From contig JACMKO010000453.1 in the NCBI GenBank assembly GCA_014380065.1, positions 1 to 33,187 of the forward strand: DNA of 33,187 nt. The letters run 5' to 3'. Of this stretch, positions 1-33,187 are shown one piece after another. Source of the stretch: Leptolyngbya sp. ES-bin-22. GTDB lineage: Bacteria; Cyanobacteriota; Cyanobacteriia; Leptolyngbyales; Leptolyngbyaceae. Positions within the stretch are counted from its first letter, which is position 1; each line of letters starts with the position of its first letter. The translations under genes were made by a program, and so were the position numbers. The notes beneath the pieces were generated by a model. The model was not told the origin of the DNA. It worked only from the letters and a program-made list of their open reading frames with translations, and did not search any database.

Positions 1-591
1 GCGAATTTGACGGTTTCTGCCCTCGGTCAAAATGACTTGCAACAGTGTTTTAAGCTGTGGAGAACGCTTTAGAACAGCGACTTTGGTGGGTAATGTACGA
101 CGACCAGACAACATCACGCCTTGCTGCCACTGCCGCAGAACCGACTCAGAAGGATCACCCTCCACCCAGACCTCATACGTTTTGGGAATGTGGTGCCGGG
201 GATGCGTCAGATAAAAGGTCAAAGCGCCATCATTTGTCAGCAGAAGCGCACCTGTAGAATCTGCATCCAAACGTCCGACGGGGTGAATGCCCTGACTCTC
301 TGCGAGGGATGCTGGCAGTAGGTCAAGCACGGTTGGACGTTCCCAGGGATCGGTACACGTGGAAAGCACACCAGCCGGTTTATGGAGCAGGAGATATGTG
401 GATGCAGGGCGGTGGGTTGGCTGCACCACGATACCATCAACGGCAACGCGATCGACCACTGGATTTGCTTTTTGCCCAAGCTGGGCGATCGTACCGTTAA
501 GCTGCACCCGCCCAGCCAAAATCATCTGCTCTGCCTGACGACGCGAGGCAATACCCCACTGCGACAATAGCTTTTGTACTCGTTCATCCAT
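1..591 (-). CDS. RsuA/RluB-family pseudouridine synthase, C-terminus cut by window edge
   Basis: My own reverse-strand translation gives 197 codons from an ATG whose A pairs with base 591 and stays open to base 1, so it is missing from the ORF track. It begins [22 protein letters not shown], an S4 RNA-binding domain (about residues 1-60), and continues with the catalytic-loop motif [20 protein letters not shown], where the Asp of GRLD is the family nucleophile. The visible end, [10 protein letters not shown], is the conserved segment that lies close to the end of the catalytic domain, so only the C-terminal part is missing. The family isomerises specific uridines in rRNA in the cytoplasm. Whether it acts on 16S (RsuA) or 23S (RluB/E/F) cannot be told from this fragment. 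It is divergent from the downstream kinase gene. Confidence 0.9.
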
Positions 592-853
592 GAACAAATC
601 CTGGTCAATGCCGTGAGTAGAAAGACTAAAGCGCGCTTGAAGAACAACGAAGACCCAAGACACCATCACTATACTAGGGAATTTTAAGAAGATTAAAAAG
701 ATTTCCTTCTGAAAAGAGCCTGGAATTTTCGGTGAGCATTGGGGAACAGACTCCCCGTCTACAATCGCTTAAGATAGGTCGTAGTTGAAGCATGTATCAC
801 ACATTTATCAATCGGGTGCATTGATTGAAAGTCCCCCTATGTAAACCTGCAAG

Positions 854-3283
854 ATGGCTAAAAAGCTGCCGCTGCCACCCACAGAACCGCTGACTGTTAA
901 GACCCCTTCTACGACCAAGCGCCTCACGAACACGCTGAAATCGCGGCTACATGCCCCTAAGTCAGGCGGCTTCGGACATATCGCAGTGGGGGCAGTAGCG
1001 ATCGCCGCTGCACTACTCACCACGAGCCAATCAAATCTGACGCAACTGCTAGAACGTCAGGTACAAACCCTTTTCTTTGAATTGCGTGGTCCCGTCGCAC
1101 CGCCGCAGGATGTAGTCATCCTGACGATCGACGAAGATTCCCTTGCTCAGGGGATGAAAGTCTATCCAATTGACCCGAAAAAGTATGCCTTTTTAGAGCC
1201 ATTGCAGAAATGGCCCTGGAATCGAGTCGCCTACGCCCGCGCGATCGAGCAGTTGATCGCAGCCGGAGCACAATCGGTTGCCATTGATTTAATTTTTGAC
1301 TCTCCTAGTAACAACGTAGCGGACGATCGAGCGTTTCAGCAAATGCTCCAGCGATACGCCGGACGGGTTACTCTAGCAGCACAGTACGAAGATACAACGA
1401 CCGCTCAAGGCATTCTGACACAGCTTTTAGGTCCGCATGAGCTGTTCCACACCAAACCCATGTCTGTCGGCTTGATTAACTACCCCCTTGAGCCAGATAG
1501 CCGGATTCATGCGCTTGGTGGTCGCTTTGCTCAACAGATGGCTCAAACAAATCCTTCCAAGCCACCTCAGGAATGGTTGATTGGTTCTCAAACCGCGATG
1601 CCATCGTTTGCAGAAGCCGCTATACGCACCTCTCAACGCCGCTATCCCTCACCGCGTGGCGAAAACATCTTTTTCTACGGTCCTGCTGGTACGTTTAAGC
1701 AGATCCCGTTTTGGCAGGTGCTTGATCCTGACAGTTGGGACGCACTAGCAAAACGTGGTGAGTTTAAAGACAAAATCGTGCTGATCGGACCGACCTTTAA
1801 ACTGGCGCAAGACTTCCACGCGGCACCATTTTCAGAAAGTCCTCTGCATCCCCAACCAATGTCAGGGGTTGAAATTAACGCAAACGCGATCGCCACCCTG
1901 CTAGAAGGTAAATCGATCGCCGATGGCATTACAAATGTCCCGCTCCAAGGAGTCTTCGTGTTTGGGCTTGTGGTGGTTGCAGGTTACCTTCAAAGCAGAG
2001 CAAAGCGTGCCCTGCGACGGTTTGCGGCGGCGATGGGCATCGTCCTGCTCTGGGGCGGCATCACCTATGTCGTCTTTACCCAAAAGCGGCTGATCTTGCC
2101 TGCTGCCGTGCCAATGGGCGCGATCGCTCTGAGCGGTACTGCCTATCTCTTCCTTGGCATTGCCAGCGAAAAATTCAAACTTCGCCGCACCTTCAAAGAT
2201 TATGCTGGCTCACCCCTCATTCAAGAGATCATTAGCAAAAGTGAGCAAGATGACTTGAAAGACCTGCTGCCGGAGTATCGGGAGCAAGAGATGTTTGGGA
2301 AAAAGCTGGCAGGGCGCTACACCATCAAAAAGGTACTTGGCTCTGGTGGCTTTGGCGAAACCTACATTGCTGAAGATACTCAGCGACCAGGCAACCCCGC
2401 TTGCGTGGTAAAACAGCTCAGACCTAACAGCAACAATCCCAAACTCTTTCAACTGGCGCGGCGGCTCTTCCAGCAGGAAGCAGAAACGCTCGAAAAGCTT
2501 GGTAGGCACGAGCAAATTCCACAACTACTGGCCTATTTTGAGGAGGATCAAGAGTTTTATCTTGCTCAAGAATTTATTCCAGGGCAACCCCTTAGCAGCG
2601 AGCTTTCGCTTGGCAAACAAGCGCCCGAATTTAGGGTGGTAGCCATCTTACAAGAGCTACTAACCATTCTAGAATTTGTCCACAGCCATCGCGTGATTCA
2701 CCGCGATATCAAACCGAATAATATTATCCGGCGGCGCTCTGACGGCAAGCTCGTCCTGATTGATTTTGGCGCTGTCAAAGAGATTAGCCAGATCGCAGAG
2801 GACGATCAACGTACGGGTTTTACGGTCGGCATCGGCACTCAGGGGTACATGCCCAATGAGCAGTGTGCAGGCAATCCTCGGTTCAACAGTGATATCTATG
2901 CGGTTGGCATGATTGGCATTCAGGCGCTCACTGGCTTATCACCCAGTCAACTGATTCAGGATAAAAATACGGGTGAGATTCCCTGGAAGCACCGAGCACA
3001 AGTCAGCTACGCCCTTGCAGAAGTGCTCGGCAAGATGGTGCGCTATGACTTTAGACATCGGTATCAGTCAGCAACAGAGGTGCTACAAGCACTGCAAAGC
3101 CTAGGGAACGGTGCTTTTGTGCCACCAACGGCAGATTTTGATGCTTCACCACCACAGCTAGATGACGATGTGATCCCGTTCCCGGCATCCACCCATCCCT
3201 GGCCCGCCACCTTCGGTGATGCCAACTCCTACTTACCCCTTACTGAAGCGGCATCCGATCGCGACACCAAAGCCGATGCGTGA
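854..3283 (+). CDS. CHASE2-domain serine/threonine protein kinase
   Basis: 809 aa, ATG start. A Pro/Thr/Lys-rich cytoplasmic tail is followed by a membrane segment (about 41-58, GHIAVGAVAIAAALL), then an extracytoplasmic CHASE2 sensor domain (about 70-350; VVILTIDEDSLAQG and SVAIDLIF are typical). Three closely spaced hydrophobic segments follow (about 360-440). The C-terminal Hanks-type kinase has the glycine loop GSGGFGETY near 495, the catalytic loop VIHRDIKPNNI near 613 and a DFG motif (IDFGAVKE) near 637, so it should be active. The order CHASE2-TM-TM-TM-kinase is a known cyanobacterial receptor-kinase design; the ligand is unknown. The gene ends 17 bp from the convergent unknown gene downstream of pilC. 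That nearness to the pilus genes hints at, but does not show, a link to motility. Confidence 0.93.
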   Translation: MAKKLPLPPTEPLTVKTPSTTKRLTNTLKSRLHAPKSGGFGHIAVGAVAIAAALLTTSQSNLTQLLERQVQTLFFELRGPVAPPQDVVILTIDEDSLAQGMKVYPIDPKKYAFLEPLQKWPWNRVAYARAIEQLIAAGAQSVAIDLIFDSPSNNVADDRAFQQMLQRYAGRVTLAAQYEDTTTAQGILTQLLGPHELFHTKPMSVGLINYPLEPDSRIHALGGRFAQQMAQTNPSKPPQEWLIGSQTAMPSFAEAAIRTSQRRYPSPRGENIFFYGPAGTFKQIPFWQVLDPDSWDALAKRGEFKDKIVLIGPTFKLAQDFHAAPFSESPLHPQPMSGVEINANAIATLLEGKSIADGITNVPLQGVFVFGLVVVAGYLQSRAKRALRRFAAAMGIVLLWGGITYVVFTQKRLILPAAVPMGAIALSGTAYLFLGIASEKFKLRRTFKDYAGSPLIQEIISKSEQDDLKDLLPEYREQEMFGKKLAGRYTIKKVLGSGGFGETYIAEDTQRPGNPACVVKQLRPNSNNPKLFQLARRLFQQEAETLEKLGRHEQIPQLLAYFEEDQEFYLAQEFIPGQPLSSELSLGKQAPEFRVVAILQELLTILEFVHSHRVIHRDIKPNNIIRRRSDGKLVLIDFGAVKEISQIAEDDQRTGFTVGIGTQGYMPNEQCAGNPRFNSDIYAVGMIGIQALTGLSPSQLIQDKNTGEIPWKHRAQVSYALAEVLGKMVRYDFRHRYQSATEVLQALQSLGNGAFVPPTADFDASPPQLDDDVIPFPASTHPWPATFGDANSYLPLTEAASDRDTKADA

Positions 3284-3300
3284 CCAGCATTGACCAGGAA

Positions 3301-3891
3301 TCAGCCTTCAGCATCATCTCTCGCTCTCACCTCTGCTGCCACAGGCTCAGCGACTTCCTCTGTTTCAGTCAAGTCCTCTTGCAGCACGAACGGCAGAAAT
3401 GCACCTTTCAACCCTCGTTTGATGCGTTCTGGTGTCTCTTCAAAGACAACAAAAAGTGGATAGGTATTGTCAGCACCTTCACTCAGAATGTGCTTATACC
3501 GCAACGGTAAATCCCACTCATAGCCACGACTGAGTACTACCTGCGTTTGTCGCCAACGGCTCAGTAGGTCAGAGAAATCTTCCTCTGGTCGATGGATAAA
3601 GACGAAAACCTCGACCCCAGTTTTAATTTTCCACTCTGGGTCGCACATGAGAATCGCGAGATCGCAGGGCAAACAGAGAGCTTCGCTGCCTGTACGGCTT
3701 GATCCGCTGGTAGAGCTTGAGTGACGGAACTTGACGATCGGCAGCGGGATCGTAATCAGGCTCTCATCAGGACGACGCATACTGGGAAGCATTTCCAGGT
3801 AGGGACGATAGCGTTTGAGGAGCGCGATCGCCCCTAACGCATCGCAGCACTCAGCCAGGACTGCTTCGTAATGAGTTCGCTTAACAGACAT
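3301..3891 (-). CDS. Unrecognised 196-aa soluble protein downstream of pilC
   Basis: 196 aa, ATG start (MSVKRTHYEAVLAECCDALG). I do not recognise a family. There is no signal peptide or membrane segment; the middle has a mixed alpha/beta look (VEVFVFIHRPEEDF, YPLFVVFEETPERIKRG) and the C-terminus is a short acidic tail (EDLTETEEVAEP). It starts 20 bp after the pilC stop on the same strand, so it is probably read from the pil transcript. In some cyanobacteria the histidine kinase gene sasA follows pilC; this protein is not a kinase. Codon use matches its neighbours, and no overlapping plus-strand ORF is convincing. A role in pilus control is only an inference from position. Confidence 0.75.
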   Translation of the reverse strand: MSVKRTHYEAVLAECCDALGAIALLKRYRPYLEMLPSMRRPDESLITIPLPIVKFRHSSSTSGSSRTGSEALCLPCDLAILMCDPEWKIKTGVEVFVFIHRPEEDFSDLLSRWRQTQVVLSRGYEWDLPLRYKHILSEGADNTYPLFVVFEETPERIKRGLKGAFLPFVLQEDLTETEEVAEPVAAEVRARDDAEG

Positions 3892-3911
3892 ATTCTTGCT
3901 AAAGATCCGGC

Positions 3912-5135
3912 TTAGCCCAGTTTCTCAAAGACTGCAAACATCGGCAGATACATTGACAGCAAGATTGAACCCACCATGCCTCCCAGGAAGAGAATCATAA
4001 TCGGCTCCATAATACTGGTCAGCGCTTTCACCGTCTGCTCCACCTCATCCTCATAAAAATCCGCTACCTTCATCAGCATTTGGTCGATTTCACCCGTTTC
4101 CTCACCAATGCTGATCATCTGAATCGCCATGAGCGGGAAGACCTGCTCCCGCTGTAGCGCAATGCTAATCATGCCGCCTGTTTGAATTTCTCGCCGTGCC
4201 TCATCGACCGCGTTAGCAATGATTTGATTGCCCGCCGTATCGCGCACAATCTCCAGACAGGTCAGAATCGGTACGCCCGATCGCGTCAAGGAACCAAACG
4301 TGCGGCAAAAGCGGGCGGTCGCCGTCTTCTGAATTAAATCGCCAAATAGCGGCATTTTGAGGGAAAGGCGATCGATTGTCTCGCGCCCCACTCGTGTTTT
4401 GTAGTACTGAGTGTACGCAAAAATACATGCAGGAATCAGGATGAACAGAATGAGCACCCTAGGGCTGCGGAGAAACTCGCTAATTGCCATCATTGCTAGC
4501 GTAAAGGCTGGCAACTCGACCCCAATATCCTTGAAAATGTTCGCAAAGACAGGCAGCAAGAACACAGTCATCGCCACAAAAATGATGGTTGCCAGCACAC
4601 CCACCACAACCGGATAAGAGAGTGCCGCTTTAATCTGGTTCTGTAACCGTGCCACATCTTCCAGCAATTTTGCCAGACGATTGAGCACTTCATCCAGCAC
4701 ACCCCCAACTTCGCCCGCTTGAATCATCGCCACGTAGAGGTTATCGAAACAGGCAGGGTGCTTCCGCATCGCATCTGAGAGGTTCATGCCCTGTTGTACG
4801 TCAGCACTGATGTCTAGCAGCGCTGCTTTGAATTTAGGGTTCGTGCATTGCTCGGATAAGACACCAAGCCCTCTAACCATTGCTACACCAGCGTTTACCA
4901 GGACGGCAAACTGCCGCGAGAACACAGCTTTATCTTTGACTGTTACCTTCGCCATCGACGTTTTGAACTTCTTCATGTCGAAGTTCATCGAAAGCCCTTC
5001 GTCCTGCTTCAGGTCTTGAATAAAAAGTCCCCTTTCTCGCAGAGCAGTGCGGGCATCGCTAATGGTATCGGCAACGATTTTTTCTTTCTTAGCGTTCCCT
5101 TTAACGTCTTGAACACGGGCAACAAAGGTCGGCAT
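3912..5135 (-). CDS. pilC: Type IV pilus inner-membrane platform protein PilC (GspF family)
   Basis: 407 aa, the usual length for PilC. It has the N-terminal region typical of the family (MPTFVARVQDVKGNAKKEKIVADTISDARTALRERGLFI) and two repeated T2SSF domains (roughly 70-190 and 275-395), each with a Gly-Glu signature (AMIQAGEVGGVLDEV; ISIGEETGEIDQML). Long hydrophobic stretches follow domain one (VVVGVLATIIFVAMTVFLLPVF, VLILFILIPACIFAY) and end the protein (IMILFLGGMVGSILLSMYLPMF). PilC sits in the inner membrane and couples the PilB and PilT motors to pilin polymerisation and retraction. It is third in a pilB-pilT-pilC run on the minus strand, 261 bp after pilT, a gap containing a 16-bp palindrome. 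Confidence 0.96.
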   Translation of the reverse strand: MPTFVARVQDVKGNAKKEKIVADTISDARTALRERGLFIQDLKQDEGLSMNFDMKKFKTSMAKVTVKDKAVFSRQFAVLVNAGVAMVRGLGVLSEQCTNPKFKAALLDISADVQQGMNLSDAMRKHPACFDNLYVAMIQAGEVGGVLDEVLNRLAKLLEDVARLQNQIKAALSYPVVVGVLATIIFVAMTVFLLPVFANIFKDIGVELPAFTLAMMAISEFLRSPRVLILFILIPACIFAYTQYYKTRVGRETIDRLSLKMPLFGDLIQKTATARFCRTFGSLTRSGVPILTCLEIVRDTAGNQIIANAVDEARREIQTGGMISIALQREQVFPLMAIQMISIGEETGEIDQMLMKVADFYEDEVEQTVKALTSIMEPIMILFLGGMVGSILLSMYLPMFAVFEKLG

Positions 5136-5299
5136 GGTGGGATACCAGAATGGAAGAAGGAGTGAACCGAGAAACCCTAAGAACGTCTCAACCTAATTGA
5201 TAGCACGTGAGCAACAGGGAAGAATGAGATAGAGGTGAGTGTCAGTCTTTTCGCTCCTGCTCAACGGAACGCACTTCGCTAAGCAGTGAGCCTCACTAA

Positions 5300-5315
5300 G
5301 CAGTTGCTCAACTGC
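5300..5315. repeat. 16-bp palindrome in the pilT-pilC gap
   Basis: GCAGTTGCTCAACTGC has perfect 7-base arms around a 2-base centre. So short a centre suits a dimeric protein-binding site better than an RNA hairpin. It lies about 165 bp upstream of pilC. Next to it is an imperfect direct repeat (CTAAGCAGT twice, 18 bp apart). Function is unknown; operator or transcript-processing site are possibilities. Confidence 0.4.
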
Positions 5316-5396
5316 AGTACAGTATGTTCGAGTTCAGGGCAATACCCGATTGTACTGCTACGACGAAGAAGTCAACCGAAACGTTAGCAACATGGA

Positions 5397-6506
5397 CTAG
5401 CGCTTGGCAGCGCTCGCCGGAGTGCCTGCGGTCGCCCCGCCAATGAGTCGCTGAATCTCATCAGGGCGTGATGTTTTTGACATTGCGGCTTCAAAGGAAA
5501 TGCTGCCAGCTTTATACATATCAGCGAGTACCTTTTCCAGGGTTTGCATACCCAACTTGCCGCCCGTCTGAATCGCAGAGTAGATTTGAGCCGTTTTACC
5601 TTCTCGAATCAGGTTGGAGATAGCAGGTGTAATAATCATGATTTCTTGTGCCATCACCCGACCATATTCGCCTGGTTTGGGGTTTTTCTTAGACACCAGG
5701 GTTTGGCTGAAGACCGCTACTAGCGAGTTAGAAAGCTGGACTCTCACCTGTGTTTGCCGCTCGGATGGAAAGACATCAATCATCCGGTCAACGGTTTGCG
5801 AGGCTGAACTGGTGTGCAGAGTGCCAAAGACGAGGTGCCCAGTTTCAGCCGCAGAGATTGCTAGAGAGATGGTTTCCAGGTCGCGCATTTCACCCACTAG
5901 CACGATGTCAGGATCTTCACGCAAAGCTGCTTTGAGCGCGTTGGCAAAGCTCTTGGTATCTTCGCCCAGTTGGCGCTGGTGTACCAGGCTTTTGATCGGT
6001 TCATAGACAAACTCGATCGGGTCTTCGATCGTCAGAATGTGTTCAGCGCGGGTGCGATTGATCAGGTCAATCATGGCAGCCAGGGTGGTGGTTTTACCTG
6101 AACCCGTTGGCCCCGTCACCAGAATCAGCCCTCTGGGTTTTTCGGTCATGTCGCGGACGACATCGGGAAGACCGAGTTTTTCAAAGTTAGGGATCTTGGA
6201 GCTGAGTGCTCGCAGACAGGCTGCATAGGTGCCCCGATCTTTGTACACGTTGACCCGGAACCGCGCCAAGCCTCGTACGCCGTAGGAGCAGTCTAACTCC
6301 CAGTTTTGCTCCAGGTTTTTTCGCTGCGTGTTGTTGAGCATACTGAAGATGAGCCGCTGGCATTCTTCTGCAGTGAGTGACTGGTCACCGATCGGCTGCA
6401 AATGACCGCTGATGCGAAAGTAAGGAGGAAGACCAGCCGTCAGGTGCAGGTCAGAGCCACCCATTTCGATCAACTGCTCCATCAGATCTTCAATCATCAA
6501 CTCCAT
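5397..6506 (-). CDS. pilT: Type IV pilus retraction ATPase PilT
   Basis: 369 aa, a normal PilT length. The N-terminal PAS-like region (MGGSDLHLTAGLPPYFRISGHL) precedes the RecA-like ATPase core with Walker A GPTGSGKTTTLA near 135, the Asp box (HILTIEDPIEF), Walker B (DIVLVGEMRDLETI) and the His box (GHLVFGTLHT). The hexameric motor depolymerises the pilus and powers twitching and DNA uptake. The chosen start is supported by a clean AAGGAG at 6515-6520, eight bases before ATG. It lies between pilB and pilC on the same strand. Its leader carries two identical 13-bp repeats. Confidence 0.97.
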   Translation of the reverse strand: MELMIEDLMEQLIEMGGSDLHLTAGLPPYFRISGHLQPIGDQSLTAEECQRLIFSMLNNTQRKNLEQNWELDCSYGVRGLARFRVNVYKDRGTYAACLRALSSKIPNFEKLGLPDVVRDMTEKPRGLILVTGPTGSGKTTTLAAMIDLINRTRAEHILTIEDPIEFVYEPIKSLVHQRQLGEDTKSFANALKAALREDPDIVLVGEMRDLETISLAISAAETGHLVFGTLHTSSASQTVDRMIDVFPSERQTQVRVQLSNSLVAVFSQTLVSKKNPKPGEYGRVMAQEIMIITPAISNLIREGKTAQIYSAIQTGGKLGMQTLEKVLADMYKAGSISFEAAMSKTSRPDEIQRLIGGATAGTPASAAKR

Positions 6507-6514
6507 GAGGCTTA

Positions 6515-6520
6515 CTCCTT
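6515..6520 (-). promoter_or_regulatory. Ribosome binding site of pilT
   Basis: AAGGAG on the minus strand, eight bases before the ATG at 6506. It fixes the first ATG rather than the in-frame internal ATGs (codons 4 and 9) as the start. Confidence 0.75.
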
Positions 6521-6573
6521 AGGGAAATGGTTAGTGATTTGCCAGTGGCTGGGGGGTTGGCTCAGGTACGATT

Positions 6574-6602
6574 GTCCGCTTTAAACACCGTCCGCTTTAA
6601 AC
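6574..6602 (-). repeat. Two identical 13-bp direct repeats upstream of pilT
   Basis: GTCCGCTTTAAAC occurs at 6574-6586 and 6590-6602 (plus strand), separated by three bases, a period of 16 bp. On the pilT-sense strand this reads GTTTAAAGCGGAC twice, 68-96 bases before the pilT ATG. The exact identity in otherwise unremarkable spacer DNA suggests a binding site or a recent local duplication. Confidence 0.6.
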
Positions 6603-6618
6603 GTTGTGAACACTCAGG

Positions 6619-6624
6619 AGTATA
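6619..6624 (-). promoter_or_regulatory. Possible -10 element of a pilT promoter
   Basis: TATACT (5 of 6 to TATAAT) on the minus strand in the pilB-pilT gap, about 113 bases before the pilT ATG. No good -35 box lies 16-18 bp upstream, so this is weak. If real, the 13-bp repeats would fall in the untranslated leader. Confidence 0.25.
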
Positions 6625-6695
6625 GTGTACCCATTCATTGGGGCTGAACCCTCAATGAGACGCTTCGTTTTCACGGTTTGCTAAAAACGGGCAAC

Positions 6696-8696
6696 TTAAT
6701 CTTGGAAGCGTGGAGTCATGCAGTAAGGACAATCAATCCACTCTTGTTTGAGGTCAGCGCTACAAACGCGGCAGCTTAACGATGTTTTGCGCTTGGCTCT
6801 CAGTTCGGACTCTAACCCAGTATCTGTAAAGGTGACTCGCTCAACTTCCTCAAGGGTCGTTTGACCAGTGCGGACCAAATTCAGACTGTACGCCAACAGC
6901 GTTTGCATACCCTCTTCCACAGCAATTTCTTTGATGGATTCAGTCGGAGCGCCCTGCGTAATGAGGTTTTGCAGACGTTCAGTCACACGCATGACTTCAT
7001 ACACACCGCAGCGTCCTTTATAGCCAGCGCCACCACACTTTGAACACAATTGCTGTCTCGATCGTGCTTCCTGAATCTCATTCGGCTGTAAAGAGTTGGC
7101 TTTGTAAAGGGTCAACTCACCTTCACCAGAAGATGATAGACCAAAGCGCGCTAACTCTTCCCGGGTTGGTGTGTAGGAAATACAGCACTCACTGCAAACA
7201 CGGCGCATCAGTCGTTGGGCCACTACGCCCAGTAGCGCACCCGAAACCATGAACGGTTCAACGCCCATTTCATCCAACCGAGCGATCGCGCCTGCCGCAT
7301 CATTGGTGTGCAGCGTTGTGAGGACTAAGTGCCCTGTGAGAGCGGCTTCGATCGCGGTCTTGGCGGTTTCACGGTCACGGGTTTCACCCACCAGAATCAC
7401 ATCCGGATCTTGACGCAAAAAGGCTCTCAAAATGGCGGCAAAGTCTAAGCCCTTCTCCCGAATGACCTGCACCTGAGTCAGACCGGGCAAAGAATACTCA
7501 ATGGGATCTTCGGCGGTGCTGATATTGACACCTGGATCATTTCGTTCGGCGAGTGCCGAGTAGAGCGTCGTTGTTTTACCAGAACCAGTGGGTCCCGTGA
7601 CCAAGATCAAGCCAAAGGGTCGTCGCACCATTTCTTGCACGATTTGGAGCGACTCTGGATCGGTGATGAGCTTATCCAACCCTAGCTGTGTTGCAGAGTT
7701 GTCAAGAATCCGCAAGACAACTTTCTCGCCGTAGCGGCTAGGCAGTGTGTTAACCCGAAAATCGACTTTACGACCGTCATAGATGCGGCGAATCCGTCCA
7801 TCTTGAGGCGATCGACGTTCAGCAATATCAAGCTGGGCAATGATCTTAAAGCGAGCGGTTACAGCGGGGATAATTTTTTTCGGAAACGGCTCTGCAAATG
7901 GCTCTCTCAGCACGCCATCTTTGCGGAATCGCACACGCAGAAATTCCTCTTGTGGCTCAATGTGAATGTCAGAAACACCCTCCTGAAGCGCCTTAATCAT
8001 GATTTTGTTGACCAAGGCAATGACCGGTGCTGCTTCGGCATCTGAGACATCCAGATTGGCATCGGACTCGTCTGGAGCATCCTGCAAATCCAGGTAGCCT
8101 AGTCCTTCTAGATCCTTGTTAACATCAACTTTGGACTGGTCTTCAAGCTGCTTTTCGCGCTTTTCTTTCTCGTCCAGGTATTGGTTGATCAGTCGGCGAT
8201 AGTCTTCAACCGTGATCACAAGTCGTTGTAGTGCCAGCCCTTGAGGTCGCAGTTGGCGGTTCAGGTCATCCTGAGCTTGGAGGTTGTCTGGGTCAACCAT
8301 AGCGACCAGCACAAACGGTGGCTGGTTATCACTCTTAGACAGTGGCACAAGGCTGTAACGACGGCACAGGTCGATCGGGATTAGTGTATCAATCAGCTCG
8401 CTGACTTGCGTGCTTGTAATTTGGCTAACTTCAGGGTCAAGCGACTCAACACCGTAGAGAATCTTCAACTCAAAGAGCTGCTGCTTTTTGTACTGACGGA
8501 GCAGATCAGGCGGCAGTTGATGCCCTGTGATTGACTCCAGCACATCGATCAACGCTCTGCCAGACTTCCGACTTTCGATTAGAGCCTGCTGCATCTGGGC
8601 GTTGTTCACATAGCCAGACTGGACAAGCTTGTTGCCAAACGGAGAGAAGTTATTCTGGACGACAAGCGCACGACGTTGGGAAGAGGAGTTAGTCAT
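6696..8696 (-). CDS. pilB: Type IV pilus assembly ATPase PilB (GspE family)
   Basis: 666 aa, ATG start. The N-terminal MshEN/T2SSE_N region (NNAQMQQALIESRKSGRALIDVL) leads into the ATPase core: arginine-finger region (RRSPQDGRI), Walker A GPTGSGKTTTLYS near 370, Asp box (ISTAEDPIEY), Walker B (DPDVILVGETRDRETA) and His box (TGHLVLTTLHTNDA). A tetracysteine zinc site follows (CSECC...LCSKCGGAGYKGRCGVYE). The extreme C-terminus adds a second zinc-ribbon-like pair of CxxC motifs (CRVCSADLKQEWIDCPYC), absent from the enterobacterial and Pseudomonas proteins as I remember them. The hexamer drives pilus extension. It is the first gene of the pilBTC run; the start codon has only a distant AGGAGA. 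Confidence 0.96.
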   Translation of the reverse strand: MTNSSSQRRALVVQNNFSPFGNKLVQSGYVNNAQMQQALIESRKSGRALIDVLESITGHQLPPDLLRQYKKQQLFELKILYGVESLDPEVSQITSTQVSELIDTLIPIDLCRRYSLVPLSKSDNQPPFVLVAMVDPDNLQAQDDLNRQLRPQGLALQRLVITVEDYRRLINQYLDEKEKREKQLEDQSKVDVNKDLEGLGYLDLQDAPDESDANLDVSDAEAAPVIALVNKIMIKALQEGVSDIHIEPQEEFLRVRFRKDGVLREPFAEPFPKKIIPAVTARFKIIAQLDIAERRSPQDGRIRRIYDGRKVDFRVNTLPSRYGEKVVLRILDNSATQLGLDKLITDPESLQIVQEMVRRPFGLILVTGPTGSGKTTTLYSALAERNDPGVNISTAEDPIEYSLPGLTQVQVIREKGLDFAAILRAFLRQDPDVILVGETRDRETAKTAIEAALTGHLVLTTLHTNDAAGAIARLDEMGVEPFMVSGALLGVVAQRLMRRVCSECCISYTPTREELARFGLSSSGEGELTLYKANSLQPNEIQEARSRQQLCSKCGGAGYKGRCGVYEVMRVTERLQNLITQGAPTESIKEIAVEEGMQTLLAYSLNLVRTGQTTLEEVERVTFTDTGLESELRAKRKTSLSCRVCSADLKQEWIDCPYCMTPRFQD

Positions 8697-8962
8697 AGCT
8701 GGTTGAAGAGGGTCTCCTGGTTTACTAGAATATGCCCAATCATCGACGAAGAATTGCTCATGATGATGTTTAATTTTTCACGACAATCGCTGGATGAGCT
8801 GAACTGGAAATAATCTCAACGCGCTTCAGCCGTAAGGGGTGTAACCTCGAATGGACGTGCGTAACACAAGTCAAAGAGCGGAAAATTCAGCGAGCGCAAG
8901 CTACCGTAGGGTATGAGCATTACAGACAGAGGCGATGAGTAAAGCAGCGATCGCCTTCCATG

Positions 8963-8999
8963 TTTAGTGATGTCTCATTCTGTATTTAGTTGTGTCTCA
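8963..8999. repeat. 15-bp imperfect direct repeat pair upstream of grpE
   Basis: TTTAGTGATGTCTCA (8963-8977) and TTTAGTTGTGTCTCA (8985-8999) differ at two positions and are offset by 22 bp, about two helical turns. That spacing would put them on the same DNA face, as expected for paired binding sites. Function unknown. Confidence 0.5.
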
Positions 9000-9004
9000 A
9001 CAGT

Positions 9005-9037
9005 TGAGGGCTTTATTAAGGTGAGGGCTTTATAAGG
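9005..9037. repeat. 17-bp tandem imperfect repeat upstream of grpE
   Basis: TGAGGGCTTTATTAAGG (9005-9021) is followed directly by TGAGGGCTTTATAAGG (9022-9037), one base shorter. It starts five bases after the previous repeat pair and about 310 bp before grpE. The second copy contains TATAAG, a possible -10-like hexamer. Confidence 0.5.
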
Positions 9038-9345
9038 TTCCTCATCTTAACCTGGACTCTCCAAAATCATAGCCCCTGCCGTCCAGTTCCTCACACATTT
9101 TGATGAGGGTTTGCCCGTCCTAAACGGTCGATGAACTCAAGCTGCACAGCCATCTGGTTCCAAGCTTGATCATCGTTGCCTTGGTTTTGAGCAGAGCAAC
9201 CTGTCAAGGGACTATCACAGAACTTAGTCTGGCGCAGAATTAACCAAAGGCGATTCGATCGATTTTGACCGTCGCTTCATTCTCAAAGCGTATAGGATAA
9301 ATCTGGTAGCTAACAAGCAGTCTTGAGGATTGGGATGAGAGCGCA

Positions 9346-10089
9346 ATGATTGATGAAGCAAATCAGCATGAGAATGTACAAAGTTCAGCGTCTGACGCGT
9401 CAGAGGTTGCTGGGGGTGCAGCAGAAGGCGCAGCCATTGGCGAACCGACGCTCGATCCAACGCTAGCTGCGACTCCGATCGATAGTGACGTAACCACTCC
9501 TCCGGTCGAAACCGTGCAGACAGCAGTGGTTGACCCAGAGCCATTTGTTGTCTCTGACGGTGGGGCAGCACTGAGCGAGAAGGACAGTGAAATTAAACTG
9601 CTCAAGTCTCAGCTAGAGGAGCGAACAAACCAATGTGTGCGGATTGCGGCTGATTTTGACAATTACCGTAAACGAACTCAGCGAGAACGTGAGGATTTGG
9701 AACTCCAGGTAAAATGCTCGACGATCAATGAGCTACTACCCGTGGTTGATAACTTTGAGCGGGCACGATCGCATATCAAGCCTCAAACGGATCAAGAAAC
9801 AACGATTCACAAAAGTTATCAAAGCGTTTACAAGCAGTTAGTTGATTGCTTAAAACGTATTGGCGTGGCACCGATGCGTTCTGAAGGCAAAGAATTTGAC
9901 CCAAGCCTTCATGAAGCCGTCATGCGGCAGCCAACCGACGAGCACCCAGAAGGCACTGTCATGGAGGAGTTAGTGCGCGGTTATGTCTTGGGCGATCGAG
10001 TGCTCCGTCATGCTTTGGTAAAAGTTGCTGCTGCCCCAGAGCCCGTGATAACCTCGGAGGAAGCTGATCAGAGCGGTGTGGAAAACTAA
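9346..10089 (+). CDS. grpE: GrpE nucleotide exchange factor
   Basis: 247 aa, ATG start. A long acidic, Ala/Thr-rich disordered N-terminus (about 1-80) precedes a coiled coil ([41 protein letters not shown]) and the C-terminal beta domain with the signature [27 protein letters not shown]. GrpE releases ADP from DnaK. Cyanobacterial GrpE proteins commonly carry such an extended N-terminus. It heads a plus-strand run grpE-dnaK-dnaJ; the 150-bp gap to dnaK contains a hairpin. Confidence 0.96.
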
Positions 10090-10107
10090 TTTTGCCTGAT
10101 ACGTTTA

Positions 10108-10129
10108 ATTCCAAATTGCATTTGGGAAT
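10108..10129 (+). other. Stem-loop in the grpE-dnaK gap
   Basis: ATTCCAAAT and ATTTGGGAAT flank TGC: a nine-pair stem with one bulged base, 19 bases after the grpE stop. No T tract follows, so it is not a standard terminator. It could separate grpE and dnaK expression by processing. Confidence 0.35.
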
Positions 10130-10239
10130 GCTTGAAGTCAGAATCGGTAGGCGATCCCACAGGCGCACTTTTCTGTCAATCGTGTTCATCGATTTCTAAG
10201 CATCAAAGCTCACATCACATCTTTATACCGCCACTCGTT

Positions 10240-12171
10240 ATGGGAAAAGTCATTGGTATCGACCTAGGCACGACAAATAGCTGCGTTGCTGTCCTGGAGG
10301 GCGGTCAGCCGATTGTCATCTCTAACTCAGAGGGGGGGCGGACTACTCCAAGTATGGTTGGCTTTGGCAAAGTGGGCGATCGCCTGGTCGGTCAACTTGC
10401 CAAGCGCCAAGCGGTGACCAATGCTGAAAATACGGTCTTCAGCATTAAACGGTTCATTGGTCGCCGCTGGGACGACACCGAAATGGAGCGATCGCGGGTT
10501 CCTTACGTTTGTGTCAAGGGCAAGGACGATACGGTTGATGTCCAGATTCGCGGACGTAACTTCACGCCCCAGGAAGTCTCGGCAATGGTGCTTCAAAAGC
10601 TCAAGCAGGATGCCGAAAACTACCTGGGTGAACCCGTTCAGCAAGCGGTCATTACCGTGCCTGCTTATTTTAGCGATGCTCAGAGACAGGCAACTAAAGA
10701 CGCGGGCACGATCGCCGGTCTAGAAGTGCTCCGTATCATCAACGAGCCAACGGCAGCGGCACTTGCCTACGGGATGGAGAAGCAAGATCAAGATCAGTGC
10801 ATTCTGGTCTTTGACCTGGGTGGCGGTACGTTCGATGTCTCTATTCTTCAGATGGGGGACGGGGTCTTTGAAGTGAAGGCAACGTCCGGCAACAATCACC
10901 TGGGTGGTGATGACTTTGATGACTGCATCGTGCGCTGGATGATTACGAGCTTCAAAGACCAGGAAGGTATTGATCTGTCGATCGACAAAATGGCGCTTCA
11001 GCGCTTGCGTGAAGCGTCTGAGAAGGCGAAAATCGAACTCTCTGGTACGCTCACAACATCGATCAACCTACCGTTCATCACGGCTGATGAAACCGGACCA
11101 AAGCACCTGGAAATGGAGCTGAACCGCTCAACGTTTGAAGAATTGGTCAGTCATCTGGTCGAAGGCACCATCAAGCCGACTGAGCAAGCTTTAAAAGACT
11201 CAGATTTGACAATTACCGACATCGATCGCATTTTGCTAGTGGGTGGCTCCACGCGCATCCCCGCTGTGCAAGATGCCATTCGCAAGTACTTTAACAACAA
11301 AGCGCCCGATCGCTCGGTGAATCCTGATGAAGCCGTCGCGCTGGGTGCCGCCATTCAAGGCGGTGTGCTGGGCGGCGAGGTCAAAGACCTGCTGTTGTTG
11401 GATGTTACGCCGCTTTCTCTAGGCATCGAAACGCTGGGCGAAGTCTTCACAAAAATCATCGAGCGCAACACCACCATTCCCACCAGCAAAACTCAGGTTT
11501 TTTCAACCGCAACCGATGGGCAAACCTCCGTCGAAATTCACGCCCTACAAGGCGAACGAGCGATGGCAAAGGACAACAAGAGCTTGGGCAAGTTTCAGCT
11601 CAACGGTATCCCTCCAGCCCCCCGTGGTGTGCCTCAAATCGAAGTCTCTTTTGACATTGATGCAAACGGCATTCTCAAAGTCTCTGCTCGGGATAAGGGC
11701 ACGGGACGTGAGCAGACCGTTTCGACCAGCAACACGGGCGGCTTAAGCCCTAGCGAAATTGAGCGGATACGGTTAGATGCGGAAGTTTTTGCGGAGGAAG
11801 ATGAGCGCCGCAAGAAGCTGGTGGCGCTGAAGAATCAGGCAGACAGCTTGTTCTACAGCTACGAGACAACGCTTCGCGACAACGGTGAATTTATTGCGGA
11901 GGATCTCAAAGTGCAGGCTTTAGAGAAAGTGGCGGAGTTGAAGGCAGCCGTCGCCGATGCCACGATCGCGCCAGAGACGTTCAAGCAGCGTCTCGAGACG
12001 CTGCAAGAGACGCTGCTGGCGATCGGTGCGTCGGTCTATCAGCGTGCTAATGAGATTCCCGACGATGAAGCAACAACCCAGTACAGCCCGTCGAACGGCT
12101 CACTTGATCCAGACGACTACAGCTTTGAAAACGACGCTACCGTCACAGCCGATTACGAAGCTGTAGATTAG
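10240..12171 (+). CDS. dnaK: Hsp70 chaperone DnaK (DnaK2-type)
   Basis: The track ORF begins at 10132, but the conserved Hsp70 start [14 protein letters not shown] is the ATG at 10240, giving 643 aa; the 36 upstream codons do not resemble the family. The ATPase domain (about 1-385) shows phosphate loops [14 protein letters not shown] and [14 protein letters not shown] plus [13 protein letters not shown]. The substrate-binding domain begins after [16 protein letters not shown], and a helical lid and acidic tail ([21 protein letters not shown]) end it. Linkage with grpE and dnaJ fits the essential, stress-responsive cyanobacterial DnaK2. Soluble and cytoplasmic; works with DnaJ (J domain) and GrpE encoded beside it. 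Confidence 0.97.
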
Positions 12172-12288
12172 TTAAGGTATAGGAATGGTCAACCAAGGGA
12201 AATGGTAGAGGGTGAGTATCCGAAACCAGACCTTAGACCCAGTTAAGCCCCCAACTCTAAAAAACCTTTACCCTCGCAGCAGCATTCT

Positions 12289-13425
12289 ATGGCTCGTGAC
12301 TATTACGAAATTCTCGGCATTGCGCGCGACGCCGACAAAGAGGAAATCAAGCAGGCGTACCGTCGTTTAGCACGTCGGTATCATCCTGATGTCAACAAGG
12401 AAGACGGAGCCGAAGAGCGCTTTAAAGAAATTAATCGCGCTTATGAGGTGCTCTCCGAGCCAGAAACCCGTGCTCGCTATAACCAGTTTGGCGAGGCTGG
12501 CGTTGGCTCAGCCGCAGGCGGAGGCTTTCAAGACTTTGGCGATATGGGTGGATTCGCTGATATTTTTGAGAGTTTCTTTAGCGGATTTTCTGGTAGCGGT
12601 GCACCGGGTCAAGCGGGACGGCGGCGTAATGGTCCCATGCGTGGCGATGATCTGCGGCTTGATCTAAAGCTGGAGTTTCGTGAGGCAATCTTCGGCGGCG
12701 AGCGTGAAATTCGCATTAACCATCTCGAAACCTGTACAACCTGTAGCGGTTCAGGTGCAAAACCAGGTACTCGTCCCCGTACCTGTTCCACATGCAGCGG
12801 TGCTGGGCAGGTGCGTCGAGCCACTCGCACCCCCTTCGGCAGCTTCACACAAGTCTCCGTTTGCCCAACGTGCGCTGGCAATGGGCAAGTCGTGGAAGAG
12901 AAGTGCGAGGTGTGCAGCGGTAACGGTCAGCGGCAAGAGACGAAAAAGCTCAAGATCAACATTCCGGCTGGCGTAGACAATGGCACCCGCTTACGTGTCT
13001 CCGATGCAGGCGATGCAGGGCAGAGGAGCGGTCCCGCTGGTGATCTGTATGTCTATCTTTTCGTCAACGAAGATCCTGAGTTTCAGCGTGAAGGCATCAA
13101 TCTTCTTTCAGAGCTTAAAATCAGCTATGTACAGGCAATTTTAGGCTCTCGTGTCGAAGTGAATACAGTTGATAATGAGCCTCAAGAGCTACTGATTCCA
13201 CCCGGAACGCAGTCGGGTAAGGTGCTGACGCTGGAAGGCAAAGGTGTACCGAAGTTAGGCAATCCGGTTAGTCGAGGCGATTACCTGATTACAATTTCGA
13301 TCGACATTCCAACCAAAATCTCGGTGGAAGAACGGGAACTGCTGGAGAAACTAGCGAAATTGCGGGGCGATCGCATCGGTAAAAGTGGCATTGAAGGGTT
13401 CTTCGGCAAGGTGTTTGGCACATGA
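12289..13425 (+). CDS. dnaJ: Hsp40 co-chaperone DnaJ (type I)
   Basis: 378 aa, ATG start. The J domain (1-70) contains the HPD motif ([10 protein letters not shown]) that stimulates DnaK ATPase. A Gly/Phe-rich linker follows ([23 protein letters not shown]). Four CxxCxGxG repeats then bind two zinc ions ([32 protein letters not shown]), and the C-terminal substrate-binding domains complete a full type I DnaJ. It is 117 bp after dnaK, and its stop codon overlaps the next gene's ATG (ATGA), indicating translational coupling to the TusA-like gene. Confidence 0.97.
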
Positions 13426-13691
13426 ATCCAGCGCAACAGTCTGCTACTCCAGATGCCCAACTGGATTTGCGCGGCACACCCTGCCCGATCAACTTTGTGC
13501 GTACCAAGCTCAGGCTTGATCAAATGCCTCCTGGTTCCCTCTTAGAAGTTTGGTTAGATCCGGGTGAGCCGATCGAGCAGGTGCCCGACAGTCTGACGAT
13601 GGAAGGCTACGGCATTGAGCAAATTGAAGACCATTCGAGTTATTTCGCACTTCAGATTCGGCGACCTGTTCTGGAGTCTGGAGTCTCTTGA
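13422..13691 (+). CDS. TusA/SirA-family sulfur-carrier-like protein
   Basis: 89 aa, ATG overlapping the dnaJ stop by four bases. The sequence [37 protein letters not shown] is the TusA fold, with the carrier cysteine in CPIN. TusA proteins usually have CPxP; here the second proline is Asn. The family passes persulfide sulfur for tRNA thiolation or cofactor building, but members embedded after dnaJ have no proven role. The fixed position and coupling suggest a need for co-expression with the chaperones. Confidence 0.88.
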
Positions 13692-13734
13692 GCGCGATCG
13701 CGGGTGGTGAACATCGAGCCATGAGCGTTGATCT

Positions 13735-14985
13735 ATGAGTACTGAGTTGAATGATCCACTCAAAACTCAAGGGGCAAATCCAGTTGGCATCGACTCCATG
13801 CTACCGCTGCCGCTTTTGGGGACTGTCGTAGCAGTGCAGGCGAATTATTATCATGTGCAGCTTGATGCGCTTGGGGAGTCAGGAGTCAGGCTTCGACGCG
13901 AGCGCGCAGCCGAACAGAGTCAGGAGCCAGGAGGGACGAGGGAGTCGGGGGTTGCTAGTGGTAGTGACTCGACGCAGGCAACAACCAGTAACCAACCATC
14001 AATAGTGCCGCTAATGCTGCTGTGTACTCGTCGATCGCGCCTGAAAAAAATGGGTCAGCGGGTGATGGTTGGCGATCGCGTTGAAGTCGAAGAACCCGAC
14101 TGGGATGGTGGGCGGGGAGCGATCGCGCAAGTATTGCCTCGACGGACGGAATTAGATCGTCCACCTGTTGCTAATGCAGATCAGCTCTTGCTGGTGTTTG
14201 CGCTAGTTGAACCCACGCTAGACCCTCACCAACTGAGTCACTTTTTGATCAAAGCAGAGACGACGCATCTACAGATTGGTCTTTGTTTGAACAAACGTGA
14301 CCTTGTGACGGTAGAGGAACGCGATCAGTGGCGAGATCGGTTGCAGCAGTGGGGCTATGCGCCAGTCTTCATCAGTGTGCACAAAGCGATGGGGATGGCT
14401 GATCTGGCAAAGCGGCTTGACGATCGTGTCACGATCGTTTCTGGTCCTTCGGGAGTCGGCAAATCGAGTTTGATCAATTGGCTTGTTCCCAACTCTGGGC
14501 TGCGGGTTGCGTCTGTTTCGGGCAAGCTTGGGCGGGGACGGCACACTACGCGCCATGTTGAATTGTTTGAGCTGCCGACAGGCGGTTTGCTGGCAGATAC
14601 ACCTGGCTTCAATCAACCGGATTTAGACTGCGCTCCCGAAGATCTGGCAAACTATTTCCCTGAAGCACAGGCGCGGTTAGCGGTTGCGCGCTGTCAGTTC
14701 AGCGATTGCCTGCATCGAGAGGAGCCAAACTGTGTGGTGCGAGGCGACTGGGAACGCTACGCGCATTACCTGAACTTTTTGGAAGAGGCGATCGCTCGTC
14801 AGGAAGCCTTAAATAAACTCGGCGATAGCGAAGCAACGATGAAACGCAAAAGCGATCGTGATGGGGAACAGTATGAACCCAAATTGGAACCCAAAAAATA
14901 TCGTCGCCCCTCGCGCCGTGTTCAGCAACAAACGCTTCAGGGCATGCGATACGACTTGAAAGATGCCTCACTGGATGGTGATTAG
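13735..14985 (+). CDS. rsgA: Ribosome small-subunit biogenesis GTPase RsgA, with repeat-derived insert
   Basis: 416 aa, long for RsgA (about 350). It has an N-terminal OB fold, then the circularly permuted GTPase with G4 (CLNKRDLV) before G1 (GPSGVGKSSLINWL, near 235) and G3 (DTPGFNQPDL). The C-terminal zinc knuckle reads CQFSDCLHREEPNC. RsgA matures the 30S subunit in a GTP-dependent way. Residues about 46-91 (GESGVRLRRERAAEQ...TSNQPS) are low complexity, split the OB fold between VQLDA and LLCTRRSRLKK, and are encoded by heptamer-repeat DNA typical of intergenic spacers. The lysine/arginine-rich C-terminus (KKYRRPSRRVQQQ) is ordinary for the family. Fifth gene of the chaperone run. Confidence 0.95.
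   Translation: MSTELNDPLKTQGANPVGIDSMLPLPLLGTVVAVQANYYHVQLDALGESGVRLRRERAAEQSQEPGGTRESGVASGSDSTQATTSNQPSIVPLMLLCTRRSRLKKMGQRVMVGDRVEVEEPDWDGGRGAIAQVLPRRTELDRPPVANADQLLLVFALVEPTLDPHQLSHFLIKAETTHLQIGLCLNKRDLVTVEERDQWRDRLQQWGYAPVFISVHKAMGMADLAKRLDDRVTIVSGPSGVGKSSLINWLVPNSGLRVASVSGKLGRGRHTTRHVELFELPTGGLLADTPGFNQPDLDCAPEDLANYFPEAQARLAVARCQFSDCLHREEPNCVVRGDWERYAHYLNFLEEAIARQEALNKLGDSEATMKRKSDRDGEQYEPKLEPKKYRRPSRRVQQQTLQGMRYDLKDASLDGD
13873..14005. repeat. Heptameric repeat element inside rsgA
   Basis: GGAGTCA occurs twice in tandem (13875-13888). Degenerate copies follow (GAGTCAGGAGCCAGGAGG, GGGAGTCGGGGG), then a GC-rich imperfect palindrome (TTCGACGCGAGCGCGCAGCCGAA) and a CAACCAGTAACCAACC tail. 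This matches the make-up of short tandemly repeated spacer DNA in cyanobacteria, here in frame within a conserved gene. Boundaries are approximate. Confidence 0.65.
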
Positions 14986-15022
14986 AGCGCGCTAGAATCG
15001 GAGCACATGTAGCCCAACACGC

Positions 15023-15454
15023 ATGAGAAAACCATTTGCTCGTCTGAAGTTTCTGCCCTGGCGATCGTTGTTTCAAGCGGCACTGCTTGCCGTCCTCTTG
15101 CTGGCGTTGCCGATCGATGGGTTACTACAGGTTGCCATCCGTAATGGCGACCGCTCACCAGCGCTTGAGAGCCTCTTGAGACTTCTCATGTCGCCGCTGG
15201 TGTCGCTAGTGCTGAGCCTTGGCATTCCGGTTGCACTAGGAGCCTTCGCTGTTTACGTTTTGGAGCGTGTTGACCGTTCCAGCATCAGTACAGGTAGCTT
15301 ATGGGGCTTGGTGCTGTGTGTCGTGCTGATGCTCTTACTGGAGCAGTGGCTTTTGTTTGGGTCGCCCAGCTTTAGCATGACTGAGTTAGTACTTATTGCG
15401 GTCGGTGTCTTCTGGAAAGGGCGACCCTACTGGCGATCGTATAGCCGCTGGTAA
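15023..15454 (+). CDS. Small multi-pass membrane protein, function unknown
   Basis: 143 aa, ATG start. Three or four hydrophobic segments are visible: LFQAALLAVLLLALPIDGLL, LMSPLVSLVLSLGIPVALGAFAVYVL, LWGLVLCVVLMLLLEQWLLF and a shorter MTELVLIAVGVFW. Positive ends (MRKPFARLKF, GRPYWRSYSRW) suggest both termini may be cytoplasmic. I do not recognise a family. It is 37 bp after rsgA on the same strand and may be the last gene of that transcript. It stops two bases before the convergent next gene. Confidence 0.75.
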   Translation: MRKPFARLKFLPWRSLFQAALLAVLLLALPIDGLLQVAIRNGDRSPALESLLRLLMSPLVSLVLSLGIPVALGAFAVYVLERVDRSSISTGSLWGLVLCVVLMLLLEQWLLFGSPSFSMTELVLIAVGVFWKGRPYWRSYSRW

Positions 15455-15456
15455 GG

Positions 15457-15738
15457 CTATGTCGGAGGCGGATCAGAGAGATCGACCGCATTGACCAGGC
15501 GATCTAGTGTCTCAGTCAAGCGATCGAGCCGTTTGAGCGACTCATGCTGCGCTTCTGTGAGCGTTTGTACCGCATCACTGAGTGCAAAAACTTGGTATCC
15601 CTGCTGCTGGACATGGGTTGCCAGCGCTTCGATGTTTTGCGAGAGGCGATCGACGGTTTCGGTGGTCACAAGCACCGCTTCGCCAATCTGCTGCACAATC
15701 AATTCTAATTCCGGGCGATTCTCAACGTCCACAGTCAA
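15457..15738 (-). CDS. Small coiled-coil protein, function unknown
   Basis: 93 aa from a TTG at 15738, or 91 aa from the GTG at 15732, which has a better-placed AAGG nine bases upstream. The sequence is heptad-like nearly throughout (IVQQIGEAVLVTTETVDRLSQNIEALATHVQQQG; LTEAQHESLKRLDRLTETLDRLVNAVDL), predicting a long coiled coil. No family recognised. The plus-strand ORF in the same place is a Ser/Cys-rich shadow. The gene converges with the membrane protein gene. Confidence 0.6.
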   Translation of the reverse strand: MTVDVENRPELELIVQQIGEAVLVTTETVDRLSQNIEALATHVQQQGYQVFALSDAVQTLTEAQHESLKRLDRLTETLDRLVNAVDLSDPPPT

Positions 15739-15849
15739 AAGCCTTGAGTGAAAGCGATTAGCGAGATTCTAAACCAGTGCTGTTGAATCACATCGTAGAG
15801 CCATTAACCATACCGACCCTACAGACGCAACCAACAGGGTTGAACCATC

Positions 15850-17079
15850 TTACTTGACCTGAATTTTTGCCAGCGCTGTGTTCTGGTAGTAGTGCAGGAG
15901 AATTTGCTGATAGTTCTTACCACCTTGCGCCAAGTTGTAAGCACCCCACTGGCTCAAGCCTAGCCCATGCCCAAACCCACGACCAAGCACCTGAAAATTG
16001 CTGGGTGAAGCCTGTGCTTTATCTTTATTGGCTGCCGACGGGAGCTGAGGAATGATGTTAAAAAGCGTACTTTTCAAGTTGAGTGCACTTTGAAGGGCTT
16101 CACCACTAACGGTTCGTCGGCGACCCGTATCTCCCACAACTTCCATTGAGATAATCCGTCCACATTGAGTGGTCTTAATCTTTTCTTTTGGAAAAGACAC
16201 AATGTTACCAACGCCCGTAATCCGCTTACCAAGTGCGATGGGGGAAAATGCTTCTTCCCACTGAGCTACAGGCGACACCTCTGCAAAGTTTTCCGTGACC
16301 GATCGCAGGTACGGTACCGGGTTTGACCAGACATTCTCAGAATTTTCGGTACAGCCACCAGCAGACGAATGGAACGCCGCTTCAATAATTTGACCACCAG
16401 AGATTAGCACTTGCTCGGCTGTAGCATTAACCGCCGCCTGAGTACCTGTTGATTCATCCCGGATGCCTCTATAGACTTGCGAAGCAGTGGTGTCGACGAC
16501 ATCGTAAAGACCGTTGATCGCTTTCTGGCGGTGAAACAACGCATAAGAACGGGCAGCAACTGCCTGCGCCTTCAAGGCTTCTTGAGGCCAATTGCCGTTC
16601 ATTTCGCCACCCAGGACGCTGTAGAGATACTGCTCCAGGTCTACATAATTGACAGCCGTAAGTCCGCTTTTGCTGGGGACGACGAGTGTCCGACCGCGAT
16701 ACCAGCGATCGCCAATGTACGCATAGCCACCGCCCGTTGGCTCTACCCAGATTTGCCCTGACTGCCAGCGATCGAGGCTCACGCTGCCCTGCTTAGGCTG
16801 GGCAATGAAGGCATTCATGGGTGCAATTTCACCAAGCGGACGACCGCTACTATCCCGCACGATCGCTTTGGTTGAGCTACCAACAGCAACTTGACTGACG
16901 CTTTCTTCGATCGCCACTCGTAATTCCAACGCTGCCTGAGCGGGACGACTAACAGCGCTTTCCATCGCAGCAAACGCTGCCATCCAGATGAAGAGTCCAA
17001 ACCACCAACTACGCCCTTTTAAAGGCATCAGCGCCCTCAGGTAAGAGCACAGTAAAAGGGGGAAGCGTTCCAATGACAT
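15850..17079 (-). CDS. SpoIID/LytB-domain protein, probable exported peptidoglycan lytic transglycosylase
   Basis: The track starts at a GTG (17109); I prefer the ATG at 17079, which has AGGAG ten bases upstream, giving 409 aa. A membrane segment or signal sequence lies near the N-terminus (WWFGLFIWMAAFAAMESA, then RPAQA as a possible cleavage site). The SpoIID domain shows YVDLEQYLYSVLGGEMNGNWPQEALKAQAVAARSYAL, whose Glu in GGEM aligns with the catalytic glutamate of SpoIID, then HSSAGGCTENSENVW and the C-terminal GRGFGHGLGLSQWGA. SpoIID cleaves glycan strands lacking peptide stems. In a non-sporulating cyanobacterium it is presumably a wall-remodelling enzyme in the periplasm. Confidence 0.9.
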   Translation of the reverse strand: MSLERFPLLLCSYLRALMPLKGRSWWFGLFIWMAAFAAMESAVSRPAQAALELRVAIEESVSQVAVGSSTKAIVRDSSGRPLGEIAPMNAFIAQPKQGSVSLDRWQSGQIWVEPTGGGYAYIGDRWYRGRTLVVPSKSGLTAVNYVDLEQYLYSVLGGEMNGNWPQEALKAQAVAARSYALFHRQKAINGLYDVVDTTASQVYRGIRDESTGTQAAVNATAEQVLISGGQIIEAAFHSSAGGCTENSENVWSNPVPYLRSVTENFAEVSPVAQWEEAFSPIALGKRITGVGNIVSFPKEKIKTTQCGRIISMEVVGDTGRRRTVSGEALQSALNLKSTLFNIIPQLPSAANKDKAQASPSNFQVLGRGFGHGLGLSQWGAYNLAQGGKNYQQILLHYYQNTALAKIQVK

Positions 17080-17411
17080 TTTCAGAAGTCTCCTCACAGG
17101 TTCAAGCACTTAAAAGCAACCGATCGACATGACGATCGCGCCACTCAAGCCAAATCATTGGTCAACGAGGCTTAATATAAGCCAATTTGCTTTAGATAGA
17201 GTCAGTCATTCTGGTGCAAATGTTCCCTAGCGACGCTAAATGTACTGACATTGAAGAAGCAGTCGGGACTTTAGCCTATGCATCTTGTGCCTTCAATCGT
17301 TTGTAACGATTATTAAACCAGATTTGTGCGGCACTCGTCTTGATCAAGTCCTTATCTCCTTCGCCTGTGTCAGTATAGGTTCAGGACGAAACTCGCACGG
17401 GTCGCTAAGTT
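17080..17411. other. Divergent spacer between the SpoIID-like gene and rnz
   Basis: Holds both promoters. A 15-bp palindrome, GGCTTAATATAAGCC at 17169-17183, has perfect 6-base arms around ATA and overlaps AT-rich -10-like sequence on both strands; it could be an operator. A 28-codon ATG frame at 17220-17306 (MFPSDAKCTDIEEAVG) is too short to call a gene. Confidence 0.45.
17090..17094 (-). promoter_or_regulatory. Ribosome binding site deciding the spoIID-like start
   Basis: AGGAG on the minus strand, ten bases before the ATG at 17079. It lies inside the longer GTG-started reading frame and therefore argues for the shorter product. Confidence 0.6.
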
Positions 17412-18365
17412 TTGCAGATTACATTCCTTGGAACCAGCTCTGGTGTGCCAACACGATCGCGCAACGTCTCCAGTGTGGCGTTACGCTTGCCTCAGCGTGC
17501 CGAATTCTGGCTGTTTGACTGTGGCGAAGGGACGCAGCATCAGCTCTTACGCAGCGAGCTGAAAAGCAGTCAGTTGACCCGCATTTTTGTCACCCACATG
17601 CACGGCGACCACATCTTTGGGCTGATGGGATTGCTGGCAAGCTGTGGGTTGGCAGGAAATGTGCAGCGCATGGATATCTACGGTCCACCTGACCTGGATG
17701 AGTATCTCAAAGCCTGTCGGCGCTACTCGCAGACCCATTTTTCGTACCCGATTAAGGTGCATACGGTACGTCCCGGTGTGATTTACGAAGACAGCGAGTT
17801 TACGGTGAGCTGCGATTTGCTCAAGCATCGTGTGCCTGCTTACGGCTATCGGATTGCGGAGCGCGATCGCCCTGGTCATTTCGACGTAAAACAAGCCGCG
17901 TCACTGGGCATTCCTTCGGGTCCGCTCTACGGCAAGCTGAAGCGCGGGGAGGTCATTACTCTGCCCGATGGACGGCGCATCAACGGTGCTGATCTTTGCG
18001 GGCAGACCGAAATTGGACGCAAGTTAGCCTACTGCACAGACACCGTTTACTGCGATACGTCGGTCGCTTTAGCGCAGGATGCTGATGTCTTGATCCATGA
18101 AGCTACGTTTGCTCATCAGGATGCTGAGTTAGCCTACCAGCGCTTGCATTCTACCTCGACAATGGCGGCACAGGTCGCGTTAACCGCGCAGGTTAAACGG
18201 CTGATTATGACCCATTTCAGCCCGCGCTATGCACCTGGAAATGAAATCGAGCTAAAAGATTTACTGGCAGAAGCCCGTGCGATTTTCCCCGCAACAGAGA
18301 TGGCTTCCGACTTCTGGACGTATGAAATTCCTCGCAGGCAGGCAGCAGCATTAGTCACTGTTTAG
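17412..18365 (+). CDS. rnz: Ribonuclease Z (tRNA 3'-processing endonuclease)
   Basis: 317 aa. The family start (M/L)QITFLGTSSGVPTRSRNVSS is encoded with TTG as first codon; no ATG lies between it and the catalytic motif, so TTG is very likely the true start. Metallo-beta-lactamase motifs include LFDCGEGTQHQL, the zinc-binding THMHGDHIFGL, CDTVYCD and MTHFSPRY. The enzyme cuts the 3' trailer of tRNA precursors. No clear Shine-Dalgarno precedes it. Its end converges with cobU across a heptamer repeat. Confidence 0.95.
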   Translation: MQITFLGTSSGVPTRSRNVSSVALRLPQRAEFWLFDCGEGTQHQLLRSELKSSQLTRIFVTHMHGDHIFGLMGLLASCGLAGNVQRMDIYGPPDLDEYLKACRRYSQTHFSYPIKVHTVRPGVIYEDSEFTVSCDLLKHRVPAYGYRIAERDRPGHFDVKQAASLGIPSGPLYGKLKRGEVITLPDGRRINGADLCGQTEIGRKLAYCTDTVYCDTSVALAQDADVLIHEATFAHQDAELAYQRLHSTSTMAAQVALTAQVKRLIMTHFSPRYAPGNEIELKDLLAEARAIFPATEMASDFWTYEIPRRQAAALVTV

Positions 18366-18425
18366 TTGCAGGCTTCAATTTAGCCAGACGTACACCGAGA
18401 GCGGGAGCTTGGGAGTAGGGTTTTC

Positions 18426-18446
18426 AACTCAGAACTCAAAACTCTT
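18426..18446. repeat. Three heptamer units at the rnz/cobU junction
   Basis: AACTCAG-AACTCAA-AACTCTT in tandem. The TGA stop of cobU (18436-18438 on the minus strand) lies within the second unit, so the last codons of cobU are repeat-derived. Confidence 0.6.
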
Positions 18447-19008
18447 TTCCCTTTTCTGTTCGTAGCGGTACGCCTAGAGTGCTTAAGTTCAAAACATGTC
18501 CGCCAGTGACGAGGTAGACAGGACTGGCGATCGCCCCAATTTGACGGGTGAGCATACCAAGGCGATCGCGAAACATCCGTCCGATAGGATAAGCAGGCAC
18601 TACGCCCCAGCCCGTTTCCTCTGCTACAAAAATGATGTCGCTGGTGGCATGATGCAAGCTGTTTAGCAGAGCGTGTAGGGTTTTGCTCCAAGTCGCTTCG
18701 TCTTGCTCTAGAAGGTTTGCTAGCCATGTGCCTAACGAGTCTACTAAGAGACAACTGTTGGACGGCGTTGCTTGAATGGTTTCAGTGAGAGCGATCGGAA
18801 CAGCCAGCGTTTGCCAGGTAGACGGGCGACGTTGACAATGTTGCTCAATCCGTAACTGCCACTCGCGATCGGTGGGGTCAACTTGAGCCGTCGCCACATA
18901 AATGACCGTTTTACCAGAACGAGCCGCAAGTGTTTCTGCCCATTCGCTTTTGCCCGATCGTGCGGGACCCGTCACCAGCACAAGCTGACGTTCAGCCATT
19001 GCAATCAT
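18436..19008 (-). CDS. cobU: Bifunctional adenosylcobinamide kinase / adenosylcobinamide-phosphate guanylyltransferase
   Basis: 190 aa; ATG at 19008 (an alternative ATG is codon 4). P-loop VTGPARSGKSEWAE near 13-26, the CobU motifs VIYVATAQVDPTDREWQLRIEQH and LLVDSLGTWLANLL, and the C-terminal VLVTGGHVLNLS-like block (YLVTGGHVLNLSTLGVPL). The enzyme phosphorylates adenosylcobinamide and attaches GMP in the late (nucleotide-loop) steps of cobalamin synthesis. It stands alone here without other cob genes. The final residues (RTEKGKEF) run into a heptamer repeat that supplies the stop codon. Confidence 0.93.
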   Translation of the reverse strand: MIAMAERQLVLVTGPARSGKSEWAETLAARSGKTVIYVATAQVDPTDREWQLRIEQHCQRRPSTWQTLAVPIALTETIQATPSNSCLLVDSLGTWLANLLEQDEATWSKTLHALLNSLHHATSDIIFVAEETGWGVVPAYPIGRMFRDRLGMLTRQIGAIASPVYLVTGGHVLNLSTLGVPLRTEKGKEF

Positions 19009-19421
19009 GCTCTCGTTCGCCTCATAGTCTTGCGTGCTGCAAGCGACTGCGATCGCCCGTCAGGCTTAGCGGTACTAGCCACAAACAAGTTGATAGCTGA
19101 CCGCTGGCAGCCTTCTGAGCCTGAACCGATCAAGGAATTTTCTAGCGAAAAATTTCACAATCACTGCATCTATAGAGATCATCACAACGTTTAGGACATG
19201 GGGATCAAAGGGGGTGTGGGGGCGTTGCCCCCAGCCAGGGGTTCCACCCCTGCACCCCGTCCTCACCCATCTGTCTATTGCTATCTCTGGCAACGTGGTG
19301 AGTAGTTTTCTCTAGCAACGTCAGGTCGCACCATGAGCCCGGATTTCTAATCACGGGCGGGATGACAACAGAGTGACAAGACTTAACCGTACTTTTCAAA
19401 GATCCTTTAGCTTTCCATCCC
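19009..19421. other. ffh-cobU spacer (413 bp)
   Basis: No gene supported. It contains a three-stem GC-rich palindromic element (19211-19258, listed separately) and otherwise unremarkable sequence that should include the cobU promoter. I looked for a cobalamin riboswitch upstream of cobU and saw no convincing one. Confidence 0.5.
19211..19258. repeat. REP/MITE-like palindromic element able to fold into a three-way junction
   Basis: Three perfect nested or adjacent stems: outer GGGGTG/CACCCC (19211-19216 with 19253-19258), GGGGGC-GTT-GCCCCC (19218-19232) and CAGGGG-TTCCA-CCCCTG (19236-19252). Only four bases are unpaired between stems. It resembles dispersed GC-rich palindromes found between bacterial genes, and could also terminate ffh transcripts. 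Confidence 0.7.
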
Positions 19422-20900
19422 TCACAAGTTCCCAAAGCCTTTTTTCTTCTTGTCTTTCTTTTTCTTGCTGTTGCTCCCGGTCGCGTAGCCGCGCCAGCCC
19501 GGTTGTGGTAGTCGATTGCCTGCGGGCGCACCCCCCATTCCAGGCATTCCAGGCATTCCAGGCATGCCGCCCATACCGGGCATTCCCCCCATACCAGGAA
19601 AGCGTCCCTGTCCCATTTGCTGCATCAGCGATCGCATCTTTTGGAAGTCGCTGACCAGCTTGCTCACATCACTTTCACCATAGCCAGCGCCACGAGCCAC
19701 GCGACGACGACGACTGGGTGAACCGGAGAGTAGCTCAGGGTTCTTACGCTCTGCAACGGTCATGGAGCCAATCATGGCTTCGGCACGCTTGAGCTGCTTT
19801 TCGCCATGCTGCAACTGTTCATCGCTGATCTTGCCCATACCGGGCAGCATTTTCATAATGCCGCCCAGGGAACCCATATTTTTCAGCATCCGGGTTTGCT
19901 TGAGAAAGTCGGTGAAGTCGAATTGGGCAGAGAGAATTTTCTCCTGCATCTTTTCGGCTTCGTCCAGATCCACTTCTTCCCGCGCCTTTTCAACGAGGGT
20001 CAGCACGTCACCCATGCCTAGAATGCGCGATGCCATGCGGTCGGGGTAAAAGGGCTGCAATGCCTCAACCTTTTCGCCCACCCCGATAAATTTGATTGGC
20101 TGACCGGAAATTTGCCGGACGGAGAGCGCCGCACCACCCCGCGTATCGCCGTCCATCTTGGTCAGAATGGCACCCGTAATGCCGATTTGGCTGTGAAACG
20201 TCTGGGTGAGGTTTGCAGCTTCTTGCCCCGTCATCGCATCCACGACCAGCAGCACTTCATGGGGCTGCACGATCGCTTTGATCTGCGCCAATTCTGCCAT
20301 CATGTCAGCGTCGATTTGCAGTCGTCCCGCCGTGTCGATGATGACGGTATTGATGCCATCGGCTTTCGCTTTCTCGACGCCTTGACGCGCAATCTCAACA
20401 GGGTTGGCATCCTTGCCCAGTTCAAACACGGGTACATCTATCTGGCGACCAAGGGTGAGGAGCTGGTCGATCGCCGCTGGACGGTACACATCCGTTGCCA
20501 CCAGGAGCGTGGAGCGGTTTTCTTTCCGCAAATGCAGCGCTAGCTTGGCTGTGGCAGTGGTTTTACCTGTTCCCTGCAAGCCTGCCATCAGGATCACGGT
20601 GGGGGCGGTGTCGGCATTTGCCAGAGGCGCATTGTCGCCTCCCATGACCCGCACTAGCTCGTTGTGGACAATTTCAATAAACTGCTGATCGGGTCGAACC
20701 CCAGCAATGACCTCTGCACCCTGGGCAGTGGTTTCAACGGCTGCAACAAACTCTTTGACAACCTGGAGGCTAACATCGGCTTCCAGCAGGGCGCGTCGCA
20801 CCTCGCGCACCGCATCCTTAATGTTGGCTTCAGAGATCTTGTCCTGACCTCGCAGCTTCTTCCAGGTAGACTCCAAACGATCGGAGAGCGCTTCAAACAT
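19422..20900 (-). CDS. ffh: Signal recognition particle protein Ffh
   Basis: The track ORF starts at 20969; the family start MFEALSDRLESTWKKLRGQ is the ATG at 20900, giving 492 aa. The N domain is followed by the SRP GTPase with G1 GLQGTGKTTATAKL (near 110), IIDTAGRLQID and TKMDGDTRGGAAL. The methionine-rich M domain (KNMGSLGGIMKMLPGMGKI, ERKNPELL, SPSRRRRVARGAG) binds the SRP RNA and signal peptides. After it comes a GGMPGM repeat tract made by seven 9-bp units (19537-19599) and a lysine-rich tail (SKKKKDKKKKGF). It targets nascent membrane proteins to the translocon, and in cyanobacteria helps thylakoid protein insertion. Confidence 0.97.
   Translation of the reverse strand: MFEALSDRLESTWKKLRGQDKISEANIKDAVREVRRALLEADVSLQVVKEFVAAVETTAQGAEVIAGVRPDQQFIEIVHNELVRVMGGDNAPLANADTAPTVILMAGLQGTGKTTATAKLALHLRKENRSTLLVATDVYRPAAIDQLLTLGRQIDVPVFELGKDANPVEIARQGVEKAKADGINTVIIDTAGRLQIDADMMAELAQIKAIVQPHEVLLVVDAMTGQEAANLTQTFHSQIGITGAILTKMDGDTRGGAALSVRQISGQPIKFIGVGEKVEALQPFYPDRMASRILGMGDVLTLVEKAREEVDLDEAEKMQEKILSAQFDFTDFLKQTRMLKNMGSLGGIMKMLPGMGKISDEQLQHGEKQLKRAEAMIGSMTVAERKNPELLSGSPSRRRRVARGAGYGESDVSKLVSDFQKMRSLMQQMGQGRFPGMGGMPGMGGMPGMPGMPGMGGAPAGNRLPQPGWRGYATGSNSKKKKDKKKKGFGNL
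19537..19599. repeat. 9-bp tandem repeat in the 3' part of ffh
   Basis: Seven units such as ATTCCAGGC (three exact copies at 19537-19563) followed by diverged ATGCCGCCC, ATACCGGGC, ATTCCCCCC and ATACCAGGA. Being a multiple of three it keeps frame and encodes the PGM/GGM tract. Confidence 0.85.
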
Positions 20901-21012
20901 GACTCGTTTCTTGCCAGCTAGTGATTTGTGTAAACAGATGGTGTTGTCTACAAAGCAGCCCCATCGCAAATGGCGGTCTACTCTTTATCCAGATTAGCGC
21001 TTTCGGTTCGCT

Positions 21013-21228
21013 TCATCCGGTGAGTCTATGAAAAGGCTGTAAGAGAGGAATAACCCATGTCTTGCCATAGCTGCTCTGGTCATACTCAAAACGCTTGCAG
21101 TAAGCTGGGATAAAAATGATTTCGTGGAATGTTGGGCGATCGACTAACCAATGGTTGCGGATGGGATCACCAAGAACAGCAGCGCCTCGGGGCATACTAG
21201 CTGAAATCAACCTGAATTGAATCGTCAT
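21013..21228 (-). CDS. Possible small protein of unknown function
   Basis: 71 aa, ATG start (MTIQFRLISASMPRGAAVLGDPIRNHWLVDRPTFHEI). Codon choice looks like that of neighbouring genes (AAC, GGC, ATC, CGC) and it lies in an otherwise empty 366-bp gap between ffh and the GAF gene, so it is not a shadow of a larger gene. No family recognised and no clear ribosome binding site. It may be real or chance. Confidence 0.3.
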   Translation of the reverse strand: MTIQFRLISASMPRGAAVLGDPIRNHWLVDRPTFHEIIFIPAYCKRFEYDQSSYGKTWVIPLLQPFHRLTG

Positions 21229-21266
21229 GCATTCTTTGAGTGCTCATCCAGCCAAGGTAGACGACT

Positions 21267-23678
21267 ATGCAGACCTCTAAACCATCCACTATGCCGTTGA
21301 GCGAGCATGACGAGGCGCTTACTCAGACAAATGACCCGGAGCGACATGACCCTGATTGTATGGTGCTCGACGCGGAGCCTCAGGAGGACGATCGTGCGGC
21401 TGGTGCTGAGGCGATCGTCACTCAGTCAGCGTCAGAACTCTCAGAGTTAGCACCGAAGAACTGGTTGAGCTACTTTCAACAGAGCAGTCGCTTGCTCCTT
21501 GCCGTGATTGAACCGATCACGCTGACATTGCAGTACGCAAATGATTACTTTTGCCAGATGGTAGCGGTTGACTCTACAGGCTCCACAGGTAATTTAACAG
21601 GTAATTTAGGGCACGTACTTGAGCAACGCCTGAGTGAGGCAGACAATACTGCCATTCAGCGACTGTACCGCAGACACTTGTTGCATCGCGTCTTGCAGCG
21701 GCTTTACCAGATCAAGCCGCAGGGCTGGCGGTTATTAGACGAGCCTGTAATGATTGCGCTTCAGAGTCCGCTCTATCCTGAACCTCGCTACATTGAGTTC
21801 TGGCTGCGATCGGATCAGCTCACCCTCGCACGTGTGGACCCTCAGCTAGATGAGTTCGCGGCTTTGGGCTTAGCGCAAATGACCGAGCAGGCACTAGAAG
21901 TCATGCTGACTGATCCAGCACAGTTTGATGCGTTAACTCAACGGCTACAGTTAGACAACTACGAAATCAAAGGTTGGTTGCTGCTCGAAGGGCTAGACAT
22001 TACAGAGCGGGAAATCGTTCGTCGCATTACGCAACTGCTGATCGATCGCGATTCTATCTTGCGACCTCAAAAGTTTGGTGAACTCAATCACCAGATGCGA
22101 TCGCTCTTTCGCGCTCAAAACACATTAGTACTCAGCATTGAAGGCGAGCAAATTCGGTTACTGATGGGATCGCTGAGCGATGAACCCCATACAACCTTGT
22201 ATCCGTTGCAGTCGCTACAGCAATCCCACTTCATGCACGCCATTCGCACCAACCGGGTGCTTGTTGTGCCTGACTTGGCTCAAGACCCGCGTACAGACGG
22301 CGGACGGCAACTGCTGGCGATGGGCGTGCGTTCGTTACTGCTGATTCCGCTCATGTTGCCGATAGGCATTGGCGATACGGGACAAGCGCACGAAGCAACA
22401 GAGTCTGACCCATCTTCAATGCCAACACCTGTGACGCTTCAAGCCGTTGGTGTTGTGGCTCTTTTGAACGATCGCCCTCACAGTTTTGATGCGATCGACT
22501 GTCGCTATGCTGAGCAACTGATTCCTGCCTTTGCCAGAGCGCTTACGGCAGCGCAGCGACAGCTTGTACAGCAGCGGTTTATGACTAATATCCATCCCGC
22601 TGTAGAATGGCGCTTTCTGCAAGAAGCCGAGCGACGAGGACTGGGGCTGCCGTCAGAATCGATCGTGTTTACCAGTGTGTATCCTCTCTACGGCATTTCG
22701 GACATTCGGGGATCGTCAGATGAGCGCAATCGGTCGATCCAAGCCGATTTACTGGAGCAGTTTCACCTGGGGTTAGCTGTGGTTGACGCTGCCTGCAATG
22801 CCAGAGACACGATTTTGGGCAAGCAACTGCGGCTGGATTTGCTAGAACACATTCGTCAGATGCAAGAATGCGTCACCGTAGATGCTGAAGTCAGCCGCCT
22901 GCGTTATCTGCGCGATCACGTGGAAATCTACTTCGACTATTTTGGTCAGTGTGGAGAAGCCGCGATCGCTGCCATCAGCGCCTACCGGGCAGCCTGTGCG
23001 AACGAGCATGAATGCGTGTATCGCGCACGTGCCTACTATGACAATCTGATCCGGCAAATCAACGCGCTGTTGCGAGAAACTTGGGAGCGCTGGCAAGGCA
23101 CAATGCAGCGTACAACCCCGCACTACTGCGACATTGAAGCTACAGACGGCATCGACCACATGCTGTATGCTGGAGCGTCCATTGATCCTAAATTCGGCAG
23201 CTTTCAGCTCCGCAGCCTGCGTTACGAGCAGCTATGCGCCGTGTGCGACTGTGCGAGAACCGCGTTTAAGCTCCAGGAAACCTACAACACGCATATGCAG
23301 GTGACGCATCTGGTGCTGGTGCAGGATACCTCTGTAGACATTTTTCATGACGAGACGACAGAGCGCATGTTTGACGTGCGCGGTAGCCGCGATACCCGCT
23401 ACGAAATCGTCAAGAAGCGCATTGACAAGGCGATCGACGAACAAACAGGCACTCGCATCACGCAGCCTGGAATGCTAACTCTGGTCTTTTGCACCGATGA
23501 TGAGTGGACAGAATACCAGCAATACCTCCGTTACCTGATGCGGGAAGGATGGGTTGATGATCAGATTGAGCGCGGCACTGTACAACCACTTCAAGGTGTA
23601 AACGGTCTAAAGTATGCGCGCGTTCACATCCTGCCGGAAACTGGAGCAGTCAAAGTAACTCCGCTTACCTCGTCTTGA
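21267..23678 (+). CDS. GAF-domain signalling protein with unassigned C-terminal half
   Basis: 803 aa, ATG start. An acidic disordered N-terminus (1-65) is followed by a PAS-like segment (LLLAVIEPITLTLQYANDYFCQMVAV), a linker, and a GAF domain (about 270-430; FRAQNTLVLSIEGEQIRLLMG, RVLVVPDLAQDPRTDGGRQLLAMGVRSLLLIPL). After the GAF there is HPAVEWRFLQEAERRG..PLYGISDIRGSSDERN and a helical region, then a C-terminal block (FDVRGSRDTRYEIVKKRIDKAIDEQTGTRITQPG...LQGVNGLKYARVHI). No kinase, cyclase, GGDEF or DNA-binding domain is visible, so the output is unknown. No membrane segments. I recall similar GAF proteins in other cyanobacteria without an assigned role. Confidence 0.85.
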   Translation: MQTSKPSTMPLSEHDEALTQTNDPERHDPDCMVLDAEPQEDDRAAGAEAIVTQSASELSELAPKNWLSYFQQSSRLLLAVIEPITLTLQYANDYFCQMVAVDSTGSTGNLTGNLGHVLEQRLSEADNTAIQRLYRRHLLHRVLQRLYQIKPQGWRLLDEPVMIALQSPLYPEPRYIEFWLRSDQLTLARVDPQLDEFAALGLAQMTEQALEVMLTDPAQFDALTQRLQLDNYEIKGWLLLEGLDITEREIVRRITQLLIDRDSILRPQKFGELNHQMRSLFRAQNTLVLSIEGEQIRLLMGSLSDEPHTTLYPLQSLQQSHFMHAIRTNRVLVVPDLAQDPRTDGGRQLLAMGVRSLLLIPLMLPIGIGDTGQAHEATESDPSSMPTPVTLQAVGVVALLNDRPHSFDAIDCRYAEQLIPAFARALTAAQRQLVQQRFMTNIHPAVEWRFLQEAERRGLGLPSESIVFTSVYPLYGISDIRGSSDERNRSIQADLLEQFHLGLAVVDAACNARDTILGKQLRLDLLEHIRQMQECVTVDAEVSRLRYLRDHVEIYFDYFGQCGEAAIAAISAYRAACANEHECVYRARAYYDNLIRQINALLRETWERWQGTMQRTTPHYCDIEATDGIDHMLYAGASIDPKFGSFQLRSLRYEQLCAVCDCARTAFKLQETYNTHMQVTHLVLVQDTSVDIFHDETTERMFDVRGSRDTRYEIVKKRIDKAIDEQTGTRITQPGMLTLVFCTDDEWTEYQQYLRYLMREGWVDDQIERGTVQPLQGVNGLKYARVHILPETGAVKVTPLTSS

Positions 23679-23710
23679 TGAGTAGAAGTTTTCGCTTGAG
23701 CTAGAGGTGT

Positions 23711-23742
23711 AGCGGTCAGTCATGCAACGTTTCCTGACCGCT
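23711..23742 (+). other. Stem-loop downstream of the GAF gene
   Basis: AGCGGTCAG and CTGACCGCT form a perfect 9-bp stem around 14 bases, about 30 bp after the GAF-gene stop. No T tract follows; it may be a processing or factor-dependent termination signal. Confidence 0.4.
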
Positions 23743-23815
23743 GATCGTACTAAGAGGCGCGATTGGCATCTTTGAGCATTGCCACACCTGTCAAGCGGTC
23801 ACAAACCGTAGGCGT

Positions 23816-23986
23816 TTAACCCAGCCCTAACCACTCCAGTACGCCTTGTCCAGTGACGTATTCAATGACTAACGTCAGTGCGAAACCGATCATCGCCGCT
23901 CGACCATTGAGGCGCTCGGCATACTCACTAAAGCCAAATTTTGGTTCTTCTAGCCGGGGAGTCACGGTCGGTTGAGGTTGAGTCAT
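23816..23986 (-). CDS. High-light-inducible (Hli/SCP) one-helix chlorophyll-binding protein, HliD-like
   Basis: The track gives a longer frame from 24181, but the conserved protein is the last 56 aa, starting at the ATG at 23986 ([43 protein letters not shown]). The motif [13 protein letters not shown] carries the Glu and Asn/Arg that bind chlorophyll in the LHC superfamily helix, and the end [13 protein letters not shown] matches cyanobacterial Hli proteins, closest in my memory to HliD. Hli proteins sit in the thylakoid membrane, dissipate excess energy and assist photosystem II assembly and chlorophyll recycling. A consensus HLR1 element lies 109 bp upstream, fitting high-light control. 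Confidence 0.93.
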
Positions 23987-24094
23987 AAGTCTATGGTTGT
24001 GAAAAGAGCTGAAAATGTAGAGCCAAAAATGTAACCCAAGAGTCTTTAACCGCACATTCATCCAGCAGGCTACTTTTGAACGTCGATCGACCTG

Positions 24095-24112
24095 GTTACA
24101 AATATTTACATA
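24095..24112 (+). promoter_or_regulatory. HLR1 element (RpaB-type binding site)
   Basis: GTTACAAATATTTACATA fits every position of the published HLR1 consensus (G/T)TTACA(T/A)(T/A)NN(G/T)TTACA(T/A)(T/A). It reads on the plus strand, opposite to hli, and lies 109 bp before the hli ATG and about 375 bp before the DUF1517 gene. HLR1 is bound by the response regulator RpaB, which controls light-stress genes including hli genes. Confidence 0.7.
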
Positions 24113-24308
24113 CTGATTGTAGCGCCTGATTGAAAAGATGCAGCCGATCGCACCTATGAGAACGATCAATGCGCTATGCAAAGGTTTTTCATCGGGTACG
24201 TGCTCTTTACAGGGTTGGATGGACGAACGCGATCGTACGGCTTTCTACCCATGAATACGCCCTTTAATTGATTTCCAAGGGCGATTGAAGGCGATACAGT
24301 AGTAGGGA

Positions 24309-24354
24309 GATCTAAAGTAACAACTCTTAATAGAGACTTAATCTAGTTTAGATC
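24309..24354. repeat. Spaced inverted repeat upstream of the DUF1517 gene
   Basis: GATCTAAA (24309-24316) and TTTAGATC (24347-24354) are perfect 8-base arms 30 bp apart, about 130 bp before the DUF1517 start. Could be an operator or a leader stem. Confidence 0.35.
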
Positions 24355-24486
24355 GCTCTACTCGGCTCGTAAGTTAGTACCAGTGGCTTTCATTCTTAGT
24401 TAACCGCTGCGAAGTTTCAGGCAAAATGGAACAGGGAGCCGACAGAGTTTCACTGTCATTTAGCAAACGTCTGGGTAGGCACGGTT

Positions 24487-25458
24487 ATGTACAAAACATT
24501 ACGTTCATTAATGAAGTCATGGGTGAAAGCGCTCGTGGCGATCGGCTTAGTAGTCGCACTGTCATTCGGTCATGCCGATGGTGCCTTGGCAGCAGGTGGT
24601 GGTCGCATTGGGGGTGGGTCTTTCCGCGCTCCTAGCCGCACCTACTCCGCTCCACGTAGTTATGCTCCCGGTGGTGGCTATAGCGGCGGGTACGGCGGTG
24701 GGTACGGTGGTGGTGGCTTCGGGCTTCCCTTCCTGTTCCCTGTCTTTGGCATTGGCGGCGGCGCTGGTGGGCTGTTCAGCATCTTGATCTTCCTTGCGGT
24801 TGCCAATTTCTTGGTGCAAAGCTTCCGTCGCTCTCGTTCTGACGACAGTCTCGGCGACAGCATGGATAGTTCAACGATTTCGGTTGCAAAGCTTCAGGTT
24901 GGCTTGCTGGCAGAGGCAAGAGAACTCCAGGCTGATTTGAACACGATCGCCCAAAAAGCGGATACAAGCTCGACCAATGGTTTGGCTGAAGTGCTTCAGG
25001 AAGCGACGCTGGCACTGTTGCGTCACCCAGAATACTGGGTCTATGCGGGTTCCACCGTACAACAAACCCGTCTGGAAGCGGCAGAGTCTCAATTCAACCG
25101 TTTACTGATTGCTGAACGCAGTAAGTTCAGTGGCGAGACCCTATCTAACGTCAACAGTCAGCTCAAGCAAGCGTCAACGAGCAGTCTGGCTGTGGCTGAG
25201 AAAGCTGGTGCTCTGGCAAATCAAGCGGCTGGACCTGGCGAGTACATCGTAGTAACGCTGCTGGTAGGCTCTCAAGGCAAGCTGCAATTACCAAAAGTGA
25301 ACAGCTCCGATGATTTACGGCAGGCGTTGCAGCAGTTGGGGGGGGTATCAAGTGAGCGACTCCTGGCGCTAGAAGTGCTCTGGACACCCCAAGCTGAAGG
25401 TGATGTGCTGACGAACGAAGATGTCATCGTACAGTATCCAGACTTGAAGCTTGTCTAA
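24487..25458 (+). CDS. DUF1517 family exported/membrane protein
   Basis: 323 aa, ATG start. A signal peptide (MYKTLRSLMKSWVKALVAIGLVVALSFGHADGALA) is followed by GGGRIGGGSFRAPSRTYSAPRSYAPGG and a Gly/Tyr-rich tract (GYSGGYGGGYGGGGFG), then one membrane segment (GGLFSILIFLAVANFLVQSF). The soluble C-terminal domain (SVAKLQVGLLAEARELQADLNTIAQKADTSS onward) has the DUF1517 pattern with the end VLWTPQAEGDVLTNEDVIVQYPDLKLV. The family is conserved in cyanobacteria and plastids; its biochemical function is not known to me. Transcription ends at a strong terminator 36 bp downstream. Confidence 0.9.
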   Translation: MYKTLRSLMKSWVKALVAIGLVVALSFGHADGALAAGGGRIGGGSFRAPSRTYSAPRSYAPGGGYSGGYGGGYGGGGFGLPFLFPVFGIGGGAGGLFSILIFLAVANFLVQSFRRSRSDDSLGDSMDSSTISVAKLQVGLLAEARELQADLNTIAQKADTSSTNGLAEVLQEATLALLRHPEYWVYAGSTVQQTRLEAAESQFNRLLIAERSKFSGETLSNVNSQLKQASTSSLAVAEKAGALANQAAGPGEYIVVTLLVGSQGKLQLPKVNSSDDLRQALQQLGGVSSERLLALEVLWTPQAEGDVLTNEDVIVQYPDLKLV

Positions 25459-25493
25459 GCTGTGGTGATGCGATCGCTTCATTGTTTGGGTTG

Positions 25494-25522
25494 AAAAGGG
25501 GGCTGAGTAGCCCCCTTTTTTT
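25494..25522 (+). terminator. Rho-independent terminator of the DUF1517 gene
   Basis: AAAAGGGGGCT-GAGT-AGCCCCCTTTT: an 11-bp stem with GAGT loop followed by a run of seven T. A textbook intrinsic terminator, largely symmetrical. Confidence 0.95.
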
Positions 25523-25650
25523 AATGGCTCATCCGCGCCCACCTTGGATTGGTGACTGGCAAAACATTTTTTCAGTCTGGATCTGTAGTAAAAGGTGGAG
25601 TCTACTATTAAGTTGAGCAAACGCCTCGCGACACCACCGTTTCTGCTGGA

Positions 25651-26466
25651 ATGGAGCTATCTAGGTATGCAACCGCAATGACAGCACCGCTTTGGACGTT
25701 AGGAGTCCCACCCAATGCCTGGTCAGTCAATGCCGCGATCGCGGATATCACGCGTCCGCCCCTCGACCCGCACATCATCACGCTGACCACTGAAACCAAA
25801 ACCCTGCGCCTGGATTTGGCAAAAGCTGCGCTTTTAGTCATTGATATGCAGAACGACTTTTGCCATCCCGACGGTTGGTTGGCGCACATTGGCGTGGATG
25901 TCACTCCAGCTCGTAATCCTATCGTGCCTCTACAAGGCTTGCTGCCTGTGCTGCGGGCGGTGCAGGTGCCGATCGTGTGGTTGAACTGGGGCAACCGTCC
26001 CGATTTGCTCAACCTTAGCGCTGGGCTGCGGCATGTCTATAATCCAACGGGAGAGGGTGTGGGCTTGGGCGATCGTCTGCCAGCGAACGATGCGCTTGTG
26101 TTGATCAAAGATAGCTGGGCAGCCGCCGTAGTAGACGAACTGGAACCACAGCCAGACGACATTCGAGTGGATAAATACCGCATGAGTGGCTTCTGGGATA
26201 CGCCGCTCGATAGCATCCTCAAAAATCTGGGTAAGACAACCCTTTTCTTTGCGGGTGTGAACGCTGACCAATGCGTGATGGCAACCCTGCAAGATGCCAA
26301 CTTCCTGGGCTACGATTGCATCCTCGTCTCGGACTGCACCGCCACCACTTCGCCTACCTACTGCTGGCAAGCAACCCTCTACAACGTCAATCAGTGCTTT
26401 GGCTTTGTGGCAGAGTCGCACGCGCTGTTGACTGCAATGAAGCAAGAGGGCCAGAAGCGTTGTTAG
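25651..26466 (+). CDS. Isochorismatase-like cysteine hydrolase
   Basis: 271 aa from the ATG at 25651; the ATG at 25678 (MTAPLWTLG) is an equally possible start. The fold's catalytic triad is present: Asp65 in LLVIDMQNDF, Lys175 in VDKYRMSGF and Cys208 in AGVNADQCVMATL, with the cis-peptide region GVN before the cysteine. An intact Cys favours an amidohydrolase (nicotinamidase, ureidoacrylate or N-carbamoyl type) over a true isochorismatase, which has another residue there. A long N-terminal extension precedes the core. First gene of a cluster with a cupin and a CocE-type hydrolase; the substrate is unknown. Its stop codon lies in a heptamer repeat. Confidence 0.88.
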   Translation: MELSRYATAMTAPLWTLGVPPNAWSVNAAIADITRPPLDPHIITLTTETKTLRLDLAKAALLVIDMQNDFCHPDGWLAHIGVDVTPARNPIVPLQGLLPVLRAVQVPIVWLNWGNRPDLLNLSAGLRHVYNPTGEGVGLGDRLPANDALVLIKDSWAAAVVDELEPQPDDIRVDKYRMSGFWDTPLDSILKNLGKTTLFFAGVNADQCVMATLQDANFLGYDCILVSDCTATTSPTYCWQATLYNVNQCFGFVAESHALLTAMKQEGQKRC

Positions 26467-26475
26467 TGGTTAGTG
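26462..26475. repeat. Tandem heptamer at the cysteine hydrolase stop codon
   Basis: GTTAGTG twice in tandem; the TAG stop (26464-26466) is part of the first unit. More degenerate repeat-like sequence (GACTCAAAACTC near 26528) lies in the spacer before the cupin gene. Confidence 0.5.
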
Positions 26476-26578
26476 ATGGATTGTTAGCTGTGAGGAAAAT
26501 AGATCGCAAAAAACCTGAAAGCTGGACGACTCAAAACTCTTAACGCCTCATCCTTCCATTCACTCTGAGGAACACCCA

Positions 26579-27034
26579 ATGGACTCTGAAAGTTGCGTTA
26601 TTCCGGTTGTCAAATCGCCGATCGATTATCAGGCGTTTCGCATTAGTCCTCACGACACAAATCGATTGGCGATCGTGTTTGATCCCCAAATCGCTAACAT
26701 GTCGCTGACTCTTTGCGTTGAAATCTTTGACATCGGTGGCAAGACTCCGCCTAACCGTCATCAGCTTGCGGTCGAAATGTTCTTTGTCCTCAAAGGTGAG
26801 GGGCTTGCAACATGTGATGGTAAGACTGTTCACATTCAGGCAGGCGATAGCATTCTGGTGCCGCCCACGGGCATTCATGGTATCGAGAACATCGGAGCGG
26901 GTCGCCTCTACGCCCTCTGCTTTATGGTGCCTAACGAAGATTTTGCTGAACTCATTCGCAGCGGTATGCCGACTGAGTTAGATGAGGAAGATATGGCAGT
27001 GCTACGTCGTACGCCGTCGCCTGTGCTGTGCTGA
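26579..27034 (+). CDS. Single-domain cupin protein
   Basis: 151 aa; ATG preceded by GAGG eight bases upstream. Cupin motif 1 reads NRHQLAVEMFFVLKGEG and motif 2 GDSILVPPTGIHGIENIG, with His and Glu in the first and His in the second as likely metal ligands. Short cupins of this kind are either small dioxygenases or isomerases, or ligand sensors; the sequence does not decide. The end of the gene overlaps the GTG start of the CocE gene by seven bases, which indicates coupled translation. Confidence 0.88.
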   Translation: MDSESCVIPVVKSPIDYQAFRISPHDTNRLAIVFDPQIANMSLTLCVEIFDIGGKTPPNRHQLAVEMFFVLKGEGLATCDGKTVHIQAGDSILVPPTGIHGIENIGAGRLYALCFMVPNEDFAELIRSGMPTELDEEDMAVLRRTPSPVLC

Positions 27035-28725
27035 GAGGGATGCTTAAGGTTCGTCCCAAAGAAACCGTCTCTATGCTCACTCGCGATCGTGTGCGGTTGG
27101 ATGCTGACATCTATCGACCGGATGGTGAGGGAGCGTTTCCGGTTCTACTCATGCGGCAACCTTATGGGCGGTCGATCGCCTCTACCGTCGTTTACGCCCA
27201 CCCTACCTGGTATGCCGCCCACGGCTATCTTGTGGTGATTCAAGATGTACGTGGGCGTGGCACCTCAGAGGGCACCTTCAAGCTTTTTGCTCATGAAATT
27301 GAGGATGGCGCGGATACAGTCCACTGGGCAGCAAATCTTCCTGGCAGCACTGGACAGGTTGGCATGTATGGCTTTTCGTATCAGGGCATGACGCAACTGT
27401 ATGCTGCTGCTGCCAAACCACCTGCCCTCAAAACTATCTGCCCCGCCATGATTGGGTATGACCTGTACAGCGACTGGGCGTATGAAGGTGGAGCCTTTTG
27501 CTTGCAAGCCAATCTGAGTTGGGCAATCCAACTGGCGGCGGAAACGGCTCGGCTGAAGGGTGATGAGTCAGCCCACCATACGCTCGCTACAGCATCAAAG
27601 AACCTGACACTGGATGACCCCATACCAGACTATTCCAGCATCCTCAAAGCTTTTGATCCCGATTCGTTCTATTTCGAGTGGTTGCAACATTCTGAGCCGG
27701 ACGGCTATTGGGAAACGCTCTCGCCCAAGACCTCTTTACGGGATGTTGATTTACCGATGCTGCATATTGGCGGCTGGTTTGACACGTTTTTGCGGGGGAC
27801 GATGCACCTTTACAAGGAGATGGCAAGCCGAAGTGTTTATCGTCAGCAGCTACTGGTGGGACCCTGGTCGCATTTACCCTGGGGACGCAAAGTGGGCGCG
27901 ATCGACTTTGGAGCTAATGCCGTTAGCCCCTGCGATCGCCTGCAAATCCGCTGGTTCGACCAGTTCCTCAAAGGCTTGAACACAGGGTTATTCGATGAAC
28001 CCGCGATCGCCCTCTTTGAAATGGGCAGCAATCACTGGCGCACTTTCAGCCACTGGCACACGCCCAACCCAACCTCCTATTTTCTCGCCAGCACTGGACT
28101 TGCCTGCATCAGCGCTCAGGAAGGCACGCTTACTCCAACACCCGATACCCAACCCCCAACCCCCGACACCCTCGTCCACGATCCCTGGCGACCTGTCCCC
28201 GCGATCGGTGGTCACGCCTCTGGACCCTCTGGGCCACAAGAGCGCGCCGGACTGGACTGCCGTACCGACGTTCTCACCTATAGTTCCGAGCCATTGGTAG
28301 AAGACTTGCACCTGGCAGGGGACGTGTTGGTGTCGATCGCCTGCACTGCGGCTACCCCTAGCTTCGATCTGTGCGCCGTTCTCTCTGAAGTGCGATCGAA
28401 TGGCAGCGTGTACAATTTCACTCAAGGCTACATCCACATAAGGGCAGGACAGATCACCACCCCTCTGCAAATACGGCTTCAGCCCACATGCATTTGCCTT
28501 GCGAAAGGTAATGCGATTCGCCTCAGCCTCAGCGCTGCCTGCTTTCCTGCCTATCCAGTCAATGCAGGAACAGGTTTAGCTGCGGACGAGACGCGCTTCA
28601 TTGATCAACAAATTGTGACGGTGACTGTGACCAGTGGAGGCGATCGACCATCCCAACTGCTGCTGCCTGTAGTAGTATCGCACCTTGAGCCAGGCTACAT
28701 GACTACTGCTACAACTGACCGCTGA
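27028..28725 (+). CDS. CocE/NonD-family serine hydrolase with repeat-derived insert
   Basis: 565 aa from GTG 27028; an ATG at 27040 is the alternative. The alpha/beta-hydrolase domain has Ser117 in the nucleophile elbow YGFSYQGM, Asp252 in IGGWFDTFLRG and His282 in GPWSHLPWG, the CocE/PepX triad. A C-terminal jelly-roll domain follows (DVLTYSSEPLVEDLHLAGDVLVSIACT). Relatives cleave esters (cocaine esterase), acyl-amide bonds (glutaryl-7-ACA acylase) or X-Pro peptides. Residues about 369-381 (TPTPDTQPPTPDT) are a heptamer-encoded insertion in an otherwise conserved stretch before VHDPWRPVPAIGGH. No signal peptide, so probably cytoplasmic. Overlaps the cupin gene. Confidence 0.9.
   Translation: MLRGMLKVRPKETVSMLTRDRVRLDADIYRPDGEGAFPVLLMRQPYGRSIASTVVYAHPTWYAAHGYLVVIQDVRGRGTSEGTFKLFAHEIEDGADTVHWAANLPGSTGQVGMYGFSYQGMTQLYAAAAKPPALKTICPAMIGYDLYSDWAYEGGAFCLQANLSWAIQLAAETARLKGDESAHHTLATASKNLTLDDPIPDYSSILKAFDPDSFYFEWLQHSEPDGYWETLSPKTSLRDVDLPMLHIGGWFDTFLRGTMHLYKEMASRSVYRQQLLVGPWSHLPWGRKVGAIDFGANAVSPCDRLQIRWFDQFLKGLNTGLFDEPAIALFEMGSNHWRTFSHWHTPNPTSYFLASTGLACISAQEGTLTPTPDTQPPTPDTLVHDPWRPVPAIGGHASGPSGPQERAGLDCRTDVLTYSSEPLVEDLHLAGDVLVSIACTAATPSFDLCAVLSEVRSNGSVYNFTQGYIHIRAGQITTPLQIRLQPTCICLAKGNAIRLSLSAACFPAYPVNAGTGLAADETRFIDQQIVTVTVTSGGDRPSQLLLPVVVSHLEPGYMTTATTDR
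28134..28168. repeat. Five heptamer units inside the CocE gene
   Basis: TCCAACA-CCCGATA-CCCAACC-CCCAACC-CCCGACA. Three heptamers make 21 bases, so the tract translates as a 7-residue repeat (TPTPDTQ, PTPDT...). Confidence 0.75.
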
Positions 28726-28790
28726 TCGCTCACTCAACGCTGGTCTTGCCCAATAGATACTGCTGGCAAAGGTGATTCCCGTAATATTTT

Positions 28791-28824
28791 TGTCTCAGGT
28801 AGGAAATGATACTGCCTTGAGACA
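28791..28824. repeat. Inverted repeat between the CocE gene and the next gene
   Basis: TGTCTCAGG and CCTTGAGACA pair around about 15 bases with one bulge. It shares the TGTCTCA word with the repeats upstream of grpE. It lies about 50 bp before the next gene and may be a leader stem or a mobile-element remnant. Confidence 0.35.
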
Positions 28825-28872
28825 GAAGCAGAAGCGGCATAGTCTTTGCCATGTTTGGACAGTACACGTACC

Positions 28873-29529
28873 ATGTTAAATGTACTTAGGGGTTTAACCA
28901 AGTTGGTGATGGCTAAACTAGCACTATCAGGACAAGCGACAAAAGCAAGGCAGCTAGCGGCAGACGCACAAAGGGAAGCCGAGCGCATGAGAGATGTGCA
29001 GCTTTTGTTAGATCACATGCTGAGGCAAGAAAACATCACGATCAAGTTCATTCTGGACTGTCTTTATGATGTCGGTTCAGTTAACTTGATTAACCAGAGG
29101 GTTCGTTCTCAGCCGCTGAATCAACTGACCAAGGCGATCGCGGTGATGTCCAAACCAGCCTTCAAAGTTTTTGCGCTGCGCTGGCTATATAGAAACTGTC
29201 CTCGCTTGATCACCAACTGGTTACAGCGCAAAGTGCGCTTTAATACTCCCAGCACTCAGCCAGCCGTGACCGTGACAAAGATACTCGAAGCACAGACAGA
29301 GCCTGTGGCTGCGATCGATCCAGCACCAGCAGTCAATGAAGTACTAGCCGCCAACCCGGTTTCAACACAAGACCGCGATCGACAAATTCGGCAGTTGCAG
29401 CAGCAGGTGCGTTGGCTGACAGGTCTTCTGGTGGGAGTTGTGTTGCTTTGGAGTAGCTCTGTGGTGTTGCCCCATTACACAACTGGCTCCGACTCTACCC
29501 AATCGCTAGAAAAGTTACAGCAGCCCTAG
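28873..29529 (+). CDS. Single-pass membrane protein of unknown function
   Basis: The track frame begins at a TTG (28846); I prefer the ATG at 28873, giving 218 aa (MLNVLRGLTKLVMAKLALSGQATKARQLAADAQREAERMRD). The N-terminal half is helical and basic, the middle (STQPAVTVTKILEAQTEPVAAIDPAPAV) looks like a disordered linker, and a short glutamine-rich helix (RQIRQLQQQVRWL) leads into one membrane segment (LTGLLVGVVLLWSSSVVL) with a short tail. The bulk is probably cytoplasmic. I recognise no family. It converges on the caspase-fold gene, 60 bp away. Confidence 0.7.
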   Translation: MLNVLRGLTKLVMAKLALSGQATKARQLAADAQREAERMRDVQLLLDHMLRQENITIKFILDCLYDVGSVNLINQRVRSQPLNQLTKAIAVMSKPAFKVFALRWLYRNCPRLITNWLQRKVRFNTPSTQPAVTVTKILEAQTEPVAAIDPAPAVNEVLAANPVSTQDRDRQIRQLQQQVRWLTGLLVGVVLLWSSSVVLPHYTTGSDSTQSLEKLQQP

Positions 29530-29589
29530 CAGTCCTTCAACGTGCTGCTGTTATACGTTCAACAAGACGCTTTAAACCGACTTCAAGAC

Positions 29590-31569
29590 TTAGCTGATGC
29601 CTTTCCGGCAGATTGTCCTTGCCTGTCGCCGCTGCACGGGGTTTGCACCCTGCTGGTTGCTAAGACCGGGACACCAGCGCTCGATCGCACTTTTTACCTC
29701 AGCATGAGCGGGTTGGTCTTGTGGCACCAGGCGTGCAGCGACAATGGCAGCATCAAAACTACCCTGTCTACCCCGTTGCCGCGCGATCGACATCATTTGG
29801 CGGCTCCACAGGGCGATATCTTGCTTCGCCTGAGCATAATCTGGCTGCCCTGGCTTGATCTGTCTGGCTTCCTGAATGGCAAACCAGTACGGCGATGCCT
29901 GATTGCTGTTAACTGCTGCTAGCGCTCTTGCTTTTGCTAAGTGAGTCGGTGTTGACAGCTTGACGGTGCTGGCAATGCCCGCTGATGGCGCTTGAGACCG
30001 TGCTGTGCTTCCAGCCTTGCCCACAGACAGATTGAGCTGACTCGCACCGGATACTCCAATTTGAGTGGACACGATCGGCTGGGGCGAAGGTGGTTTTACG
30101 ACTGGTGCTGTCGTTGGGGAGACTGGCACTAAACCCGTTACACCAGATGGCGTTGTCGATTCGGGTGTTTTCTTTAGAGCCGCTTGTGCTGTGGCAGCTT
30201 GTCCGCTAGCTTGCCCTGTACTAGAGGTAGTGGGTTGCTGTGCTGTCGCTGGAGGCTTGGGCGTGAAAGCGGCACAGTTACGCAGTAGTACGCCCAGAAT
30301 TAGCCCAACGACAGCAAGACCGCCCCATCGCAAGACCGATCGCCAGAAAAGGGCATCAGAAATTTCGTTTGCGTCTTCAGCATCGTCAGAATGTAGCTGG
30401 GGCACGGTGGCTTGGTCAGAATGAGCAATTCCATTCTCGTGATTTTGGGCGGCGCTGTCGAGAGGGTAGCGCGTTCCAGCACCATTTGGTTGCATCGGGG
30501 CTGATGTGAACGCGTTAGCACTGGGTATGGAATCGATCGACCCATTCAACCCGCGCTGCGATGAGACAGGATGAGCCTCTGAATTTGCCTCTGATACCAC
30601 GATCATCCCACCGTTGCTATGGCTCACTCCACCATTAGCTGCGAGTGCCTCACGACCCAGTGCTGCTGTCACCGTTGCACCTGCCGTCGAGAGACCATTG
30701 CCGTTCACAGACGCACCGACACGATCAAGCGTGTTCGCGCTAGAGGTAGCTCCCACGGCTGTGGGGAATGCGGTACCGTTTGTGACGGCAGTCTGCATTG
30801 CAAACGTGCGATCGCCAGCCTGGTAAGACGCAATCGGCGCTGGCAGTATGAGCTGCTGCCGCTTTTCGGTGGGGCAGATCGTGACAGGCTGTTGAATCGG
30901 TCGCCAATAGTGGTCACTCAACGCTGGGAGGTGAGTGCTCAAAGCCTGATCGAGTGCTGCGACTGTTGTAGACTGGTGGCTTCGCAGGCTTTCTAGCAGC
31001 GCTGCTGTGAAAAACCCATGCCCCAAGGCTGACGTTTCGCGAGCAAACTGCTCTGGCTGGCAAGAAAGAAGCGTCGGAATGCCAGTTGTACTCGCCAAGT
31101 GCGCTGTATGGGTGCCGACCGTTTCATACGAAAAGCTGCTTTCATTGCGGTTGATATCTAGCAGCACCAGCACGGTTGCAGTCGAAACACGCTGCAAGCT
31201 ACGGAAAATAGTTTCTAGTGGTATGGCAGAGGGTTGAATCGCTGCCGGATTGCCTTCGATCGGCACCAGATAATCCTGCCCCTGCTGACAGATGCCATAG
31301 CCGCTAAAAAAGAACCAAAGCACGTCGCCTGGTTGCACACACTGTTGCGTGATGAAGTCAAGCCAGCTTTGGATCGCTTCACGATCGGGATAGGTCGACT
31401 TGCCCCACTGCGGCGGTGATGTTTCTGTTAGTAACACGCACTGTTCAGCAGGAACTTTGACATCCTCCATCAAGAAGCGTTGGATGGCTTGAGCATCATG
31501 CTGGGCATAGCTCAAGGGTTGAAAAAACTGATACTGATTAATGCCGACGCTGATTGCCCACTGTCTCAT
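29590..31569 (-). CDS. Membrane-anchored caspase-fold protein with Tyr/Asn in place of the His/Cys dyad (pseudo-orthocaspase)
   Basis: 659 aa, ATG start. The N-terminal 240 residues are a peptidase C14 p20-like domain: WAISVGINQYQFFQPLSYAQHDAQAIQRFL, then WFFFSGYG and LVLLDINRNES. Active members have SGHG and DxCR; here position 91 is Tyr and position 140 Asn, so cysteine-protease activity is not expected. A long Ser/Ala/Asn-rich linker follows. One membrane segment (VLRWGGLAVVGLILGVLL, near 425-445), a Thr/Pro/Ala-rich stretch and a helical C-terminal domain with repeat-like helices (ASPYWFAIQEARQIKPGQPDYAQAKQDIALW) complete it. Caspase-fold genes are numerous in filamentous cyanobacteria; tyrosine-type variants have been described, with unknown roles. 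Confidence 0.9.
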   Translation of the reverse strand: MRQWAISVGINQYQFFQPLSYAQHDAQAIQRFLMEDVKVPAEQCVLLTETSPPQWGKSTYPDREAIQSWLDFITQQCVQPGDVLWFFFSGYGICQQGQDYLVPIEGNPAAIQPSAIPLETIFRSLQRVSTATVLVLLDINRNESSFSYETVGTHTAHLASTTGIPTLLSCQPEQFARETSALGHGFFTAALLESLRSHQSTTVAALDQALSTHLPALSDHYWRPIQQPVTICPTEKRQQLILPAPIASYQAGDRTFAMQTAVTNGTAFPTAVGATSSANTLDRVGASVNGNGLSTAGATVTAALGREALAANGGVSHSNGGMIVVSEANSEAHPVSSQRGLNGSIDSIPSANAFTSAPMQPNGAGTRYPLDSAAQNHENGIAHSDQATVPQLHSDDAEDANEISDALFWRSVLRWGGLAVVGLILGVLLRNCAAFTPKPPATAQQPTTSSTGQASGQAATAQAALKKTPESTTPSGVTGLVPVSPTTAPVVKPPSPQPIVSTQIGVSGASQLNLSVGKAGSTARSQAPSAGIASTVKLSTPTHLAKARALAAVNSNQASPYWFAIQEARQIKPGQPDYAQAKQDIALWSRQMMSIARQRGRQGSFDAAIVAARLVPQDQPAHAEVKSAIERWCPGLSNQQGANPVQRRQARTICRKGIS

Positions 31570-31859
31570 ATATCAGATGCCCCAGATATCTATTGACATA
31601 GCATTCCCGGTCATCTCCATCATGACACGCTCACTCTAGAAGGTAAAATGCTTCGCGATCGTCCCAAGGAGCCACATGATGATGAGTGATTGACCTTAAG
31701 CCAGACCAGCCATTTTTTAGCGATCGCAATGGACTTGTGATGCGAGCTAAACGCGATCGTCGCTGGCTTTTGCCCCAATCAATTAAACCCCACAAAAATA
31801 ACTGTGCTCTCTCTTGGAAAGCACAGCAAGTGATTACATCATTCAGCAAAACATCGGCA
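31570..31859. other. Spacer between the caspase-fold and PTPA-CTERM genes
   Basis: No gene supported; the two overlapping track ORFs here (31631..31912 minus, 31686..31922 plus) have no family resemblance and run into the PTPA-CTERM gene. It holds a terminator for the upstream minus-strand gene and should hold the caspase-fold gene promoter. Confidence 0.5.
31793..31826 (-). terminator. Rho-independent terminator of the PTPA-CTERM gene
   Basis: On the minus strand CTGTGCT-TTCCAAGAGAG-AGCACAG is followed by TTATTTTTG: a 7-bp stem and a T-rich tract, 33 bases after the stop codon. Confidence 0.65.
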
Positions 31860-32558
31860 TCAAACGTCGTTAGTTTGTTTAGCCGCATCTGCCCTGCGCT
31901 TCCGCCATACACTCACGCCTAAACTAAGCAATCCTGGTAACAGAGCAGGCGTTGGCACAGCCACCACGTCATCCGCTTTAAAGTTTGGACCAAAATAACC
32001 TGTATTGGTATCAGACGTGATGAGCCTACCAGGATTGTCACCCGACGAAGCTAAAGTGTCACCTGGAAAGACTAGAGTGGTACTGGCTCTGAAGGCAGAA
32101 GCTACAAACGTGATATTAGGGTTTACTGAAAAATCAGTTGGGTTGAAGGTATACCTTTCAGCTCCGGTAGCAGCAGCAATAAAGAAGGTTTTTCCAGCTT
32201 GGAGCACTGTAGGCGCAACGGATGTATAACGAAAAAAACCATCCAATGAAGCTTCTGGATTGACGGTCACATTGACCAATAAGGTACCCCTGTCGTCAAA
32301 GATACCAACTTCATGCGCCTCAGTTAAACCGTTTTGGTCATCGTCATAGAACCCCAAAGCAGTGACATTCACTGTTTTGTTTGTGGTGAACTGAAAACCA
32401 AGGCTCCATTGGCTATTAGTAGAGTCTATCCCCGGCACGCTGAAGTCGATCGCAGTCATCCTGGCGGCGACGGCAGGCTTTGCATTTTCGACAGTGACTA
32501 TAAAAGCTGCTCCGATCGCAGCCAGGAGTGACTTTTTCAAAAAGGTGGATTGAGTCAT
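31860..32558 (-). CDS. Exported protein with DUF4082-like domain and PTPA-CTERM sorting signal
   Basis: 232 aa, ATG start. The N-terminal signal peptide (MTQSTFLKKSLLAAIGAAFIVTVENAKPAVA) precedes a beta-rich domain (SLGFQFTTNKTVNVTALGFYDDDQNGLTEAHEVGIFDDRGTLLVNVTV) that resembles DUF4082. The C-terminus, VPTPALLPGLLSLGVSVWRKRRADAAKQ, has the PTPA motif, a hydrophobic segment and a basic cluster: the PEP-CTERM-like PTPA-CTERM signal, presumed to be cut by an exosortase-type enzyme. The protein is likely surface or matrix associated. AGGAG lies 11 bases upstream but can pair with a leader sequence. Confidence 0.9.
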   Translation of the reverse strand: MTQSTFLKKSLLAAIGAAFIVTVENAKPAVAARMTAIDFSVPGIDSTNSQWSLGFQFTTNKTVNVTALGFYDDDQNGLTEAHEVGIFDDRGTLLVNVTVNPEASLDGFFRYTSVAPTVLQAGKTFFIAAATGAERYTFNPTDFSVNPNITFVASAFRASTTLVFPGDTLASSGDNPGRLITSDTNTGYFGPNFKADDVVAVPTPALLPGLLSLGVSVWRKRRADAAKQTNDV

Positions 32559-32567
32559 CGAATTTGT

Positions 32568-32601
32568 TACTCCTATTGAAGTAGTGAGAATGGTAGGAGT
32601 A
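32568..32601 (-). promoter_or_regulatory. Leader hairpin that can mask the PTPA-CTERM gene ribosome binding site
   Basis: In the mRNA sense TACTCCTA (32601-32594) is perfectly complementary to TAGGAGTA (32575-32568), which contains the AGGAG Shine-Dalgarno; the loop is 18 bases and the ATG follows nine bases after the stem. Such a fold could hold translation off. Confidence 0.55.
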
Positions 32602-33187
32602 CCCTAAGCATGAAACCAGAACGTATCCTTTTTCAAACGCTGTTCCTCACACGCTATTTTCGCTACGCGAGTATTGTTCCCAGTTAACCGCTGCACCAGA
32701 GCAAGCAGCAGGTGATGCAAGGGGCGCGATCGAGGCTGACGGTAGCAAAAACACCTGCTGTCAAATTAATTGCAACTTCATACTTCTTCAGTACAAGTTC
32801 ATCGCCATCAGGAATTTAGCCTCGACCAATTTGGTATAGCCAGTGTTTCTACGCATCTTTACAAGAAACAGCCAGAGGGTAGATACCAGTCCTGTCATCA
32901 TTGAAGCTCCACTAGCTAAACGAAAACCGCTCTGTGAAAGCTAAGCCACTGCGATCATTTGGCACCGCTCCACGTTAAAAGGCGGTGGTTACAATAAAAT
33001 TTCGCCACGATCGCCGTTGAATGGTTCCCTAACAACAAGCATTTATTTACTCCTGTTGCTACGCAAAGAGCGATCGCAATGATCGGGCAACACAGTCGAA
33101 TTTCAGGCAAGGCAATCATGTTTTCAATCGACGGACTGGCGTTGTAACCTCTTTTCGGAGTGAAGACGACTTTGAGGCACCGCTTAC
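32602..33187. other. Right-end region without a supportable gene
   Basis: No track ORF and no family-like sequence. An open frame near the right edge (reading VVTSFRSEDDFEAPL) has no ATG, GTG or TTG within the window and may be chance. The upstream promoter of the PTPA-CTERM gene should lie at the left of this stretch. Confidence 0.5.

Follow-up and report, generated by a model that had tools for sequence, protein, structure and literature searches.

Cyanobacterial caspase homologues that lack the catalytic His/Cys dyad have been described before. Klemencic et al. (2019) named a YN clade, with 49 sequences in its logo, and stated that nitrogen-fixing multicellular cyanobacteria are its only hosts (excerpts of PMC6426788), a restriction repeated in a 2021 survey (excerpts of PMC8283722). 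Metacaspase homologues with a transmembrane helix were listed as cbMC alpha-TM, type 'H-Y C-N', in Nostoc sp. PCC 7120 and N. punctiforme by Jiang et al. in 2010 (excerpts of PMC2853523), a 2012 survey described proteins of cyanobacteria whose membrane helix is C-terminal and whose p20 domain was predicted to lie inside (PMC3501461), and SyOC of Synechocystis (sll0148) is a Tyr-Gly variant (PMC7889975). Since the YN clade was named in 2019 and membrane-anchored 'H-Y C-N' entries date from 2010, the type of protein analysed here is not new. What goes beyond these accounts is its conserved pairing with an unstudied membrane-protein gene and its distribution, which follows filamentous (hetR-bearing) lineages and not nitrogen fixation.

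The window, a stretch of 33,187 nucleotides from Leptolyngbya sp. ES-bin-22 (assembly GCA_014380065.1, contig JACMKO010000453.1), contains a gene with an ATG start codon whose product consists of an N-terminal p20 domain, one transmembrane helix and a helical C-terminal domain (Table 1). The protein matched the Peptidase_C14 model PF00656 over residues 2-204 (E 3.3e-13; score 50.3 bits, cut-off 21.4) and thus belongs to the C14/caspase fold; the match reached position 201 of the 233 in the model, and C-terminal of it a comparison with Pfam gave no further domain. The p20 domain begins at residue 2-3 with no N-terminal extension, so the TAT-like extension of the YS type is absent. In place of the His/Cys dyad of an active orthocaspase the protein carries Tyr91 (within FFSGYG) and Asn140 (within LLDINRNES). 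This replacement had been read from the letters by the first-pass annotation and was borne out: both codons were confirmed in the translation, and the two columns hold His and Cys in 34/34 close paralogues. A chance reading frame or a sequencing error is excluded, because the same motif is found in relatives at 43-84% p20 identity.

Table 1 Features of the pseudo-orthocaspase gene and of the gene next to it (positions in the window)
Feature	Position	Strand	Evidence
YN-type pseudo-orthocaspase gene, 659 aa	29590..31569	(-)	ORF and translation, PF00656, family alignment, AF2 model
p20 caspase-like domain, residues 1-245	30835..31569	(-)	PF00656; AF2 pLDDT >87 in most ten-residue blocks; Foldseek
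Tyr91 at the catalytic His position (SGYG)	31297..31299	(-)	Translation; clade column Y 81, H 3, C 2, Q 1, L 1
Asn140 at the catalytic Cys position (LDINR)	31150..31152	(-)	Translation; clade column N 76, S 9, A 1, K 1, R 1
Asp25, aligned with an Asp of the substrate pocket in T. brucei metacaspase 2	31495..31497	(-)	99% of clade, 100% of HC paralogues; TbMCA2 alignment
Asp138, D-x-C motif, second pocket Asp	31156..31158	(-)	88/88 clade rows, 34/34 HC paralogues
Low-complexity linker, residues 246-402	30364..30834	(-)	pLDDT ~30; dN/dS above p20 in 20/20 pairs
Single transmembrane helix, residues 403-432	30274..30363	(-)	AF2 helix; Kyte-Doolittle maximum 2.01, 19-residue window from residue 411
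Helical C-terminal domain, residues 543-656	29602..29943	(-)	pLDDT 81-97 per block; repeat in family alignment
DUF4082 / PTPA-CTERM gene between the pseudo-orthocaspase and the off-contig partner	31860..32558	(-)	

The AlphaFold (AF2) model contained a confident p20 domain, the membrane helix and the helical domain, joined by disordered linkers, in agreement with the membrane anchor and helical C-terminal domain claimed earlier. Modelling of the structure had been proposed as a check, and it returned a caspase-like fold: Foldseek placed the high-pLDDT p20 closest to metacaspase 7qp0 (E 2.7e-10) and MALT1 among PDB entries, with E values overall of ~1e-10 to 1e-9. Sequence searches against solved structures likewise aligned the protein with T. 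brucei metacaspase 2 and a Candida metacaspase, and weakly with MALT1. In the family alignment the C-terminal domain contains a repeat of ~85 aa, present as one copy in the window protein, where it had no Pfam match, and as two copies in Nostocales. The repeat was also seen in other single-pass cyanobacterial proteins that have no p20, often as arrays (L098-L103).

Relatives were drawn from 58 related genomes and from a species-level collection, which supplied 48 contigs; further paralogues were added, and a tree of 129 p20 domains was built. The 88 relatives with neither an HC nor a YC dyad formed one clade (support 99/98) with zero HC sequences inside it; branch lengths were uneven and the bootstrap was not fully settled, so the order within the tree is uncertain. 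In the alignment with cyanobacterial C14 domains suggested by the first-pass annotation, the His/Cys dyad is missing from all 88 rows. The YN dyad itself occurs in 76 of them (72 as counted in the tree), the others being YS, HN, QS, CA and so on, never HC, and even sister rows differ, YN against YS (L017 and L026). Asp25, Trp85, Asp138 and Arg141 are conserved in the clade and in the HC paralogues alike. Read from the alignment, the dyad was lost and afterwards drifted with the pocket unchanged, and the loss would most simply be a single event in the ancestor of the clade. A relocated catalytic His or Cys seems unlikely, as no clade-specific conserved His/Cys column was found near the motifs. 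Cys44 is conserved and clade-specific, and Cys170 is conserved in the clade and in the HC paralogues too; neither resembles a moved nucleophile, Cys44 being remote from the motif loops along the sequence and Cys170 being common to the HC paralogues. We also considered a YN-specific blocking Trp and rejected it, since Trp85 is present in 33/34 HC paralogues.

The dN/dS values (NG86) of the p20 domain were 0.02-0.28 in 20 pairs, with several dS values >1 and hence rough; the check proposed earlier thus found p20 under purifying selection. The value for the first linker exceeded that of p20 in every pair, and the C-terminal domain gave 0.03-0.60 where computable. The protein is being maintained and shows no decay. 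Taken together, a dyad that drifts with no return to HC, a fixed Asp25 and Asp138 and the purifying selection on p20 favour a putative non-catalytic domain.

Clustering of the neighbouring genes revealed an opposite-strand gene of ~150-260 aa just upstream of the pseudo-orthocaspase in 33/48 loci, its product combining a hydrophobic helix at the N terminus with a conserved ~100-aa domain and, mostly, a proline-rich tail. The AlphaFold model of this partner predicts a compact domain together with a long membrane helix. The partner matched nothing in Pfam or NCBIfam, no PDB fold was better than E 0.1, and on these grounds a named function was dropped. The partner was found in 200 of the 390 genomes that were also searched for the family. 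Among the top-scoring matches listed, which make the pair count a sample of the better matches, at least 109 genomes have both genes, on the same contig in 99 and on different contigs in 10, and all 99 same-contig pairs among them are divergent, head to head and within 3 kb (median match-to-match gap 346 bp). This order proves a shared position, not an interaction. The pair is not obligate, because 48 genomes have the partner alone and 33 carriers have no detected partner.

The host's partner gene was located on another contig (C281:6-497), whose start truncates it; it is not visible from the window, since the window's contig extends only 1618 bp upstream of the pseudo-orthocaspase. The order pseudo-orthocaspase, DUF4082 gene, partner, which agrees with the window, occurs in two congeners. 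Synteny with the window's other neighbours was seen in two congeners only. In one genome (G159, L214) only a short partner-like fragment stands beside the pseudo-orthocaspase, suggesting that the partner was lost there. The convergent downstream neighbour is one family in 36 loci (e.g. L041:6997-7371), and the member tested matches PF06967, the Mo-dependent nitrogenase C-terminus family. In Nostocales the intergenic region between the divergent genes contains a conserved element (e.g. L046:4914-4925), the imperfect inverted repeat TAGGTTAGCyTTGTTTTTT..GCAAAGCCAACC, which was not seen upstream of the window gene. NtcA-like sites in the shared intergenic region were discarded as a candidate, being found in only 6/34 Nostocales loci.

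For the distribution, the family profile, NifD and HetR_C (PF18460) were each run against 390 genomes of the class. Because HC paralogues reach about E 1e-64 against the family profile, presence was called at E 1e-75 or better, which left 12 genomes ambiguous. The family was present in 178/390 genomes, 89 of them with nifD and 89 with none, and nitrogen fixation was rejected as the determinant since half of the carriers are without nifD. The published restriction of YN to nitrogen fixers thus fails. In the host genus the YN protein occurs in 7/7 genomes (the host and six congeners, 91-100% completeness), and the NifD search gave no match in any of them. The gene hetR marks filamentous lineages. 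It was found in 171/178 carriers against 19/200 unambiguous non-carriers (counts compared by exact tests that ignore shared ancestry), and within hetR genomes the family was present in 87/88 nitrogen fixers and 84/102 non-fixers, a residual link that again ignores ancestry. The host genome gave no hetR match, though hetR is present in its six congeners, and an assembly gap is probably the reason. A nitrogen-fixation clue is thus replaced by a stronger hetR/filamentous clue, which changes where a phenotype would be sought.

Our preferred reading, towards which we lean without great confidence, is that the protein is a YN-type non-catalytic single-pass membrane receptor or scaffold that acts or is co-regulated with the partner. 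The p20 domain would lie on the cytosolic side, with the caspase fold and the acidic pocket kept and the dyad lost, and may bind a basic peptide or protein ligand, or dimerise. A signal could then be relayed via the membrane helix to the helical domain on the opposite side, which may act or be co-regulated with the divergent partner, itself presumably anchored and carrying a small domain that lies beyond the membrane. One genome (G051, L213) bears on how much of this is carried by p20: a 417-aa protein with a transmembrane helix and two C-terminal repeats stands there head to head with the partner and without p20, showing that p20 can be absent and suggesting, from a single case, a link of the membrane and C-terminal part to the partner, with p20 as a module that can be separated from it. 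Taken further, p20 could be a passive structural remnant, with the membrane helix and C-terminal domain doing the work together with the partner; this we regard as unlikely, since the p20-less case was seen once only and p20 is under strong purifying selection with near-invariant pocket residues across the clade.

The search for active-type paralogues elsewhere in the genome, called for by the first-pass annotation, yielded two HC genes (L002 and L003) and a third (L004) whose His is visible before the contig end, in a list that may be incomplete, because the PF00656 search of the host genome missed the window's own gene. A YC paralogue of the host genus (L001 at G000:C324, L128, L131, L134 and L135) has Tyr for His with the Cys kept, and this group forms a small separate clade (100/100), with HC in related genera. 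A further C14-like protein of the host (L005, G000:C552:14279-14647) carries Tyr in both motifs (FCGYT and LDSYQ), has a hydrophobic stretch and TPR-like repeats after them, and matched the NCBIfam model caspase_w_EACC1 below its cut-off. With L002 and L003 in the same genome and the acidic pocket retained, the dead p20 might bind substrates of active orthocaspases, or the proteases themselves, and so tune them as cFLIP does caspase-8. We consider this doubtful: the conserved neighbour matches no protease family, and small unicellular species have only pseudo-variants, of another type (excerpts of PMC6426788). For the earlier suggestion that the protein regulates active paralogues we found no positive evidence, and Klemencic et al. 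argue against it for cyanobacteria (excerpts of PMC6426788). It is highly improbable that the protein uses unusual Tyr/Asn chemistry as a protease or to cleave itself: Tyr is kept in 81/88 and Asn in 76/88 clade rows, but orthologues also show H, C, Q or L at the first position and S, A, K or R at the second, with YN/YS sister rows among them, a variation that such catalysis could hardly tolerate.

The receptor or scaffold reading can be extended, speculatively, to a two-gene envelope system of filamentous cyanobacterial lineages, in which the dead cytosolic pocket of the pseudo-caspase would sense a peptide signal and act via the paired outer domains of the two proteins, with filament integrity and communication between cells as examples of a role. 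The role of inactive caspase homologues in bacteria is a question that the partner, head to head in 99 genomes, may help to address, and for which it offers a concrete handle.

Compared with the known systems, the window protein belongs to the published YN clade, an assignment that rests on the dyad, the taxa (Nostoc, Calothrix and Microcoleus) and the transmembrane helix, and not on the published alignment. The Tyr/Asn dyad lies in a distinct p20 clade with conserved pocket Asp residues (Asp25 99%, Asp138 100%), and the dyad, the pocket Asp and the Trp before the Tyr are shared with the YN clade as excerpted, for which no p10 is reported there (PMC6426788). With the 2010 Nostoc entries it shares a single transmembrane helix (excerpts of PMC2853523). 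The host genus differs in having no nifD match, whereas the excerpted papers give nitrogen fixers only; the description of a YN host as a multicellular nitrogen fixer, a claim on distribution and not a defining feature of the protein, does not hold here. Neither the partner gene nor the C-terminal repeat appears in the excerpted YN accounts (PMC6426788, PMC8283722 and PMC2853523). A cyanobacterial p20 without the catalytic dyad is common to the window protein, the YS pseudo-orthocaspases and Synechocystis SyOC; by description, the YS clade is set apart by its N-terminal TAT-like extension (excerpts of PMC6426788), whereas the window protein starts directly with p20. Further afield, TbMC4, the YS pseudo-metacaspase of T. 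brucei, and human cFLIP-L are described as acting with active relatives, and for neither is this membrane and repeat architecture mentioned; compared by description, both are like the window protein inactive p20 homologues, and both have a role (excerpts of PMC6426788).
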